From an uncultured Nitrospira sp. (lineage in GTDB: Bacteria > Nitrospirota > Nitrospiria > Nitrospirales > Nitrospiraceae), in contig CABVRX010000009.1 of assembly GCA_902500825.1 (NCBI GenBank), positions 1 through 64,000 on the forward strand: a DNA stretch of 64,000 nucleotides. Reading direction: 5' to 3'. Shown here one piece after another: positions 1 through 64,000 of the stretch. The notes below the pieces were generated by a model, which worked only from the letters and a program-made list of their open reading frames with translations, was not told where the DNA came from and did not search any database. Position 1 is the stretch's first letter. Each line of letters starts with the position of its first letter. Made by a program: the position numbers and the translations under genes.

Positions 1-9
1 CATGTGGCC

Positions 10-1161
10 TTAGCCAACCCGCACATGAGATCGTAGCTGATCGGCTCTTAGGGTTTGCAGAAGATCTGTCAATCGCCGCTTTCTTTCGAGAAGTTTCGGC
101 AGTGGCTTCAGTCCTGCCAAGTTGAGCACGAACTCCCACCTATGTGTCCAATCGTGCTTTGACAGGGCTTCAGCCATATTTTGATTGCTTATCCTGTCCT
201 GTCTGATCAAGTCACTATCGAGCTGATAAATCACCTCCCTGATATTTCCCGACCCATACGGCACATGAATCACCGCATCAGACCAATTAAAAATTCTGTC
301 GAACTCCTTATTGTTTCTAGGCCGGTCGCCGAGCAAGATAGCACCGGCGGCAAGTCCCTCGAAATATCTCGACCCGAATTCAAGCTGTCCGCCGATTTTC
401 TCCGGCTCATCGATGCTTCCAGGGTTGACGATAAAATAGCGACTTCTCTTAACGAGGTTAGACAACTGCAACCTATGCTCTTCGATATCATAGACAGCGA
501 GATCTTTTATTGTGTCGTAAACGTACAGAATACCATCGTCCTTCGCCATGCGGAGAAGCGCTTGATGTGTCTTATCTGCCTTTCCCCCAATGCTTAAGAC
601 ATCGATGAATCTGGACGACCTCTGAAGGCACGGACAAAATTTGATTGTATCGATACCAAACGGCATGTGTGCAACCCGATGGCCCAAATGCGATTTAAAT
701 GCGTTTAGTTTTGTGAAGGTGAACAGAACCAAATCAAACTGCAACAGACTCTTCATGACGCTTTTGTGGTAGGGAATCTCATGCTCGTAAAATTCGGTCA
801 TCAAACAGATCGACACCCTAGAGCGTTCGCGCCAGCCCTTGATAGCATGAATACCTAGTAGCTCTGATGGCTTTTCGCATACAGTGAACAATAGATCGTA
901 GTCCTTCTTCAGGCTCAGTTTTTCTGCACCTGGATTTAGTCCAATGCGAGTGTACTTTCCTATACGTTGAGCGTTCCGTTTGCGCTGGTGATGCCATTTC
1001 CCCTGTCTGGGAGCCATGACATCGACCGCATCTACCTCTGCTATCACTTCCTCAAGTTCCCGACATGTCCCACGCCAGGCTTCCTGCTCATAGAGATTCC
1101 TATGCGAGAGTAACAGTATCCTCGCGTCGTCGATGTCTTTCTCAACAGTTAGTTGATCCAT
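10..1161 (-). CDS. Glycosyltransferase (GT4/CgeB-like), exopolysaccharide operon
   Basis: This 383-residue protein has the layout of a two-domain GT-B glycosyltransferase. The N-terminal half has a Rossmann-like start (DARILLLSH) and the C-terminal half carries LEFGSRYFEGLAAGAILLGD, the E-rich nucleotide-sugar-binding region typical of Glyco_trans_1_2/CgeB-type enzymes. It probably adds a sugar to a lipid-linked repeat unit at the inner membrane face; donor and acceptor cannot be read from sequence. The ATG at 1161 has GGGAG about 10 nt upstream; a TTG at 1167 is the alternative. It is the last complete gene of the leftward operon here. An ATG on the same strand at 3..1 may start the next gene outside the window. 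Confidence 0.75.
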   Translation of the reverse strand: MDQLTVEKDIDDARILLLSHRNLYEQEAWRGTCRELEEVIAEVDAVDVMAPRQGKWHHQRKRNAQRIGKYTRIGLNPGAEKLSLKKDYDLLFTVCEKPSELLGIHAIKGWRERSRVSICLMTEFYEHEIPYHKSVMKSLLQFDLVLFTFTKLNAFKSHLGHRVAHMPFGIDTIKFCPCLQRSSRFIDVLSIGGKADKTHQALLRMAKDDGILYVYDTIKDLAVYDIEEHRLQLSNLVKRSRYFIVNPGSIDEPEKIGGQLEFGSRYFEGLAAGAILLGDRPRNNKEFDRIFNWSDAVIHVPYGSGNIREVIYQLDSDLIRQDRISNQNMAEALSKHDWTHRWEFVLNLAGLKPLPKLLERKRRLTDLLQTLRADQLRSHVRVG

Positions 1162-1247
1162 CCTCAAATGTCTCCCGGCAACTATTATAACTAGTTCCTG
1201 CGCATATTGAAGCGCCGACGGCTACTCTGAATGACCTACGTGATTGC

Positions 1248-2333
1248 TCATTCCGTCTCTTTACCGGGTTTGCATACCACTCCTTCATTCGATTGAGCAT
1301 CGCTTGAGTGATCGGGTATCCATTCCAACCAAATTTCCCGCCACCACGGGTAAATACTTCTAGGACAATACATTCTGCAATCGCTGTATCGCGATCCGCA
1401 CCACACTTCTTCAAGAATAATCGCGGGAGTCTTCATGACAATCAGCCTTCCAGATTTTTCATCCACAAATCTGGTGAGTCTGGTTTTGACTCGATAGGCT
1501 CCGTCACAAAAGGGAACCATATCTCTGTCCCACATCAAACCGCGATTTTTTGCGTCCGTATCCAACGTGGCCAAGATATCCTTGTATGATTTCACCCGAA
1601 TCAGCTCGCCCGGCTGCAAATTGAGGGTATGCGTTGGAGTTGGCTGGCCGGCCGGGATCTTTCCGGATCTCCGAGGCCATGGGATGCCCCCCCACAACCC
1701 CTGCACGATGTCATAGACCCAGCTAAGAAACGGGCCGAGACCGATTCCGGCTTGTACCAAGCTCGCATAGGTCGCAAAGAGTCCTCCCTTCAACATTCGC
1801 ATGATACCAACGTTGCCGGAGAGATAATCTTCCACATATTGCCTGATGTCCCACCATGGTAAATAGTGGCCGATGTGCGGAACCTGAGTTGCCTGACACA
1901 CGTACCTCACTTCTACATTTTCATTTTCACTTTGCGCGCATGTGCCTCTCCATACATCAGCCTCTGTGCAGAACTCTTCTTGACGGCGTACAATATGATC
2001 CTCATACCCAACTTGGCTCGCGCCTCTTTGCTCTCGCACCGGTTTCAGCCAAGCCGTCTTCCAAAAGATGAGACAAGCTGCTTGACACCCTCCGTAGGCT
2101 TCGCCGTCACATCGTGTTTCAAGGTGGACAGTATTCTGAATTCGTAATGATCTGACAGGGTTGACTGTGTCACAAGTCTTATGAGCTCGCTTGTACACTG
2201 GGAACCGTTTTTCACAATACTGAAACATCTGCGGCATGAACGGCAGCTTCTCGAATTGGCCATGCTTGTCCAGCGTGGCAAGAATTTCATCCTTGCTCTT
2301 AACCTCAACCCAATCGCCAGCTTTCAGCTTCAT
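1248..2333 (-). CDS. Unknown protein with two tandem copies of a Cys-rich domain
   Basis: I do not recognise a named function. The 361-residue protein holds two related domains, at about residues 1-100 and 240-345. Each starts with a (K/P)G(D/E)(W/L)(I/V)(E/R)VKS..(D/E)ILATLD segment. Each has a central cysteine (YCEKRFPVYKR or FCDGAYRVKTR) and ends with a Cys cluster plus aromatic tail (GGCQAACLIFWKTAWL or SDCRMYCPRSIYPWWREIWL). The linker contains a hydrophobic stretch near residues 175-215 that may associate with membrane. The ATG follows GAGGAA, 21 nt after the PIG-L gene. From what is known, such proteins occur in polysaccharide and natural-product clusters next to PIG-L deacetylases. 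A role in sugar modification is inferred only from neighbours. Confidence 0.7.
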   Translation of the reverse strand: MKLKAGDWVEVKSKDEILATLDKHGQFEKLPFMPQMFQYCEKRFPVYKRAHKTCDTVNPVRSLRIQNTVHLETRCDGEAYGGCQAACLIFWKTAWLKPVREQRGASQVGYEDHIVRRQEEFCTEADVWRGTCAQSENENVEVRYVCQATQVPHIGHYLPWWDIRQYVEDYLSGNVGIMRMLKGGLFATYASLVQAGIGLGPFLSWVYDIVQGLWGGIPWPRRSGKIPAGQPTPTHTLNLQPGELIRVKSYKDILATLDTDAKNRGLMWDRDMVPFCDGAYRVKTRLTRFVDEKSGRLIVMKTPAIILEEVWCGSRYSDCRMYCPRSIYPWWREIWLEWIPDHSSDAQSNEGVVCKPGKETE

Positions 2334-2354
2334 CTGTTCCTCGATGTTTCCAGT

Positions 2355-2927
2355 CTATTCAAGCACGACCTTTCTTGCATAGAAGGCCTCGGCATACCTG
2401 GTTGCCTTGGGAGATTCGATCCCCCGAATTCGGAGGAGTCCGTAGAAGGTATCCTCTGCGAACCATCGCTTGCCGCGCTGTGTCGCAAATCCCTCCATAA
2501 GCAACCGCACTTTTTCTCGGCCGACTTCGTCCGTGAGCGGCACGTACAGATTGGGTTGGCCGAGGTCTCCATCGTACTTTAGGATCTCGTACTCGAGAAT
2601 CTGATGGCGACGGTACGTATTCCACGTCAATTCGCACACGACGCGATGGTCTTGGTGGAGGTCCTGTCGAGAATGGGTAAAGACGAGGTCGGGATCGATC
2701 ACATGTGGAAGGATGTCAAAATACTTCTTGACCTCATGGCCCTGATACGACAGATAGCTTTCCCTGAAAGATTTGGCGACGAGTTTCGTAGAGGCTGCTC
2801 CCCGAAGAAACGCGGTGGCACTTTTCACCGCTTCTTTCCTACGATCCCCTCTGGCTGTCAGAACCACCCATATCACACGACTACCGGGATGGGTCTGCAG
2901 CAGCTTGAGAATCGTCCCGCCTCGCAC
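2355..2927 (-). CDS. PIG-L/LmbE-family deacetylase, N-terminally truncated
   Basis: The C-terminal three quarters match the PIG-L N-acetylsugar deacetylase family: GGTILKLL after the first strand, the second metal motif HQDHR, and a tail ending RYAEAF. Members normally begin with a strand followed by an (A/P)HxDD(E) metal-binding motif just before the GGT. Here the codons upstream of the GTG at 2927 read PHDKSYECKTV and then meet a stop (TAG at 2967-2969) that is also the stop of the aminotransferase. The AHxDD element is therefore missing in every reading I tried. The protein is likely inactive or altered, a relic of a deletion at the junction. Neighbours and orientation fit the exopolysaccharide operon. 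Confidence 0.6.
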   Translation of the reverse strand: MRGGTILKLLQTHPGSRVIWVVLTARGDRRKEAVKSATAFLRGAASTKLVAKSFRESYLSYQGHEVKKYFDILPHVIDPDLVFTHSRQDLHQDHRVVCELTWNTYRRHQILEYEILKYDGDLGQPNLYVPLTDEVGREKVRLLMEGFATQRGKRWFAEDTFYGLLRIRGIESPKATRYAEAFYARKVVLE

Positions 2928-2966
2928 CGTCTTGCATTCATACGACTTATCATGAGGAAGCTTGGG

Positions 2967-4178
2967 CTACCTCAGCTCACTAATGGAATTGACAGAAGGA
3001 GACTTCAACACTTCCGTCACGACTCTCTCCTGCTGATCCGAGGTGAGTCCAGGGAACATCGGAAGCGACAAGATATGCGCCGCAGACTTCTCGGCGATCG
3101 GAAAGTCCCCGATCCGGAAACCGAGCTTTTCGTAAGCCTTCGTCAGATGCAGTGCCACCGGATAATGAATCCCTGTCCCGATGCCGGCATCGCTCAACCT
3201 CTGCTGAAGCCGGGCACGATCCTCGACCTGCACGACATAGAGGTGATAGACCGACCGAGCCCAGCTCGGTTGATGCGGCAACGTCACGATGCCTTCTGCT
3301 CCGGCAAACAATTTGTCGTAACGCTCCGCCACCTGCCGGCGCTGTTCATTCCATTTCGGCAAATGCTGTAATTTGACGCGCAAGAAACCGGCCTGAATGG
3401 CATCAAGGCGGCCGTTGTAGCCTTCAATATCATGGAAATATTTCTTTGATTGCCCATGGTCACGCAAGAGTCGGCATGTCTGCACGATCTCGTCGTCATT
3501 GGTCGTGACCGCCCCTGCTTCGCCGCAGGCGCCGAGATTCTTGCCTGGATAAAAACTGAACGCGGCGGCGTGTCCCATCGAACCGGCCTTGTGCCAGCGA
3601 TTGTCCTTGTGCGAGAAGTACTCCGCTCCCTGTGCCTGACAGGCGTCTTCTATGACCTTTAGGTTATAGTGGGCGCAAATATCCAAAATTGGATCCATGT
3701 CGGCCATCTGCCCATAGAGATGGACGGGAACGACGGCCGTTACCGGCCTACCGGTCGCATTGTGAAAAACTTGTCGTGTCTTTGTATTCCACCTGCACTT
3801 GCGCTCCAAGTACTCACTCAATTTGCCAGGCTCCATCGCATACGTTCTTGGATCGATGTCGACGAAATCCGGTTGAGCGCCAGTTTGGGAAACAGCTTCG
3901 GTCGTGGCAATAAACGTATTGGGAACCGTGAGAACGATGTCACCGGACTTCACCCCGACGGCGATCAGAGCAAACCGAAGGGCGTCTGTACCGCTGGCGA
4001 CCCCGACGCACAATCGGGCCTCGCAGAACCGAGCAAAGTCCTCCTCAAATCCTTGCACCATCGGCCCGCCGATAAATCCCGCGCTCTTCAGAGCGGTCTT
4101 CAGTACTTCAACGAATTCATCCTGCAACTCCCGATGAACCGTGATCAGATCCAGAAAGGGGATGTCCTTTTTAATCAT
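2967..4178 (-). CDS. DegT/DnrJ/EryC1 PLP-dependent sugar aminotransferase
   Basis: This is a typical 403-residue nucleotide-sugar aminotransferase (WecE/ArnB group), which converts a 3- or 4-keto-dTDP/UDP-sugar to an amino sugar. Visible hallmarks are GTDALRFAL for phosphate binding, VPVHLYGQMADMD, the VIEDACQAQGA aspartate that contacts the PLP ring, and the SFYPGKNLGACGE motif with the PLP lysine at about K213. The ATG at 4178 has GGGAGG at good spacing and overlaps the acyltransferase stop by 8 nt, so the two are coupled. An in-frame start further upstream lacks this support. With the adjoining acyltransferase it probably makes an N-acylated amino sugar for the polysaccharide. The C-terminal tail after TEVLKS is longer than usual, at the junction with the truncated PIG-L gene. 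Confidence 0.9.
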   Translation of the reverse strand: MIKKDIPFLDLITVHRELQDEFVEVLKTALKSAGFIGGPMVQGFEEDFARFCEARLCVGVASGTDALRFALIAVGVKSGDIVLTVPNTFIATTEAVSQTGAQPDFVDIDPRTYAMEPGKLSEYLERKCRWNTKTRQVFHNATGRPVTAVVPVHLYGQMADMDPILDICAHYNLKVIEDACQAQGAEYFSHKDNRWHKAGSMGHAAAFSFYPGKNLGACGEAGAVTTNDDEIVQTCRLLRDHGQSKKYFHDIEGYNGRLDAIQAGFLRVKLQHLPKWNEQRRQVAERYDKLFAGAEGIVTLPHQPSWARSVYHLYVVQVEDRARLQQRLSDAGIGTGIHYPVALHLTKAYEKLGFRIGDFPIAEKSAAHILSLPMFPGLTSDQQERVVTEVLKSPSVNSISELR

Positions 4179-4785
4179 GGCTGCCTCCCGACTTGACATA
4201 TCGCACCACCCTGCCTGGATTCCCCGCGACGACGGCATGTGCCGGCACATCCTTCGTCACGACCGCACCGGCCCCGATCAATGCACATTCCCCGATCACC
4301 ACATTGGCAAGAATCGTCGCGCCGGATCCGATGGATGCACCCCGTTTCACCAATGTTGTTTCGACTTTCCAATCCGCCTCGGTTTGTAGAGAGCCCGCTT
4401 CGGTGGTCGCGCGAGGAAAGGTGTCGTTCACGAACGTGACGTTGTGTCCGATGAAGACTTCATCTTCTATCGTCACGCCCTCACAGATGAAGGTATGGCT
4501 GGAAATTTTGCACCGTTTGCCGACCTTGGCTTTCTTCTGAATTTCAACAAACGCTCCTATTTTGGTATCGTCGCCCACTTCACATCCATAGAGATTGACG
4601 AACTTGGAGAACTTCACGTTGACCCCAACCTTGACATCGGGCGCGATACAGAGATACCCGTTGATCGGCGCCGTACTCATCTCCGGCTCCATGACGGGAA
4701 GCGGAAGAAGATGGATAGCTAGTTTACCGTCATGCTGGGTGACCGGGTCCGTATGTCCGTTGGCTCGCTCCGTCGTGTATTCCAT
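4171..4785 (-). CDS. Hexapeptide-repeat (LbH) N-acyltransferase, WbpD/WlbB type
   Basis: The protein has imperfect [LIV]-G-x4 hexapeptide repeats forming a left-handed beta-helix: APDVKVGVNVKFSKFV, VGDDTKIGAFVEIQ, VTIEDEVFIGHNVTFVND. The later GASIGSGATILANVVIGECALIGAGAVVTKDVPAHAVVAGNPG is diagnostic of acetyl-CoA-dependent sugar N-acetyltransferases of the WbpD/PglD/WlbB type. It would acetylate the amino sugar made by the coupled aminotransferase. The ATG at 4785 is preceded by GGAG at 6 nt and is preferred; the longer form from 4818 has no clear ribosome site. The residues before the first hexapeptide are poorly conserved. Confidence 0.85.
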   Translation of the reverse strand: MEYTTERANGHTDPVTQHDGKLAIHLLPLPVMEPEMSTAPINGYLCIAPDVKVGVNVKFSKFVNLYGCEVGDDTKIGAFVEIQKKAKVGKRCKISSHTFICEGVTIEDEVFIGHNVTFVNDTFPRATTEAGSLQTEADWKVETTLVKRGASIGSGATILANVVIGECALIGAGAVVTKDVPAHAVVAGNPGRVVRYVKSGGSHD

Positions 4786-4923
4786 CGATTTCTCCATAAT
4801 GATGAGTTCAGCCGCCATAAGACCCGACGCATTGCGAACGGGTGCAGTCGATGTCGGAATAGGAAGTGAAAGTTATTGCGGGAGATAATTGGTGACGTGA
4901 GCTGCGAGGATGACTCTTATGCC

Positions 4924-7275
4924 CTACTGCCTCACACTCTCAACCGAACGGTCACTGCCGTAGGGCATGGTATAACCATACAAATGGTGCGGCATACTAT
5001 GCGCATCGAGCCCGTTGAGAATCACTCGCCGTTGCGCTGTCTGCCCCAGCATCGTGAAGGCCTTTTGCACCAGATGCTTGGGCGAATGTCCGGCGCGGAT
5101 CACCAACACAAGCTCATCCGCCAGGCTCGCCAAGATACCCATGGTCGCGCTGGCTAAGACAGGCGGCGTATTGATGATGAGATACTGAAATTTCGCGCGA
5201 AACTCCGGGAGCATCGCTTTCAGCTGTTGAATCCTCCCAAGTTCATTCCATTCGCCGCCCGTTCCCCCCGCTCTGTCGGCTGCCATGACAAAGCATGGAC
5301 ACTCATCGATCGCCGACACACAATCATCGAGTGAAGCCCGACCGTCCAAGAACTCGATCAAGCCTGATCGAGTGGGCATCCCGGCATAGTGATGGAGGGC
5401 CGGCCGTTGAAAGTCGCAATCGATGAGCAGGGTCTTTTTTTTGAAATCTCGCGCGATGGTATAGCCTAGATTGACAACCGTGGTCGTCTTACCCTCCCCC
5501 ATCAATGCACTGGTGATTTCGACGACCGTGGAATGGCGTCCTTCGGTTGAGAGGACCAGTTTAGTGGCGGCCATCCGATATTGTTCGGCGGCAATCGAAC
5601 GAGGCTGCCACTTGGCGACCAGATTCAGGTTTGTTGGATTGAACTCGCTCCTATTTCCTGATGACGCCCAAGGCATGCCCTTCGCCGCTATTGTTACTGC
5701 CGGCACCCCTGAACTACCGTCGTCGGCCATCCGAGAGCCGGTCCTCGATATTGCGCTGATCTGAGGGCTCAAGGTGAAGAACTGGGGTATGGTCGCGAGC
5801 ACTTGGATGCCCGGCATGATTTCCACCTCTTCTCGACGCCGAAAGGTCGGATTCAACAGATCCAGGCCGACCGCAAGACCGACACCGAGTCCACATCCTC
5901 CTATCAAGCCGACTATCATGATCACTATGCGATTCGGTTTCTCCGGCTTCTGCGGCAGATTCGCCGGGTCCAGCACGCGGAACTGTTCTCCTTGCTGGCG
6001 TTTTTCAAGATTTTCCGCCACATGAGCGTTCAATCGTTTATCCAGTAATGCTTGGTAGTTCTTTTTCCTGTTTTCGTAGTCGCGCACCAAGATCATTAGC
6101 TCCTGTTCTCGCGACGGTATCTGCTCCACACGCCGTTCCGTATCTTTAATTTGTTCCACAAGCCTGGCTCGACGATCTCTGATCGCTGACAGATCAGCGC
6201 GCAAGTCGTTTCGCTGTTTTAACATCTCTCTCAAATATGGATCATAGGTTTTGAGGCTCTCCGCGTCCTTGTCGATCGTCAGCGCGCTGAATTTCTCAGC
6301 CAACTGAGCCTTGACGTCTTCAATCTCCTGCTTCGTGTCGGCGATATCGGGATAGGTCTCCTTCCACTCGGCTCTGAGCGAGGTCAGCCGCCGCTCTAAT
6401 TCCTGCAACCGAACCGCCAGCGGATCCATTACCGTATTTACGGACCTGGAATTGTCGGCATTTACACCAGTGCCTCCACTGACCTCGTACTCCTTGATCG
6501 ACTTATCGACCGTGCTCAGCCGATCGGTTTGACCGTGCAGTAGGTCATCCGTGGAAGTCAGTTCCATTTGCAGCCGATCCAATGCTCTGAGATTCGCTTC
6601 CAGCTGTTCCGGCAACTGACCCATGTGTTTTCTTTTATAGTTGCTGATGGCCTCTTCTTGTGCCTCTAGTGCTTTCTTCGCCTCTGCTAATTCTTGCTCC
6701 AGAAACACGGACACGCCGGTCACAAGCTGTTCCCGCGTCTTGACATTTTCCTCAATAAACAATGACGCAAGCTTTGCCGTCACATTCATAGCCGTCATTG
6801 GATCTTCATGGGCAAATGAAAGCGTAACCGATTCGACGCTCTTGCCCCATGCACCGGGGGTGCCTATCGTCTCCACCTTGATCATTTTACGGAATGTCTC
6901 AATGGTCGACTCGAGGCCGTCGCGCTTAACCTGTCTCCCATAAAGATCGTACTCGTCCAAAATCTGACTTAGGATCGTGCGGCTCATCACCTGTTGCTGA
7001 ATCAGCGTGAGCCGCTCTTCGACGCTCGCCCCTCCGATACCCTTGACGTATTCATCAGGAATCTTCTGATTTTCAATCAGGATCAGGGTGCTGGAGCGAT
7101 AGCTTTTCGGCAGGACTACGCACAGCGTTGCAGCAATGCCGACCCCAGCCACAACAGAGCCGAGCACAAGCCATTTCCGTCTGAGGATCTGCCCCCAGTA
7201 CCCCCTCATCTGCACCGACAACGGCTCTTCCGGTTGATCAAGAACCGCAGGCGTCTCGGTTTCGTTCATGCTCAT
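4924..7275 (-). CDS. Wzz-type co-polymerase fused to BY-kinase (polysaccharide tyrosine autokinase)
   Basis: This 783-residue inner-membrane protein controls polysaccharide polymerisation and export. A cytosolic N-terminus leads to TM1 (about 35-55, LVLGSVVAGVGIAATLCVVL), then a long periplasmic Wzz domain with coiled coil (about 180-420). TM2 lies near 455-480, followed by a cytoplasmic BY-kinase domain. Walker A is degenerate but usable (MGEGKTTTVVNLG), with Walker A' (TLLIDCDFQRP) and Walker B (YLIINTPPVLAS). The C-terminal tail has only two or three tyrosines, fewer than the Tyr clusters of Wzc or CpsD. The ATG at 7275 overlaps the barrel gene's TGA as ATGA; a GTG at 7281 and an ATG at 7269 are alternatives. 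It is operonic with the Wza-like exporter and barrel. Confidence 0.9.
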   Translation of the reverse strand: MSMNETETPAVLDQPEEPLSVQMRGYWGQILRRKWLVLGSVVAGVGIAATLCVVLPKSYRSSTLILIENQKIPDEYVKGIGGASVEERLTLIQQQVMSRTILSQILDEYDLYGRQVKRDGLESTIETFRKMIKVETIGTPGAWGKSVESVTLSFAHEDPMTAMNVTAKLASLFIEENVKTREQLVTGVSVFLEQELAEAKKALEAQEEAISNYKRKHMGQLPEQLEANLRALDRLQMELTSTDDLLHGQTDRLSTVDKSIKEYEVSGGTGVNADNSRSVNTVMDPLAVRLQELERRLTSLRAEWKETYPDIADTKQEIEDVKAQLAEKFSALTIDKDAESLKTYDPYLREMLKQRNDLRADLSAIRDRRARLVEQIKDTERRVEQIPSREQELMILVRDYENRKKNYQALLDKRLNAHVAENLEKRQQGEQFRVLDPANLPQKPEKPNRIVIMIVGLIGGCGLGVGLAVGLDLLNPTFRRREEVEIMPGIQVLATIPQFFTLSPQISAISRTGSRMADDGSSGVPAVTIAAKGMPWASSGNRSEFNPTNLNLVAKWQPRSIAAEQYRMAATKLVLSTEGRHSTVVEITSALMGEGKTTTVVNLGYTIARDFKKKTLLIDCDFQRPALHHYAGMPTRSGLIEFLDGRASLDDCVSAIDECPCFVMAADRAGGTGGEWNELGRIQQLKAMLPEFRAKFQYLIINTPPVLASATMGILASLADELVLVIRAGHSPKHLVQKAFTMLGQTAQRRVILNGLDAHSMPHHLYGYTMPYGSDRSVESVRQ

Positions 7276-8528
7276 TTCCACTCAGCCACCAAACTGAGTT
7301 GGACCTGATTCCGGTCAAATGGGACCGCCTGGGAGGCGAAGGTTTGCTCGAATTGGCTGCGAATGTAGGACAACGTGGCTGTGAAAGTTTTACTAATCAC
7401 GTAATTGAGGCTCGGCGTAACTGAATACGACTGAAACTGGAGGAGAGAACTGTCCGGCACGGATTCGTTGACAGCGTAGCTCCCGGCAATCGACAGAGAC
7501 AAGGAATCGGTTATCTGCCGCCTCGCTGTTCCGCTCACGACTTGGCTCAACAGTGGGATCGAGACAAACAAAAAACTCGGAGTGATAGATCGCGAATACG
7601 ATACCATGACGGTCGTATACTGCCCTTTCCACTCCAGCGAGGCAGCACCTATCGACTCCACTTTGTCGCCTGGGCTTATCACGGTAAACCCTCCCTCGCC
7701 CGTGGCCTTAAGCGCTGGGGTAATTGATCTAGACCATCTGACAATAGCCCCCTGAGTGGAAAACTGACTGTCTAACTCGGAAGCGGAAAATGTGGCCTTC
7801 TGATACTGATGGGCAAGAACAATTGCGTCGGCCGGTGATAGTTGTCGGACAAACCCTGAAGTCAGAGTTTGGAAGTTTGTGTTGATAAATCTTGCTTGCG
7901 CGGCTCCGGTCGGCGCAGCAATCGGACTCCCAAACCGTATTCGTTGATCGACATATGTTACGGTCATACTCATGAACTCGGACAAGCGATATGATGCATC
8001 CACCATGGCAACATTGCTGAATGAGTTCGCTCGCTGCGCCTGAATTCCCCGCACAAAAGCCTCGGGGATTTGACTCCCACTGGTTGGAGCGGCAAACGCC
8101 AATGGTTGAGGTGTGTAGATCACGGTGTCGGTCACACGCAATCCCAAACCCGAGACAAGCCTGTTCATCGTACCGTCCAGATTCAAAACCACAGTTCCAC
8201 GGCCCGCCGCATAATTAAGCCCAGGATTCTTGACATAAACTTCAGCTATTGCTCCGCCGCTGACCGTTCCTTCCACCCATTGATTCCGGTGGTTCAATCT
8301 GAGCTGAGGTGAAACGGTCGTCACGTAGTCTTCAAGATTCGTCCCAGGCACAAAATAAACGTTGCTGTCATACCGTTCGGCTACCTGAAGCGATGGAATG
8401 ATCCGCGTGTCTGGCTGTGCCACCGATTGGTTTTCTGGCAAGGGCGCGGTAGAGGATTGCGCATCCACCTGATAAGGAATGAGTAATGCCATACCATACA
8501 TCGCGACCAGAGCGAGGCGGCTTCTCAT
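7272..8528 (-). CDS. Outer-membrane beta-barrel protein of exopolysaccharide operon
   Basis: A signal peptide (MRSRLALVAMYGMALLIPYQVDAQ) precedes a 390-residue region of alternating hydrophobic and polar strands. These are rich in aromatic girdle residues and short turns, and the last strand is VQLSLVAEWK, as in outer-membrane barrels of polysaccharide export loci. It probably forms or assists the outer-membrane passage for the polymer, next to the Wza-like protein upstream. The ATG at 8528 has AAGG 7 nt upstream and gives an ideal signal peptide. The ATG at 8549 has AAGG only 1 nt away and is less likely. The stop overlaps the next gene's start. No enzymatic motif is visible. Confidence 0.8.
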   Translation of the reverse strand: MRSRLALVAMYGMALLIPYQVDAQSSTAPLPENQSVAQPDTRIIPSLQVAERYDSNVYFVPGTNLEDYVTTVSPQLRLNHRNQWVEGTVSGGAIAEVYVKNPGLNYAAGRGTVVLNLDGTMNRLVSGLGLRVTDTVIYTPQPLAFAAPTSGSQIPEAFVRGIQAQRANSFSNVAMVDASYRLSEFMSMTVTYVDQRIRFGSPIAAPTGAAQARFINTNFQTLTSGFVRQLSPADAIVLAHQYQKATFSASELDSQFSTQGAIVRWSRSITPALKATGEGGFTVISPGDKVESIGAASLEWKGQYTTVMVSYSRSITPSFLFVSIPLLSQVVSGTARRQITDSLSLSIAGSYAVNESVPDSSLLQFQSYSVTPSLNYVISKTFTATLSYIRSQFEQTFASQAVPFDRNQVQLSLVAEWK

Positions 8529-8555
8529 TCCACGGCCTTGCCACACCATGCCTTG

Positions 8556-9173
8556 TTACCATGCTCTGCCGGGCACCACAACCATGTCGCCGGTCTTCAG
8601 CACGAAGTCTTTGATGTCCCCGTCTCCGGACAACAGATCATCATACCGTGCAGGAATCTTGAGTTCTTTGGAGTGGCCGGGTGCCCCGACCACCGTACGG
8701 CGTACATGCATGTTGTTCTTCGCAGCATAGGGAGTGAACCCTCCGGCCATCGCGATGGCTTGCAGGACCGTCGTGTGCGACTTGAGTTGAAACTTGCCCG
8801 GCTTTGCGACGTCTCCCAAGACATAGACATAGTAGCTGTTGACCTCTTTGACTTTGACGTGCACTGTCGGCTTCTCCTTGTACTCTTTCAGCCGCTCGGC
8901 AATATGTGCGGCCAGCTCCTTGGCCGTTCGCCAACTCGCATCGACTTCTCCGATCAGCGGCATCGAGATATAGCCGTCCGGCCTGACCACAATCCCTTTC
9001 TGAGTGAGTTCCTCACTGCGCCAGACGGTAATGTCAAGCACGTCTTCAGGCCCCAATACAAAATCATTATTGGCGCTGTTGGCTTCGGCAATGATTGCCT
9101 CCGAGGGGCCTGCGCACCCGACTGCGCTTATCTCCATCGCAAGAATCAGCGCGCCGATAAACGCTTTGGCCAT
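8556..9173 (-). CDS. Wza-like polysaccharide export lipoprotein
   Basis: This 205-residue lipoprotein has a lipobox ending at Cys20 (ISAVGC). A Poly_export domain follows (VLGPEDVLDITVWRSEELTQ, then VRPDGYISMPLIGEV), then an SLBB-type segment (VYVLGDVAKPGKFQLK, ending in AIAMAGGFTPYA). This is the standard layout of the outer-membrane polysaccharide exporter that pairs with Wzz-kinase proteins. The ATG at 9173 lies 8 nt after AGGAAGG and gives the best signal peptide; upstream in-frame ATGs at 9179 and 9194 are less suitable. It is shorter than E. coli Wza (about 380 residues), as is common for exporters paired with a separate barrel, such as the one encoded immediately downstream. Confidence 0.9.
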   Translation of the reverse strand: MAKAFIGALILAMEISAVGCAGPSEAIIAEANSANNDFVLGPEDVLDITVWRSEELTQKGIVVRPDGYISMPLIGEVDASWRTAKELAAHIAERLKEYKEKPTVHVKVKEVNSYYVYVLGDVAKPGKFQLKSHTTVLQAIAMAGGFTPYAAKNNMHVRRTVVGAPGHSKELKIPARYDDLLSGDGDIKDFVLKTGDMVVVPGRAW

Positions 9174-9250
9174 GCCCATTTCCTTCCTTTTCATGGCATT
9201 CGCTGAAGATCTACAGGCATAACTGTTCGCTGTTTCGGCAACATTTCCTT

Positions 9251-9532
9251 CTAACAGTCGCCCCTCACATCTCTGATCAAGGCTGCCCGGAGCGTCGCAT
9301 AATCGAGCGTGAGCTCGGCAAATTGTCTTTTCAGCCGTCGATGTTCATCCTCTAATGAACGTAACCGCTCTTTATCATCCGGTTGTTGCTCATGGGCAAA
9401 CTTCGCCCGCCATCGGTAGAGGGTGCTGATGGAAATCCTATACCGACGTGAAATCTCTCCGGCCATTTGACCGGCGTCTAGTTCCGAGACCATGACTTTT
9501 ATCTGATCTCGGGTAAAGCGGGGCTTGGACAT
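9251..9532 (-). CDS. Lone IS3-type OrfA/HTH_Tnp_1 protein inside exopolysaccharide operon
   Basis: The 93-residue protein resembles the OrfA (InsE-like) half of IS3-family transposases. It has a helix-turn-helix (ISRRYRISISTLYRWRAKF) followed by a leucine-zipper-like helix (LRSLEDEHRRLKRQFAELTLDYATLRAAL). No OrfB with the DDE catalytic domain follows: only about 77 bp separate it from the Wza gene, and no terminal inverted repeats are evident. It is either a stranded IS fragment or a domesticated DNA-binding protein. It lies 20 nt after the antiterminator stop, same strand, so it is probably co-transcribed with the operon. The ATG at 9532 lacks a good ribosome site, so translation may depend on coupling. 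Confidence 0.7.
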   Translation of the reverse strand: MSKPRFTRDQIKVMVSELDAGQMAGEISRRYRISISTLYRWRAKFAHEQQPDDKERLRSLEDEHRRLKRQFAELTLDYATLRAALIRDVRGDC

Positions 9533-9551
9533 GGAGGGGAGGAAGAAGGGT

Positions 9552-10160
9552 TCACTGCACAGGCGCAACCTCGTCGGATCCTATCTGGATGAGCGCAGCT
9601 CGCTGCAGGAGGGAGGCGCGGATCACCAGCCCATGATGACCGGCCCGGCGTACGAGGTGGCCGCGGAGGCCGACAAGCGGACCTCGTATCACTTCCACCC
9701 ATGCGCCTTCAGTAAGGTAGTCGCAGGGTTCCATCATGGGGTTGACCGACGAAACTTGCTGGAGCACGACGATTTCTTCAGCTGGAATGGGTTCGGGCTT
9801 CAACGCACCGACAATGCGAACGACACCTGGTGTCTGTAGAACGGCAAGACTTCCAGCTAACGCAAAGTTGGCAAAGCAATAGCCGCTGAATAGTGGAAGC
9901 ACCGTCCACACTTTGCGGTCGGACCATTGGCGGCATTGCTTGCCCAACGGAAGCAAGGGTTCTATCCCCACTGCCTGCAGCCGGTCCCGAACCTGTTTCT
10001 CATGACGAGAATGCGTCTGAATGGCATACCACCGGGGATCAGTTTTCGAGACGGTTGCGTGTTCTATCTCCGGTACGCTTACCTGTGCGTACCGTGCATC
10101 ACGCTCGTCTTTACAGGTGGTGGTCACAGCTTCGCCCCGTGAGTCCCAGTCTCTTTTCAT
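9552..10160 (-). CDS. UpxY/RfaH-like (NusG-family) transcription antiterminator
   Basis: This NusG-paralogue probably binds RNA polymerase at the start of the polysaccharide operon and promotes elongation through it. The NGN domain begins at RWYAIQTHSRHEKQVRDRL (about residues 43-61) and continues through LPLFSGYCFANF. The KOW motif lies in the C-terminal third (GAWVEVIRGPLVGLRGHLVRR). This matches the UpxY/RfaH class that opens capsule and exopolysaccharide operons. The ATG at 10160 directly follows a U-run hairpin and has no Shine-Dalgarno. A GTG at 10127, preceded by GGGGCG, would give a shorter protein with an intact NGN domain, so the start is uncertain. I found no ops/JUMPstart sequence. 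Confidence 0.85.
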   Translation of the reverse strand: MKRDWDSRGEAVTTTCKDERDARYAQVSVPEIEHATVSKTDPRWYAIQTHSRHEKQVRDRLQAVGIEPLLPLGKQCRQWSDRKVWTVLPLFSGYCFANFALAGSLAVLQTPGVVRIVGALKPEPIPAEEIVVLQQVSSVNPMMEPCDYLTEGAWVEVIRGPLVGLRGHLVRRAGHHGLVIRASLLQRAALIQIGSDEVAPVQ

Positions 10161-10163
10161 AAA

Positions 10164-10185
10164 AATACGGCTGTTCAGCCGTATT
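10164..10185 (-). terminator. Hairpin plus U-run directly before the antiterminator start codon
   Basis: Perfect 10-bp arms (10164-10173 and 10176-10185) flank a 2-nt loop. On the minus strand the structure is followed at once by five T residues, and then by the ATG at 10160. It has the look of an intrinsic terminator or attenuator placed in the leader of the operon's own antiterminator gene. It could also be a dyad operator, or could block ribosome access. Confidence 0.55.
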
Positions 10186-10670
10186 GAGTAGGCACTAACG
10201 GCTCTATGTAGTACCAGGGCCGATGCCGTTAAACCATAAGATAAATGTCGAGTTTTCGTGTAGCCACTACCAGCACATTTGTCTGAACGATTCGCCGCTG
10301 GAACCACTACGTCCGATCAAGTATTGGAGGTTCGCCTTATCTGGCTGTAATAGTGCCTATCAATGCGTTTGCCTTACTGATAGGTCCTGGGAGAGTCATA
10401 CGACGGGCAAGAACAATGAGAATAAGATAGCGTATTCAATGAATTAGATATGTGTGATGCATTCAACTGTGCATACCCTACTAATGGGTAGTATTATTTG
10501 TACCTATTCAGAAGAGAAAACCTTGACCGTTCGCGAACAGGTGTTCAGGGAGATACACAAATAACGAGTAGCCAGAGGTCGGAGTCCTTGCACATGGACA
10601 CGGAACGACCGAAACCCCTGATGGACAGTCTTAATAGTAGCGAGTCTTCGAACTTAAACCGGGAGGCAGT
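10186..10670. other. Divergent intergenic region between exopolysaccharide operon and luxR-type gene
   Basis: These 485 bp are more AT-rich than their surroundings and hold no convincing gene. They should contain the leftward operon promoter and the rightward promoter of the response regulator. A TATTAT box near 10490-10495 lies in the rightward direction but has no good -35 partner. A GG-N10-GC pair near 10343-10356 resembles a sigma-54 element only weakly. I see no recognisable RNA gene. Confidence 0.5.
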
Positions 10671-11354
10671 ATGCCCAGCACCGCGACGCCACCACTCACG
10701 ATTGCGATTCTCAGCAGTCAGTGTCTCGTGTGGTTGGGCTTGCAGAAAATTCTCGAGAGCAGCGCCGCCGTCCCGATGGTCGTGCATCACTACCCTAGGA
10801 TGTCCTCTGACCTGTTCCGCGCCGAGTGCCGCCCCGACGTGTTCATCCTTGACCTGGAAAGCGAACGCGACACCATCGGCACCATCAAACAGATTCGGGA
10901 GTCAGCCCCGACCAGTAAGATCGTGCTGTTGGGCGGGCTCGAGGACAAGGACCGCACGCGCGAGGCGTTTGCCCACGGTGTCGACGGCATCATTCTCAAG
11001 GTTCAACCACCCGCCGTCGTGCTTACGGTGATTGAGGCGCTGTGTGCCCCCGCTAAACCCCAAGCCCAAGTGGAACGGCAGAGCATGGAAGAGATGGCCC
11101 GCAGGACACCCTCCACGAAGACGGTCGAAGCCGAAGCCTCGCCGCCGGCATGGCCCGACGCCTTGACCGAACGGGAACGAGAGATTATCCGCTTGGTTGG
11201 GCAGGGTCTCTCGAACAAAGACATTGCCTACAAGTTGTCGATTAGCGACAGCACGGTCCGGCATCACATGACGAACATTTTTGACAAGGTTGGCGTGCCC
11301 AATCGGCAGAAGCTCCTGATCCACGCACATCATGTCCGATCTACGCCTGTTTAA
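10671..11354 (+). CDS. LuxR/NarL-family response regulator with degenerate receiver
   Basis: The 227-residue protein has a receiver-like domain (1-125), a short linker and a GerE/LuxR helix-turn-helix (LTEREREIIRLVGQGLSNKD, then AYKLSISDSTVRHHM). The candidate phospho-acceptor is D61 in DVFILDLE. The paired acidic residues that normally bind Mg at the end of strand 1 (DDH or similar) are replaced by SSQ (AILSSQCLVWLGL). Phosphorylation in the ordinary way is therefore doubtful. A strong ribosome site (GGGAGG, 5 nt) precedes the ATG. It is transcribed away from the exopolysaccharide operon across a shared promoter region, so control of that operon is plausible but inferred. No histidine kinase is adjacent. 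Confidence 0.85.
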   Translation: MPSTATPPLTIAILSSQCLVWLGLQKILESSAAVPMVVHHYPRMSSDLFRAECRPDVFILDLESERDTIGTIKQIRESAPTSKIVLLGGLEDKDRTREAFAHGVDGIILKVQPPAVVLTVIEALCAPAKPQAQVERQSMEEMARRTPSTKTVEAEASPPAWPDALTEREREIIRLVGQGLSNKDIAYKLSISDSTVRHHMTNIFDKVGVPNRQKLLIHAHHVRSTPV

Positions 11355-11607
11355 CCACCTTTCGTTACCGACCATATACTCCAACTGTCGATTCATCACT
11401 CCCGGGCGATGAACCTTCCGCTCTGAGTTCTCACAGCGTTACCTGCGAACGCAACGAAAACTCGCACCAAGTCGTGCGCCTAGAAAAAGCGATGTGCGCG
11501 CAAAAGATGTGGAAGTCGGATGTGCGACCTTGGTAAGATGCGCGGGGCGTTGGCTGGTCTGGCGAAGATGAGCACTATCCAATGCCGAACGATCGAATCC
11601 CTCCTGT

Positions 11608-11683
11608 GCCGAGGTAGCTCAGTTGGCAGAGCACAGCCCTGAAAAGGCTGGTGTCGACAGTTCGATTCTGTCCCTCGGCACCA
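11608..11683 (+). tRNA. tRNA-Phe (GAA)
   Basis: This is a complete 76-nt cloverleaf. The acceptor arm GCCGAGG pairs with CCTCGGC, followed by discriminator A and an encoded CCA. The D loop contains AGTTGG. The anticodon stem CAGCC/GGCTG encloses loop CTGAAAA with anticodon GAA, and the T arm contains TTCGATT. It stands alone. I found no repeated 3' end in the window that would mark it as an integration site. Confidence 0.96.
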
Positions 11684-11864
11684 TTCCGGTTCAACCTCTA
11701 CAGTTGCACTGATAGTGTCAGTAATTCCGGCGACGTCTCGCCAGACTCCGGCAAAGATATGGCCATGAGACGTGCCAGGCTCGATTTTGGTGAAAGGCTG
11801 ACGCGTGGTTCGAGTAGTGGATGTGCCGGATTGAGGCGGGTCCTCTTCCCCATCGGTTCACCCC

Positions 11865-14800
11865 TCACGTCGATGGGATCTCGCCGGGACGGCGAGAGAA
11901 GCGGGGTTCCTCGTTACCATGAGGAACTTCACCCGTTGTTTGATGGGCATCAAAAGTCGACCCGGTTTGCGATTCCCCTCGATGCATCGGATCCTTCGAG
12001 CGGCCTTCGATCCACCGGTAGAGGACCGGCAGCATGATCAACGTCAGCAGCGTCGAACTCACGAGTCCGCCGATGACGACGACCGCCAACGGACGCTGCA
12101 CCTCCGATCCAATCCCGTTGGCAAATGCCAGTGGAACTAACCCCAAGAGTGCAACCAACGCCGTCATCAAGACAGGACGTAGCCGAAGCAACGCACCCGA
12201 GATGACGGCATCGTCTAAACTATAGCCGTCCTCTCGGAGTTTATTCATATAAGAGACGAGCACGATCCCATTCAGCACGGCCACGCCGAAGAGATTGATG
12301 AAACCGACGGACGCCGGCACGCTGAGATATTCTCCTGTCAGCCAGAGGGCGACGATGCCTCCGATCAGCGCGAACGGTAGATTCAGGATGATCAGCACCG
12401 CATGTCGCAGTGAATTGAACGAGGCAAACAACAACAAGAAAATCAAACCAATGGTGATCGGCAGAATGATTCTGAGTCTCGCCATGGCTCGCTGCATGTT
12501 CTCGAACGAGCCACCCCAGGTGATCTGATAGCCGGACGGAAGTTTGATCTCCTGGTCGATCCTGGCTTGAGCTTCCGCAACGATACTCTCGATGTCGCGC
12601 CCGACCGTATTGAATCCCACGTAGATCCTTCGTTGCAACCCTTCCCTGCTGATCAGGGAGGGGCCTTCGCGGAGTTCGACCGTGGCGAGATCGCCGAGCG
12701 GAATCAGCGCCCCGGTGGCCGTCGTCAGGAGGATGTTGCTGATCGTCTCGACGCTGTTCCGGTATTTTTCAGGGTATCGGAACGTCAGGTCAAAACGCTT
12801 TTGCCCCTCGTAGACACGTGTGGCCGGTTCTTGACCGATCGCCGTCGTGATGATTTCCTGAATATGCGCGACATTAATGCCGTACCGGGCGATCTTACTG
12901 CGATTGATATCGATCGTCAGATAGGTCTGACCGAACAATTGCTCGACACGAATATCGCCGACGCCTCGTATGCTGCTCATGATCGCCTGAATTTGTTCCG
13001 CAAGAGTTCTCAACATTTTCAGGTCTTCGCCGAGAATTTTCACTGTCGCTTCAGATCGGACTCCTGACACCAGCTCGTCAACCCGCTGCTGAATCGGCTG
13101 ACTGAGGAGGAAGTTCGCGCCGGGTACCTTCTCGATGCGTTTGCGAACGGCGTCATCGAGTTCCGCCTTGGTTTTGGCGGTCGTCCATTGATCTATCGGA
13201 GCCAAGCTGATCACGGGATCGCTGGCGTTCGGTTCCTGGGGGTCGTTCCCAAGCTCAGTGCGGCCGATCTTGGAGACCACCATCCGAACTTCTGGCAGAT
13301 CGAGCACGGCTCGCTGCATTTGCTTCTCGATCTCGATGGATTGTTCCAATGCAATACTCGGATACCGGATCATTTGCGGAGCGATGGCCGCCTCATTGAG
13401 GATTGGGATAAACTCCCCCCCCAGGAACGGGAACAGAGCCAAGCTGGCTCCGAGGAGCACCAACGCGCTCGTCAAGACCGTGCGGCGATGGGCCATAGCC
13501 CAATTCAACATGGGAAGGTACACGTGTTTGATCGACCGCAACAGCCAGGGATCCTCTTCGCTCCCTCTGTTCAGCGCCATGGCACAGAGCACCGGAGACA
13601 ACGTCAGCGAGAACGCCAACGACACGACCAACGCAATCATGATCGTATACGCCAACGGCTGGAACATTTTCCCTTCCATGCCTTGCAACGTGAGAATCGG
13701 CAGGAAGACAAGAATGATGATCAGGATCCCGAAAATGACGGGCTGCCCAACTTCGGTCACTGCCCGGATGATGAGACCGCTTCGGTCTCCCTGAGACTCG
13801 CGATGTTCCGATAGATGGCGATACACGTTCTCGACGACGACCACGGAGCCGTCCACCATCATTCCGATCGCAATGACCAGCCCGCCGAGAGACATGAGAT
13901 TGGCCGTCAGTCCTGCGCGGTCCATGATGATGAAGGTGACCAGCGGCGTCACGATCAACGTGGCGGTCACGATGAGCGCGCTGCGCACGTTGCCGAGAAA
14001 CAAAAATAGGATCACCACCACCAGGACAATGCCTTCCATCAGTGCCTTGTAGACCGTGTTTAATGCCGCGGTGATCAATTCAATGCGGTCATAAAACGGC
14101 ACGATGCGCAGGCCTCCAGGCAAAATGCCATTTTGGTGGATGTCCTCCACTCTGTCCTTGATGGACTGCACCACATCCCTGGCATTGCCGCCTCGAAGCA
14201 TCAATACGATACCGGCAACCGCTTCACGATCACCGTTGACGACGACGGCGCCATGCCGGACGGCGTGACCGATCCGTACTTCCGCCACGTCACGGACATA
14301 GACCGGTGTTCCATGTGCTGCTTTGACGACGATATTTTCAATATCTTCCAACGTCCGAATGAGCCCCACTCCGCGGACCACATACTTCTCGTCGTCCTTC
14401 TCAAGAATGTTTCCTCCGGCATTGGCATTATTCTTGGCGACCGCATCGAACACTTCGTGCAGCGCAAGGTCGTATTTCCTGAGCAATCCCGGTTCGACCA
14501 GCACCTGAAATTGCTTGACGAACCCGCCCATCGAATTGACGTCCACAACGTCCGGCAGTCCTTTGAGCAGGGGCCTGATCACCCAGTCTTCAATCGTGCG
14601 CCGCTCCATAAGATCCGCTTCTGAGATCACAAACCCAGGCTGATTGTCGTGAGGCCCTTCCAGATAAAATTGATAGACCTCCCCCAACCCTGTCGAGTTC
14701 GGCACAAGCTGCGAGACGGCCCCCGGCGGAAGCAGCTCCTGAACCTCGAGGACACGTTCGAGGACGACTTGGCGAGCTCGATAAATATCGATGTCGTCTC

Positions 14801-15092
14801 GAAAGGTCACGGTAATCATCGACAAGCCCACCTTGGAGAGCGATCGGATATCGGTGAGTCCCGGAGCCCCGGTCAATTGCAACTCCATGGGAAATGTCAC
14901 GAATCGTTCGATTTCGGCGGGTGAAAGTCCCGGAACCTTGGTGACCACTTGCACCAACACCGTGGTCACATCGGGAAAGGCATCGATCGCGATGGTCCGG
15001 AAGGCATAGAACCCTCCGGCGCCGAGCAGGCAGGTCAGCGCCACGACAAGCACACGTTGACGGAGGGAAAACTCCAGAATGGACGCGAGCAT
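11865..15092 (-). CDS. Heavy-metal efflux RND pump (CzcA/CusA family)
   Basis: This inner-membrane proton-driven exporter of about 1,075 residues has the standard RND plan: TM1 (RQRVLVVALTCLLGAGGFYAF), two large periplasmic loops and twelve helices in total. The TM4 signature GMMVDGSVVVVENVYRH keeps the Asp and Glu of the HME proton relay. The extra Asp found in divalent-cation CzcA proteins (DFG...) is replaced by AIG, as in CusA-like pumps. Metal specificity stays open. The ATG at 15092 is preceded by a GGAGAGCAGG ribosome site that overlaps the adaptor's 3' end. The C-terminal tail after WIEG is about 45 residues, hydrophilic and unremarkable. It is the third gene of the TolC-adaptor-pump operon. 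Confidence 0.93.
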   Translation of the reverse strand: MLASILEFSLRQRVLVVALTCLLGAGGFYAFRTIAIDAFPDVTTVLVQVVTKVPGLSPAEIERFVTFPMELQLTGAPGLTDIRSLSKVGLSMITVTFRDDIDIYRARQVVLERVLEVQELLPPGAVSQLVPNSTGLGEVYQFYLEGPHDNQPGFVISEADLMERRTIEDWVIRPLLKGLPDVVDVNSMGGFVKQFQVLVEPGLLRKYDLALHEVFDAVAKNNANAGGNILEKDDEKYVVRGVGLIRTLEDIENIVVKAAHGTPVYVRDVAEVRIGHAVRHGAVVVNGDREAVAGIVLMLRGGNARDVVQSIKDRVEDIHQNGILPGGLRIVPFYDRIELITAALNTVYKALMEGIVLVVVILFLFLGNVRSALIVTATLIVTPLVTFIIMDRAGLTANLMSLGGLVIAIGMMVDGSVVVVENVYRHLSEHRESQGDRSGLIIRAVTEVGQPVIFGILIIILVFLPILTLQGMEGKMFQPLAYTIMIALVVSLAFSLTLSPVLCAMALNRGSEEDPWLLRSIKHVYLPMLNWAMAHRRTVLTSALVLLGASLALFPFLGGEFIPILNEAAIAPQMIRYPSIALEQSIEIEKQMQRAVLDLPEVRMVVSKIGRTELGNDPQEPNASDPVISLAPIDQWTTAKTKAELDDAVRKRIEKVPGANFLLSQPIQQRVDELVSGVRSEATVKILGEDLKMLRTLAEQIQAIMSSIRGVGDIRVEQLFGQTYLTIDINRSKIARYGINVAHIQEIITTAIGQEPATRVYEGQKRFDLTFRYPEKYRNSVETISNILLTTATGALIPLGDLATVELREGPSLISREGLQRRIYVGFNTVGRDIESIVAEAQARIDQEIKLPSGYQITWGGSFENMQRAMARLRIILPITIGLIFLLLFASFNSLRHAVLIILNLPFALIGGIVALWLTGEYLSVPASVGFINLFGVAVLNGIVLVSYMNKLREDGYSLDDAVISGALLRLRPVLMTALVALLGLVPLAFANGIGSEVQRPLAVVVIGGLVSSTLLTLIMLPVLYRWIEGRSKDPMHRGESQTGSTFDAHQTTGEVPHGNEEPRFSRRPGEIPST

Positions 15093-15096
15093 CCGG

Positions 15097-16296
15097 CTAG
15101 ACCTGCTCTCCGAGAAGTTCGGACTTGAGAACAAACGCGCCCTTCGTCACAACCGATTCCCCTTCTCGGAGCCCATCCAGCACCTTGACCTCACGGCCGT
15201 TGGAATCGCCCAGCTTTACCTCGCGGGCCTCGAAAACGCTCGGCTCACGTTGCACAAATACGAATTTTCTTTCCCGATCTCGTTGGACGGCAGCTTCCGC
15301 CACGACCAAGACGTTGGGCTCGGGGTCGGAATATACCCGAATCGTCGCGAACATTTCCGGCTTCAACTTTTTGTCAGGATTGGGTAGTTCAAGCCGCAGA
15401 TTCATCGTCCTCGTGGCGACATCGAGTACGTCACCCACATAGGTGATTTTTCCGTGGAAGACTTCCTTCGGATAGGCGTTGACGAGTACTTCGACGGGCT
15501 GATCTTCATGGGTCGCATCAGCACGGATATAGGGGATGTCCTTTTCAGGAATATTGGCATGCACCCAGACCTCTGAAAGATCCGCGACGACGAACAATTT
15601 CTCTGTGGTCTCGACGACCTCTCCTTTGGTCAGATTCCGGGCGATCACCCGGCCATCGAACGGGGCTACGATCTGCACGAACGATCGAATCGAATGGTCG
15701 GCATCGAGTAGACGAATCTGCTTCTCCGACATCCCATACAGGATCAATCGATCCCGAGCCTCTCGTTTTTCCGCACGAATACTCAGCATTTCTCCCTTAC
15801 GCCGTTGAGACTCAGCCAAGCCGATGACTTTTTCCTCCAACAGCATCTTGGCCCGTTCATAGGATTGCTCGGCGACGTACAACCTGGCATCCGCCTTGAG
15901 ATAAGCCGATTGCGCCATGCCCAATTCGCCGCTGTATAAGAGGGCGAGCAGGTCCCCCCCCTTGACCTGCTGGCCGAGATCCGCGTGCACGTCTGCGACT
16001 CGCCCGCGTACCAGTGTCGTCACTTCCGCCAAGGCGTGGTGGTTCGGCGCTATCGTGCCGGGGAAATCACGATGAGTGCGAAATTCCTTGCGCGCGACGG
16101 GATGGACCTCGATCCCGGCGCTGATTACCTGATCGTCCGGCAATCGGATCATTCCATCGGCCAGTTTCGGCGCCGGAGGCTTCAACGCTGCGTCCCCGGA
16201 AGCAGAAAAATCGCACCCGAGGCCAGCGGTCATGAGACCGATGACAAAACACGCGAGAGTGCGAATGAGTCTGATCGATCGGTAATCTTCCCTCAC
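15097..16296 (-). CDS. RND periplasmic adaptor (CzcB/CusB-type membrane fusion protein)
   Basis: This 399-residue adaptor bridges the RND pump and the TolC-like channel. A hydrophobic N-terminus (LIRTLACFVIGLMTAGLGC) is followed by a possible acylated Cys. The lipoyl half-motifs (VTTLVRGRVADVHADLGQQV and IVAPFDGRVIARNLTKGEVV) flank an alpha-hairpin (residues about 130-195). The beta-barrel and membrane-proximal domains follow (YPKEVFHGKITYVGDVLD, KLKPEMFATIRV, VFEAREVKLGDSNGREVKVL). A GTG at 16296 with GGGAGGA upstream is the best start; the frame is open further upstream without support. No His- or Met-rich metal-binding extension is evident. It lies 50 bp after the TolC-like gene. Confidence 0.92.
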   Translation of the reverse strand: MREDYRSIRLIRTLACFVIGLMTAGLGCDFSASGDAALKPPAPKLADGMIRLPDDQVISAGIEVHPVARKEFRTHRDFPGTIAPNHHALAEVTTLVRGRVADVHADLGQQVKGGDLLALLYSGELGMAQSAYLKADARLYVAEQSYERAKMLLEEKVIGLAESQRRKGEMLSIRAEKREARDRLILYGMSEKQIRLLDADHSIRSFVQIVAPFDGRVIARNLTKGEVVETTEKLFVVADLSEVWVHANIPEKDIPYIRADATHEDQPVEVLVNAYPKEVFHGKITYVGDVLDVATRTMNLRLELPNPDKKLKPEMFATIRVYSDPEPNVLVVAEAAVQRDRERKFVFVQREPSVFEAREVKLGDSNGREVKVLDGLREGESVVTKGAFVLKSELLGEQV

Positions 16297-16345
16297 AACT
16301 ATCCTCCCACCCGCGAAGCAGTCCGTATTGAATCGAACAAGGCTT

Positions 16346-17602
16346 TCACAGCGTCCCCCCCACCGCTTGCTCAAGCCTGGTCAGCGAGACGGAAATATCG
16401 TGCCGTGCCAGCGCATAGTCCAGCAAGATCTGTCGCTCCACGCGCTGGGCATCGAGTACTTCCAGCAGGCTGGACGCCCCCTGTTGAAAGCTGAACTGTG
16501 CGAGCCTCAGCGCTTCCTGAGCCTGTTTCAGCAACCCCTTATCGAACACCTCGATCAATTCAGCCGTGGTGCGGACATCCTGATAATGTTGGTTGACGGC
16601 TCGACCCAGTTCATTGCGTGTCCGAAGCAGCTCCGCTTCTTCACGGCGTTTGGCCCCCAGCGACGACGCAATCTCACCCTGGCGTCGGTACCAGAGCGGC
16701 ACCGGCACAGAGAGTCCTCCTTGAAACGCCTCCCGTCCGATTTCTCGCCAGTAACTGCCGTTGACGGACACCGTCGGCACCCGCGCCTGCCGTTCGAATT
16801 CAATTTTCCAATCCGATTGCTCCACGGACTTCAGCAGGCGCTGGATGGTCGGATGCTGGTCCATCATACGAGCCATTAACCCTTCCATGTGCAAGTCCCG
16901 AGGAAGTATTCTGAATTCGCCGTGGATCAAATAATCCGGCCCGAGCGCACCGCCGGTCATGGTGTCGACGGCAACGCGGTTGATTCGAACACGGTTGTCC
17001 GCCTGCGCAAGTTGCTGTCGAGCCTTCAGCACTTCGACCTCCGCCTTGATCGATTCAAACTGTGGAGCCTCGCCGGATTTGACTCGTGCCTTGACGATCC
17101 GGGCTACACCTTCAACGGTATCAAGGTTCTGACGCGCCAGGTCGGCATGCTGCTGAGACAGCAGCAGATCATAGAATCCGACTTTGACCTGCGATGCCAA
17201 ATTCAATCGAGTCTCCAACATGCCGACGTTGGCGGTCGCAAGCCCGAGATCCGCCACTCGTTGCCGTGCGGCACGCATGGCCGGCCATTCAACCGGCTGA
17301 CCGACTGTTACGCTATATTCGGTGATTGACTCAATATTCTCCGGTGGTCCCACGATCGTATCTTTAAGCTTCCCGCGACCACCATGGCTGGATACAGTCG
17401 GGTTGGGGTACGCGCCTGCCGTTGCCTGGTGACCCTTCTGCTGGTCAATGTTTCCCTCGGCGAGCGAAACCACAGGATTTCTCGCCAACGCCAGGTTGAC
17501 AATCATGTCGAGGTTGTACAGTTGTCCATCGGATGGAGCGGTGGCCATGGCCACGCCGCAGCCGAGACCAATTACACATAACAGTGCGAGCCCCACTTTC
17601 AT
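16346..17602 (-). CDS. TolC/CzcC-family outer-membrane efflux channel
   Basis: The 418-residue protein has a signal peptide (MKVGLALLCVIGLGCGVAMA) and two similar OEP repeats. Each has long heptad helices and a short beta strand (AYPNPTVSSHGG..., VPTVSVNGSYWREIG...), as expected for a trimeric TolC-like channel. The ATG at 17602 lies 6 nt after GGCAGGAG and fits the signal peptide; ATGs at 17608 and 17641 are possible. It is the first gene of the operon with the adaptor and pump, so the tripartite efflux system is complete. No metal-responsive regulator lies within the operon. Confidence 0.9.
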   Translation of the reverse strand: MKVGLALLCVIGLGCGVAMATAPSDGQLYNLDMIVNLALARNPVVSLAEGNIDQQKGHQATAGAYPNPTVSSHGGRGKLKDTIVGPPENIESITEYSVTVGQPVEWPAMRAARQRVADLGLATANVGMLETRLNLASQVKVGFYDLLLSQQHADLARQNLDTVEGVARIVKARVKSGEAPQFESIKAEVEVLKARQQLAQADNRVRINRVAVDTMTGGALGPDYLIHGEFRILPRDLHMEGLMARMMDQHPTIQRLLKSVEQSDWKIEFERQARVPTVSVNGSYWREIGREAFQGGLSVPVPLWYRRQGEIASSLGAKRREEAELLRTRNELGRAVNQHYQDVRTTAELIEVFDKGLLKQAQEALRLAQFSFQQGASSLLEVLDAQRVERQILLDYALARHDISVSLTRLEQAVGGTL

Positions 17603-17673
17603 TCTCATCTCCTGCCTAAACGTCATGAACGGCAAATTCATAGTAGGCCGAATGGCATCTCTATTTCAAATCG

Positions 17674-18516
17674 CTACGCCGAACGACGCGAGCTCATCGA
17701 TCCAATACCGGGATCCTGCCGCAATCCACTGAAGTAAAATGCCGAAATCGCCGCTGTCGCCGCGACATTCAACGACTCCACCCCTTCAGCCAATGGGACA
17801 GAGAACCTGATGGTGGACGCCTCCACAATATCTGAAGCCAATCCCGCTCCCTCGTTTCCAACCGCGATCATAAGACGGCTGGGTATCGTCCGAACACTCC
17901 TGAGAGGGACTATATCAGCCGAAGCCAGGACCGCCGAATAGATTTCGCATCCGTACGAGGAGAATGTCCGAAAGTCCCGAGCGTGGAAGACCGGTAGGCT
18001 CAGAATGGTGCCGGCCGTGGCACGAACAACTTTTGGACTGAAATGATCGGCGGAATCTGCACTTAACCACACGCCGGATAGGTTCAAGGCTGCGGCGGTC
18101 CGGATGATCGCGCCGACATTCGCCGGATCTTGTAACCGATCCCCATAGATGCCCAATACGCTCGTTCGCCCGAACACCTGCGCCTCGTCCCACTCAGGTT
18201 GTCGGACGACGGCGAGTATCCCTTGCGGCGCCTCCACGTCGGTCAGTTTTTCAAAGCCGGCGTCCGGGCAAACAAACTGGCGCGCCGGTAATTTCATGCG
18301 CACCCTTCGATCTACTTCGGCCTCGGCGCTGAGAAAACGCGGCGATAGGATCAGGCTGAGAATAGATTGCGGATGCCGATACATCAGATCAAGGCAGAAC
18401 TTTGTTCCTTCAAGAACAAACGCTCTTTCTCTGGATCTGGTTTTCTTATCGCGAAGCAGTTGCCGGATCAACGAGGCCTGTGCACGAGTGAGAGCCGGGC
18501 GATGCACTGCACCCAC
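17674..18516 (-). CDS. TrmH/SpoU-family RNA 2'-O-ribose methyltransferase
   Basis: This SPOUT-fold enzyme has all three SpoU motifs: motif 1 GDRLQDPANVGAIIRTA, motif 2 around MIAVGNEGAGL, and motif 3 IRFSVPLAEGVESLNVAATAA. The knotted SAM site is therefore intact. The N-terminal part (RQLLRDKKTRSRERAFVLEGTKF) matches the SpoU substrate-binding domain of 23S rRNA methyltransferases. The exact target nucleotide cannot be assigned. A GTG at 18516 follows AGGGG. A TTG at 18561 and a GTG at 18507 are also possible, so the N-terminus is uncertain by up to 15 residues. It is not evidently operonic with the efflux genes downstream. Confidence 0.9.
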   Translation of the reverse strand: MGAVHRPALTRAQASLIRQLLRDKKTRSRERAFVLEGTKFCLDLMYRHPQSILSLILSPRFLSAEAEVDRRVRMKLPARQFVCPDAGFEKLTDVEAPQGILAVVRQPEWDEAQVFGRTSVLGIYGDRLQDPANVGAIIRTAAALNLSGVWLSADSADHFSPKVVRATAGTILSLPVFHARDFRTFSSYGCEIYSAVLASADIVPLRSVRTIPSRLMIAVGNEGAGLASDIVEASTIRFSVPLAEGVESLNVAATAAISAFYFSGLRQDPGIGSMSSRRSA

Positions 18517-18579
18517 TATACCCCTATCCCCCCCTCGTCGCACTGAAGGAAGTTCGACCAAGACAACAGCGGTAGTCGA

Positions 18580-18921
18580 TCATCGACGCCTTCGTTCTGA
18601 AGCTGCTTCGGCAGCACGGATACGCTGCGCCCTCGCCTTGGCCCGCTTCAGCGCAGTCAGCTTTCCGCGAGTCCGCGTTTGTTCAAACTGCAACTGTTCC
18701 AGCTGAGACTTCAAGTGGGCCTTTTCCCGCTTATGCAGACTTGCGCATTCCGCCTTGGACAGCTGTGTCCAGTCGCCGCTGTTCCTGGCACGCTTGATTC
18801 GATCCTCCAGGGATTCTCGCAGCTGCCTGGCCCTCATTGTCATGAGAGATTTAAGGGCCTCCTGACGACGCTGAACCTCTTCCTCTTCAGCCATGATGCC
18901 CCGAATATCGGTCCCTAACAT
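18580..18921 (-). CDS. Small highly charged coiled-coil protein, unknown function
   Basis: I do not recognise the family. The 113-residue protein is almost wholly helical, with heptad-like Leu/Ala spacing and dense Arg/Lys/Glu. The C-terminus is strongly basic (KRAKARAQRIRAAEAASERRRR), suggesting nucleic-acid or ribosome contact, or simply a basic coiled coil. An excellent ribosome site (AAGGAGGT) precedes the ATG, which supports a real gene. It is followed by the SpoU methyltransferase on the same strand, so co-expression with RNA modification is possible. There are no membrane segments and no signal peptide. Confidence 0.7.
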   Translation of the reverse strand: MLGTDIRGIMAEEEEVQRRQEALKSLMTMRARQLRESLEDRIKRARNSGDWTQLSKAECASLHKREKAHLKSQLEQLQFEQTRTRGKLTALKRAKARAQRIRAAEAASERRRR

Positions 18922-19082
18922 AGGTTCCTACCTCCTTCAACGCAATGAAACCTGACACGGCATTATACCGATTTCATGCCTGATCTTTAAATAGTCCATA
19001 ATATATTGATTTCATTAAATAAATATAATTTCTATCGTGCGATTTATTGAAGCGCACCCCCTTCATTGTGTATCATCACCTC

Positions 19083-19544
19083 ATGTCGATCGGGCTCTTT
19101 ATCCAGAACTGGAGGCTTTACCAAAACCAATCCATCGAGTCGTTATCAGACGCGGCAAAAATTCCCACCGCACTCTTAGAACAGATTGAGGCGGATCAGG
19201 CGGACCCCACAACTGCTACGATCGAAGCGCTTGCGTCCGCGCTTCGCGTGCCTCCCTCATGGCTGTTCGACAATCCCCGGTCCTTCGCATATCTGTTCAC
19301 GGACTCAGCGGAGGATGAGGAGCCGGACACGTCTCAGCTTGATCCAGTGACTGATCGCATCCTGGCCGGATCTCACACCGATCGATCACTCTATGTTCTT
19401 TTGACGACGCTCATACAAGCGGGTGATCCAAAACTCTTGCGGGCCGCTGAAATGAGCCTGCGTAGTTTGGTCAAGCAATCCCGCCAGGCAACCGTGCCGT
19501 GGCAACAACGCCCCTCCGGTCACTTCGAACCGCCCAGCGATTAG
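19083..19544 (+). CDS. XRE-family helix-turn-helix regulator
   Basis: The 153-residue protein starts with a Cro/C1-type HTH (FIQNWRLYQNQSIESLSDAA, then KIPTALLEQIEADQADPTTA), followed by ALASALRVPPSWLF as in XRE regulators. The C-terminal 80 residues are an uncharacterised acidic then helical region, probably for oligomerisation. The ATG at 19083 is taken as the start. A TTG at 19047 would add residues in front of the HTH without a ribosome site. The upstream 120 bp are very AT-rich, with a TATAAT at 19024-19029 but no good -35. It is convergent with the giant lipase/RTX gene; no target can be named. Confidence 0.8.
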   Translation: MSIGLFIQNWRLYQNQSIESLSDAAKIPTALLEQIEADQADPTTATIEALASALRVPPSWLFDNPRSFAYLFTDSAEDEEPDTSQLDPVTDRILAGSHTDRSLYVLLTTLIQAGDPKLLRAAEMSLRSLVKQSRQATVPWQQRPSGHFEPPSD

Positions 19545-19583
19545 ATCGGTCGTCTTGAACCCTGAGTCAGTCCTCCTCAGCAT

Positions 19584-22500
19584 CTATTGCCAACTGGCTG
19601 CTAACACGGCCTGCACGTCCTGGGGCCGCTGATCGATCGCTTGATCCCAGGTAAGGCCGGATTGCTGCGTGAACGCCGCCATCGCTTGGATCAACTGATC
19701 GACTTGCGCGTTGAGCAGCGTTTGTCCATTGCCGACCTGGATCATTTCCGTCCGATTTGAGGAACCGGCATACCAGTTCTGGATCGTGACCGAATCGGTC
19801 GAGCCATAGATGGCCAATCGAAGATCGTTCGCTTGGCGACTGATCACGAGATCAAGGGGATCGATTCCCGAGCCATAGAGCAGCTTGTCAGTCATGCCAC
19901 TATTGTCTCGTACGAGATCTTGTCCGTCGCCACGATCGAAGCGATAAGTATCGTTTCCACTGCCGCCGATGAGCGTATCGCTGCCCGCACTACCGCGGAG
20001 CGTATCGTTACCACCTGCTCCAGTCAAAACATTGTTGGCACCGTTGCCGGTGAGGGTATTATTGAGCCCATTGCCCGTTCCACTAATGCCACTGGTTCCA
20101 GTCAATGTGAGATGTTCCACGTTGGTGCTGAGGGTATGGGATAGACTGGTCTGAATCGTATCCGTTCCCGCACCCGCGGCCTCCACTACCGTGTCGCCTG
20201 AGCCAATGATGTACACATCGTTGCCGGCTCCTCCTGCTAGGATATCGTCTGCAAGATTGAGCAACCCGTTGAGCACATTGTCCAGGCTGTTGCCTGTTCC
20301 GTTGATCGCGTTAAAGCCAACCAGGGTCAGATTCTCCACATTGGCCGCAAGCGTGTGTGTGAGATGGCTGACGACCGTGTCCGTGCCGTTGTTCGCCGCT
20401 TCGGCTACTGAATCACCGGCCCCGATCACATAAGTGTCATTGCCAGCCAACCCTGTCAGCACATTAGCCGCGCTATTGCCTGTGAGCATGTTGTCGAGAT
20501 CGTTGCCGATCCCGTTGATCGCCGCCGAGCCCGTCAAGACCAGGTATTCCACATTCACCCCGAGACCATAGGTCACGGAGCTGAAGACCGTGTCGACGCC
20601 TTCGTTTGTCGCTTCGGCCGCAACATCGCCGTCCTGATCCACCACATACACGTCATTTCCCGCACTCCCGGCCATCGTATCGGCCCCGGCCTTGCCATCC
20701 AGCAGGTTCGCCCCGCTGTTGCCGACCAATTGATTGCTCAATACATTGCCGATACCCGTGCTTAGTCCCGTCCCTGTCAGCGTCAGGTTCTCGACATTCA
20801 CACCCAAGGTGTAAGTAAGCAGCGAGGTCTGCACCGTATCGGTGCCTTCATCCACCAATTCGGTCACAACATCACCGACCACATCCACGACATAGGTATC
20901 ATTGCCGATCCCTCCACGCATCGTGTCCGCACCGGATCCGCCGTCCAGAAGATCGTGGCCCTGTCCGCTATTTAACTGATCGCCCCCTGCCAGCCCGCGC
21001 AACGTATCGTCGCCTCGGCCGCTGGTCAGCACATCATTTTCCAACGTGCCAACGACTGTTTGAGGCAGAGGACCGGAGATAGAGAGCGTGAAGGAGTCGG
21101 TCGCACTGAGATAGCCCTGGTCTGTGGCAGTGACGGCGATCTGCAACACTCCGGCATTGCCGGCATTTGGTGTCCCGCTGAACGTGCGGGTAATCGGATC
21201 GAAATCCAACCATGCCGGCAGCGGGCTGCCATCGGTCAGCGTCGCTCCGTAGGATAATTCATCGCCGTGAACCTGGTCTGGATCGGTAAAGGTGGTATTC
21301 GGAATCGTTAAAAAGAACGGTGAGTCTTCGGCAGCAATCTGGTCTGTTACTGGACCAGTCACTGTCGGGGCATGGTTCGGAGGATACAGGTCAATCAGGT
21401 TCACCACATTCTCGTCGGCAAACTCCAGTGCCGATACCACCAGGGAACCGTTTGTGCCACGGGGATCAAAATCGGCAAGCACGAGTCGATCGGTCCCATC
21501 GGTGCCGATGTGAATCGTCAGGGTGCGCGCAGTCTCATCCTGCGCAAAGATCAAGTCATTTTGACTGATGCCCGTCCCGAATTGAATGCGATTCCCTGCG
21601 CCGAGCATCACCATATCATCAATCGTGTCGATGCCGTCTCCAAGGTTGAAAATGTAGGTATCGCTTCCGCCACCGCCGATCAGCTGATCATTGCCACCTC
21701 CGCCGATTAAGGTATCGTCCCCTGCAAGAGCCGTGATCCGATCCATCACATTGGTGCCGGCGATGGAATCATTGCCGTCGGTCCCTGTCAGATCAAACCC
21801 ACGTTGGACAAGCTGGTCATAGGATAAGACAGTGCCATCGGCAAATCGGAAGGTTTCAATCGTGCGCGGCCCCAATACATTGTTTGGATCGAAATTGGAC
21901 AGATGAAGAGCGTCGCCGCTGGTCCCGACACGCATCAGCAGCGAACCTACATCCAGGCTGAGATCGGAAGGATCGATTCCTGCACCAAATTCGAGCGTAT
22001 TCGTGCCGCTAGGTAAGCTCATATCATCGATCGTGTCGATGCCGTCACCACTATTATAGAGATAGGTGTCGTCACCAGGACCGCCGGTCAGCGTATCATT
22101 TCCGGTCCCTCCGGCAATGATGTCGTTGCCCGCGCCTGTGTCCACAATATCGTTGCCGGCGAGCGCATTGATCACATCGTCCCCAGCTCCGGTCGTAATC
22201 GTGTCGTTCCCATCGGTGATGATCGGTCCGAAGAAACTGTTGATACTCGTCGTGCTGCCATCTGCAAAAGCTAAGGTCTCCACCACCAGTGAACCGTTCG
22301 TCCCTGTAAGATCGAAATTGTTCAACACCAGTCGATCTGTCCCGCTCGTGCCGACTTGGATGATGAGCATGTGAGCGACTTCATCATGCGTCACGGCCAG
22401 ATCGTTCCGGCTGATCCCCATACCAAACTGGATCCGGTTCCCCTCGCCGGTTGTCGCCACATCCTCGATCGTATCGATGCCGTCACCGAGATTGAAGAGG

Positions 22501-25500
22501 TAGGTATCGCGCCCGATGCCGCCGTGAAGCCGGTCGTTGCCGAGCCGACCGACGAGAGTATCGTGACCTGCGAGGCCAGACAGGACATTGGCATCATCCG
22601 AGCCGATCAAGACATTGTCCAGCTCGTTGCCTGTCCCATTGAGCAGTGGCGGAGGGATGAGATTATCCTCGTCGTCGAAGATCGGCAGCGGTGAGATGAG
22701 CTCCAAATTTTCGAGATGCTCTCCCAGAATGTAGGAAACCGTGCTCTTCACCGTGTCGGTCCCTTCATTCTCCAACTCCGCCACCGTTTGTTCTTGACCG
22801 TGGACGACATAGGTGTCATTGCCGACTCCTCCGATCAAAAGATCGTCGGCCAAGCGCGGCATGTTGCTCCGAAACTCTGAACCTCCACCGAGAAACAGCC
22901 ATTCACTATCTGCGCCATCAGCAGAAAAAATGATATTCCCTCCATCGGCCATCAGCACATCGTCACCTGATCCGCCGAGCAGAATATCGCTGCCGGTTTC
23001 AAAGACGACAAATTCCTCGACAGACCTGAAGACCCCGCCCACCAACACATCGTTTCCGGCACCGCCATCAAGAATGTTGCCACGTGTATTGCCCACGATC
23101 AGATTATCGAGCTCATTTCCGACTCCATTGTCGGCCGTGAACTTGACGAGAAAGAGGTTCTCGACGTTGGCAGGCAAAGTGTAGTCCTGCACGCTCTGGA
23201 CAGTATCAATCCCTTCACCCGGCGCCTCGACAACCTCATAGCTCCCAGGGATGCCTGAGCTTCCCAACAGATAGGTATCATCCCCATCCATCCCGGCGAG
23301 GGTGGCAGGTAAAGAAGCTCTAAGCACATCATCGGATGAAGTGGCCGCGGGAATATCGACATTCGTTGATGACCAGGCGAGGGTCCATTGGGTGCCGTCG
23401 GCAAATCGCACGATTGCTTGTGTCGTTTCCGGCCCCACCGCAAACCAATCCGTGGAGAGCTGTACTGTCAGTCTATCCCCGCTGTCGGAAATAAGAATGT
23501 CCGCAACGGAAGGAGAGCGCCACGTCATCACGACATCATCGGGATTGATCCCTACTGCCATCTCGATGAGATCGATGTCGTTTCGGTTATTATCGAGTAT
23601 CACGTGATCAAGGCCGGATCCCCGACCGAACAGGACGCGATCGATCCCTGTCCCGAGGATCAGCGTATCGTCCCCTGCTCCTCCATCGAACAGATTATTT
23701 CCCCTGAAGTCGAAGAGGCTGTCGTTACCACCCCCTCCTATCAGCGTATCGTCGCCGATGACCTGGTTCCCTGAAAACGGCTGGAACGTGACATCCCCAT
23801 AGAGCACATCTTTCCCACGACCTCCCGTCAACACATCGTTCCCGCCCGATCCGATCAAGACATCATGGCCGTCGCTTCCGGAAATCGTGTCGCTCCCGGA
23901 TGTTCCCGTGATCGTCGTGCCGATGTCCGCCCGCGCACTCAGCTCGGCACTGGCCCACACCGTGCCATCGGCAAATCGAACCTGCTTCTGGCCGTACTCG
24001 GGCGAACCAAAGAACGACAGGAGCGTCAGCTCATCCGTAGTCCCGCTGATAGCCAGTTCGAGATTAAATCCGTTACGATGGACCTCGACATCTTCAGCAG
24101 CCACCGTCGAATCGAACTGAATCGTATCGATTTCACCGGCTGCCTCTGAGTCGAACACCGTATCGCGGCCAAAGCCCCGACCGAGGAGATAGGTATCTGA
24201 CCCACCGAATCCCAGCAGTGCATCATCCCCGGACCCTCCGTCGAGCACGTTGGACGCCTCGTTGCCTCTCATATCGTTATTCAGCGCATTACCGGTTCCA
24301 TTGATGAAAGAGGTTCCACTCAGCGTGAGATTCTCGATATTCGCGCTGAGGCTGTAGCTCACGGTGCTCTGCACCGTGTCCACACCTTCATTGGCCTCCT
24401 CGATGACAACTTCGCCGACATTGTCCACGACAAAGGTGTCATTGCCGTCTCCACCAATCAACGTGTCGGCGCCGAGTCCACCGTCCAGCACGTTGTTCGC
24501 CCGACCGCCGATGAGGGTGTTCGTTAAATTGTTCCCATATCCCGTCACTAACTGTTCGGAGGAACCGTACGGGATGAGGGAGAAACTGGCAAAGTCCGGC
24601 ACGCGAGGATCAAGCAGGGTTAAATTCTCGATGTTCGCCGGCAGACGATAGTCATGCGAGGCGATCACCCTATCGATGCCGCCTGTGGCGTCTTCGACAA
24701 GGATATCGTCATCGCTGTTCGGTCCGATGACATAGGTATCGTTGCCATCACCGCCGGCCAGCATGCTGATCGACCCATCAGCCTTCAGCATATTGTCCAG
24801 TTCATTTCCCACGCCGATCAATGAAGCACTACCGGTCAGCGTCAGGTTCTCCACATTGTCCCCAAGCGTTGCGCTGATGCCCGTCTGCACCGAATCCGTG
24901 CCTTCTCCAGTCAATTCAACCACCATATCGTCCGCGTCGATTACATAGGTATCGTTCCCCAATCCACCTGTCATGACATTGGCGCCGCTATTACCGATCA
25001 GCACATTGTTGAGCGCATTGCCGCTCCCGTTCAGATCGGCAGCGCCTACGAGGGTCAGGTTCTCAACATGCGCCTCCAGCGAGCGCGTCACAGTGCTGTG
25101 AACCGTATCGACTCCTTCGTTCACCAATTCCGTAACGACATCCCCCGCCTCATCGATGAGATAGGTATCGTTACCCATGCCGCCCGCAAGTTGATCGGCC
25201 CCGGAGCCCCCATCGAGCAGATCGTTTCCGGCCAAACCGGTCAGTTGATCGTCACCAGCTAGACCAACCAAACGATCATCGTTCTGTGTCCCTTCCAGAA
25301 CATCAGATCCCTCTGTCCCCGTGATGGCTGGGTGGAGGAGATGATTGATGTCTGTTTGATCCCAGACCGTGCCATCAGCAAATTGCACCATCTCGATTTG
25401 AAGCGAAGGTGAGAGGAAGTGGAGAGACACGGTCAGCCGATCGGCGCCCCCGTTGAGGCTCAGGACAAGATCATCATTGTTCCGGGTAACGACAACATCT

Positions 25501-28500
25501 GAGGAAGCCACTCCTGGTGCCATGCGAATCACATCCGAGCTTCCCTGAAATTCCACAATCGTGTCTTGACCAACCCCTGGGCCAAAGAGATACGTGTCGT
25601 TGCCCTGCCCGCCGATCAACCGATCAGTCCCCAGCCCACCGTTGAGCATGTCGTCGCCCAATCCGCTCCGAAGCACGTCGTCTCCGTCACCAGCGACAAT
25701 CCGATCCACTGCGTTCGTGCCGGCGATTTGGTCATCGATGTCTGTTCCCGATAAATCGAATCCTCTGGCGAGCAGTTGCTCATACGTCAGGGCACTTCCG
25801 TCGTTAAAGCGGAAACGCTCCAGGCTTCGCGAGCCCAATACATTCTCGCGATCGAACAGATCAAGCTGAATCGCATCGCCGTTCGTCCCGACCCGAATCA
25901 GCAGATCACTCTGATTCGGGTCGGATTGGTCGGAAGTTAGATCAAGACGAAGATCAGTTGAAGTGATGCCGAGGCCGAACACGATCTCGTTGCCTGCGTC
26001 GACCGACGCAGTATCCATAATCGTGTCGATCCCATCACCGACATTGAAGAAATAGGAATCATTCGCCTCCCCACCTTCAAGGCGGTCATTGCCTAGCCCG
26101 CCGCGCAAACGATCGACTAGATTGGTACCTGATAAAACGTCGTCGAACTCGGTGCCATCGATATCGAAACCCCGCGCCACAAGGTCGGCATAGGTGAGTG
26201 TACTGCCATCTACAAATTGAAATCGCTCAATCGTCTGCGAACCGAACACATCGAAAACAGACCCTGACTGAATCCCCTCTGAACCGGTTCCCACTTTGAT
26301 TACGATCTGACCAAATTGCGAGGAGAGCGAGACCGAATTGGACGTGATGCCACTGCCGAACACAACCGTATCGGTATCAGATCCAGAGCCGGAATCGAAC
26401 AAGGAATCAAGCCCATCGCCTATATTGAAGCGATAGGTATCATTTCCCTCCCCACCAGACAGCTGATCGTCACCGGCTCCACCGACCAACACATCATCAC
26501 CGCTCTCGCCTTCGAGCGAATCATTCCCGGCACCCCCGTTGAGCACATCATCGCCGTCGCCGCCTCGTAGCACATCGTCGCCAGTTCCGCCGGACAACAC
26601 ATCGTTACCATCTCCGCCTATCAGTACATCTCTTCCATCGTCTCCAAAGAGGGTATCAGCTCCTTCCTGCCCTTGAATGGTATCGTTCCCGGCTCCCCCG
26701 AAAATTCGTTCCCCCTGCGTCGTGCCGTTCAGCTGATCGTGGCCCAACCCACCTGAGACGGCTAGTCCGTTTGCGGCCAACTGATCGTAGGTAAGAATCG
26801 CCCCATCTGAAAACTCGAAGGTGTCGATGGGATGAGGCCCATTCAGATTACTGATTCCAAAATTCTGGATCTGAACCGCATTGTCTCCGTTCCCCGTGCG
26901 AAGCACGAGAGAACCGTTGGGGCCCACTGCAGCCACGATGATATTCGCGTGAATCCCTGCTCCGAAGACGAGCCGATTTCCTTCACCTCCACCTTCGGCA
27001 ATGACGTCGAATCCATCGCCGAGTTCATAGAGATACGTATCTTGCCCACCTCCTCCTACCAACGTATCGTTTCCTCCACCCCCAGCAAGCGTATCGTTTC
27101 CTCCACTTCCTCCGATCTGACCATCCGCATCACCGACTAGGATGTCGTCACCAACGCCTCCGTCGATCAGATCATTGCCCTCGTCTCCTCGCAGAGCATC
27201 GCGGCCATCGCCGCCGAACAGTTCGTCATCGCCGGCTTGTCCAAAGAGTCGGTCATCGCCGGCATCCCCCACAAGCAAATCGCTTCCTTCGTTTCCTTGC
27301 AGTTCATCGTGTCCATCACGGCCGAACAGTGTATCGTCATCCGCACCACCTATCAGAAGGTCGTGATCCGCTCCTCCGTCGAGTTCATCCTCGCCTTCAC
27401 CGCCGATCAGGAGGTCATCCCCATCATCACCGAACAGCACATCATCGCCGGCTTCTCCATCGAACTGATCGGCTCCATCCCCAGCGCTAATTTCATCCGC
27501 CCCTTCTCCTCCATAACCGACATCGTCTCCTTCTCCTCCTAATACGGTGTCGTCCCCTGCGTCAGCAAACAGAACGTCGGCACCGTGACCACCGACTAAC
27601 GTATCCTCTCCACCGCGACCGGCAAGAAAATCGGCGCCATCTCCCCCTTCGAGCCAATCATTCCCCTCCTGCGAGGGATCGACCCCGGAATCGTCTCCGT
27701 ACAAGCGATCATCTCCGACCCCTCCGATCAACACATCATGCCCGGCATTTCCTTGGAGCTCATCATTGCCTTCTCCACCACTGAGAAAATCGTTCCCCGA
27801 TACCATTGGCCTCAGCAACTCCACCCCCTGTTGCGTGTCGCCAATCAGCAGATCGTTTCCCTGTCCGCCATCGAGAACATCGTCTCCCCCATCGCCGCTA
27901 AGATAATCAGTACCGTCCCCACCCTCCAAGACATCGTCGCCGGGAACCACGACACCGGTCAGTGACACAAAGGTTTCGCTCCCATCAGGATTACTGACCC
28001 TCGTTCCGCGAGTCAGCGCATCGCCCCAGATCTCGTCGTCCCCTGCCCCCCCGATCAGCCGATCATCATTTCCGCCGCCACCGATCCGATCGTTCCCCTC
28101 GCCGCCGTCGGCATAGTCCTTCCCGTCCAACGTAGGCGGTGGTAATACCGGTGATGGCCTAGCGACAGGATCAGGATGATAGTCGTAAGGATCTGCCAGC
28201 AGTCGATCATTGCCTGTTCCACCGTAAAGACGATCATGACCATATCCACCAAAAATCCAATCGTCACCCCCATTACCATAGAGCGTGTCATCACCATATC
28301 CGGCCCAACCATTTAGGTCATCCGGCCCAGCCCCCCCTTGGAGCGTCTGGTGATAGAAGCCGCCGACTCCCAGCGGAAGACTGATGGTAGGGTCAGTCAC
28401 ATGAGAATAATCTTCAACCCATGGCTCATAACCATCATTTCCCGTCCCCACAAACGCCTTCACACTGATCGTGCTTTCCATCTGCGACGTATGCGTCGCG

Positions 28501-30287
28501 TCACCATTCACATCCACGAGTGTGGCTGAGAGCGTCACGGTGGCATCGGCTGACACCTCGTCGCTCGCGATCAGGGTAAATAGAATTTGATCGGCACCCT
28601 CCGGCACTGTCACTTCCACCGCGCCGTTGACACCCACCGGTTGGACACCCTCATCCGTCACCACACTGAGCTGATTGGCCTGCGGGTCTTGCAACTGCAG
28701 TGAGACCCGTTGCCCGTCCACTCTCGCCGCAAAGGGCAGCGAGAGTCGGAACACCTCGCCCAACCGCTCCTCCACGATGGCGGTCGACGCCCCGCCCGGA
28801 ACAAACCCCGGCGTGTGAAACGGATTCGGCCCCGCGCCTGTTTGAATCACCACCGTTTGGCCGGCCTGTTGAACAATAGCTTGGGCGTCTTCGATCGCAG
28901 TACGAAGTGTTGAGTCCAGTCTTGGATCACTTAGCGCCTGGGCGTAGGCCGTAGTGAAGGGATTGAGATCCGCAAAGCTGAGCGTGCGGCCAAGATCAAA
29001 GAGGGTGCCGGGCACGTCGTGGAGACGATCCAGCACAGCATTGCCAATACCTTGGGCCACGTCTGTGAACCAAGGAACCAGTCTGTCCTGAATAAATGTT
29101 CCCACGGCCCCGGCCGCACCTTCGATACGCTCCACCACGCTGACCAGTGCCGCACTCACGAGCCCCTGAAGTTGCACGACGTCCTGCCCCGCCGCATCGG
29201 CTGCGCGGGTAAGCATGTCCAAAGCTCGATTAATGCCATCTCCCGGCAACGCCAAGGTGTCTGCAAACACATCCCGGTCGAACTGCAACCCAGCAAGCTT
29301 CACCGCAGCCTCAGCTTGCTTTGCAAGGTGCCCAACACCCAGCGCCACCCCTAATGAAGAGACATAGAGGGTCAACCGGAATGCCGCTTCCGCATCGCCT
29401 TGCACGGTCCCATCGGTGTTAGCGAGCTGAGAGTAATGGCGGGCGAACGACTGCGCCATAGCCGCATCCAGCTGTGGCGGGGTATAGGCCACGACAGGCG
29501 CCGACCAATAGTCTGGTCGTCCGATCGTGTGCGCAAAGATAAAGAGCCCGTCTACAAAACTTGCGAAATCGACCTGATGGCCAAGCAGCTGCGTCCCCGC
29601 TCCACCCACATGCGAGCCGCCCAATAAATGGACGAGGTCTCCCTGTACGAGCGGTGACTGTCCAATCACCGCATGATGCTCACCCACTACGATGGACGTG
29701 CGGTCTGTAGTTGGAGAAGACCCGCCGAGCACATGCGTGATCCCTGGCGCATTGAAGGTAGTGAAATGAAGTTGAGAGGGATTAATCTGATACGCTGTAT
29801 TGGGCAGTCCGGTTACTGGATCTGGGAGTGTCCGAGCGATCTCTAAAACAGACGCAAGGTTGTTACCCGCGTTCTCATCTCGCAAGTTCGTGTCATTGAT
29901 GGCCCACTGGGCCAAGGCCCCACCTAAACTGTGGCCGACTAGTTCCACGTGATTCCCATCCACCAACTGTTGGGCAAGCCACTGGTTCACTCCTTTCGCA
30001 CTACCGTGCAACTCCTCGAACTGAGTCCTTCCGATATCAGTCACATCGGAAAACAGATCCTTCATATTCGTGAGCGTAACTTCAGTGCCGCGAAAGACCA
30101 GCATTCGCCGGCCATCATCCACACCGATGGGCTTCAGCGCGTAGACGTAGCCGCCGCTTGGTCCTTGACGTGCTCCGCCATCTCCAAATGTCGAGTCAAT
30201 CTGCCAGCCAGATGGAACAGATGTTGGTCCGCTATAGACCGTTTCGGCCGCTTCGCGAGCCTCGGCCAAACTAACAAATGCGGTCAT
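19584..30287 (-). CDS. Giant RTX protein with N-terminal class-3 lipase domain
   Basis: This 3,567-residue protein is probably secreted. Residues 1-260 form an alpha/beta-hydrolase lipase domain with nucleophile elbow GHSLGGA (Ser120) and preceding oxyanion-type region MLVFRGTE. Residues about 490-650 are beta-rich. From about 660 to the end run blocks of calcium-binding nonapeptides (GGxGxDxLx). They alternate with about ten copies of a Val/Asn-rich beta-helix unit (typically NVENLTLTG..INGTGN.LNN) and with HCBP-related segments. One cadherin/He_PIG-type Ig-like domain lies near 2970-3077. The last 80 residues (IQNWYAGSS...) fit an RTX C-terminus for type I secretion. The ATG follows AAAGGAG and overlaps the upstream stop (ATGA). 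No type I secretion genes lie nearby. Confidence 0.9.
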   Translation of the reverse strand: MTAFVSLAEAREAAETVYSGPTSVPSGWQIDSTFGDGGARQGPSGGYVYALKPIGVDDGRRMLVFRGTEVTLTNMKDLFSDVTDIGRTQFEELHGSAKGVNQWLAQQLVDGNHVELVGHSLGGALAQWAINDTNLRDENAGNNLASVLEIARTLPDPVTGLPNTAYQINPSQLHFTTFNAPGITHVLGGSSPTTDRTSIVVGEHHAVIGQSPLVQGDLVHLLGGSHVGGAGTQLLGHQVDFASFVDGLFIFAHTIGRPDYWSAPVVAYTPPQLDAAMAQSFARHYSQLANTDGTVQGDAEAAFRLTLYVSSLGVALGVGHLAKQAEAAVKLAGLQFDRDVFADTLALPGDGINRALDMLTRAADAAGQDVVQLQGLVSAALVSVVERIEGAAGAVGTFIQDRLVPWFTDVAQGIGNAVLDRLHDVPGTLFDLGRTLSFADLNPFTTAYAQALSDPRLDSTLRTAIEDAQAIVQQAGQTVVIQTGAGPNPFHTPGFVPGGASTAIVEERLGEVFRLSLPFAARVDGQRVSLQLQDPQANQLSVVTDEGVQPVGVNGAVEVTVPEGADQILFTLIASDEVSADATVTLSATLVDVNGDATHTSQMESTISVKAFVGTGNDGYEPWVEDYSHVTDPTISLPLGVGGFYHQTLQGGAGPDDLNGWAGYGDDTLYGNGGDDWIFGGYGHDRLYGGTGNDRLLADPYDYHPDPVARPSPVLPPPTLDGKDYADGGEGNDRIGGGGNDDRLIGGAGDDEIWGDALTRGTRVSNPDGSETFVSLTGVVVPGDDVLEGGDGTDYLSGDGGDDVLDGGQGNDLLIGDTQQGVELLRPMVSGNDFLSGGEGNDELQGNAGHDVLIGGVGDDRLYGDDSGVDPSQEGNDWLEGGDGADFLAGRGGEDTLVGGHGADVLFADAGDDTVLGGEGDDVGYGGEGADEISAGDGADQFDGEAGDDVLFGDDGDDLLIGGEGEDELDGGADHDLLIGGADDDTLFGRDGHDELQGNEGSDLLVGDAGDDRLFGQAGDDELFGGDGRDALRGDEGNDLIDGGVGDDILVGDADGQIGGSGGNDTLAGGGGNDTLVGGGGQDTYLYELGDGFDVIAEGGGEGNRLVFGAGIHANIIVAAVGPNGSLVLRTGNGDNAVQIQNFGISNLNGPHPIDTFEFSDGAILTYDQLAANGLAVSGGLGHDQLNGTTQGERIFGGAGNDTIQGQEGADTLFGDDGRDVLIGGDGNDVLSGGTGDDVLRGGDGDDVLNGGAGNDSLEGESGDDVLVGGAGDDQLSGGEGNDTYRFNIGDGLDSLFDSGSGSDTDTVVFGSGITSNSVSLSSQFGQIVIKVGTGSEGIQSGSVFDVFGSQTIERFQFVDGSTLTYADLVARGFDIDGTEFDDVLSGTNLVDRLRGGLGNDRLEGGEANDSYFFNVGDGIDTIMDTASVDAGNEIVFGLGITSTDLRLDLTSDQSDPNQSDLLIRVGTNGDAIQLDLFDRENVLGSRSLERFRFNDGSALTYEQLLARGFDLSGTDIDDQIAGTNAVDRIVAGDGDDVLRSGLGDDMLNGGLGTDRLIGGQGNDTYLFGPGVGQDTIVEFQGSSDVIRMAPGVASSDVVVTRNNDDLVLSLNGGADRLTVSLHFLSPSLQIEMVQFADGTVWDQTDINHLLHPAITGTEGSDVLEGTQNDDRLVGLAGDDQLTGLAGNDLLDGGSGADQLAGGMGNDTYLIDEAGDVVTELVNEGVDTVHSTVTRSLEAHVENLTLVGAADLNGSGNALNNVLIGNSGANVMTGGLGNDTYVIDADDMVVELTGEGTDSVQTGISATLGDNVENLTLTGSASLIGVGNELDNMLKADGSISMLAGGDGNDTYVIGPNSDDDILVEDATGGIDRVIASHDYRLPANIENLTLLDPRVPDFASFSLIPYGSSEQLVTGYGNNLTNTLIGGRANNVLDGGLGADTLIGGDGNDTFVVDNVGEVVIEEANEGVDTVQSTVSYSLSANIENLTLSGTSFINGTGNALNNDMRGNEASNVLDGGSGDDALLGFGGSDTYLLGRGFGRDTVFDSEAAGEIDTIQFDSTVAAEDVEVHRNGFNLELAISGTTDELTLLSFFGSPEYGQKQVRFADGTVWASAELSARADIGTTITGTSGSDTISGSDGHDVLIGSGGNDVLTGGRGKDVLYGDVTFQPFSGNQVIGDDTLIGGGGNDSLFDFRGNNLFDGGAGDDTLILGTGIDRVLFGRGSGLDHVILDNNRNDIDLIEMAVGINPDDVVMTWRSPSVADILISDSGDRLTVQLSTDWFAVGPETTQAIVRFADGTQWTLAWSSTNVDIPAATSSDDVLRASLPATLAGMDGDDTYLLGSSGIPGSYEVVEAPGEGIDTVQSVQDYTLPANVENLFLVKFTADNGVGNELDNLIVGNTRGNILDGGAGNDVLVGGVFRSVEEFVVFETGSDILLGGSGDDVLMADGGNIIFSADGADSEWLFLGGGSEFRSNMPRLADDLLIGGVGNDTYVVHGQEQTVAELENEGTDTVKSTVSYILGEHLENLELISPLPIFDDEDNLIPPPLLNGTGNELDNVLIGSDDANVLSGLAGHDTLVGRLGNDRLHGGIGRDTYLFNLGDGIDTIEDVATTGEGNRIQFGMGISRNDLAVTHDEVAHMLIIQVGTSGTDRLVLNNFDLTGTNGSLVVETLAFADGSTTSINSFFGPIITDGNDTITTGAGDDVINALAGNDIVDTGAGNDIIAGGTGNDTLTGGPGDDTYLYNSGDGIDTIDDMSLPSGTNTLEFGAGIDPSDLSLDVGSLLMRVGTSGDALHLSNFDPNNVLGPRTIETFRFADGTVLSYDQLVQRGFDLTGTDGNDSIAGTNVMDRITALAGDDTLIGGGGNDQLIGGGGSDTYIFNLGDGIDTIDDMVMLGAGNRIQFGTGISQNDLIFAQDETARTLTIHIGTDGTDRLVLADFDPRGTNGSLVVSALEFADENVVNLIDLYPPNHAPTVTGPVTDQIAAEDSPFFLTIPNTTFTDPDQVHGDELSYGATLTDGSPLPAWLDFDPITRTFSGTPNAGNAGVLQIAVTATDQGYLSATDSFTLSISGPLPQTVVGTLENDVLTSGRGDDTLRGLAGGDQLNSGQGHDLLDGGSGADTMRGGIGNDTYVVDVVGDVVTELVDEGTDTVQTSLLTYTLGVNVENLTLTGTGLSTGIGNVLSNQLVGNSGANLLDGKAGADTMAGSAGNDVYVVDQDGDVAAEATNEGVDTVFSSVTYGLGVNVEYLVLTGSAAINGIGNDLDNMLTGNSAANVLTGLAGNDTYVIGAGDSVAEAANNGTDTVVSHLTHTLAANVENLTLVGFNAINGTGNSLDNVLNGLLNLADDILAGGAGNDVYIIGSGDTVVEAAGAGTDTIQTSLSHTLSTNVEHLTLTGTSGISGTGNGLNNTLTGNGANNVLTGAGGNDTLRGSAGSDTLIGGSGNDTYRFDRGDGQDLVRDNSGMTDKLLYGSGIDPLDLVISRQANDLRLAIYGSTDSVTIQNWYAGSSNRTEMIQVGNGQTLLNAQVDQLIQAMAAFTQQSGLTWDQAIDQRPQDVQAVLAASWQ
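19940..28330 (-). repeat. RTX nonapeptide and ENLTL-type repeat array inside the giant gene
   Basis: The coding strand repeats GGxGxDxLx calcium-loop codons in clusters, interspersed with longer units of about 60-100 residues. A typical long unit reads GNDTYVV..GD.V.E..NEG.DTV followed by N(V/I)ENLTL.G. Ten ENLTL-like cores can be counted, several degenerate (ENLFLVK, ENLELIS, EYLVLTG). These direct repeats should promote copy-number change by recombination, so the gene length may vary between strains and be prone to misassembly. Confidence 0.85.
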
Positions 30288-31537
30288 TGTGTAACTCCTT
30301 TAGCTTTCACAAAGACTAAGAGTCCCTTATCCACATAGCTGAATGTTCGACCGTCTGGCGAAAGCTGCACCGCTCCAACTTCTTGGCCAAGCTGAGAAGT
30401 GGGCAATTGGTCGATAGTTCCGCGTCGAGCGGTATATTTCCATAAGGTCGGACTCATACGATTTTCTCGGCGCATGACCACAACATCGCTTGCATCACTG
30501 ACATCAAAGTCATAGAGGGAAGCTCGTTCATTAGGTTGTTTCTGCACACTAAATACTTCTTCCCACTGCCCACCACTTTCGGCTAGTTTGAATCGACAAA
30601 CCCGGCCAAAGAATGTCGTGTGCGGATCGAAATCTCCCGCTTTCGAGCACGTTGCATAAAGATAGCTTCCTCCAGGGTTGTGCTTGATCTCACCGATTCT
30701 AAAAGCCCCTTGCTTCGTCGGTATCTCCTGCACAATGTGATTCTCCAAGTCCCGCAAGAGATACCCTTGCTTGAGTTGAGTCCCATCCTGCAGTCTAAAT
30801 GGTGGCTCTGGGTTGGGAATCCTTTGGTACTGCCCATCCTTATTCACACGAATCGTTTCGTCCCAGATGTACTTGACGAGAAATCCTTCATTAACGAGCC
30901 ACAGCTGTTTGGTGCCTCGATCGGGGCGCAGACAGGCAACACGATACCCCTCATGCACATAAGAAAATTGACAGTCTTGTCGTGCCTGCTCAGGGGATAT
31001 GGAGTACGGTGCCTCTCGCTCCCTTAAGGCAAGAGAAAAACTCAGCACGTATTTATTTGGAACGCTGACATACTGAGGCACGGCGAACCCTTTGGTCTTC
31101 TCTGCCAGGATGATTGGTCGCTGTCCAATTTTCAGCGCGTAGAGTGTGCTTCGATTTCTATCTGGTGTGAGCACATGAAATAGGATGGTCTGAGCCTGAC
31201 AGGTCACATCGCGAATCTGTTTCTGAAGAGTCGGCTCGATGGGCGACAGATCAATGCGCCGCAGGTCCTTCGGCTGATTGGGATCAAGATAGTACAGCCC
31301 TTCCACCTCGAACTCTTGCCCAAGGGCTGGCTGGTGCCCCTTGACCACGATGAAGTGGTTGTCGTCATACCAACACCCCCCACCTTTGATGCCCGTATTG
31401 ATGATTTCGTAGTCGCTCTTGGCATGGGCTGTGAGTCCAGAACAAAGCAGGCCCGCGGCGAGACCCAGCAAAAAGATGCCACCGCGTCGTTGCTGACTCA
31501 GTCCAATTCGTGACAGATCAGGCACTCGACCCTGCAT
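30284..31537 (-). CDS. Secreted protein of unknown function, coupled to lipase/RTX gene
   Basis: The 417-residue protein has a signal peptide (GIFLLGLAAGLLCSGLTAHA, about residues 20-39). A mature region of repeated beta strands follows, with paired cysteines (GGGCWYDDNHF, DVTCQAQT, RQDCQFSYVHEGYRVACLRP, YATCSKAG...VCRF) and a final blade-like segment VGAVQLSPDGRTFSYVDKG. This is consistent with a beta-propeller stabilised by disulfides, but I do not recognise the family. A strong ribosome site (AAAGGAG) precedes the ATG. Its TGA overlaps the ATG of the giant gene, so the two are translationally coupled. A function as partner, chaperone or regulator of the lipase is inferred from coupling only. 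Confidence 0.8.
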   Translation of the reverse strand: MQGRVPDLSRIGLSQQRRGGIFLLGLAAGLLCSGLTAHAKSDYEIINTGIKGGGCWYDDNHFIVVKGHQPALGQEFEVEGLYYLDPNQPKDLRRIDLSPIEPTLQKQIRDVTCQAQTILFHVLTPDRNRSTLYALKIGQRPIILAEKTKGFAVPQYVSVPNKYVLSFSLALREREAPYSISPEQARQDCQFSYVHEGYRVACLRPDRGTKQLWLVNEGFLVKYIWDETIRVNKDGQYQRIPNPEPPFRLQDGTQLKQGYLLRDLENHIVQEIPTKQGAFRIGEIKHNPGGSYLYATCSKAGDFDPHTTFFGRVCRFKLAESGGQWEEVFSVQKQPNERASLYDFDVSDASDVVVMRRENRMSPTLWKYTARRGTIDQLPTSQLGQEVGAVQLSPDGRTFSYVDKGLLVFVKAKGVTQ

Positions 31538-31554
31538 CTCTTCTCTCCTTTCCC

Positions 31555-31884
31555 TTAAACCGATCCCTTCGGCTTCGGTTGCTTTCCGGCTTGCAATCCC
31601 CCCAGCACTTGCTGAATCTGTCGCTGCAAGCGCACTAGCGAGCCGACGTCCATCGCGACGCGGGTGACAAGATGGCCGTCCAGCCCTTTTGGCGCCGCTT
31701 GGCCGTCCTTCGCCGTTTTCGCAATCGCAGCCAGCACAGCTGGTTCGATGAATCCGAAATCGAGATAGGCCATGCCTTGTGCGACTCCAACATTGGTGTA
31801 ATTCACTGCACGTGGGTGGGCGGAAGCCTCGGAAGGTTTCAATCGCACATTCAACGCAATGGTGGTGTCTTTAGGTTCGCTCAC
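31555..31884 (-). CDS. Small protein, possibly DUF3467-like, first gene of lipase/RTX operon
   Basis: From the GTG at 31884 (AAAAGGAG about 9 nt upstream) the protein has 109 residues; an ATG at 31920 without a clear ribosome site would add 12. The core RAVNYTNVGVAQGMAYLDFGF followed by a helical C-terminus (VGSLVRLQRQIQQVLGGLQAG) resembles the DUF3467 pattern of a small beta unit plus helix. That match is from memory and tentative. There is no signal peptide. It lies 17 bp upstream of the secreted-protein gene, same strand, and so heads the three-gene operon. The function is unknown. Confidence 0.6.
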   Translation of the reverse strand: MSEPKDTTIALNVRLKPSEASAHPRAVNYTNVGVAQGMAYLDFGFIEPAVLAAIAKTAKDGQAAPKGLDGHLVTRVAMDVGSLVRLQRQIQQVLGGLQAGKQPKPKGSV

Positions 31885-32463
31885 AGTCTCACACTCCTTT
31901 TGTAGTGCGTGAAGGATCAAGATGATGCCGACAACATAGGAACGGCTAGATACATTTGTGTTCCTAATATGAAAGGTGCGTGAGTCTAAGAGGCTGTTGA
32001 TTAGCTGTCAAGAATCCCGTCGCCCCCATGCGGCATCTCGATCCGGCCGGCTGGAATCTGCACGAAAGTGCCTAGGGTTTGTAACTAGCCGAAAGAGGGG
32101 GGATGGATCGTTGACTTTGGAAGTAATCGCGCTCCTCGCCTCTCACTGAGGGTGCGATGCCGCAATTAACTCAATGGAGTGATTCCATCAGATGGGCAAA
32201 GGCATCCAGTCCATTACCGACAACCCGGAAAACTCTGCCGTTCTCTAGCAGAACAGCGCGGTGAAGGTACTGCTGATTGCCCATCCTCACTATAGGAAAG
32301 GAGGGCCAAAGGAAAAGAATTGCCACGAAAAGAGGATGTTTTTGGCTACTGAGAAACCGGCAGGAAAAGGGGGGTTGTTTTTTCTCTGTGAGGCGTACAA
32401 AATACCGCCGCGTTATTCATACATGATCCAATCATCCACCCTCACTAAGAGAGAGGCCTAATC
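31885..32463. other. Divergent intergenic region
   Basis: About 580 bp separate the leftward lipase/RTX operon from a rightward secreted-protein gene, and should hold promoters for both. Apart from a 37-codon minus-strand reading frame (separate entry), I see no gene. Purine-rich tracts occur around 32290-32385. No riboswitch or RNA family is recognisable. Confidence 0.45.
32171..32284 (-). CDS. Possible 37-residue small protein
   Basis: This short reading frame starts MGNQQYLHRAVLLENGRVFR and ends with DAFAHLMESLH. Its composition is protein-like: an amphipathic strand-turn-strand followed by a helix. AGTGAGG abuts the ATG with almost no spacing, so translation is uncertain. It is too short for codon statistics and could be a relic of a longer gene. 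Confidence 0.3.
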   Translation of the reverse strand: MGNQQYLHRAVLLENGRVFRVVGNGLDAFAHLMESLH

Positions 32464-32880
32464 GTGAGTCTGCGAAACCTTCTCCGGCTTGTTGTTGTAA
32501 TGGGTGTCTGCGGTCCCGTGGTCCAAGTCTCGGCGTATGACGCCAGTCCGAACATCAGTAGCGGCGTGGACGCGTGTGCCAACGTCATCTTTTCTGCCTT
32601 CACACCTCCTCCCTTCTCCGTGGATAAGAATAATGTCGCGGTGGCGCCGAAATCGGAGTTTTCCTTCCTGGCATCCAAGACCGCTCTTTTTCCAAGCATC
32701 ACGGTGAAGATCAAGGAGGAAAAAGTTCCGGTCACGGTGACCCCCATTAATAACGGCTTCCTGGTGAAAGGGAAACTGCCCGCCACCATCAAAGGCAGCT
32801 ACATCCGGCTCGATATTTTCGCCAAAGGACCCAGCGACTGTGACAAGACCGATGGTTGGCTCCTGAAAGTGGGCAACTGA
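32464..32880 (+). CDS. Small secreted protein, unknown function
   Basis: The 138-residue protein starts at a GTG with GAGAGAGG upstream and has a signal peptide (LLRLVVVMGVCGPVVQVSA). The mature part has beta-rich segments, two cysteines (DACANVIFSAF and SDCDKTDGWLL) that could form a disulfide, and a C-terminal pattern ATIKGSYIRLDIFAKGPSDC suggesting a small beta-sandwich. I do not recognise the family. It is monocistronic, and a GC-rich hairpin lies 15 bp after the stop. Confidence 0.7.
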   Translation: MSLRNLLRLVVVMGVCGPVVQVSAYDASPNISSGVDACANVIFSAFTPPPFSVDKNNVAVAPKSEFSFLASKTALFPSITVKIKEEKVPVTVTPINNGFLVKGKLPATIKGSYIRLDIFAKGPSDCDKTDGWLLKVGN

Positions 32881-32894
32881 CTGTGAGAGATGAT

Positions 32895-32919
32895 CCGGGC
32901 AGGGAACTCCCCTGCCCGG
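32895..32919. terminator. GC-rich hairpin between convergent genes
   Basis: A 10-bp perfect stem (32895-32904 with 32910-32919) encloses a 5-nt loop, between the rightward secreted-protein gene and a leftward small gene. It lacks a T-run on either side, so it would be an atypical bidirectional terminator or an mRNA 3'-end stabiliser. Confidence 0.6.
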
Positions 32920-32940
32920 TCGTGATCCCGATTCGCCTAC

Positions 32941-33090
32941 TCAAGGCTCTTCCTCTTCGATCGACTCAATCCCATCTCGTAGCCCCGCCACAAAGGCCTC
33001 CGGCTGAGCCAGGGCGTTCTCCGTCAATTGAAACTCACTGACCAACACGCCGTCTTTATCGACCAGCAAAAGACGATAGCCCTCTTTCAC
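32941..33090 (-). CDS. 49-residue small protein, unknown function
   Basis: A GTG start with GGAG 8 nt upstream opens a 49-residue frame, VKEGYRLLLVDKDGVLVSEF and onward to an acidic C-terminus (GIESIEEEEP). The composition is protein-like, with a beta-hairpin then helix and no low-complexity nucleotide bias. The frame ends just before the shared hairpin. It lies 80 bp downstream of the small outer-membrane protein gene on the same strand and may be in its operon. The family is not recognised. Confidence 0.55.
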   Translation of the reverse strand: MKEGYRLLLVDKDGVLVSEFQLTENALAQPEAFVAGLRDGIESIEEEEP

Positions 33091-33170
33091 AGAATTTCTC
33101 CGTTCTTTAGGTGCCTGGTAAGCAAACAGGACTGGATTGGTTGCACGGGGCGGTCAGTGACGGAAACCAC

Positions 33171-33620
33171 CTAGAAGGGGAAACGAATACCCAGCTGGAC
33201 TTCATTTGGGATCAGCTGTTGCCCGAACAGATTCTTTACTCCGGTATTGAAAGAACCGGAGGAAGCAGATTGAGCCGTGTTGAGCGAACGATCAAGCTCC
33301 GTCGCATAACCGCCGCCGAACCCTGCCCCGACGTAGGGCATGAGCGTCGCCCCTCGAACTGAAATTGATTTCGACACCGTCGGGATATTCCGCAACACAA
33401 ATCCGTTCTCCACCGGCACGGCTGCCGACGGCACCGGGTTCGCCGCCCCATCCGTTGCAGTGGAAGCGGTCGCCGTGTGGGATGCTGCCGGCCCAATCGC
33501 AGAACGTCCGTCGCTGAGCGTGCCTGCATGCGAGAGCGACCAGCCCACACCAGCGCTCATGGCAAGAGTGATCGCCATGAACCATCTGATCGTTTGCGTC
33601 TGGTGCATGATGTTCACCAT
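33171..33620 (-). CDS. Small putative outer-membrane/secreted protein
   Basis: The protein has a signal peptide (QTIRWFMAITLAMSAGVGWSL up to SHA) and a Ser/Thr/Ala-rich linker. A C-terminal region with glycine-rich strands (LMPYVGAGFGGGYATELDRS) follows, ending VQLGIRFPF. A terminal Phe after alternating hydrophobics is the hallmark of outer-membrane barrel insertion. At about 150 residues it is too short for a full barrel of its own, so it may oligomerise or be an anchor. The ATG at 33620 is preferred; ATG 33608 and a TTG at 33644 are alternatives, and none has a strong ribosome site. The family is not recognised. Confidence 0.6.
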   Translation of the reverse strand: MVNIMHQTQTIRWFMAITLAMSAGVGWSLSHAGTLSDGRSAIGPAASHTATASTATDGAANPVPSAAVPVENGFVLRNIPTVSKSISVRGATLMPYVGAGFGGGYATELDRSLNTAQSASSGSFNTGVKNLFGQQLIPNEVQLGIRFPF

Positions 33621-33812
33621 ACCGCTCATCCATCGCATATTCAAGCGGTGACGCCGGCATCATGACGTCTGCCTGATTGCATCGACCGACCTGTGGATCC
33701 GCTGCGTCCCTCACAGACTCGGCTTCAGACTTCATCTATTTTCTTGGTGGGGGAGACTCGCCACGATATGGTAAACGCTACGCACCGACAAAATAGATCA
33801 TCAGAACCCTCT

Positions 33813-35216
33813 ATGCAATCCTACGACATGGTAGTCGTCGGCAGCGGACCAGCCGGCCAGAAAGCAGCCGTCCAGGCGGCGAAGCTGTCCAAGCGCGTGG
33901 CCATCATTGAAAAAGCGCCGCAGCTGGGCGGCACGTCCCTCAATACCGGGACCCTCCCCAGTAAGACCCTGAAAGATACGATCGAGTACATTCATGGATT
34001 GGGACGTCGAGGATTGCACAAGCTTGGCGCCGAACTCACGAAGCAGTTGACGCTTCCCGACCTGATGACACGCAAAGACCAGGTCATCGAGACTGAAGTC
34101 GCCGTGATCACCAATCAGCTGCAGCGTAACGGCATCGACATCATCCACGGCACCGCCGGCTTTGTCGATCCGCATACCGTGAGGGTGATGACACCTGATG
34201 GGCATGTCGATCATGTCCATGCCTCGATCATCGTCCTCGCCACAGGATCACGCCCACGCCGGCCCAGTGACGTCCCTTTCGACGATCTGATCGTGTGCGA
34301 TTCCGACTCGTTTCTCCGCACGACCAAGAACCCTGCCAGCATCATCGTCATCGGCGGAGGTGTCATCGGCGCAGAATATGCCTCGATGTTGGCCGCCTTC
34401 GGGATCAGAGTCACCCTCATCGATCGACGGACTCAGCTGTTGCGGTTTTTGGATCAGGAAATCGCGCAAGCCCTCGATTCCCAGATACAACAGAATGGGG
34501 TCGTGATGCGGTTCGGCCAAGAACATCTGGACATCTTCGTGAACGAGGCCGGATACCCGGCGGTCCGGCTTCAGGACGGCGAAACAGTGACAGCCGACAT
34601 GATGCTCTACACGATGGGACGGATCGGCAACACAGAGGCGTTGAATCTTCCCGCCATCAGCCTGACCACCGATCAGCAGGGGCAACTCGCGGTCAATGCC
34701 CAGTACCAAACAGCCATTCCCCACATCTACGCGACAGGCGATGTCATCGGGTTTCCCGCGCTCGCCGCGACGGCGATGGAACAAGGCCGCCTCGCCGCCT
34801 GTCACGCGTTTCATGTCCCCGAGGCGCCCGGCACCAAAGTGATTCCGTACGGCATCTACAGCATTCCTGAGGTTTCGATGGTGGGCAAAACCGAAGCAGA
34901 ACTCGCCGCCGCCGAAGTCCCGCACGCCACAGGAAGAGCCTTTTTCCGGGAAATGGCTCGCGGACATATCAGCGGCGACCTCCACGGTCTCCTCAAGGTC
35001 ATCTTTCACCGTGAGACGCACGCACTCTTGGGTGTCCATATCATCGGACCGAGCGCCACCGAATTAATTCATATCGGCCAATCGGTTCTGACCTATGGAG
35101 GAACCGTGGAATACTTCGTCCACAATGTCTTTAATTACCCCACGATGGCCGAGTGCTACCGCACCGCGGCCCTCGACGGTCTGAATCGGCTGCACCACCA
35201 TCCTCCATCACGTTGA
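33813..35216 (+). CDS. sthA: Si-specific (soluble) NAD(P)+ transhydrogenase
   Basis: This 467-residue FAD flavoprotein transfers hydride between NADPH and NAD+ in the cytosol. It has the FAD dinucleotide motif VVVGSGPAGQKAAVQAA, the NAD(P) motif IIVIGGGVIGAEYASMLAAF, the ATGD motif (YATGDVIGFPALAATAMEQG) and a pyridine-disulfide dimerisation domain. The redox-active CxxxxC of lipoamide dehydrogenase is replaced by LNTGTLPSKT, which separates SthA from dehydrogenases and reductases. The ATG at 33813 matches the usual N-terminus. Upstream in-frame starts (33762, 33693) add a poorly conserved extension. Genes on both sides are unrelated. It is probably used to balance NADPH and NADH. Confidence 0.92.
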   Translation: MQSYDMVVVGSGPAGQKAAVQAAKLSKRVAIIEKAPQLGGTSLNTGTLPSKTLKDTIEYIHGLGRRGLHKLGAELTKQLTLPDLMTRKDQVIETEVAVITNQLQRNGIDIIHGTAGFVDPHTVRVMTPDGHVDHVHASIIVLATGSRPRRPSDVPFDDLIVCDSDSFLRTTKNPASIIVIGGGVIGAEYASMLAAFGIRVTLIDRRTQLLRFLDQEIAQALDSQIQQNGVVMRFGQEHLDIFVNEAGYPAVRLQDGETVTADMMLYTMGRIGNTEALNLPAISLTTDQQGQLAVNAQYQTAIPHIYATGDVIGFPALAATAMEQGRLAACHAFHVPEAPGTKVIPYGIYSIPEVSMVGKTEAELAAAEVPHATGRAFFREMARGHISGDLHGLLKVIFHRETHALLGVHIIGPSATELIHIGQSVLTYGGTVEYFVHNVFNYPTMAECYRTAALDGLNRLHHHPPSR

Positions 35217-35292
35217 GTCTACCCAAGACTGCGTCACACCGCCGGATGCTTTGTCCACCAGAGAACAATTTATGGGGTCGACACAAAACATT

Positions 35293-35320
35293 TTGCACGA
35301 GCGCTCAAAAAGTCTATAAT
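35293..35320 (+). promoter_or_regulatory. Near-consensus sigma-70 promoter
   Basis: TTGCAC (35293-35298) and TATAAT (35315-35320) are separated by 16 bp. Transcription would start near 35327, giving a leader of about 145 nt before the YbaK-type gene. Confidence 0.65.
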
Positions 35321-35364
35321 CTATCTGTGCAACCGATCATCATGACCTACGTGGAGTCGTAGTC

Positions 35365-35493
35365 ATGAACGTCATCCCGACCACCGTCCTCTCGTCTCCA
35401 CTGCAATCTCTGTCTGTGTCACCCACTCACGATCTCCGCTTGGAGGTCGGCCGCCACCGGAGGTGCCACCATGCCCATTCCATGGACGCTTAA
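35365..35493 (+). CDS. Possible leader ORF overlapping the ybaK-type gene
   Basis: A 42-codon frame begins at an ATG with GTGGAG 8 nt upstream, inside the leader of the transcript. It ends 23 nt into the next gene in another frame (MNVIPTTVLSSPLQSLSVSP onwards). The product is Ser/His/Arg-rich and not family-like. It may be a regulatory upstream ORF or simply fortuitous. Confidence 0.25.
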   Translation: MNVIPTTVLSSPLQSLSVSPTHDLRLEVGRHRRCHHAHSMDA

Positions 35494-35953
35494 AACTCAT
35501 CTCGATCGTGAACATGTTCATTACGATATCTTGCCTCACTCACAAACGTTTCGTGCCCTTGCTGTCGCACAGACGCTCCATGTGCCGGAACATGAAATGG
35601 CGAAGGTGGTGATCGTGAAAGTGAAGGAGCAATTCGCCGCGACGGTGCTGCCAGCGACGGCAAAAGTGGACGTTCAGCGCCTGCGAAAGCTCTTCGGAAC
35701 TCACCGCATACGGCTTGCGACGGAAGAAGAGATCGCCAGGCTCTTTCCAGATTGCGAAGTAGGCGCCATGCCGCCGCTCGGCACGCTCTATGGACTTCCA
35801 GTGTATGTTGATCGGTCGCTCACTGATGATGAAGAGATCGTCTTTGAAGGGGGTACCCACTCGGAAGCGATCCGCATGCGCTATTGGGATTTCGCCGCGC
35901 TGGTATTTCCCGTCGTGGCCGAATTCCACCGCCAGTCCGTGGCGACCTGTTAA
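35471..35953 (+). CDS. YbaK/EbsC-family aminoacyl-tRNA deacylase-like protein
   Basis: The 160-residue protein matches the YbaK/ProX editing fold, which hydrolyses mischarged tRNA in trans. It has the N-terminal HYDILPHSQTFRALAVAQ, the catalytic-lysine strand MAKVVIVKVKEQF, then VDVQRLRKLFGTHRIRLATE. The conserved loop GAMPPLGTLYGLPVYVD ends the active site. A GGAGGTG ribosome site lies 6 nt before the ATG. It is probably monocistronic under the promoter at 35293. Which mischarged tRNA it clears cannot be read from sequence. Some relatives in this family with a C-terminal CBS domain are regulators; none is present here. Confidence 0.85.
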   Translation: MPIPWTLKTHLDREHVHYDILPHSQTFRALAVAQTLHVPEHEMAKVVIVKVKEQFAATVLPATAKVDVQRLRKLFGTHRIRLATEEEIARLFPDCEVGAMPPLGTLYGLPVYVDRSLTDDEEIVFEGGTHSEAIRMRYWDFAALVFPVVAEFHRQSVATC

Positions 35954-36114
35954 CCGGTCCGCCGTGGCACATCCTGCCCAGCGCACGAGCAACGAGCCTG
36001 GCTCAATCAGCGTTCGCTTAGTGCAGACGGCAAATCTTTAGGTTTTCTTCGATCAAAGCTGCTAGGATGGGGTGTCCCTGTCAGCATGTGCCACCCTGTT
36101 GTGAAAGGAACTCC

Positions 36115-37125
36115 ATGTTGAACAGTTCAAAACTCATCGCGGTCTGCATCGTCGCATCGCTCATCGGCCTACCGACCCTCTCGTTCGCAAAGGCGCGCGG
36201 GGGAGGAGGTTTTTCGAGCGGGGCTCGCGGCGGAAGCTCATCAATGGGCATGGGCAGCCGTGGATCCCGTACCTATCAAGACAACGGCGCCAAACCGATT
36301 GAACAGTCCACTACAGCCAAGCCCCAGACGGCACCACCGCCTACTAATGCAGCAAACAGCCCGATGACTCAGCCCACTCCAGCCACGTCACCTTCCTGGT
36401 TGCAACGCAACCCCTTGCTCGCCGGAATTGCCGGCGGTTTAGCCGGAACTTGGATCGGCCATATGCTCTTCGGCGCGACGGAGAGCAGCGCCAAGACCAC
36501 GGATGCGGAGCCGGGAGCGTCATCCGGCAACTCGTTCGGACTGATCCTCCTGTTGATGTTGGTGGGAGCCGGTGCATTCTACTATTTCAAAAAAGTCCGT
36601 CAGAGACCCGCTCCGGTGTTCACCGGACTCTCGGGTGGCATGGCCACGAGGGGAAGCCTCCTCGATATCTCATCCAACAATTCCACCGACAGGCCAGCAA
36701 CTGATACTGACTATACGGTGACGACCGACGATAAGGCAGCCTTTCAGCAACTGCTGACCGACATTCAATCCGCCTGGAGTGTGCAAGATGTGGCGGCGTT
36801 GCGACAATTTTTGACGCCGGAAATGCTGAGCTATTTCAGCACCGCCATGGCCGAGGACAACAGTCGAGGCGTGCAAAATCACGTGGAAGGAGTGGAGTTG
36901 CTCAAGGGAGATGTGCGGGAAGCCTGGTCCGAAGACAACACGGATTATGCAACCGTGGACCTACGCTGGAATGCCAGGGACTACACAGTCTCCACGACGA
37001 TCCCACGCGGAGAGCCAGGCCATCTGATTGATGGTAGTGAAGACACGCCGACTGAATCTTACGAAGTCTGGACCTTCATGCGCGTGCGAGATGGACGGTG
37101 GCTCCTGTCGGCTATTCAGCAATAA
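36115..37125 (+). CDS. Tim44-like domain membrane protein
   Basis: The 336-residue protein has a signal peptide (AVCIVASLIGLPTLSFAKA) followed by Gly/Ser-rich GGGGFSSGARGG, as in bacterial Tim44-like (TIM44/Mba1 superfamily) proteins. A Pro/Thr-rich linker leads to two hydrophobic segments (LLAGIAGGLAGTWIGHMLFG and FGLILLLMLVGAGAFYYFKK). The C-terminal Tim44 domain (about 190-336: FQQLLTDIQSAWSVQDVAAL, then YATVDLRWNARDYTV, SYEVWTFMRVRDGRWLLSAIQQ) resembles an NTF2-like fold. The ATG at 36115 has AAAGGA upstream. A strong hairpin follows the stop. Its role in the envelope is not established. Confidence 0.85.
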   Translation: MLNSSKLIAVCIVASLIGLPTLSFAKARGGGGFSSGARGGSSSMGMGSRGSRTYQDNGAKPIEQSTTAKPQTAPPPTNAANSPMTQPTPATSPSWLQRNPLLAGIAGGLAGTWIGHMLFGATESSAKTTDAEPGASSGNSFGLILLLMLVGAGAFYYFKKVRQRPAPVFTGLSGGMATRGSLLDISSNNSTDRPATDTDYTVTTDDKAAFQQLLTDIQSAWSVQDVAALRQFLTPEMLSYFSTAMAEDNSRGVQNHVEGVELLKGDVREAWSEDNTDYATVDLRWNARDYTVSTTIPRGEPGHLIDGSEDTPTESYEVWTFMRVRDGRWLLSAIQQ

Positions 37126-37137
37126 TCCGCGAGAGAT

Positions 37138-37164
37138 GGCGGCTGACTCCATGAGTCAGCCGCC
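37138..37164 (+). terminator. Hairpin terminator after Tim44-like gene
   Basis: A perfect 12-bp GC-rich stem (37138-37149 with 37153-37164) has a 3-nt loop, 13 bp beyond the stop. There is no T-run, so termination may be weak or it may stabilise the 3' end. Confidence 0.6.
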
Positions 37165-37219
37165 GATCCATCAGGCTCATCGGAATCGGACACCTGCAAT
37201 AAGTCATCTTCCTCCCTCA

Positions 37220-37239
37220 AACTAGGAGAAGTCCTAGTT
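37220..37239 (+). promoter_or_regulatory. Perfect inverted repeat upstream of alcohol dehydrogenase relic
   Basis: AACTAGGA-GAAG-TCCTAGTT has perfect 8-bp arms and lies about 78 bp before the dehydrogenase start. The spacing and symmetry fit a binding site for a dimeric LuxR/NarL- or TetR-type regulator. It survives although the gene behind it is broken. Confidence 0.45.
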
Positions 37240-37316
37240 CTATTCCACGCACATGGCAGCCTAACGTCACCTTCCTAACAACACTTCCAACCGGCACACG
37301 TTTAGGTACCGCACAG

Positions 37317-37845
37317 ATGGCCAACATGCTACACATGACGGCTGTTCAACTTCGCTCTCCTGGCGCAGCATTCGAAGTGGTCAAGCGAGAGATCCCGACA
37401 CCCGGATCCAGCCAAGTCCGCATTAAAGTGCACACCTGCGGGATTTGTCATAGTGACCTGTTTGTGAAGGAAGGCTCTTGGCCTGGCTTGCTATACCCAC
37501 GGGTCACAGGCCACGAGGCAGCTGGTATCGTTGACGAGGTTGGAACCGGCATGACGACATGGAAACGAGGCCAGCGAATGGGAGTGGGCAGGCATGGTAG
37601 ATATTGTAGTCAATGCGATCCTTGTCGACGCGGTGACTTCATGGGACGCAAGAATTTCCGTATCACGGGATTTCATGATGACGGAGGATATGCTCAGTAC
37701 ATGATTGCTCGAAGTGAAGCCTTGGCCGCCATTCCGGATTCGATCTCTCTGTCGAGGCAGCGCCGATCCTCTGTGCGGGCGTGACCATGTTCAATAGCTT
37801 GAGACATAGTGGAGCCGTCGCAGGAGATCTCGTGGACGTACCTTC
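37317..37845 (+). pseudogene. Zinc-dependent alcohol dehydrogenase, N-terminal relic
   Basis: The first 145 codons are the GroES-like half of a medium-chain Zn alcohol dehydrogenase: catalytic zinc motif HTCGICHSDLFV, GHEAAGIVDEVG, and structural zinc loop CSQCDPCRRGDF (the fourth Cys is replaced by Gly). At about 37750 one base is missing. The next frame continues the same family with VEAAPILCAGVTMFNSLRHS and GAVAGDLV, and then similarity ends. The whole NAD-binding domain is absent. This is a gene broken by one frameshift and a large 3' deletion. The upstream palindrome is preserved. Confidence 0.8.
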
Positions 37846-38229
37846 ACGGACATGGTCGAGCAACTTTGTTCGCTCGGACGGTTTTCTTTCGCGCGCCGTC
37901 ACTATATATTTAGGTATACGGGCGATGCTGTCGGAAGGGTAACGGTTCGGCAGCTCGAGAAAGTTGGACGCTAGCGTCATGCCTTATCGCGGCTTTTCCC
38001 CAGAGTATACGTTCATTCACAATAGCCGTTCTGTTCGACATGGCTATGATCCCCCACAAGCGCGTTGAGTTTCTCCTCCAAACGGTTTGCTAACACACAC
38101 GAAACGGTTGAGTGAACTAGGATGATGAGTGCGCACCGTGGATTTCAGGTGGCCAGCCTGAGGTTGTGGTGATCACTCCTGCCTCTTCGTATTTTATGTG
38201 TACGTTCCAGACGTTCAAGGATGGTGATC
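37846..38229. other. Intergenic stretch in decayed region
   Basis: About 380 bp hold no recognisable gene in any frame. They follow the broken dehydrogenase and precede a lipoprotein gene, and are probably decayed remnants plus the lipoprotein promoter. No repeat or RNA gene is evident. Confidence 0.4.
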
Positions 38230-38652
38230 ATGTTAAAAAACATAGGCAGCTCTATTCCCTTGCTCTTTGTAGTATTAGTCGGCTGTACCATATTCCCAAA
38301 GGAGGGCATGCCGCTTCGCGTTCATGACATCCATATCAACAGCCAGAACTCCATAAATCCTGCTGAATTGTATGCGGTCATCGGTGAGGAAATTCGATGG
38401 CACAACAACCTCTCGGCCCCGATCTATCTCGGATTTCTTAGTGTTCAGCCAATGAAACAGGCAGGTTGTGAAAGGGGGTTCAAGACATGGTACGGAGCGA
38501 TGCAGGATATTGTAAGGATTCCAGCAGGTAAGTATGTCAGCTTGTGTTTTCTCCAGTCTCGAATGGTCCGATACAATATCTGGACAGATATTGCAGACCC
38601 CACCCATTCGATGAGTCCAACGGCGGTTATTCATCTCGACGAAGCGGCATGA
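38230..38652 (+). CDS. Small lipoprotein, possibly cupredoxin-like
   Basis: The 140-residue lipoprotein has a lipobox at VVLVGC. The mature part has PAELYAVIGEEIRWHNNLSA and AGKYVSLCFL, the strand pattern of cupredoxin-like domains. No clear His-Cys-His-Met copper set is visible. The ATG at 38230 has AAGG about 9 nt upstream; an ATG at 38221 is in the same frame. It directly precedes, and its end may overlap, the carboxypeptidase-regulatory-like pseudogene, so the two probably formed one envelope operon. Confidence 0.6.
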   Translation: MLKNIGSSIPLLFVVLVGCTIFPKEGMPLRVHDIHINSQNSINPAELYAVIGEEIRWHNNLSAPIYLGFLSVQPMKQAGCERGFKTWYGAMQDIVRIPAGKYVSLCFLQSRMVRYNIWTDIADPTHSMSPTAVIHLDEAA

Positions 38653-38659
38653 TGTCCTC

Positions 38660-39207
38660 GTGGTGAACATGGACCCTGCCATGCACGACGTTCAAGCCTA
38701 TGAGACCTTGAACTTAGGGCCTCGCGTCTTGTTCAATGTTCCATTGTCGATCAAGTCAACGATACCCTCATGAAGCCGGGTTGAGCACGCGTGTTCACAA
38801 GCACTATAAAGGAATGACCGTCACTCAATCGGTCAAGATGACGAGAGACCGGAAGATTTTCACCATGCAATGCGGCTTCCATCCATACATGGAGAGCTGG
38901 ACATTGGTCGCAGATCATCCCTACTATGCCGTGACCGATCATGAAGGACGGTTCGAGTTGAGCGGTATTCCACCGGGACCTATCAGGTAAAGGTCTGACA
39001 TTCCTATGCCAGGGAGGACATTATGCAGACAATTACGATTGAACCGAACAAGCAGACGAGCATCACGTTGAAGGTCGGGGCGCCGATCGGACGCCTCTAT
39101 GCCAGCTAACTGGTCGAGAATGCCTACGCTCGGACACCATTTCCAAGCATGTGCTGAGTCAAATCCTTCCAACATTGGAAAAGCAAAGCACCAACGCGAA
39201 TCAGTAA
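38660..39207 (+). pseudogene. Carboxypeptidase-regulatory-like periplasmic protein, multiply broken
   Basis: Across four frame segments one coherent protein can be read: VNMDPAMHDVQAYET, FNVPLSIKS, DTLMKPG, VHKHYKGMTVTQSVKMTR, then FTMQCGFHPYMESWTL, YYAVTDHEGRFELSGIPPG. It continues TYQVKV, HSYAREDIMQTITIEP, LKVGAPIGRLYAS and a tail ending TNANQ. At least three frameshifts (about 38760, 38785 and 38980) and two in-frame stops are needed: TGA where Trp is expected before HSYARED, and TAA where Gln is expected after RLYAS. The family is periplasmic, with a beta-sandwich regulatory domain. This is an old but still alignable pseudogene. Confidence 0.8.
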
Positions 39208-39547
39208 GGGAAGTATAGAATCCTGAGTGAGCTATGCTGTTTTGTGAATTGATAATCGGCTGTTCGGAAGCTGTTGGAGGCACCTATGGTGTTCGAGATC
39301 TTCGGGTTCGCGCTGAACGTACCACCTTAAGTCTGCAGGTCTTCAAATGGACCATGATCTCAACGACTTGATGTATGAAAGGCTTAGTAGAGATATTGTC
39401 AAAAAGTGATTTCGTGAGATGCATACAATGAACTGAGCATGGTCTTCTGGTCTTCAGAAATCACGATCTTACCGGCTACGAGACGATGTATTCGAGATGG
39501 AGGTCTCGAGGCTTCTCTGACACAGAGCGACTCAGCCGCCGATCTTC
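39208..39547. other. Intergenic stretch after pseudogene
   Basis: These 340 bp have no convincing reading frame on either strand and no recognisable repeat or RNA. They probably continue the decayed region. Confidence 0.4.
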
Positions 39548-39763
39548 TTACCAAAGCAAGGGGATGAGCACATACGCGGCGGCGGAGACCAGCACACCAA
39601 TCACCACACCAAGTAGCCCTGCCACATAGAGTCCGGCAAACGGCGCCGCAAATACAATCAAGATCATGAACAGGGCCAGCGACCGATGGTCTTCGTAAAA
39701 CCTTCGGCGGGCTTCTGCCGAAAAGGAACCGGTAGAATGAGAGCCATCAGACATGTCCGGCAA
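39548..39763 (-). CDS. Small membrane protein with two transmembrane segments
   Basis: The 71-residue protein has a hydrophilic N-terminus (SAEARRRFYEDHRSL) and then a hydrophobic half that can form two helices (ALFMILIVFAAPFAGLYVAG and VVIGVLVSAAAYVLIPLLW). A TTG at 39763 lies 7 nt after GGGGAG and is favoured over the ATG at 39754, whose ribosome site would be too far. It follows the lipoprotein gene by 16 bp on the same strand and may be co-transcribed. The function is unknown. Confidence 0.6.
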   Translation of the reverse strand: MPDMSDGSHSTGSFSAEARRRFYEDHRSLALFMILIVFAAPFAGLYVAGLLGVVIGVLVSAAAYVLIPLLW

Positions 39764-39779
39764 CTCGGTTCTCCCCGTT

Positions 39780-40334
39780 TTACTGCACGGTTTGCCGTTT
39801 CAAGTTCATGCGCAGGGTCTTCATACCCCCACCGTTCACGGAGTTGTGGCCCTTGCCCGTCAGAGACAGCGATCCCCCGCCGAATGTCTCCAGTTCCTTG
39901 CACCCCCGCTTGTTGAACTCGACGACATAGGTCAGCGCTGCACTTACGGCTACCTTGTTTTCATGATTCGGAAGCGTCTTGGTTTCCTGCGGTTCAAGGT
40001 CGAACCTTTTCTCTTCGACCTTCCCATCCAACTCGCACTTGAATTGAACATGGCCGGTTAAAGCAGCATCTTTCACCCCGCTGTCCTGATCTTCTACCAT
40101 CAGCGTCACCACATACTGATCGTTCGCCGCCACTTCGACCGTTTGCCCATCCTGCACAATGTCTTTTCGCTCTTTGGTCACCACATTGTATGTCTGCCAG
40201 GTGAGAGACGGCGGAGAAGCGTCGGAACCTGGAATGACAACCATCGGCACCGGCTTGACACATCCGGCAGACAAAAGACTGAGCATGCAGACAGTCAACA
40301 CAGATATTGTGACCGCGACACGACTTGTTTTCAT
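39780..40334 (-). CDS. Lipoprotein of unknown function
   Basis: The 184-residue protein starts at an ATG with AAAGGAG 6 nt upstream. It has a signal peptide and lipobox (LSLLSAGC). The mature region is beta-rich (QTVEVAANDQYVVTLMVEDQ, VQFKCELDGKVEEKRFDL) with two cysteines that could pair. I do not recognise the family. It is probably periplasmic or anchored in a membrane leaflet, and in one operon with the small membrane protein that follows. Confidence 0.65.
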   Translation of the reverse strand: MKTSRVAVTISVLTVCMLSLLSAGCVKPVPMVVIPGSDASPPSLTWQTYNVVTKERKDIVQDGQTVEVAANDQYVVTLMVEDQDSGVKDAALTGHVQFKCELDGKVEEKRFDLEPQETKTLPNHENKVAVSAALTYVVEFNKRGCKELETFGGGSLSLTGKGHNSVNGGGMKTLRMNLKRQTVQ

Positions 40335-40547
40335 GAGAGACTCCTTTGCGTTCACTGAAGTCAGCGGCGGCATGCTAGGCGGTTCGGGGAAAGGAGTCAA
40401 GCATACGGCTTCGCAAGGCATTTGGAGCTGCCTTTAATAAAGACTTCCGCCACCTTTGCTCTTATCTGGATATCCGTCTGGCCAGGCTGGTAAAAGATGA
40501 CCATGGTCGAGTTGGTTGCAGCCCCGTCCTGAAAGGAACGTCTCGCG

Positions 40548-41270
40548 ATGATGTCAGCACTCAGAGCGATCGTGGTGCGCACCCATAGACCGCGAGGGGC
40601 CGTGTCGGCATGCACGAGGAGCACCCAGCGCCTCATTCGCTACGCCTGCCTGGCGACGGCATCGCTGGTGACGATTGCCGTCGCGGCTCAAGTGGTGCAC
40701 GCCGCAGGCGGAGGCCAGACAAAGTTTAAGCGTATTTCGACGCAGTACATTGCGGCTTTGGGCGATCCAGGTGCGACCTCCGGAAACGGCGCGCAATTAT
40801 GGGGTCTGTGGCCGCTTGACCCAGGTCCTCGAGGCGTCAAGCTGAACCGCTATCAATTACTAAAAAATTCCGGTGGCGTCGCCCCGGCGCGCTGGAAATT
40901 CGACGAGACAGACTGGTGGCTGGAGGAACACGGCCTGATCATGGAGCAACCGACCGTTCCACTTCCTCCCGGCAAATACCTGGTCACGGGTGCCCGCAAG
41001 GTGACGGCCGTGCTGACGATTCATCCCGCCGACAGCCATGGCGACACACGTTGGGAGCTCGATCAAGGCGCGACGCTCTACGACGTGACCCACCTGGCCT
41101 GTCGTTCCGCGCGCTACACACCGGCAACAGTGGGTGGTTCGTGCTCGCCGGCCGACGCGAAGCAGACGGCATTTCCAGTTGCGCCAGGGGGAACGATGCC
41201 TCCGGTCGAGGGCTGCACGAAGCAAGACTATGCGGTGCTCATCGTGATCGGCGTGGGCGTGGAAGACTGA
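40548..41270 (+). CDS. Conserved secreted protein of unknown function
   Basis: The 240-residue protein has a long basic N-region and a hydrophobic signal (YACLATASLVTIAVAAQVVHA). The mature domain has motifs I associate with an unnamed conserved family: STQYIAALGDPGATSGNGAQ, WGLWPLDPGPRGV, WKFDETDWWLEEHGLIME, ATLYDVTHLACRSARYTPA and VEGCTKQDYAVLIVIGVGVE. Three cysteines follow CRS, CSP and CTK. Tandem ATGs at 40548/40551 have AAAGGA about 10 nt upstream. A decayed partial copy of its 3' half lies at 41828-42009. Confidence 0.7.
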   Translation: MMSALRAIVVRTHRPRGAVSACTRSTQRLIRYACLATASLVTIAVAAQVVHAAGGGQTKFKRISTQYIAALGDPGATSGNGAQLWGLWPLDPGPRGVKLNRYQLLKNSGGVAPARWKFDETDWWLEEHGLIMEQPTVPLPPGKYLVTGARKVTAVLTIHPADSHGDTRWELDQGATLYDVTHLACRSARYTPATVGGSCSPADAKQTAFPVAPGGTMPPVEGCTKQDYAVLIVIGVGVED

Positions 41271-41605
41271 ACACCGGGGCGCACCGACAGCATTTGCAGC
41301 GGGTCACTAGAAACCTCCCAGTGCATCTTCTATCACTCAGTTGAAGAATGAGGAACAGGTGGGTACAGGTCTTGGCTTAGAAACGATGCGTCATCTCCCA
41401 TAAAAGACTCCTGACCCCCTTAAAAACGCATGATCTGACAAGACCTTGACGAGCTGATCTCTTTGCATTGTCAGTTTTGACGCAATGTTCGCATCAGTTT
41501 AACTACGTAACTGTTCAATCCTTGCAATATTGACATCTGACCATTTGGCGCAGCTTTTGCGTATCTTCGTTGGCAGCTGTGAACCCACCACCCTAGGAGG
41601 GATCA
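41271..41605. other. Intergenic region holding the zinc-ribbon gene promoter
   Basis: These 335 bp contain no gene. The left part (to about 41390) is similar to sequence downstream of the duplicate at 42010-42155, so it belongs to the duplicated unit. The right part holds the sigma-54-like element. Confidence 0.5.
41546..41562 (+). promoter_or_regulatory. Sigma-54-type -24/-12 promoter
   Basis: TGGCGC-AGCTT-TTGCG has the invariant GG (41547-41548) and GC (41559-41560) exactly 10 nt apart, with good flanking matches to the TGGCAC-N5-TTGC consensus. Transcription would start near 41572, leaving a short leader before the zinc-ribbon gene at 41606. Confidence 0.5.
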
Positions 41606-41779
41606 ATGGAATGTCCGAAGTGTAGAGGGAGGATGTTGTTGGAGCGGTTCTCGGATTTCTTTCTGGTGTTCTATGCATGGAAATGCATCAATTGCGGCGC
41701 TATGATCGACCGCACCATTTCCAACAACCGTCGAAAGAGTCTGGCTGTCCGTGAATCCCAGACCATTGTCGTGCGCTAA
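41606..41779 (+). CDS. 57-residue zinc-ribbon protein
   Basis: The short protein has two Cys pairs, CPKC and CINC, about 24 residues apart. A hydrophobic and aromatic segment lies between them (SDFFLVFYAWK), and a basic tail follows (SNNRRKSL). This is a small zinc ribbon. A near-perfect ribosome site (GGAGGGATCA) precedes the ATG, and a sigma-54-like promoter lies 44 bp further upstream. I recall similar short CxxC...CxxC proteins in Nitrospira-type genomes, but no function is assigned. It could bind nucleic acid or a protein partner. Confidence 0.7.
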   Translation: MECPKCRGRMLLERFSDFFLVFYAWKCINCGAMIDRTISNNRRKSLAVRESQTIVVR

Positions 41780-41827
41780 GAAGTCGAAGCAAAGGGGTCG
41801 GGAGTCTTTCATTATTATCGGTTGGCC

Positions 41828-42009
41828 ATGGAGCAACCGACCGGCCCACGCGCGATACACCGGCGACGGTGGATGGTTCGTGCTCGCCGGCCGACGCGAA
41901 GCAGACGGCGTTTCCGGTTGCACCAGTGGCAACGATGCCTCCGGTCGAAGGCTGCACGAAGCAAGACTATGCGGTGCTCATCGTGATCGGCGTGGGCGTG
42001 GAAAACTGA
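41828..42009 (+). pseudogene. Decayed partial copy of the secreted-protein gene at 40548
   Basis: The copy opens with ATGGAGCAACCGACCG, identical to 40941-40956. It then jumps across about 150 bp to a segment matching 41107-41270 at high identity (SARYTPA-like, then GSCSPADAKQTAFPV, EGCTKQDYAVLIVIGVGVE) and keeps the stop codon. The frames of the two parts do not join. Similarity continues weakly to about 42155, matching the sequence after the parent gene. It is a duplication with an internal deletion. Confidence 0.8.
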
Positions 42010-42193
42010 ACACCAGTGGCGCACCGACAGCTTGCGCGTGGACCTCAATAAAAGACTCCCGGTACACTTTTTCTCACGTGGATGTAGAGTGACAGCCGTT
42101 GAAGAGGAGAGGAACTGCGGGATAAGAACTCGGCTGGCGCAGAAACACGAGGAGAAGCGTTCTTTAAGCAGATGGCTGAGAAACGCTCTTCAG

Positions 42194-42805
42194 TTAGCAA
42201 ATCGTGCTAATCTCATCTTTTATCATTTCGTGTACTTTGCACACAGGGCATTTTTTAGCCCACATGCTTTTGGATGCTCGCCGTCTGTTATATACAGGAT
42301 TGAATGTATGTATCGCCAAACACTCCAACTTGGGAACCTCGCTGCCCAATGAGGTTGAGCTAATTTCAATGCGCGTGGTCTTAGAAAACCAGTGAGTATC
42401 AAAGTGTGACTGAGGTCGCCCTTTACCTCGGATGGTACGCCCTACATAAAGACAAGTTGAATTTGACCAGAAGCTGTAGATGCAATTCGGAAATGGAATC
42501 TTGGTATCAAACCACTGGTTGAAGTTCCGCTTCTTGGCTTCTCGCCCCCAACCTTTACTCTTCGTCACATGCCACCGCCGTCTTTTATCAACAAGTCTGT
42601 CAAACTCTGTCCGGGCGTAATCTTCCGCTAAACACTCCGACGCCAAGTCTTGAAGTTGCTGAATCGTCTTGTTGAGCCCTGAACGGTTTAATATTAGAGG
42701 CCTCCCTCGTTGCGGTGATCGTACTAATGTGCGAATTGAGTGAGTACGTCTCGAAAATAAACTTTTGAGAAGGCGATCAAATCTGACGGCAGCATGTTTT
42801 GCCAT
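42194..42805 (-). CDS. GIY-YIG-like nuclease-domain protein
   Basis: The 203-residue protein ends in a region with the GIY-YIG nuclease layout. CIYSFWSN stands for the GIY strand, and CLYVGRT for the YIG strand with its catalytic-type Arg. RGKGRPQSHF follows, and then an Glu-containing helix (SEVPKLECLAIHTFNPVYN). A CPVC pair near the C-terminus may bind zinc. The N-terminal 95 residues are basic and unassigned. The ATG at 42805 has GAGGGAG upstream. The local sequence is more AT-rich than its surroundings and an IS3 relic adjoins it, which suggests transfer. Activity is not certain because the first Gly is replaced. Confidence 0.65.
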   Translation of the reverse strand: MAKHAAVRFDRLLKSLFSRRTHSIRTLVRSPQRGRPLILNRSGLNKTIQQLQDLASECLAEDYARTEFDRLVDKRRRWHVTKSKGWGREAKKRNFNQWFDTKIPFPNCIYSFWSNSTCLYVGRTIRGKGRPQSHFDTHWFSKTTRIEISSTSLGSEVPKLECLAIHTFNPVYNRRRASKSMWAKKCPVCKVHEMIKDEISTIC

Positions 42806-42983
42806 ATTCTCCCTCGTTGGATGATTAGACCTAGTGCAATACACTATCATGATTATTGAGTCGCTCAAGGGAATTGCAAAAAGGTGGAGAGAATGTTACC
42901 GAGGGGTTGTATTCGCCGAACCATTGAGATGTCTACGCAAATGGGCTGGATAACCTAACACAGGTTTCGTGTACACCATATTA

Positions 42984-43145
42984 AGACTCACCGATCTGCC
43001 AATCGAACTCCAGTGGGTTGAGACAGACCAGACTCTGATGTAGCCACTGCCAATTATTGAATTCTTCAATGAATGTAAAGATCTCGCGACTAGCTTCGTC
43101 GCGCATGCGATACGTCTGGTGATCGGTGTGTTCACTCTTCCTGTG
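42984..43145 (-). mobile_element. IS3-family transposase OrfB, C-terminal relic
   Basis: A short minus-strand segment reads SEHTDHQTYRMRDEASREIF, then TFIEEFNNWQWLHQSL and LNPLEFDW. This is the end of the IS3 OrfB integrase domain, where the (E)A...IF.YIE.FYN..R.HS.LGYLSP.(E/D)F pattern is diagnostic. The DDE core upstream is gone. The downstream sequence near 42958-42990 (minus strand TACACGAAACCTG) resembles an IS3-type terminal repeat. Confidence 0.65.
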
Positions 43146-43450
43146 TAGATTCCCCCGCCATTCCGGGCGGGGCACTCTCAGAATTCAAGCTCTGCTTGTT
43201 CAGCATTTCACGCTGGACCTTGCCCTCACCCCCGTCCTACCAGACGAAGACTTCTCGCAGGATAAAAAAGGACCCAGATGAACTGGTCCGGGCAAATACA
43301 TTTTCTCTTCGATACCTCACATCCTCTTTTCCTTTGGCTTTAGTCGGTGGGCAGTGTTCAGACCGATTAAGGCTTGCAGAATCTGTGGTTTGCAAGCTGT
43401 CATTGCATTAAAACCGATCGTCATTAAGCAATCGCAGTGTTCATCGGCTA
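43146..43450. other. Gene-poor stretch beside IS relic
   Basis: About 300 bp contain only a 71-codon plus-strand frame without a ribosome site or family features. Nothing else is recognised. Confidence 0.35.
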
Positions 43451-43640
43451 CAACACCTGCACGATGAAACACTTCAGATACCGCGTTTTCGGCGTGCTGG
43501 CGAGGATCGGATGGTCGGCACTCTGACTTCGTTGCTCGATGAGGCGTATATCTCGCTTGGCATCACGAGTTGCGAACGAAGATCTGGAGATCCAGGATCA
43601 CCAGATCATAACGTCGGCGTAACTTTTCGGTCAGGCTTGG
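43451..43640 (-). pseudogene. Decayed 3'-end copy 1 of rRNA methyltransferase gene
   Basis: The minus strand reads RDAKRDIRLIEQRSQSADHP and ILASTPKTRYLKCFIVQVL then TAG, nearly the same as the C-terminus of the intact gene at 45358-46545. Upstream of it a second block, RRYDLVILD, matches the motif-IV strand of the same protein. About 57 codons between the blocks are deleted. Differences from the intact copy (C for Y, L for F at the end, different stop) show it is not a recent duplicate of that gene. Confidence 0.8.
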
Positions 43641-43889
43641 TTATGACTTATTGGACGTTGTAATGGAGAGCGGCGAAACACGAGTGGCGTGCCACATGCC
43701 TGCACGACGGCATGAATCTTCTGTTTAATCGATGCAGCCCGGTTGGTCGAGTTCTCAATTCCATCTCCATCCTCTGATCCCCGAGTCCTGCTCGCACCCA
43801 CTGCCGCACCTTGCTCATCTAAACCGGGAGATGCGCGCCACGCACCGTTCGACAGGTCATGAGGGGCCGGCGTCTGTCGGAATGCACGA
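43641..43889. other. Short gene-free stretch
   Basis: About 250 bp between methyltransferase relic 1 and the antitoxin gene. No gene, repeat or RNA is recognised. Confidence 0.35.
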
Positions 43890-44090
43890 TTAAGGTTTCT
43901 TTTTTAATCCTAATGTTGCGGCAACGAGATCCAGTGGTCGCCCCTGTCGATTTTTGGGATCTGCCTTGGCTCTGCGCAGGTCGCGAAGATCGTGATAGTC
44001 TTCGACCTCTTCTTGCAGCCGAAGAAAATCCTTGTACGGTATGACGGCAAATTCTTTCTTGCCGTGTTTTTCTATGATTTGCGCTTTCAT
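43890..44090 (-). CDS. Phd/YefM-like antitoxin
   Basis: The 66-residue protein starts MKAQIIEKHGKKEFAVIPYK and continues DFLRLQEEVEDYHDLRDLR. This is the N-terminal beta-alpha DNA-binding pattern of Phd/YefM antitoxins followed by a charged helix. The C-terminus (GRPLDLVAATLGLKKKP) would be the toxin-neutralising tail. The ATG at 44090 lies 4 nt after the toxin stop. GAAGGAGG is about 15 nt upstream, inside the toxin's last codons, so translation may be coupled. The gene order is toxin first. It autoregulates in known relatives. Confidence 0.75.
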   Translation of the reverse strand: MKAQIIEKHGKKEFAVIPYKDFLRLQEEVEDYHDLRDLRRAKADPKNRQGRPLDLVAATLGLKKKP

Positions 44091-44094
44091 ACGT

Positions 44095-44343
44095 CTACCG
44101 GTAGGCCTCCTTCCGATGAAGAATTCGATAAATAATGATTTTATGCTCCACGATTTCAAACAAAACCCGCCACACACCGACCCGCAGACGATACTCGGGC
44201 AACGCACTGGCCAGTTTTTTTATATCGCCCGTCAGTCCTTCCTCCAATAGAAATAACGCGTCGGCAATACGTTGGGCGTCGGCTTTTGGCAGCGACGCCA
44301 AATCTTTCTCGGCTCGCTTGCGTATTTCAATTTCGTATCGCAT
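44095..44343 (-). CDS. RelE/ParE-family toxin
   Basis: The 82-residue protein has the RelE/ParE core. The N-terminal strand and helices MRYEIEIRKRAEKDLASLPK and AQRIADALFLLEEG lead to the beta-sheet LASALPEYRLRVGVWRVLFE and IVEHKIIIYRILHRKEAYR. The Arg in EYRLRVGVWRVLFE and the C-terminal HRKEAYR match the ribosome-dependent mRNA-cleaving RelE type. The ATG at 44343 is chosen because the family starts at (M)xYxI; an upstream ATG at 44358 is less likely. It pairs with the downstream antitoxin. The cassette lies between two methyltransferase 3'-end relics. Confidence 0.8.
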   Translation of the reverse strand: MRYEIEIRKRAEKDLASLPKADAQRIADALFLLEEGLTGDIKKLASALPEYRLRVGVWRVLFEIVEHKIIIYRILHRKEAYR

Positions 44344-44672
44344 TGTAAGTATTTGCACTCAGGCCATGCCGCGCAAGCACATATTTCACTCTGCTTCATG
44401 GACATGAATAGTTATACTCTCACCGGAGCCCGACATTCCGAGGATAACAAAGTCTCTCATATCTTTCCATGTATTGCATGTGCTTCGACGGCAGTGTTTA
44501 GCGGCTGCCATCCCTATGCAACGTTCGTTGCCTTCCCTACCCCTCCTGGCCAAATAAGGTTGTGGCAAAATCGTGATCATCTGCCTCCCGCATAGATCTC
44601 CTCCACTCTACCCTCGTGGATCCCTCGTCGTCGAGGCCAGCCCAATGGGAATGAATGAGATATCCTTCCGCT
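44344..44672. other. Gene-free stretch between toxin gene and methyltransferase relic 2
   Basis: These 330 bp should hold the leftward promoter of the toxin-antitoxin pair. I find no other gene, repeat or RNA. Confidence 0.35.
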
Positions 44673-44786
44673 ACAACACTTGCGCGATGAAACACTTCAG
44701 ATAGCGTGTCTCCGGCATGCTGGCAAAGAGGATGGCCTGCGCTTTGACCTCGCTGCTCAATGAGTTGGATATCTCGCTTGGCGTCC
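44673..44786 (-). pseudogene. Decayed 3'-end copy 2 of rRNA methyltransferase gene
   Basis: The minus strand reads RDAKRDIQLIEQRGQSAGHP, then after a 1-2 nt indel MPETRYLKCFIAQVL and TAG. It matches the last 38 or so codons of the gene at 45358. It shares ACAACAC and the CFI-QVL ending with copy 1 rather than with the intact gene. It stops 6 bp from the end of the cyanase gene. Confidence 0.8.
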
Positions 44787-44792
44787 CTCTTA

Positions 44793-45233
44793 TCAGAACG
44801 ACTTATACTCGAGCCATTTGCCGTTCAGCGTGATTTTGCAGCGCGTTTCACCCTGGCTGCCGGTGACCTTTTCTATATCCAACGTGAAATCGATCGCGCT
44901 CATGATGCCGTCGCCGAACATCTCGTTTGCCATCTCACGCAAAGAATCGCCGTACACGCCGACAATTTCGAGCAACCGGTACTTGAAGGGGTCCGTCATG
45001 TTCGGCAGATCCGTGCGTACCGGAAAGCGACTCAAGGACTGGACAATCTCCTTGTCCAAATCCAAAAGCTTGCCGACCTTCACGGCTTCGTCTGGGGTAA
45101 ACCGGTGATTGCCGTTCAACGCCGCCGCCACGAACGTGGGGTTCCTGCCGACGGCTTTCGCGATATCGGCGATCGTGAGTTTCTTCTCGAGTCGAGCCGC
45201 CTTGACCTTGCTGCGTATCGCTTCTTTCTCCAT
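44793..45233 (-). CDS. cynS: Cyanate hydratase (cyanase)
   Basis: Cyanase converts cyanate and bicarbonate to ammonium and CO2 in the cytosol. At 146 residues it has normal length for the decameric enzyme. The N-terminal HTH-like domain (LTIADIAKAVGRNPTFVAAA) is present. The C-terminal catalytic domain keeps the three active-site residues: Arg86 and Glu89 (KYRLLEIVGVYG) and Ser112 (FGDGIMSAIDF). GGGAGG lies 5 nt before the ATG. Cyanate transporter and carbonic anhydrase genes of classical cyn operons are absent. It sits between a decayed and an intact copy of the methyltransferase 3' end, which suggests insertion. In nitrite oxidisers cyanase supplies ammonium for growth or cross-feeding. Confidence 0.95.
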   Translation of the reverse strand: MEKEAIRSKVKAARLEKKLTIADIAKAVGRNPTFVAAALNGNHRFTPDEAVKVGKLLDLDKEIVQSLSRFPVRTDLPNMTDPFKYRLLEIVGVYGDSLREMANEMFGDGIMSAIDFTLDIEKVTGSQGETRCKITLNGKWLEYKSF

Positions 45234-45357
45234 GCTGGCCTCCCGTGAATAGGGTCTCTGTCAATAATCAACACGAGACTATGTGGAAATAGATGGACCG
45301 TTAACCTCCCATGTGGCTCGGACGTAACCGGGAGGAGATGTTCGCACCAAAAACCTG

Positions 45358-46545
45358 TCAAAACACCTGCACGATGAAGTACTTCAGGTACCGCGTCTCC
45401 GGCATGCTGGCGAGGATGGGATGGTCGGCGCTTTGACCGCGCTGCTCAATGAGTCGGATATCGCGCTTAGCATCGCGTGCGGCGAGGCGGATGCTATTCC
45501 AGAGGTCAGATTCGGAGACTGGATTGGAACAGGAACATGTCACAAGAAACCCTTCAGGCTTCAGCAACTTCAAACCCAGTAGATTGATGTCTTTGTATCC
45601 GGCTAACGCACCGGCCAAGGCTTGTTTGCTGCGGGCAAAGGCCGGGGGATCGAGAATGACGAGATCATAACGTCGTCCCGCTTTGACCAGATGGCGCATT
45701 TCTTCGAAGGCATCGGCTTGGCGATAGGTACAGCGGTGCTCCACTTTATTCATTGCGGCATGGCGGTGGGCGATCGCCAGCGTGTCTTGGCTGACATCGA
45801 GACTCTCCACAGAGACCGCTCCAGCAAGGGCGGCATGAATGCCGAAGGCTCCGGTATGGCAGAATACTTCCAATACATCCGCTCCCGCCGCGAACTTGGC
45901 CGCAGCCAGCCGATTTTCCCGTTGATCGCAAAACCAGCCGGTCTTCTGCCCCCGTTCGACATCGACGAGAAACTTCGCGAGTCCTTCCTGAATCTCCACT
46001 TGTGTCGGGCCACTGCCGTGGAGAAATCCGCGCTCAAGCGGTAAACTTTCGAGCCCCCGACTCTTGGTATCATTCCGGAGATAGACGCCGGTAATGTTCA
46101 ATTCCTTCATCAGCAAGTCGGCCAATAACTCTTTTCTGCGATCCATCCCAACGGATAAGGTCTGCATGACCAGCAACCGATCATACCGATCAACGATCAA
46201 TCCCGGCAGTCGATCCCCTTCTCCATAAATCAGGCGATAGGCATTGGACTGAGCGACGACGCGCTGCCGTAAGTGAATTGCCTGCTGAATTCTCTCCAAC
46301 CAGAACGTCTCGTCGATTGGTTCATCTCGAAACGTCAGCAGGCGAACTCTGATTTTCGAGGCGGGGCTATAGAGGCCACGGCCGTAGAATCGGCCATCCG
46401 ATGTCAGCACATCGATCAAGTCACCGGCTATCGGTTCACCGACCACCGATCCCAGGTGGCCGGCATAGAGCCAGAGATGCCTGCTCTCAGGCCCACGTGA
46501 TGCCGTGAGACGAACCTGCGCTGTCGGCCTCATTTCATTTCCCAT
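45358..46545 (-). CDS. RlmI/RlmK-like class I SAM-dependent rRNA methyltransferase
   Basis: The 395-residue protein has an N-terminal PUA-like domain (about 1-80, HLWLYAGHLGSVVGEPIAGD), a central RNA-binding part (IYGEGDRLPGLIVDRYDR) and a C-terminal Rossmann methyltransferase. SAM motif I is VLEVFCHTGAFGIHAA, the acidic residue of motif II is VESLDVSQDT, and motif IV is YDLVILDPPAFARSK, the NPPY-equivalent of m5C/RlmI-type enzymes. The family modifies a cytidine in 23S rRNA. Two tandem in-frame ATGs (46545 and 46533) exist and neither has a strong ribosome site. Two partial copies of its 3' end lie downstream at 43451 and 44673. Confidence 0.9.
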   Translation of the reverse strand: MGNEMRPTAQVRLTASRGPESRHLWLYAGHLGSVVGEPIAGDLIDVLTSDGRFYGRGLYSPASKIRVRLLTFRDEPIDETFWLERIQQAIHLRQRVVAQSNAYRLIYGEGDRLPGLIVDRYDRLLVMQTLSVGMDRRKELLADLLMKELNITGVYLRNDTKSRGLESLPLERGFLHGSGPTQVEIQEGLAKFLVDVERGQKTGWFCDQRENRLAAAKFAAGADVLEVFCHTGAFGIHAALAGAVSVESLDVSQDTLAIAHRHAAMNKVEHRCTYRQADAFEEMRHLVKAGRRYDLVILDPPAFARSKQALAGALAGYKDINLLGLKLLKPEGFLVTCSCSNPVSESDLWNSIRLAARDAKRDIRLIEQRGQSADHPILASMPETRYLKYFIVQVF

Positions 46546-46685
46546 GACACGTTGTACCCGACTTTAGGCGTGAGTCGTCAAGTGTTGAATGAGACGCACG
46601 CGCACCGCCTGGTTGTTCTTGACGAACTGCGGTCAGTATGTTTTCCTGAAGCCAACACATTCAACCAACTTTTGAACGCACAAGC

Positions 46686-48347
46686 ATGAGTGACAAAGCC
46701 ACAATCGGATCAGCAGTATTGAATCGCCTGCATCGTCTCGGCGTTCGCCATATTTTCGGCATTCCCGGCGATTATGTCCTGTCTCTCTATCAACTGATCG
46801 AGGCTTCGCCGATCAAGCACATCGGGACGACCAGGGAAGATTGCGCCGGGTTTGCCGCAGACGCCTACGCGCGAATCAACGGCATCGGAGCCGTGTGTGT
46901 CACCTACTGTGTCGGCGGGCTCAACACCGTCAACGCCATTGCCTGCGCTTATGCCGAACGGTCGCCGGTGGTTCTGCTCACCGGGTCACCGGGGCTCTCT
47001 GAACGAACTCGCACCCCCTACCTGCATCATATGGTTCGAGACTTCGGTACGCAACGAGAAGTCTTTGAACGGATGACCGTAGCAGCCGTGACGCTGGATG
47101 ATCCCCTGACCGCAGAGCGGGAGATGGATCGAGCCTTTGCCGCCCTGCTGCGCTACCGCCGTCCTATTTATATCGAAATCCCCAGAGACATGGTCCACTG
47201 TCCGCTGACTGGGGGCATGAAGCCGTTCTGCATAGAAGATACGCCGAGTGACCCGGCCGCTCTGGAAGAAGCGATCAGTGAAGTGCGGATCATGCTCGCC
47301 TCGGCCAAACGACCGGCCATGCTCGTCGGCGCGGAAGTCGGCCGATTCGGGCTCCAGGATGACTTGGCCCGCCTGGTGGATCGACTGAATATCCCCATTG
47401 CATCGACGTTGCTCGGAAAATCGATCATTCGGGAAGATCACCCGCTCTATGTCGGCGTGTATGGGGGGCTCATCGGACGAGAAGAAGTACAGCAGTTCAT
47501 CAACAATTCCGACTGTCTGTTGATCCTGGGATCGATTCTATCCGATGTGGAAGATCTGGATGCCACCTCGCCCTTGCTTTCGGAGGGGCGGACCATTCAC
47601 GCCACAGCCGACCGAGTCGCCATCAAACACCATCGATACGAGTCGATCAAGTTTCAGGATTTTGTTCAAGGCCTCGTGCGATCGCCGCTCCCGTCCTTCT
47701 CCCATTCCCAGCGCTCGCTTCCTACAAGAGCGGTGACGTCACCATCGGCGCCGGACTTAGATGCGCCGGTGACGTTGGAAGGACTGTTCCGCCATCTGGA
47801 TACGGTGCTGACCGAAAAAACCGTCGTGATTGCGGACGTCGGTGAATCGCTCTTTGCAGCGGCCGACCTGCACGTGCGCCATCGATTCGAATTTCTGTCG
47901 CCTGCCTACTACACGTCGATGGGATTCGCCGTACCCGCTGCCTTAGGAGCCTCCTTCGCCGACCCCAGCCTTCGGCCTATCGTCTTGGTGGGAGACGGCG
48001 CCTTTCAGATGACCGGGACCGAATTGGCGAGCTGCGTCCGCTTTGGGCAAGCCCCGATTGTGATCATTCTTAATAACCGAGGCTATTCGACGGAGCGAGA
48101 GATCTTAGAAGGTCCCTTTAACGATGTCCATGAATGGCAATATGACAAAGTGTGCGATCTGATCGGAGGAGGAAGAGGCTCGCGGGTCAGCACACAGAGA
48201 GAGTTCGAACAGAGCCTCGCCACCGCTTACGCAGACCAAAGCCAGCTGCATGTCCTTAATGTACTGCTAAGCCCGAATGATCGATCGCCCGGCATGGTGC
48301 GCCTGGCAAGGCGGCTTGGAAAGAAGCTTTCTACGGATAAACCATAG
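46686..48347 (+). CDS. Thiamine-diphosphate alpha-keto acid decarboxylase (pyruvate/indolepyruvate decarboxylase type)
   Basis: The 553-residue ThDP enzyme has the three-domain decarboxylase plan. The PYR domain carries the activating Glu51 (TTREDCAGFAADAYAR) and the His114-His115 pair typical of pyruvate and indolepyruvate decarboxylases (PYLHHMVRDFG). A TH3 domain follows (VGAEVGRFGLQDDLARLVD). The PP domain has the ThDP-Mg motif starting VGDGAFQMTGTELA and ending IILNNRGYSTE. It forms an aldehyde and CO2 from a 2-keto acid; substrate choice is not visible. It stands alone with its own promoter region. A weakly placed ribosome site precedes the ATG. An alcohol dehydrogenase relic lies 9 kb away. 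Confidence 0.85.
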   Translation: MSDKATIGSAVLNRLHRLGVRHIFGIPGDYVLSLYQLIEASPIKHIGTTREDCAGFAADAYARINGIGAVCVTYCVGGLNTVNAIACAYAERSPVVLLTGSPGLSERTRTPYLHHMVRDFGTQREVFERMTVAAVTLDDPLTAEREMDRAFAALLRYRRPIYIEIPRDMVHCPLTGGMKPFCIEDTPSDPAALEEAISEVRIMLASAKRPAMLVGAEVGRFGLQDDLARLVDRLNIPIASTLLGKSIIREDHPLYVGVYGGLIGREEVQQFINNSDCLLILGSILSDVEDLDATSPLLSEGRTIHATADRVAIKHHRYESIKFQDFVQGLVRSPLPSFSHSQRSLPTRAVTSPSAPDLDAPVTLEGLFRHLDTVLTEKTVVIADVGESLFAAADLHVRHRFEFLSPAYYTSMGFAVPAALGASFADPSLRPIVLVGDGAFQMTGTELASCVRFGQAPIVIILNNRGYSTEREILEGPFNDVHEWQYDKVCDLIGGGRGSRVSTQREFEQSLATAYADQSQLHVLNVLLSPNDRSPGMVRLARRLGKKLSTDKP

Positions 48348-48593
48348 GAAAAACCATCCACCCCTGCCTGCTTTTCCCTACATCTCCATTGGATATTTCC
48401 GCTCGTTTCCGGTAAATCATGCGTGAAGTGGTGGGTTTAGGGATTTTACCAATGGTCAGCGATGGTATACTCCCTGCACTCTTTCCCCTATTTGGGTTTA
48501 GCTTAGCGGGAGTATAATCCAACTCCTCTCGTCTATCCGGCTTTACGTGAGACAGGCTTTCAGCAATAATCAGGGATCCGCAAAGGGGATACC

Positions 48594-49838
48594 GTGTCTG
48601 ATTTTTATCAAAATGGCGTCGTGACCGTTCTCCACCGTCTCGGCCAGTCCAATATCGAACAGCTCGAGCAAGAGCTCGAACGGTACGCGAGGACGACTCC
48701 GATCGCCATGGTCCTCCCATCGCTCTATGCGGAATTGGAGCGGCCCGCTCTCAAGCTGATCGTCGAGACCCTCAGTGAAGTCCGATACATCAACGAGATC
48801 GTCATTTCCTTGGATCAAGCCTCCGCCTTGGAATTCAGACTGGCCAAGCAATTTTTCTCTCAGCTCCCCCAGCGAGTCCGCGTGATCTGGAACGATGGGG
48901 CTCGTATCCAGGCCATCTTGAATGTCTTGGTCTCGCATGAGATCGATATCGGCCATCAGGGCAAAGGACGCGGATGTTGGACGGCCTACGGCTATGTGTT
49001 GGCCCGAGGGCAGAGCCAAGTGATCGCCCTTCATGATTGCGACATCGTGAGTTACGATCGTCAATACCTGGCTCGCCTCTGTTATCCCGTCGCCAATCCG
49101 AACCTCGCCTACGAATTTTGCAAGGGCTATTACAGCCGCGTGACGGACCGTATGCATGGACGTGTGACGCGTCTCTTCATCACTCCATTGATTCGCAGCC
49201 TGCAGCTGTTGGTCGGGTCACATCCTCTGCTCTCGTTTCTGGATAGTTTCCGGTACCCGCTGGCCGGTGAGTTCGCAATGGTCCGGGACCTAGCCTGGAT
49301 CACCCGTATTCCCGGCGATTGGGGATTGGAAGTCGGCATGCTGGCCGAGGTGTACCGCAATTGCGCGCTCCGGCGGATTTGCCAGGCGGATATCGCCGAT
49401 GCGTACGAGCACAAGCATCAAACGCTGTCGACGCACAACCCCGATGCAGGCCTATTGAAAATGTGCGTCGATATCACCAAATCGCTGTTTCGCAACCTGG
49501 CAAACGAGGGGTTGGTGCTCTCGGAAAGCACACTCAAGACACTGCGGGCCACGTATCTCCAGGCTGCGCAAGAAGCCATCAGTCGGTATGAAAACGACGC
49601 GGCGATCAACAGCCTACGCTTTGACCGCCATGAAGAGCGGCGCGCCGTCGAAGTGTTTCTGCGTGGCATGACGTTGGCGACCGACAGTTTTCTTGAGGAC
49701 CCGTTGGGCGTCCCCATGATCTCGAACTGGAGCCGCGTCACCCATGCCGTACCCGATATTTTTCATCGGCTCATGGATGCCGTGGAACAAGACCATGCGT
49801 GGGATCCCACAGCAGAAACACGGCAACCCGTCTCATGA
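48594..49838 (+). CDS. GT81-like glucosyl-3-phosphoglycerate synthase-type glycosyltransferase
   Basis: This GT-A enzyme of 414 residues probably transfers a hexose from NDP-sugar to 3-phosphoglycerate. A Rossmann-like start (PIAMVLPSLYAELERPALKL) and ISLDQAS precede the metal-binding DxD motif in VIALHDCDIVSYDRQYLARL. Family-typical blocks follow: YEFCKGYYSRVTDRMHGRVT, YPLAGEFAMVRDLAWITRIP, WGLEVGMLAEVYRN and AYEHKHQ. GTG is the start, with AAAGGGG upstream. It is the first gene of a tightly coupled operon whose last gene is an MpgP/GpgP-type phosphatase, the expected second step. Likely products are glucosylglycerate or a mannosylglucosylglycerate precursor. Putative TATAAT at 48513-48518. 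Confidence 0.8.
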   Translation: MSDFYQNGVVTVLHRLGQSNIEQLEQELERYARTTPIAMVLPSLYAELERPALKLIVETLSEVRYINEIVISLDQASALEFRLAKQFFSQLPQRVRVIWNDGARIQAILNVLVSHEIDIGHQGKGRGCWTAYGYVLARGQSQVIALHDCDIVSYDRQYLARLCYPVANPNLAYEFCKGYYSRVTDRMHGRVTRLFITPLIRSLQLLVGSHPLLSFLDSFRYPLAGEFAMVRDLAWITRIPGDWGLEVGMLAEVYRNCALRRICQADIADAYEHKHQTLSTHNPDAGLLKMCVDITKSLFRNLANEGLVLSESTLKTLRATYLQAAQEAISRYENDAAINSLRFDRHEERRAVEVFLRGMTLATDSFLEDPLGVPMISNWSRVTHAVPDIFHRLMDAVEQDHAWDPTAETRQPVS

Positions 49839-51160
49839 ACACCAACCCAATCCCACTCACTCATGAAACCGAAGAACTGGTCGGGGTGGTGCGCAGCGCC
49901 GACATTCTGGTCGGCATTCCCAGCTTCAATAATGCCGGCACTATCGGACATGTCGTTCGCGCCGTGGGAGCGGGCCTGGCAAAATACTTTCACGGCCATC
50001 GTGCTGTCCTGGTGAACGCCGACGGCGGCTCCACCGACGACACCCCTGCCATCGTCGCCCATACCATGGTCGATCTGGAACCTCTCTTCATCAGTGATCG
50101 ACAGAGCACGCTCCACCGGATCGTCACGCCCTACCACGGTATCCCCGGCAAAGGCAGCGCGTTTCGCACGATTTTCGAGATCGCTCGGCGGCTCAAGGTC
50201 AAAGCCTGCGCCGTCGTCGATTCGGACGTCCGCAGCATCACACCAGAGTGGATGGAACTGCTTCTTCATCCGATCATCAAAGAGGGCTACGACTATGTGG
50301 CCCCGTACTATCGACGCCACAAATATGACGGGACCATCACGAACAGCATCGCGTATCCCCTGACCAGAGCCCTCTACGGGCAGGAGGTCCGTCAGCCGAT
50401 CGGCGGAGATTTCGGGTTCACCGGAGAGCTGGCCCAACATTATCTCGAGAAGCATGTCTGGGAGTCCGATGTGGCTCGCTTCGGGATCGATATTTGGATG
50501 ACGACCGAGGCCATCACGAGCGGGGCAAAGGTGTGTCAGAGTTTTCTCGGAGCCAAGATTCATGACCCCAAGGACCCTGCCGCCGACCTGTCCTCCATGT
50601 TGCGGCAGGTGGTGGGCGCCTTGTTCGCCTTGATGGAGGCGCATGCCCCCGGCTGGCTCCCCGTCACAGACTCGCGAAAGGTGCCTCTCTTCGGCTTCCA
50701 GTATGAGGTGGGCGTCGAGCCGGTGAACGTCAACGTCGAACGGATGGTGGACTTGTTTCACCTCGGGCTTGCGGATCTCCATCCTATTTGGGCGCGCATG
50801 CTCTCTGAAGACGCGCTGGATCAGTTGTCTCGTCTTCGAGATCTCCCCCTACGTGATTTTCGTATTCCTGATTCGCTGTGGGCCCAAATTATTTACGACG
50901 CCGCCCTCGCGCATCATCGGAACGTGCTTCCGCAAGAGCATCTCCTGAAAGCCCTGACCCCTCTCTATTTGGGGAAGACCGCGTCATTCGTGCAGGATAG
51001 CCAAGGATTGACCTCGGCGGAAGCCGAACACCTCATCGAAGGGCTCTGCCGGACGTTCGAGAAACAGAAAGAATACCTTGTCGCACGTTGGCCTCAGTCT
51101 CATGACGCGCGCGACGTCATCGGTGCTGCTGACGCGAGGCCTGAAAGGAGCCAGCCATGA
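49835..51160 (+). CDS. GT-A glycosyltransferase of osmolyte operon (MggA-like)
   Basis: The 441-residue protein has a GT-A fold: LVGIPSFNNAGTIGHVVRAV, VLVNADGGSTDDTPAI, and a DSD metal motif in ACAVVDSDVRSITPEWMELL. A second block has RQPIGGDFGFTGELAQHYLE and FGIDIWMTTEAI, where the aspartates resemble those of mannosylglycerate synthase-type (GT78/MggA) enzymes. Its ATG overlaps the upstream stop as ATGA, so expression is coupled to the GT81-like enzyme. I infer that it acts on the glucosyl-3-phosphoglycerate made by that enzyme, giving a disaccharide phosphoglycerate as in Persephonella. A separate product cannot be excluded. Confidence 0.75.
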   Translation: MNTNPIPLTHETEELVGVVRSADILVGIPSFNNAGTIGHVVRAVGAGLAKYFHGHRAVLVNADGGSTDDTPAIVAHTMVDLEPLFISDRQSTLHRIVTPYHGIPGKGSAFRTIFEIARRLKVKACAVVDSDVRSITPEWMELLLHPIIKEGYDYVAPYYRRHKYDGTITNSIAYPLTRALYGQEVRQPIGGDFGFTGELAQHYLEKHVWESDVARFGIDIWMTTEAITSGAKVCQSFLGAKIHDPKDPAADLSSMLRQVVGALFALMEAHAPGWLPVTDSRKVPLFGFQYEVGVEPVNVNVERMVDLFHLGLADLHPIWARMLSEDALDQLSRLRDLPLRDFRIPDSLWAQIIYDAALAHHRNVLPQEHLLKALTPLYLGKTASFVQDSQGLTSAEAEHLIEGLCRTFEKQKEYLVARWPQSHDARDVIGAADARPERSQP

Positions 51161-51864
51161 CTTCAAGCTGGGAACATACGTTACTCGGACCAGTCGCTGC
51201 TCTCGGTGAACGCGTCTTCGCCATTCTTCCCAATATCCTGGCCATGATGATTCTCTTGCTGGTCGGTCTGGGCGTCGCCTGGGGCATGGGCCATTTGATG
51301 GAACGGCTGCTTCGCGTCATCGGCTTGGATCGGCTCTGCGATCGGATCGGTATCGCTGCGGCCTTACTGAGGGGGGGCATCAAAGCCGATCCGTCCTACA
51401 TCATCGGCCGTATTACCTACTGGTTGATCGTGATTTTCGCCACCACGGCATCGCTGGGCGCACTCAACGTCGCCCCGATCAATGAAGCGGCTCACTCGCT
51501 CCTGTCATATATTCCGCATTTAGTCACCGCAGCCGTGATCGGAATCATCGGCTATCTCGTTTCGAACTTCGTGTCGCAAGCCGTCCTCATCGCCGCCGTG
51601 AACGCGGGGTTGCCTCCGGCCCGATGGATCGCAGCCGGGACACGTTGGGGCATTCAGCTCTTGACGGTGGCCATGGCGCTCGAACAGCTGGGGATTGCCC
51701 AGCACATCGTCGTTGTTGGATTCGGCATTACCTGGGGAGGTCTCGTCTTAGCCGCTGCGCTGGCGCTGGGGTTGGGCGGCAAGGATCTGGCCAAGGATTT
51801 CCTGGAGCGCCGGCTGGCCGGACATTCCCGGTCGCAAATCAACGAGGACCTACGACATCTCTAA
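51157..51864 (+). CDS. MscS-like/TM-helix integral membrane protein
   Basis: The 235-residue protein has at least four hydrophobic helices: NILAMMILLLVGLGVAWGMG, YWLIVIFATTASLGAL, PHLVTAAVIGIIGYLVSNFV and ITWGGLVLAAALALGLGGKD. The last matches the pore-lining TM3 of small-conductance mechanosensitive channels (Gly/Ala-rich, ending LGLGGKDLA). The large MscS cytoplasmic domain is absent, as in the 'conserved TM helix' family. It overlaps the upstream gene by ATGA, embedding it in an osmolyte operon. Release or sensing under osmotic shock is inferred from that context. Confidence 0.8.
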   Translation: MTSSWEHTLLGPVAALGERVFAILPNILAMMILLLVGLGVAWGMGHLMERLLRVIGLDRLCDRIGIAAALLRGGIKADPSYIIGRITYWLIVIFATTASLGALNVAPINEAAHSLLSYIPHLVTAAVIGIIGYLVSNFVSQAVLIAAVNAGLPPARWIAAGTRWGIQLLTVAMALEQLGIAQHIVVVGFGITWGGLVLAAALALGLGGKDLAKDFLERRLAGHSRSQINEDLRHL

Positions 51865-51868
51865 ACTC

Positions 51869-52744
51869 ATGTCACGCTATATCCTATTCACAGACCTGGA
51901 CGGTTCTCTCTTAGACAACGACACGTATTCCTTCGACAAGGCAAGGCCGGCGCTCGAGACTCTTCGTCTGGAGAACATTCCGGTCATTCTCGTCTCCGGA
52001 AAGACCCGCGCGGAAATCGAACCGCTTCGAGAGCGTCTTGATCACCACGATCCGTTCATTGTCGAGAATGGGGCAGCGGTGTTTGTACCTCTCAATACCT
52101 TTGACTTCCCCTTGGAGCGGTCACGACACCGCTCCAGTTATCACATCATCGAGCTTGGTACCCCCTATGCGCTCCTGCGGGATGTCCTCCGGCAAATCGA
52201 AGAAACAGTGGGCACACCGCTCCGAGGGTTTGGGGACCTGTCGGTCGAGGAAGTCATGATGAACACCGGACTCTCTCGAGAGGACGCATTGCGGGCTATG
52301 CTGCGGGAATTCGATGAGCCGTTTTTGGTGAACGGCCCCCCCAAGTTGATCGAGGAAGTCTGCCGTCAGATCGTCACGCGAGGGCTTAGCTGGACAAGAG
52401 GCGGACGCTTCTTTCACTTGACGGGAAACAACGACAAAGGTCGGGCTGCCGAAGTTCTTCTCCGCTGCTATAAACGCCAAGGGCGACTGGCTAACCAGCC
52501 GGACGATATAGAAACCATCGGCGTCGGCGATAGCTTGAACGATCTGCCGCTCCTATTGACGGTCGATCGTCCAGTGTTGGTGCAAAAACCAGACGGTTCG
52601 TACGACCCGGATATCAACCTGCCGAACCTCATTCGCGCGCCGGGCATCGGCCCTGTCGGCTGGAATCATGCCGTCATGGAATTACTAAAGCAGGCCTCGG
52701 AAGAGACATCGCCAGGCCGATCAGCCAACATCCAAGCTACCTGA
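51869..52744 (+). CDS. HAD-IIB phosphatase, mannosyl-3-phosphoglycerate phosphatase family
   Basis: The 291-residue Cof-type HAD enzyme has motif I FTDLDGSLLDND with both catalytic aspartates, motif II VILVSGKTRAEIE, then FIVENGAAVFVP. The C2 cap carries FHLTGNNDKGRAAEVLLRCY with the motif III lysine, and motif IV is IGVGDSLNDLPLL. This pattern fits MpgP/GpgP/MggB, which remove phosphate from glycosyl-3-phosphoglycerate to release the compatible solute. It follows the membrane protein by 4 bp in the operon. Which glycosyl group it accepts cannot be decided from sequence. Confidence 0.88.
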   Translation: MSRYILFTDLDGSLLDNDTYSFDKARPALETLRLENIPVILVSGKTRAEIEPLRERLDHHDPFIVENGAAVFVPLNTFDFPLERSRHRSSYHIIELGTPYALLRDVLRQIEETVGTPLRGFGDLSVEEVMMNTGLSREDALRAMLREFDEPFLVNGPPKLIEEVCRQIVTRGLSWTRGGRFFHLTGNNDKGRAAEVLLRCYKRQGRLANQPDDIETIGVGDSLNDLPLLLTVDRPVLVQKPDGSYDPDINLPNLIRAPGIGPVGWNHAVMELLKQASEETSPGRSANIQAT

Positions 52745-52772
52745 TCGCTCTTATTCCGAAACGTTTGCCGCG

Positions 52773-53216
52773 CTAGTCTTCCGCCGGATTAATGATATGT
52801 AGCCCTGCCGTTTTCGACGCCGCCAAGAGCTGGGGATCCGCGCTGACCACGGTCAATCGCAACGGCTTCAGCTCCAACGCCAATGCGAGATGCATCACCT
52901 GAGGCGATCGCAGAAACGGATACTCCAAGACCAATTCTTTCGTCGCCAGGTAGGTTTCCATCCTCGGCGCGATAAATTGGTAGAGCCCCTGCTTGGATTC
53001 GATTTCGAACTTATAAAGAACCGAGTAGCAATCATCCCGCGTAATCTGCCCCTCTTGAGCCCGTGCGCACAGAATCGAATAGAAGTCCGTGACGCTCCAT
53101 GTCGGGACGATCGCGACCTTCCCACGTTTCACCATCAGCTTATTCACGATCCTCGTGCCCCGCTCCATGCTGTAACGCTTAATGAGTGCGGTTGAGTCGA
53201 AATAGTAGTATGGCAT
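52773..53216 (-). CDS. PIN-domain VapC-like toxin
   Basis: The 147-residue protein has the PIN opening YYYFDSTALIKRY, with the first catalytic Asp, and the conserved end VVSADPQLLAASKTAGLHII. In the usual third motif (DAxHLA) the Asp is absent: RSPQVMHLALALEL. Catalysis may be weakened or use another acid. Members cleave tRNA or rRNA. It follows the small basic antitoxin-like gene by 4 bp on the same strand, as in vapBC modules. The start is the ATG at 53216. Confidence 0.75.
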   Translation of the reverse strand: MPYYYFDSTALIKRYSMERGTRIVNKLMVKRGKVAIVPTWSVTDFYSILCARAQEGQITRDDCYSVLYKFEIESKQGLYQFIAPRMETYLATKELVLEYPFLRSPQVMHLALALELKPLRLTVVSADPQLLAASKTAGLHIINPAED

Positions 53217-53220
53217 CCCC

Positions 53221-53490
53221 TTACACCCTCCCCTTCAGAATGATTTCCGCGAGCGGCCCTTGAAGCTTGGAGAGCCTATCTTGTAGTTCGTCGAGCGGCA
53301 CCTCTTCATACCCTTCTTTTCGCAAGGTATCGGCGAGATTCCCTCTGTTGAAGGACGACGTGTCTTCCTTCAGTCGGTCGTTCAATCGCCGCTTAGCCAG
53401 ACGGCTGGAAACCTTTGCTCCTGACTTGGTCAACCCACGGCCCCTGCTGCGTGGCGCTCGGCTGACGGATAGTTCGTCTGTCTTTTTCAC
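53221..53490 (-). CDS. Putative antitoxin partner of VapC-like protein
   Basis: The 89-residue protein starts at a GTG with GAGGAGG 8 nt upstream. The N-terminal half is strongly basic (SRAPRSRGRGLTKSGAKVSS). The C-terminal half is helical and acidic/hydrophobic (GYEEVPLDELQDRLSKLQGP), a common layout for antitoxins. I do not recognise a specific AbrB, RHH or Phd fold. The assignment rests mainly on size, order and 4-bp spacing to the PIN gene. Confidence 0.55.
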   Translation of the reverse strand: MKKTDELSVSRAPRSRGRGLTKSGAKVSSRLAKRRLNDRLKEDTSSFNRGNLADTLRKEGYEEVPLDELQDRLSKLQGPLAEIILKGRV

Positions 53491-53521
53491 AATTGATGCC
53501 TCCTCATGAAAGAACGTTCAC

Positions 53522-54661
53522 TTACCGTCTCACCCCTGATTCTTCTCGTGGGCAACTCGCCGGCATTGTGGCCGCCTCGGGCAATATGACCTCTCCAAAG
53601 ATATGGGCGGCAATCGCCTTTGCAACATCCGACGACAACTCTTGTTGCATCACACGTAGCGTCTTCATCGTCGCTTCACGCTCAGTCAAGTGACCTTCTC
53701 TTCCACCACGTGCCGTAGCCCCAACGACCCGTCGTGTCTCCGGCTCCACGATCTCGAAATCACTACACCATCGAACGTACTTGAAATTCGGGTCCCGCAC
53801 CTCGACGGGAAACAGACGGACAGCGCCTCGAACAATCAATTCCGGAGCACCTGGCTCGTCGGCTTCCGCTTTCGTGGTCACATGAAGTCCTTCCCGGATA
53901 AGCCCTTCCGCCAACGCGCGGCCGGTCGGTTCCGCATGGTCACCGGACACTTGTACCGCAAGCACCAGATTCGTGGCAAGAAATTGCTCCAGATCACCGG
54001 ACAATTCGTGTACCTGATAGACTGATGGGGTACCCTCCCCGCTGAGGCGGATGACCCGCAAATCCGTGTTGTAGGCCTCGCGCAAAACAAGATTCCTACC
54101 GGCCCGTCGAAGAGCGCGCACCTTGGCAAGTTTGTCGGTCGTCAGTTTTGATTCAGCGACATCCGTCTCGATCGCGCGATCCAACGCCGATATCTTCTCC
54201 ATCAACGAGGCTTCGGCCTGAGAACGATTCATCACGCCCAGAGCGTAATACGACCGGCTGTCCGAGTCATACCACACATCCGCGATCCTGACGTTTTCAA
54301 GCACTTTGTCAGTCGATACTTTCGTCACATTGTCGATTGTGAGCCGCCGCTCGGCGTTGGAAACACCGTGGTTCTCGACGACCAAATACGACTCCCAGTC
54401 CCTGGCTTGCGCCGCGACTTCCGCCTTGAAGATACGGGCCATGGCCGCATAGGCTTGATCTTCCGCATTGCTTCGCGTGTCTGCCTGACCGACTCCGGTC
54501 AGATACTGTGCGGATGGGTATTCCGCGCTCCGGCCATCAACCCATCCCGGCTTCCCTTTTCCGGTAAACACAGTACAGGCAGTCAATGCAGACACCATCA
54601 TCCACAGGTACAGAAACACCGCGACGCCTTGTCCGAAAGAAGTCCCTCGAATGCGCATCAT
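53522..54661 (-). CDS. LPP20-family lipoprotein
   Basis: The protein of about 379 residues has a lipobox near ALTAC and an LPP20-type domain immediately after it (GKPGWVDGRSAEYPSAQYLT, VGQADTRSNAEDQAYAAMAR). Beta/alpha repeats follow, and then a second half with PELIVRGAVRLFPVEVRD and VVGATARGGREGHLTEREAT. The latter resembles the domain that accompanies LPP20 in larger lipoproteins. The ATG at 54661 overlaps the upstream stop. A much longer upstream frame is open but would bury the lipobox. It is the last gene of a four-lipoprotein operon. Confidence 0.78.
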   Translation of the reverse strand: MMRIRGTSFGQGVAVFLYLWMMVSALTACTVFTGKGKPGWVDGRSAEYPSAQYLTGVGQADTRSNAEDQAYAAMARIFKAEVAAQARDWESYLVVENHGVSNAERRLTIDNVTKVSTDKVLENVRIADVWYDSDSRSYYALGVMNRSQAEASLMEKISALDRAIETDVAESKLTTDKLAKVRALRRAGRNLVLREAYNTDLRVIRLSGEGTPSVYQVHELSGDLEQFLATNLVLAVQVSGDHAEPTGRALAEGLIREGLHVTTKAEADEPGAPELIVRGAVRLFPVEVRDPNFKYVRWCSDFEIVEPETRRVVGATARGGREGHLTEREATMKTLRVMQQELSSDVAKAIAAHIFGEVILPEAATMPASCPREESGVRR

Positions 54662-56121
54662 TGCATCACACGATTGATAACAAACATCGTCTGACCTGCG
54701 GCCAGCGCTATTGCTTGTCCATCTTTTGCAGCCGTCACGCCTTGTCCCAACGGTTGAATGGAAAGTTGGTACTGACCAGGCGGCACCCATGCCCGAGCCA
54801 CGTGAATTTCGTCCGGCAAGGTCTGCCAACTTCGCTTGTCGGCTTCTTCCGAGGCAACGGCCAGCCCATGAGTCAGCAACGTAACCAGCAGGCCAACCCA
54901 TGGAGCGGCATCTCTACCGGCAGCATGTTGAGCTCCCCTCGTGATTCCTTCCGCCATCGCGAATTTCGTGGCAGCCCGCGCCACGGCTTTCACGGTGATC
55001 GACGGTAGACGTTCCGAAAGGCTTTTTTCTGCGAGGGCGGTTATATTCTGGGCCGGCTCGGACCTGACAGCGATCGAATGGCCGAGCGAGTCGGTCAGCG
55101 TCATACTTTCGGAAACCACGCGCGTCTTTTGCACGACTAACCGCGGAAGTGCAACGCGGACCACTTCTCCATTGAGTCCATACAGAACGCTGTCCGCGAC
55201 GCGATCTCGCTGATAGGGCGATCGAAAGACTCCTCGGTTCAGCAAGACTAACTGTACGGCATCCAGACTAATAGGTAAGTCCAAGAACAGATCCTCTTTG
55301 CGCGGAGCGCGGCCATTATAGCTGATCATCACGACTTGGGCGAGCTGCTCTTGGGATGAACTGGGCTGCCATTCAACGTCGGGGAACGCCTGTCGATACT
55401 CGGCAAACTCGGTTGTTAGACCGAGCGCATCGGTCGTGCGCAAGAGATCGGAGCGCAGGGACGGAGGAGAGGACATCTTCGACCACCCTTGCATCGATCC
55501 ATATGCTTCATAGGCGTTACGATAGGCGATAAACGCATTATTACGATCACCGGTTGCCTCGTACAGAATACCGCTCAAATACCGCGCAAACCCGTCATTC
55601 CTGTACGTACCAATATCCTTCACCCTGTCGCTGAGCACGTTCAGGCGATGATCGATACGTCGCGCCTCCACCAATGCTTCCTGAAGTTGTCCCTGAGCCG
55701 CATAATTCAATGCCTTAATCACGTTGACCATGACGTGTTCGTAGGGATCGCCTTCGTACGGCAAGGCATTGTCGTTGGTGAGAAATGCGGCGGTTTCCGA
55801 ACGGACGGTCCTGGTATAGAGTCTCTCGACCTCCTCTTCCGCTTGTTCCAATGCCGCACTGCTTTGCTGATATTGACCCGCTAACTGCAGCACCATTCCC
55901 CGATCCATTCCATACAGTACCCGCCCCTTGGTTCCATACTCTTTCTCGGTCTGCTCGACGATCGCCACAGCCTGCTTCGGCTCACCGATAACGAGGCTTT
56001 GTTCAATGAGGGCGTAGCGGTTGACGGAAGGACCACACCCGGTCAGAAACACGAGAACGGCAAGAAACGGCAACAATGAGATCGGCCCGTGGGTAAAACG
56101 TGGAAGGAGTGGTGAATTCAA
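54658..56121 (-). CDS. COG3014-family lipoprotein with TPR-like helices
   Basis: The 487-residue lipoprotein has a lipobox at LVFLTGC. Its TPR-like N-terminal half (QAVAIVEQTEKEYGTKGRVL, AALEQAEEEVERLYTRTVRS, FIAYRNAYEAYGSMQGWSKM) fits the COG3014 'hypothetical lipoprotein' family. The C-terminal half has the family hallmarks VVMISYNGRAPRKEDLF and AVARAATKFAMAEGITRGAQ. TTG at 56121 is the only start before the signal peptide. Its stop overlaps the LPP20 start. The function is unknown; neighbours suggest envelope maintenance. Confidence 0.82.
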   Translation of the reverse strand: MNSPLLPRFTHGPISLLPFLAVLVFLTGCGPSVNRYALIEQSLVIGEPKQAVAIVEQTEKEYGTKGRVLYGMDRGMVLQLAGQYQQSSAALEQAEEEVERLYTRTVRSETAAFLTNDNALPYEGDPYEHVMVNVIKALNYAAQGQLQEALVEARRIDHRLNVLSDRVKDIGTYRNDGFARYLSGILYEATGDRNNAFIAYRNAYEAYGSMQGWSKMSSPPSLRSDLLRTTDALGLTTEFAEYRQAFPDVEWQPSSSQEQLAQVVMISYNGRAPRKEDLFLDLPISLDAVQLVLLNRGVFRSPYQRDRVADSVLYGLNGEVVRVALPRLVVQKTRVVSESMTLTDSLGHSIAVRSEPAQNITALAEKSLSERLPSITVKAVARAATKFAMAEGITRGAQHAAGRDAAPWVGLLVTLLTHGLAVASEEADKRSWQTLPDEIHVARAWVPPGQYQLSIQPLGQGVTAAKDGQAIALAAGQTMFVINRVMQ

Positions 56122-56136
56122 CAGCGTCCGCGGAAC

Positions 56137-56751
56137 CTAAAAGACGGTGCGTTTCTTTTCAACCACCTTTTTGATCTTCTTCTGTCCGTACCAGACTTTC
56201 GTATTGTTCTCCAGATCGATCATCTGAAGATCCACTTGATAGAAGACCGCTTTGGTTCCCTCGGCTTCATCAAGAATGGTGGCGATCGTACCCTTCATCA
56301 TGAAATCGGCCCCGATCTCTTTTCCAGGGGCTTTCTGCGTCTCTTCGCGCGAGTATATGGCCTGCTCTTTCCGTTCGGTTCGAACCTCGTCGCGCTCGCC
56401 TTTACCGGCCACGAACGTGACTTTCTGGGAATTGGTAAGCTCTCGTTCCAAATCTGTGATGAAGGTTTGCACGCTGATATGTTCATGACTGCTGTTCAGG
56501 ACCGTCCCCACGACGACGACAGGCTGACGTTGGTTTGCCTTCTCGAAATTTCCCAGCCACGGATATTGCAGTGCATCCTTGACCATCCCCTCGGCGACCA
56601 TGCGGGAATCCGTGTCGTTCCACCGGCCGCTCAAATCAGTTACGACCCCGCTGTCGACGCGAGTCACCTTTGTTTCATGCCCGCATCCGGACAACGCGAG
56701 GGCGACACTCACCACGGCGACAAGCGAAGAACGGTGCGTCCTGATCACCAT
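56137..56751 (-). CDS. LpoB-like penicillin-binding-protein activator lipoprotein
   Basis: The 204-residue lipoprotein has a lipobox (ALALSGC) and an LpoB/COG3417 domain. The pattern RVDSGVVTDLSGRWNDTDSR, PVVVVGTVLNSSHEHISVQT, FITDLERELTNSQKVTFVA, GADFMMKGTIATILDEAEGT and QVDLQMIDLENNTKVWYG is that of the TolB-N-like fold. In enterobacteria LpoB activates PBP1b. Outside them the same fold occurs in small lipoprotein operons without proven PBP targets. GGAGG lies 3 nt before the ATG. Confidence 0.82.
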   Translation of the reverse strand: MVIRTHRSSLVAVVSVALALSGCGHETKVTRVDSGVVTDLSGRWNDTDSRMVAEGMVKDALQYPWLGNFEKANQRQPVVVVGTVLNSSHEHISVQTFITDLERELTNSQKVTFVAGKGERDEVRTERKEQAIYSREETQKAPGKEIGADFMMKGTIATILDEAEGTKAVFYQVDLQMIDLENNTKVWYGQKKIKKVVEKKRTVF

Positions 56752-56793
56752 AAACCTCCGAGAACGAGAGACATTTCTTTCTCCATGTAGACT

Positions 56794-57360
56794 TTAACGA
56801 ACGCCACGCCTTTCTTCTTCCTGCTCCAACCGCTCGAACAGACGGTCGGCATTTTTTCGTACGAAATCCCGTACTTGTGAGTTCAGCTCTTTGGCCTGTT
56901 CCAAGTTGTTTTTCATATCCTCCAAGCTCAACTTGGTCAACACATAATAGGTGTTGGTCTTGGGATCCATGTACTGATCGATTTTCCGAACTCCGCTGAG
57001 CGTCGTCGTCGTGATGGTCTTGATGGCGCGCTCGACATTCTGCTCTTCCGTATTCCGGGTAAAATCTCCGGCGGTCGTCGAGGCCGCATAGTCTCTCATC
57101 AAATACCCGGTATAGGTCTCGAATGTCTTGGCGATTTCTGCCCTCCCGCGATTCTCGGCCGTGTCCCAAGCAAGCGGTGCATTACGGACGCCCGCGACCG
57201 CCCCCACCCCATAAAAAGCTTTACTGTCTTTTTCATTATAAGCCCCGGATCCTTTTTCAACCCATTTAGGAGGACCGCCGCAAGCCGTCAGTCCCATGAT
57301 AAGAAGGATGGCGAGACCAGGACCGACCAGCCTTGACTGAACCGCGCGTGACCTGATCAT
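56794..57360 (-). CDS. LPP20-family lipoprotein, first gene of operon
   Basis: The 188-residue protein has a lipobox (GLTACG) and an LPP20-type core: PPKWVEKGSGAYNEKDSKAF, YGVGAVAGVRNAPLAWDTAE, NRGRAEIAKTFETYTGYLMR. A helical C-terminus (EQAKELNSQVRDFVRKNADR) could form coiled coil. An excellent ribosome site (AAGGAGG, 5 nt) marks the ATG. It heads the operon with LpoB-like, COG3014 and LPP20 lipoproteins. The four are likely to act together at the outer membrane or periplasm. Confidence 0.8.
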   Translation of the reverse strand: MIRSRAVQSRLVGPGLAILLIMGLTACGGPPKWVEKGSGAYNEKDSKAFYGVGAVAGVRNAPLAWDTAENRGRAEIAKTFETYTGYLMRDYAASTTAGDFTRNTEEQNVERAIKTITTTTLSGVRKIDQYMDPKTNTYYVLTKLSLEDMKNNLEQAKELNSQVRDFVRKNADRLFERLEQEEERRGVR

Positions 57361-57504
57361 ACAATCCTCCTTGAGGTGAGTACGTATATTTACCGTACGT
57401 AGAATGTCTCGGGAAAAACTGATGGAGTCATGCTAACATGGGTTCTGAGATCAGTCAACGCAACGTCCGCTTCAAGCGGCCTCCTCATCATGGAAGGGGA
57501 ATCT

Positions 57505-57675
57505 GTGGCAGACATTCATATCGACGACGGCATCATTAGAATTCTGAACCTTGAGATCCAGGATCCCAAAGCTGCGGCGGTACTCGCTGCGTACCCCCAA
57601 GCACGTTGGGCGGAAATTACCCGTCGTGCGGTCAAGATCGGCCTCGGATACTTGAAAGGTGGCGAGGACAGTTAA
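57505..57675 (+). CDS. Small acidic protein of unknown function
   Basis: From the GTG at 57505 (AAGGGG 5 nt upstream) the protein has 56 residues: a beta start (ADIHIDDGIIRILNLEIQD) and a helical end (WAEITRRAVKIGLGYLKGG). Upstream in-frame ATGs at 57490 and 57430 lack ribosome sites. It lies divergently from the lipoprotein operon. I do not recognise a family. A small ribbon-helix-like regulator is possible but unproven. Confidence 0.55.
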   Translation: MADIHIDDGIIRILNLEIQDPKAAAVLAAYPQARWAEITRRAVKIGLGYLKGGEDS

Positions 57676-57756
57676 GGCATTGGAGCGCGATCGGCTTGAC
57701 TGACGGTTGCTCGGACCCGAGAGCGCGACGGCACGTTCGTATTGAACCTTTGCCTT

Positions 57757-58683
57757 CTATTGCTGTTCAGAAGGGGTCTGAGGATCGGCGCCAAGCGTAA
57801 CTGCCGACCTGCGTCCTTCGATCAGCGCCGTGTCTCCATCGCCGTCGATTCGTAGACTCGATGGACGTTGCGTACCATTGGAAGCCGCTTCGACCTGTCG
57901 CACGAGATAGGTTCCCAATTCAGAAGCCATGAGCCAGCCGTTTCCGTCCTGATCGGCATCACCGGACAGCCCGGTCAATAGTGTCTGTACAAAACGACTG
58001 CTCTTTCCGACGCGACCGGCTGTCTCGCCTTTGCCTGCCGCGCTAATGACTTGAACCGCACGCCGATCCGTATCCGATTCCGGCGCCAGCCGCCCTTCCA
58101 ACGAAAGCTCAGACGGCGCAGTCGTCTCCCATCCGAATACCGGCGCATCGAGAATCAGGAGTGTGTGCTTGGAGGCCGATCGTCTGGTAAATTCTTTTAG
58201 ATATTCGACCGTGATCGACTTTGTCGCGTTGTTGACCTGTGCGTCAAACGGCACGAGATAGCCCCGATCTTCCCCATCTGTATCCTGTACGAATCCCGCA
58301 TGGCCCGCGTAGAAGATCACGAGCCGGTCCATACGCCCGACTTTTCTTGGCAACATGTCGTTCAAAAGCTGATGGAGGCGTCGCGAGCTCGCATCTTTGT
58401 CATAGAACTCGACTACCTCGTCGAACCCCAACCGTCGAAACGCCTCGGCAACTTTCTTGGCATCGCTGATCGCACCCGGGATGGGAGGAGCCAAGACGTA
58501 GTTTTCGATCCCGATAATGATCGCCCAGGATTTGTAATACAGGCCTTCCGGCTTTCCCAATTGAGCGTCAGCGGTCGACAGGCTGACAACGGGCACAATG
58601 CTGATCGCGAAAGCGGCCAATAGAAGCAGGCTTAAGAACACAAACAGCCGGTTCAATCCCAAATGTCTTGCGTTGTTCATCAT
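57757..58683 (-). CDS. Caspase-fold (C14-like) protein lacking catalytic Cys
   Basis: The 308-residue exported protein has a signal/anchor (VFLSLLLLAAFAISIVPVVS) and a caspase/metacaspase p20-like fold. SWAIIIGIENYVLAPPIPGA is the first strand, and LVIFYAGHAGF carries the catalytic-type His128. The strand that should end with the catalytic Cys reads LLILDAPVFG, where Pro181 stands in place of the usual DAC(Y/F)SG Cys. It is predicted to be proteolytically inactive. A calcium-loop-like DADQDGNGWLMASEL lies near residue 247. Tandem ATGs start the gene. It is placed downstream of the lipoprotein operon but is separately transcribed. Confidence 0.8.
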   Translation of the reverse strand: MMNNARHLGLNRLFVFLSLLLLAAFAISIVPVVSLSTADAQLGKPEGLYYKSWAIIIGIENYVLAPPIPGAISDAKKVAEAFRRLGFDEVVEFYDKDASSRRLHQLLNDMLPRKVGRMDRLVIFYAGHAGFVQDTDGEDRGYLVPFDAQVNNATKSITVEYLKEFTRRSASKHTLLILDAPVFGWETTAPSELSLEGRLAPESDTDRRAVQVISAAGKGETAGRVGKSSRFVQTLLTGLSGDADQDGNGWLMASELGTYLVRQVEAASNGTQRPSSLRIDGDGDTALIEGRRSAVTLGADPQTPSEQQ

Positions 58684-58846
58684 GTCAGCCTATCTCCGGC
58701 CTAGGCAGGTGTCAACGGAGTCGAGAGGAGCCCACAGCACCGCGACGAGTTGGGCTCGAAGCAACGGTACGGTTGCAGGCGTCTTTGACTTTCTCCATAA
58801 TGACGCGACTGCAAGGGATTGCGCTGAAGAAGGAGACCCTGCCGCT

Positions 58847-60736
58847 ATGAGCGAAAAGATCGAAACCCTGTTGAAGGAAAGTCGGACGTACCAACCGACT
58901 GCCAAGACAATAGCTGCTGCCTATATTAAAGACTACGAGACCGAGTACAAAAGATCCATCGCCGATCCTGAAACGTTTTGGAGCGATGCCGCTAAAGAGC
59001 TCGAATGGTTTTCTCCTTGGGAGAAGGTCTTGGAGTGGGATTATCCATGGGCAAAATGGTTTGTCGGAGCACGATGCAACATTGCCTACAACTGCCTCGA
59101 CCGCCACATCAAGACCTGGCGCAAGAACAAAGTCGCACTGGTCTGGGTCGGCGAAAACGATCAGGAACGAATCTTTACCTATGCCGAACTGTACCGACAA
59201 GTGAACCGCTGTGCGAACGCCCTCAAAAAACTTGGCCTCCAGAAGGGTGATCGCGTTACCATTTATTTACCGAAGATACCCGAACAAGTCATCGCTATGC
59301 TGGCTTGCGCCAGAATTGGTCTGATTCACAGCGTCGTCTACTCCGGATTCAGCGCCCCTGCCCTCGCCAGCCGTATCAACGATGCAGAAGCCAAGATCGT
59401 GATCACCGCTGATGTCGGGTTCGACCGTGGTAAAGCCATCCAATTAAAATCGGTCGTGGACGAAGCCGTCAAAACCTGTCCGACGATCGACCATGTGGTA
59501 GTCGTACGCCGCCAGATCGAAGGCCCACCCCTTTCCGCCACGAAGGAAATCGATTGGAAAGAATGGATCGAACGCGAGCGACCGGTTTGCGAAGCAGAAC
59601 AGCTGGATGCCGAAGCACCCCTCTATATTCTTTATACGTCCGGCACGACTGGTAAGCCGAAGGGCGTGGTCCATGTTCATGGTGGATACATGGTCGGCAC
59701 CTATACGACGACGAAGTATGTGTTCGACCTGAAAGATGATGACGTGTACTTCTGCGTGGCCGATCCAGGGTGGGTTACAGGCCACAGCTATATCGTCTAC
59801 GGTCCTCTCCTCAATGGTGCCACGATTCTGACCGCCGAAGGGAAACCGGATTATCCGAACCCGGGACGCTGGTGGGATCTCATCGAACGGTATGGGGTCT
59901 CGATTTTCTATACGACTCCGACCGCGATCCGACTGCTTATGCGCTACGGCGAAGACTGGCCGAAGAAATTCGATCTCTCCACGCTCCGTATCCTCGGGAG
60001 CGTGGGGGAACCGATCAACCCGGAAGCCTGGGAATGGTTCCATCGTGTGACAGGTGAAGACAAACCCATCATGGACACCTGGTGGCAAACGGAAACAGGA
60101 TCGATCTTGATTACCCCCCTTCCCACCGTTCCACTGAAACCCGGCTCGGCCACGCGGCCATTTTTTGGCATTGAGGCTGATGTCGTCGATCGCGAAGGAA
60201 ACAGCCTCCCCGCACACGCCGGTGGCTTTGCCGTCATCAAAAAACCCTGGCCGGCCATGATGCGTACCATTTACAAGGATCCTGAGCGGTACAAGGCCTA
60301 CTGGTCCACTATTCCCAATTGCTACACAGCCGGCGACGTCTGTCATAAAGACTCAGATGGCTATTTCTGGTTCATGGGCCGCGCGGACGACGTGATCAAA
60401 GTCGCCGGCAATCGGCTCGGCACTGCTGAAGTGGAAAGCGCTTTGGTCAGTCACCCCGCCGTCGCGGAGGCTGCCGTGATCGGCAAACCGCACAAGACGG
60501 TCGGTGAATCCATTAAGGCCTTTATCATCTTGAAACAGGGAGAGCAGGAAAGTCCGGCGCTGATCAAGTCGATCAAGGATCAGGTCCTAAAAGAATTGGG
60601 CAAGATCGGCGTCCCTGCTGAAATCGATATCGTCTCCTCCCTCCCCAAGACTCGATCTGGGAAAATCATGCGCCGCGTCCTCAAAGCCAAAGAGCTGGGG
60701 CAAGATCCAGGAGATATCTCGACGATCGAAGAATAG
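58847..60736 (+). CDS. acs: Acetyl-CoA synthetase (AMP-forming)
   Basis: The 629-residue cytosolic enzyme makes acetyl-CoA from acetate, ATP and CoA. AMP-binding motifs are present: P-loop YTSGTTGKPKGVVHVHGG (about 262-279), the A5 motif DTWWQTETG, ADP-type hinge MGRADDVIKVAGNRLG, and A10 PKTRSGKIMRR with the catalytic, acetylatable lysine. The acetate pocket region VADPGWVTGHSYIVYGPL is typical of Acs. The ATG at 58847 has AAGGAG 11 nt upstream. The frame is open further upstream into the caspase-like gene's 5' region without support. It is divergent from the caspase-like gene. Confidence 0.95.
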   Translation: MSEKIETLLKESRTYQPTAKTIAAAYIKDYETEYKRSIADPETFWSDAAKELEWFSPWEKVLEWDYPWAKWFVGARCNIAYNCLDRHIKTWRKNKVALVWVGENDQERIFTYAELYRQVNRCANALKKLGLQKGDRVTIYLPKIPEQVIAMLACARIGLIHSVVYSGFSAPALASRINDAEAKIVITADVGFDRGKAIQLKSVVDEAVKTCPTIDHVVVVRRQIEGPPLSATKEIDWKEWIERERPVCEAEQLDAEAPLYILYTSGTTGKPKGVVHVHGGYMVGTYTTTKYVFDLKDDDVYFCVADPGWVTGHSYIVYGPLLNGATILTAEGKPDYPNPGRWWDLIERYGVSIFYTTPTAIRLLMRYGEDWPKKFDLSTLRILGSVGEPINPEAWEWFHRVTGEDKPIMDTWWQTETGSILITPLPTVPLKPGSATRPFFGIEADVVDREGNSLPAHAGGFAVIKKPWPAMMRTIYKDPERYKAYWSTIPNCYTAGDVCHKDSDGYFWFMGRADDVIKVAGNRLGTAEVESALVSHPAVAEAAVIGKPHKTVGESIKAFIILKQGEQESPALIKSIKDQVLKELGKIGVPAEIDIVSSLPKTRSGKIMRRVLKAKELGQDPGDISTIEE

Positions 60737-60789
60737 CGTACAGAGAAGTTAAACTCGATATGGGCCTAACCGAGCGAAGGGAACGACAT

Positions 60790-61437
60790 ATGGAGAAACT
60801 AACGATTTTCGCGTCGGCAATTTCGATTGGGATCATGACTCTGTCCTTACAGATCATCGATCCAGGACTCACCCCTGCAGCGGATCAGCAATCACAGGCC
60901 AAACCACACTCCAAGACCGTCAAACCAAAGACCGTCAAGCCCAAGGCTGTCAAACCAAAGACCGTCAAACCCAAAAGCGAGAAACCCAAGATCGAGAAAC
61001 CCGAGATCGCCACACCCAAAACCGTCCAACCCGAGATCGTCAAACCCGAGACGGTTCAACCTAAGACTGTCCAACCCGAGATCGCCACACCCGAGACCGT
61101 TCAACCCGAGACCGCCAAACCCAAGATCGAACCGAAGTTTCACACAGCTGAAACTGCGGTGACAGACAACGCCTGTTTCGGCGTTGCTCCACAGATCGAA
61201 AGACTTGTTCCCGATGAAGGAGAACCCGGTGTGAAAGTCACAATCACAGGGGCCGAGTTCGGCTCACCCGACTGCTTGCGAGGCGTGTCCTTCGGGCCAG
61301 GCCAGGCTTCCACCTTTACCATGAAAAACGAATCCACCATCTTAGCAACAGTCCCAACTGATGGCCGTAAGGGCCTCGTCATGGTCACTGTCACAACGGC
61401 GTCCGGAGAAGATTCCAAGCCATTCTTGGTCAAATAA
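60790..61437 (+). CDS. Secreted IPT/TIG-domain protein with Lys-Pro repeat stalk
   Basis: The 215-residue protein has a signal peptide (IFASAISIGIMTLSLQIIDP). A low-complexity stalk of about 17 pentapeptides (consensus K-x-V-x-P, as KTVKP, ETVQP, EIATP; residues about 40-125) follows, then a single IPT/TIG Ig-like domain (APQIERLVPDEGEPGVKVTI, TGAEFGSPDCLRGVSFGPGQ). AGGGAAC precedes the ATG. The repeated KP-rich stalk resembles the periplasm-spanning linker of TonB-like proteins, but the C-terminal domain is not TonB-like. A periplasmic tether or sugar/peptidoglycan-binding role is possible. Confidence 0.75.
   Translation: MEKLTIFASAISIGIMTLSLQIIDPGLTPAADQQSQAKPHSKTVKPKTVKPKAVKPKTVKPKSEKPKIEKPEIATPKTVQPEIVKPETVQPKTVQPEIATPETVQPETAKPKIEPKFHTAETAVTDNACFGVAPQIERLVPDEGEPGVKVTITGAEFGSPDCLRGVSFGPGQASTFTMKNESTILATVPTDGRKGLVMVTVTTASGEDSKPFLVK
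60898..61130 (+). repeat. 15-bp tandem repeats encoding K-x-V/I-x-P
   Basis: Imperfect 15-bp units (consensus ACCGTCAAACCCAAG) recur about 16-17 times. Substitutions change Lys to Gln or Glu but keep the Pro codon. Copy number is likely variable between strains. Confidence 0.75.
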
Positions 61438-61462
61438 GCGAACAGGTCTTCGGTTTTCCAGC

Positions 61463-61684
61463 ATGAAATGGACAAGGAAACCTGGTGAGCCAATTTATCT
61501 CAGACGGCACCTCATCGCGCTCGCTCTGGCGGTGGGTCTGCCGGTTGTCCTGTTGCAGCTGTACAAGATCTACGTGGGTCCAGTGAGCTTCGGGACCCAG
61601 ATGGGATTTGGGATTCTTGTTTCAATCCTGGCCGGAATTATCCTCTACTACACCTACCGATCGTCCGCTCAGAATCAGCAGTAA
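61463..61684 (+). CDS. Small membrane protein with two transmembrane helices
   Basis: The 73-residue protein begins with a basic segment (MKWTRKPGEPIYLRRH) and then has two hydrophobic helices (LIALALAVGLPVVLLQLYKI and FGILVSILAGIILYYTY) with a short polar loop. The ribosome site is weak. It follows the TIG-domain gene by 25 bp and may be translated from the same mRNA. The function is unknown. Confidence 0.6.
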   Translation: MKWTRKPGEPIYLRRHLIALALAVGLPVVLLQLYKIYVGPVSFGTQMGFGILVSILAGIILYYTYRSSAQNQQ

Positions 61685-61737
61685 CAGCTTCTAGCCCCAC
61701 TGATGGCTAACGCTTAGATGTTTCCGGTGTTGAAAAC

Positions 61738-62019
61738 TCATAGAGTCCCCGCTTCGAGTTGTTCGAGGTAAATGAAGTCAGGCGACTTGACGCCTGCCTC
61801 TGCTCTGATTTTGACGAGCTCAGGGGACTCGAAAAATCTCTTGGCGTCCTCAATGGAAGTCCAGGCCGAGAAATGAACAATCCGGTTTGGATCGTTCTGA
61901 TACTTGAGAACCTGATAGGAGCGTTCACCCGCAGCTTTCCGAATGCCGGCGGCGCTGTCGAAAACCTTCTTCCAAACGGGATAGTCCGCGACCTCGTGAA
62001 TAATCAGAACGTATTGCAT
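61738..62019 (-). CDS. Dimeric alpha-beta barrel (ABM-like) protein
   Basis: The 93-residue protein has the ferredoxin-like beta-alpha-beta pattern of antibiotic-biosynthesis-monooxygenase/heme-degrading-like domains: MQYVLIIHEVADYPVWKKVF, then SYQVLKYQNDPNRIVHFSAW, SIEDAKRFFESPELVKIRAE. No cofactor residues can be assigned. It is probably a small stress or catabolic accessory enzyme. It lies downstream of ribE on the same strand, about 175 bp apart; whether they share a transcript is unclear. Confidence 0.65.
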   Translation of the reverse strand: MQYVLIIHEVADYPVWKKVFDSAAGIRKAAGERSYQVLKYQNDPNRIVHFSAWTSIEDAKRFFESPELVKIRAEAGVKSPDFIYLEQLEAGTL

Positions 62020-62194
62020 GATGGGGCAACTTCAGAAAACGCGACCACGTTCGCGCATCATATGCCACTTGTGCCGTTGTTTCCACAAGTTGCAACCGTA
62101 TACCTATTCCTCACGGGTTCTTATGCGGGCCGGCATAATACCGGCCGGGGACGGATTCACACGCTATCCAACGGGCTAGACTGATCGCTACAAA

Positions 62195-62848
62195 TCAGAT
62201 CAGCCCGCGCTTCTGCAGGTAATCCTTGTCGATGCTGATGGTGGCTTTGGGAAGCTGACCGCGCTCTTGGAGCAGACGCTCGACATACTTGCCGATGAGG
62301 TCTGATTCAAGGTTGACGGGATCATTCACCTGCTTGAGGCCGAGCGTAGTCACCTTCGCCGTGTGTGGAATGACGGCGACGGAAAACCCCTTATCGCTCA
62401 GGTCATTGATCGTCAAGCTGATCCCATCCACAGTAATTGAACCCTTTACCACGCAATACCGCAAAATATGTTGCGGCGCCTCGATTTCGAGCATGATCGC
62501 ATTGGCATCTTGATGTCGACCACGGATCACACCGACCCCATCCACATGGCCCGCGACAAGATGACCTCCGATTCGCTCATTCAATCTCATCGCTCGTTCG
62601 AGATTGACCGGTCTTCCTGGATTCAAAAGACCGAGCGTCGTGAAGGAAAGTGTTTCTGGTGAGACATCGACGGAAAACTCACGATCACCCTTGCCCACGA
62701 CCGTCACGCAGACCCCGTTTACACTGACACTGTCGCCGATTTTAAGATCGCCCATCACGATCGAGGCAAGAACCGTGAGTTTGGTTCCCGTAAGCGTTTT
62801 CCCCAGGACTGTAATCGCACCCATTTCTTCAACGATGCCAGAGAACAT
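62195..62848 (-). CDS. ribE: Riboflavin synthase alpha subunit
   Basis: Riboflavin synthase dismutates two 6,7-dimethyl-8-ribityllumazine molecules to riboflavin. The 217-residue protein contains the two lumazine-binding barrels. The first runs from MFSGIVEEMGAI with SVNGVCVTVV, and the second from GHVDGVGVI with ITVDGISLTIN. A conserved end YVERLLQERG closes the trimer helix. The start ATG shares its A with the stop of a preceding 38-residue frame (TGATG). No other rib genes lie in the window and no FMN riboswitch is evident upstream. Confidence 0.95.
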   Translation of the reverse strand: MFSGIVEEMGAITVLGKTLTGTKLTVLASIVMGDLKIGDSVSVNGVCVTVVGKGDREFSVDVSPETLSFTTLGLLNPGRPVNLERAMRLNERIGGHLVAGHVDGVGVIRGRHQDANAIMLEIEAPQHILRYCVVKGSITVDGISLTINDLSDKGFSVAVIPHTAKVTTLGLKQVNDPVNLESDLIGKYVERLLQERGQLPKATISIDKDYLQKRGLI

Positions 62849-62964
62849 CAGTCTTTCCTCAAAATGATCTGTTTCACGACGTAGACGAACAACATAATCA
62901 GGATAACAACCCCTAGACCGGCTAATACGCCGATCACAAGGTTCTCCGTCGCAATCTCTTTCAT
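62848..62964 (-). CDS. 38-residue single-pass membrane peptide, overlapping ribE
   Basis: An ATG at 62964 opens a 38-codon frame: MKEIATENLVIGVLAGLGVV, then a hydrophobic helix continuing to YVVKQIILRKD. This gives a clean N-out or N-in single TM with a basic tail. The stop TGA overlaps the riboflavin synthase ATG (TGATG), so the two are translationally coupled. A TATAAT lies about 9 bp upstream of the ATG on this strand, so an mRNA from it would be almost leaderless. Read-through from the MFS gene is also possible. Confidence 0.55.
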   Translation of the reverse strand: MKEIATENLVIGVLAGLGVVILIMLFVYVVKQIILRKD

Positions 62965-63006
62965 CACGCGCCCATTATATCGCAGCCGTTATCGAGATAG
63001 CAGCGG

Positions 63007-64000
63007 CTACATTCGCTTCATCGCCACCCAGAACACGCTTGCTGCCATCAGTTGCATCCCGGCAATGATGGCGAAGGCCATGGGATAACTCAGGTTCGCA
63101 ATCAGCAGACCGGCCAGTAACGGCCCGCTCGCATGCCCGATGTCCATGATTGTCCCCTGCATTCCCATCCCCGCTCCCAACGTCTTAAACTCGGAACTGT
63201 CGGCGACAAGAGCCGAGGAAGAAGAGGAAACGACCGCCTCACCGAAGCCGAATCCGGCAGACAGCAGGAGCAAGACGGGAAACATCGATACGTGAGGAAT
63301 ATAGAAAAAGGTTCCGGCGCAGATGAAGAGACCAAGGACAATCAATGGTTGACGACCGACTCGGTCAGATATCCGTCCCATGATCGGCTTGGAAAAAAAC
63401 GATGTGAAGGCCTGGACGGTGAACAGTATCCCCACTTCTCCGGGATTCAGACCTACTGAAACACCATACAGCGGGAGAAACGCCATCAAGGCGCCGTTCG
63501 CAATCATCTTGGCGGCGTCGGTCGTGCTGGTGATCAGCACTTTTTTGTTTTTCGCGACAGCGGCAAATCCCTTCCACATTTCGGACAGCACCGCAGCCGT
63601 TCCTTGTTCTTTCCTTTGCGGCACCGACACATTGAGGTGAAGGGAATAGAACAACACCATGGCAATGCAGCCGAAGACGCCGGCCGTGACAAAGGCGGTG
63701 GGGAACCCTGCTGCATGGATGAGGTACCCTCCGAGAAAAGGGCCCAAGAGAGAGCCGGACTGCGTGCACGCTGTATAGGTCCCGAGCGCCGCACCACGAC
63801 GTTCCCGATACAACTCCGCCACGGTAGCCAGGGCGCTCGGAGCAAAGATGGCGGTTGCAAAACCGTGAAGAAACCGTAGCGCCGTCAAGGCATCCAAGTT
63901 CGTAATGAAGGGATAGAGAAATGGAGGGAGCCCGAACGCGACCACGCCGATCCGCAGCAAGAATCGCCTTCCATAAATATCGGAGAGGGCGCCTGAAGGC
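63007..64000 (-). CDS. MFS transporter (5' end outside window)
   Basis: The visible 330 or so residues are a major-facilitator transporter. MFS motif A appears at the window edge (GALSDIYGRRFLLRIG). Ten or more helices follow (e.g. FLHGFATAIFAPSALATVAE, LLGPFLGGYLIHAAGFPTAF), and a second motif A-like loop follows the central region (GRISDRVGRQPLIVLGLFIC). The frame is open past 64000, so the true start lies beyond the window; an apparent TTG start at 63960 is not the real one. The substrate is unknown (drug/H+ antiporter-like). It is upstream of the small peptide and ribE on the same strand. Confidence 0.88.
   Translation of the reverse strand, partial: PSGALSDIYGRRFLLRIGVVAFGLPPFLYPFITNLDALTALRFLHGFATAIFAPSALATVAELYRERRGAALGTYTACTQSGSLLGPFLGGYLIHAAGFPTAFVTAGVFGCIAMVLFYSLHLNVSVPQRKEQGTAAVLSEMWKGFAAVAKNKKVLITSTTDAAKMIANGALMAFLPLYGVSVGLNPGEVGILFTVQAFTSFFSKPIMGRISDRVGRQPLIVLGLFICAGTFFYIPHVSMFPVLLLLSAGFGFGEAVVSSSSSALVADSSEFKTLGAGMGMQGTIMDIGHASGPLLAGLLIANLSYPMAFAIIAGMQLMAASVFWVAMKRM

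Follow-up and report, generated by a model that had tools for sequence, protein, structure and literature searches.

Control by sigma-54 often serves the NtrC nitrogen and Psp envelope-stress regulons. In Nitrospira, which are major nitrite oxidisers and hard to manipulate, regulation is little known. Among other sigma-54 systems, PEP-CTERM genes (Haft et al., 2006; PMC1569441) carry a sigma-54 box together with a PrsR site, and the part of that text considered here describes the PrsR DNA motif as limited to Proteobacteria. The locus presented below lies in a window, meaning the whole 64-kb stretch of DNA that was analysed, and centres on a gene for a very small zinc-ribbon-like protein. We regard it as quite likely that the copies of this gene stand on RpoN -24/-12 promoters with an upstream activator site and form a dedicated circuit.

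The zinc-ribbon gene

The features of the locus are as follows.

41403..41418 (+): left end motif AAAGACTCCTGACCCC, RAYT-associated, from motif searches of the genome and its relatives
41435..41474 (+): putative activator (UAS) block CTGACAAGACCTTGACG...TTGTCAG, a dyad within a conserved block (pattern match 41437-41473)
41546..41561 (+): predicted sigma-54 -24/-12 promoter TGGCGCAGCTTTTGCG, conserved in all readable loci (profile match 41435-41562)
41595..41600 (+): ribosome-binding site AGGAGG, 5 nt before the ATG
41606..41779 (+): zinc-ribbon-like ORF of 57 aa, CxxC-x20-CxxC with a basic tail, ATG start, under purifying selection and member of a conserved family
41794..41809 (-): right end motif AAAGACTCCCGACCCC, inverted copy, from the same motif searches

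The 57-residue ORF and its near-ideal ribosome site had been noticed in the sequence-only reading, and both are confirmed. The cysteine spacing given there, CxxC-x24-CxxC, needs correction, as the residues are C3, C6, C27 and C30. Compared with nine relatives, the ORF has a pN of 0.045-0.09 and a pS of 0.33-0.69 (pN/pS about 0.09-0.21). Mean column identity in the protein family is 90-91%, and the four cysteines are invariant in 20/20 rows of the protein alignment. Such low pN/pS values and high column identity argue that the ORF is a real gene. The source genome (3.79 Mb), with the window on its contig C9, holds four close copies, namely the window copy and three paralogues with 82-86% identity, and a protein search up to E 10 adds ten more distant matches. 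A scan of named genomes returned 190 relatives. The 80 best of them were taken, and since nearly all are labelled Nitrospira, the source genome is presumably Nitrospira too. Copy numbers range from one to five per genome.

The zinc-ribbon unit has the 3' end of a 240-aa ORF on one side and, on the other, a partial repeat of that ORF with 92% identity (41107-41291 and 41846-42031), and further repeats of the 240-aa ORF gene are seen at the related loci L013, L027, L039 and L067. The surrounding window also contains a cyanate lyase gene (Pfam Cyanate_lyase, 44796-45233, -), a probable toxin of the ParE type paired with a Phd/YefM-like protein (43890-44358, -), and an alcohol dehydrogenase N-terminal domain that ends early, possibly a broken gene (37317-37784, +).

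The predicted sigma-54 promoter and its upstream block

Upstream of the ORF, the dinucleotides GG (41547-41548) and GC (41559-41560) are exactly 10 nt apart within TTTGGCGCAGCTTTTGCG, just as the sequence-only reading had stated when it called a GG-N10-GC element in the right place. Consensus matching alone was rejected as promoter evidence: when as many as 3 mismatches are allowed, TGGCACGNNNNTTGCW has 79 matches across the 64-kb window against 97 expected, which is not above chance, and the window promoter belongs to the 3-mismatch class. Although at chance level within the window, the match is significant because it is conserved across relatives. When scored within 75 nt of the ATG, GG-N8-TTGC is found at -54 to -61 in 83/83 readable zinc-ribbon loci, out of 84 from which L057 was left out for an N run before the gene. 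The same pattern occurs in only 193 of 9662 control windows (2%), and of 407 ORF starts in these loci only 2 have it. The check that had been proposed, whether homologues keep GG/GC and the distance between them, thus has a positive outcome. The 84 loci contain mutual orthologues, and 59 are left once promoters at least 85% alike are removed. A 55-row non-redundant promoter alignment has ten invariant columns, made up of TGAC from an upstream block, GG and TTGC; its rows were chosen by GG and TTGC, for which every readable locus qualified. The columns adjoining GG and TTGC vary across relatives, and sequence similarity fades beyond about -112 from GG. Transcription of the 57-aa gene would be expected to start at about 41572.

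The upstream block has the consensus GACAAAAnATTGACG-N-CGTCAA, and its TGAC accounts for the invariant columns seen in the 55 rows. In the window it reads CTGACAA...TTGTCAG and is dyad-like. Lying about 110 bp before the expected start, it falls within the 100-150 bp typical of an upstream activator site, and its position suggests a putative binding site for an activator. The block pattern has three matches in the source genome, all at zinc-ribbon copies; in 12 same-genus genomes, 17 of 20 matches are at copies and 3 of 20 elsewhere, and the reversed pattern, used as a control, has none. Both halves of the sigma-54 machinery are present in the source genome: its rpoN gene has a long open frame, and the sigma-54 activator domain is matched strongly 25 times, several of these matches having GAFTGA.

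Two activator candidates were set aside. One is the regulator near the copy on contig C24, whose motif reads GAFTDA and which has no other support. That copy (L197, C24:7500-17000) follows a run made up of a truncated globin, a multicopper-oxidase-like end, this Fis-type regulator, a TPR protein and an HD-domain protein. The other is PrsR, since motif 1, which ends in TTTACA, is present in 0/55 promoters (first 60 nt, either strand). The source genome does have a PrsR-type regulator (L134, C32:35241-36575), which scores above the curated cut-off for the PEP-CTERM response regulator PrsR. The organism called 'Nitrospira multiformis' in the PEP-CTERM study is presumably a Nitrosospira.

A promoter with one kind of target

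A sequence-only promoter profile, R1, was built from 55 relatives, with the source genome excluded. Searched up to E 10 in the source genome, it finds four sites, which are exactly the four copies (150 of 342 candidates were fully scored). Across 59 genomes it finds 81 sites in 34/35 same-genus genomes, the missed genome being 54% complete, and no site in 24 genomes of other families; the many-genome search used stricter filters and may miss weaker regulon members. Of these 81 sites, 78 precede a zinc-ribbon copy and three are cut by contig ends. The distance to the gene is 42-50 nt for 77 of the 78, and 285 nt for the last one (G006:C17), whose contig equals in length that of L057, the locus with the N run. 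Conversely, 8/86 same-genus zinc-ribbon rows are without an R1 site. Four of the eight were examined individually: L189 and L190, two of five in one group, have CTGGATCG plus TTGC at the correct spacing, in L191 a normal site is found close to where the contig ends, and L192, an apparently decayed copy, has no sigma-54 site. Comparison among genomes therefore makes the promoter with its upstream block near-exclusive to the zinc-ribbon gene.

More distant relatives were also surveyed. In a second family, represented by the top protein match from each of eight genomes, GG-N8-TTGC is found in 8/8 orthologues, its GG standing 38 to 68 nt before the ATG. These copies (L181-L188) have a different conserved upstream block, CTGTGTA...TTTTTGACACAG, as if the activator site had been exchanged while the sigma-54 site stayed. 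Among three distant members from a third family, GG-N8-TTGC is found in two. No site of this type is seen in the distant same-genus member L196 or in six distant paralogues of the source genome. From this survey, sigma-54 control appears to mark a close clade and to be older than the genus, with the activator site changing meanwhile.

A model for regulation of the locus can be proposed on this basis. An orphan zinc-ribbon gene is present in four near-identical copies, the window locus among them; each is apparently a single-gene unit and would be transcribed by RpoN (sigma-54) RNA polymerase from its -24/-12 promoter. To open the promoter, a putative enhancer-binding ATPase would bind about 110 bp ahead of the start. 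Because the detectable targets of the upstream site are the gene's own copies, the whole would behave like an on/off circuit dedicated to setting how much zinc-ribbon protein there is. Genome comparison shows the promoter, the block, their near-exclusive link to the gene and the purifying selection, while dependence on RpoN in the cell and binding of an activator are what we infer. Since sigma-54 promoters are silent without an activator, production of the protein probably awaits a specific signal.

Protein function

The assignment as a zinc ribbon comes from the way the cysteines are spaced and from profile scores below threshold. Against Pfam and NCBIfam, the 57-aa protein reaches the curated cut-off of no model, and the weak scores under the cut-offs are TFIIB-type and RNA polymerase subunit P-like. 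A search of solved structures gives nothing below E 0.5, and an AlphaFold model made from 20 sequences has a low mean pLDDT (54.8). The near-invariance over most of the length, the basic tail and the weak TFIIB- and polymerase-P-like scores suggest a zinc-stabilised adaptor that would contact RNA polymerase, the ribosome or nucleic acid, a role that we put forward tentatively and with more doubt than conviction.

Alternative explanations

The main alternative accepts sigma-54 control and makes the protein a rubredoxin-like metal or electron carrier instead of an adaptor. The four cysteines in two knuckles and weak rubredoxin-like scores (E 0.025 and E 0.58) speak for it; these scores are below cut-offs, however, the second knuckle reads CINCG, and the conserved basic tail is left unexplained. 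We find it unlikely, even set beside the tentative adaptor. Other alternatives concern the regulation itself. The sequence-only reading had linked sigma-54 control of such a small protein to nitrogen or envelope stress; the control is supported by the conserved GG/GC spacing and by the rpoN and activator-domain genes, and the link is not. Membership of a classical NtrC or Psp regulon is attractive insofar as such regulons are often under sigma-54. Yet the NtrC-like dyad, taken as TGCACY-N4-6-GGTGCA, is found in 0/55 promoters (a lone TGCACC in 7/55), no envelope-stress gene is seen among the scanned neighbours of the window copy, and the upstream block occurs almost only at zinc-ribbon copies, unlike what a global nitrogen regulon would show. 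Such membership is thus quite improbable. Least credible of all, to the point of being hardly worth entertaining, is that a sigma-70 promoter or a structured leader RNA makes up the conserved sequence upstream, with an incidental GG/GC. The leader from promoter to ribosome-binding site is indeed fairly conserved (AGCTGTGAAC), but an Rfam search of 41200-42100 gives no match, and the sole sigma-70-like site found in a scan for such promoters and terminators is inside the 57-aa ORF. Moreover GG and TTGC are fixed while neighbouring columns vary, and the second family retains the sigma-54 element in different surroundings. One terminator-like hairpin in that scan overlaps the sigma-54 promoter, and was judged a chance occurrence.

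Alongside the dedicated sigma-54 circuit, there is the question of whether the conservation partly reflects descent of the copies, the unit of motif, block, promoter, gene and motif having moved together as cargo of a RAYT/IS200-like system. On either side of the window copy stands the motif AAAGACTCCYGACCCC, the two being inverted with respect to each other, and with one mismatch the motif has only three sites genome-wide, all at copies (the third is the C24 copy). Outside the radC-rsmD locus, the left motif, counted at 11/15 or more, is found about 204 nt before the ATG in 23/39 copies and the right motif in 12/39, versus 0/45 for each at radC-rsmD; since the 39 copies include orthologues, flanking genes and alignment reduce them to about four independent positions. 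In 34 relatives there are 36 exact matches to the motif, 12 of them beside a zinc-ribbon copy. It also stands 52-54 nt before the transposase gene in 17/20 examined cases, and the two of these transposase proteins that were tested both match Y1_Tnp. We take these transposases to be RAYT. In 6 of 40 transposase matches from 34 genomes, a zinc-ribbon copy is found at most 100 nt upstream on the same strand, and alignable similarity between two copy loci starts at the left motif. The zinc-ribbon unit and the transposase gene thus have inverted end motifs in common, as in RAYT/REP units, and given this shared flanking motif the dispersed copies may have spread with that system. On the other side, the motifs around the zinc-ribbon gene are oriented opposite to those around the transposase gene, which would place the gene between two such ends and not inside one element. 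The right motif is absent from many copies, and by-eye inspection of aligned loci showed no convincing target duplication at the unit ends. Finally, the radC-rsmD copies (45/84) look vertically inherited and have this promoter although the motif is absent, so that mobility fails to explain the promoter conservation. The flanks may mean that a RAYT-type transposase system has spread the unit, with insertion of end motifs next to a resident zinc-ribbon gene as the alternative, and we give the cargo explanation less than even weight. Equally speculative is a mobile regulatory cassette, in which the orphan gene with its own sigma-54 promoter and activator site would have been captured by the transposase system and copied around Nitrospira genomes. 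One dedicated activator might then command one to five scattered copies, a one-gene regulon enlarged by gene dosage.

Comparison with known systems

The dedicated sigma-54 circuit proposed here is made of parts that are individually of known kinds, in a combination not met in the literature searched. Judged by titles and abstract openings, that search found no paper on the zinc-ribbon family or on a sigma-54 regulon of Nitrospira, nor any sigma-54 circuit with copies of one orphan zinc ribbon as its only detectable targets. The regulon can be read from sequence alone, since a single promoter architecture goes with a single protein family in 34/35 same-genus genomes, and the search for its signal and for the partner of the protein is a concrete problem that can be put to the test. 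Should the transposase link hold, it would also exemplify how a complete sigma-54 switch can spread in one piece.

On the protein side, the closest comparisons are with the small zinc-ribbon families PF08271 (TFIIB type), NF001605 (RNA polymerase subunit P) and NF047912, which likewise have two CxxC knuckles in about 60 residues and weak similarity to the 57-aa protein, all scores being under curated cut-offs. RAYT/REP units (Nunvar et al., 2010; PMC2817692), as far as the portion of the source considered goes, have a Y1_Tnp transposase flanked by a motif in inverted orientation, as here. Unlike in those units, the present motif is not abundant in the source genome, is without an obvious internal palindrome, and brackets an unrelated gene. 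The PEP-CTERM/PrsR system (PMC1569441), again from part of the text, differs in that its targets are exported PEP-CTERM proteins, and its motif ending in TTTACA is absent from 55/55 upstream blocks here. It nevertheless has single-gene units with a -24/-12 site, which a conserved activator motif precedes by much the same distance as here, and its one regulator serving many dispersed genes resembles the zinc-ribbon circuit.
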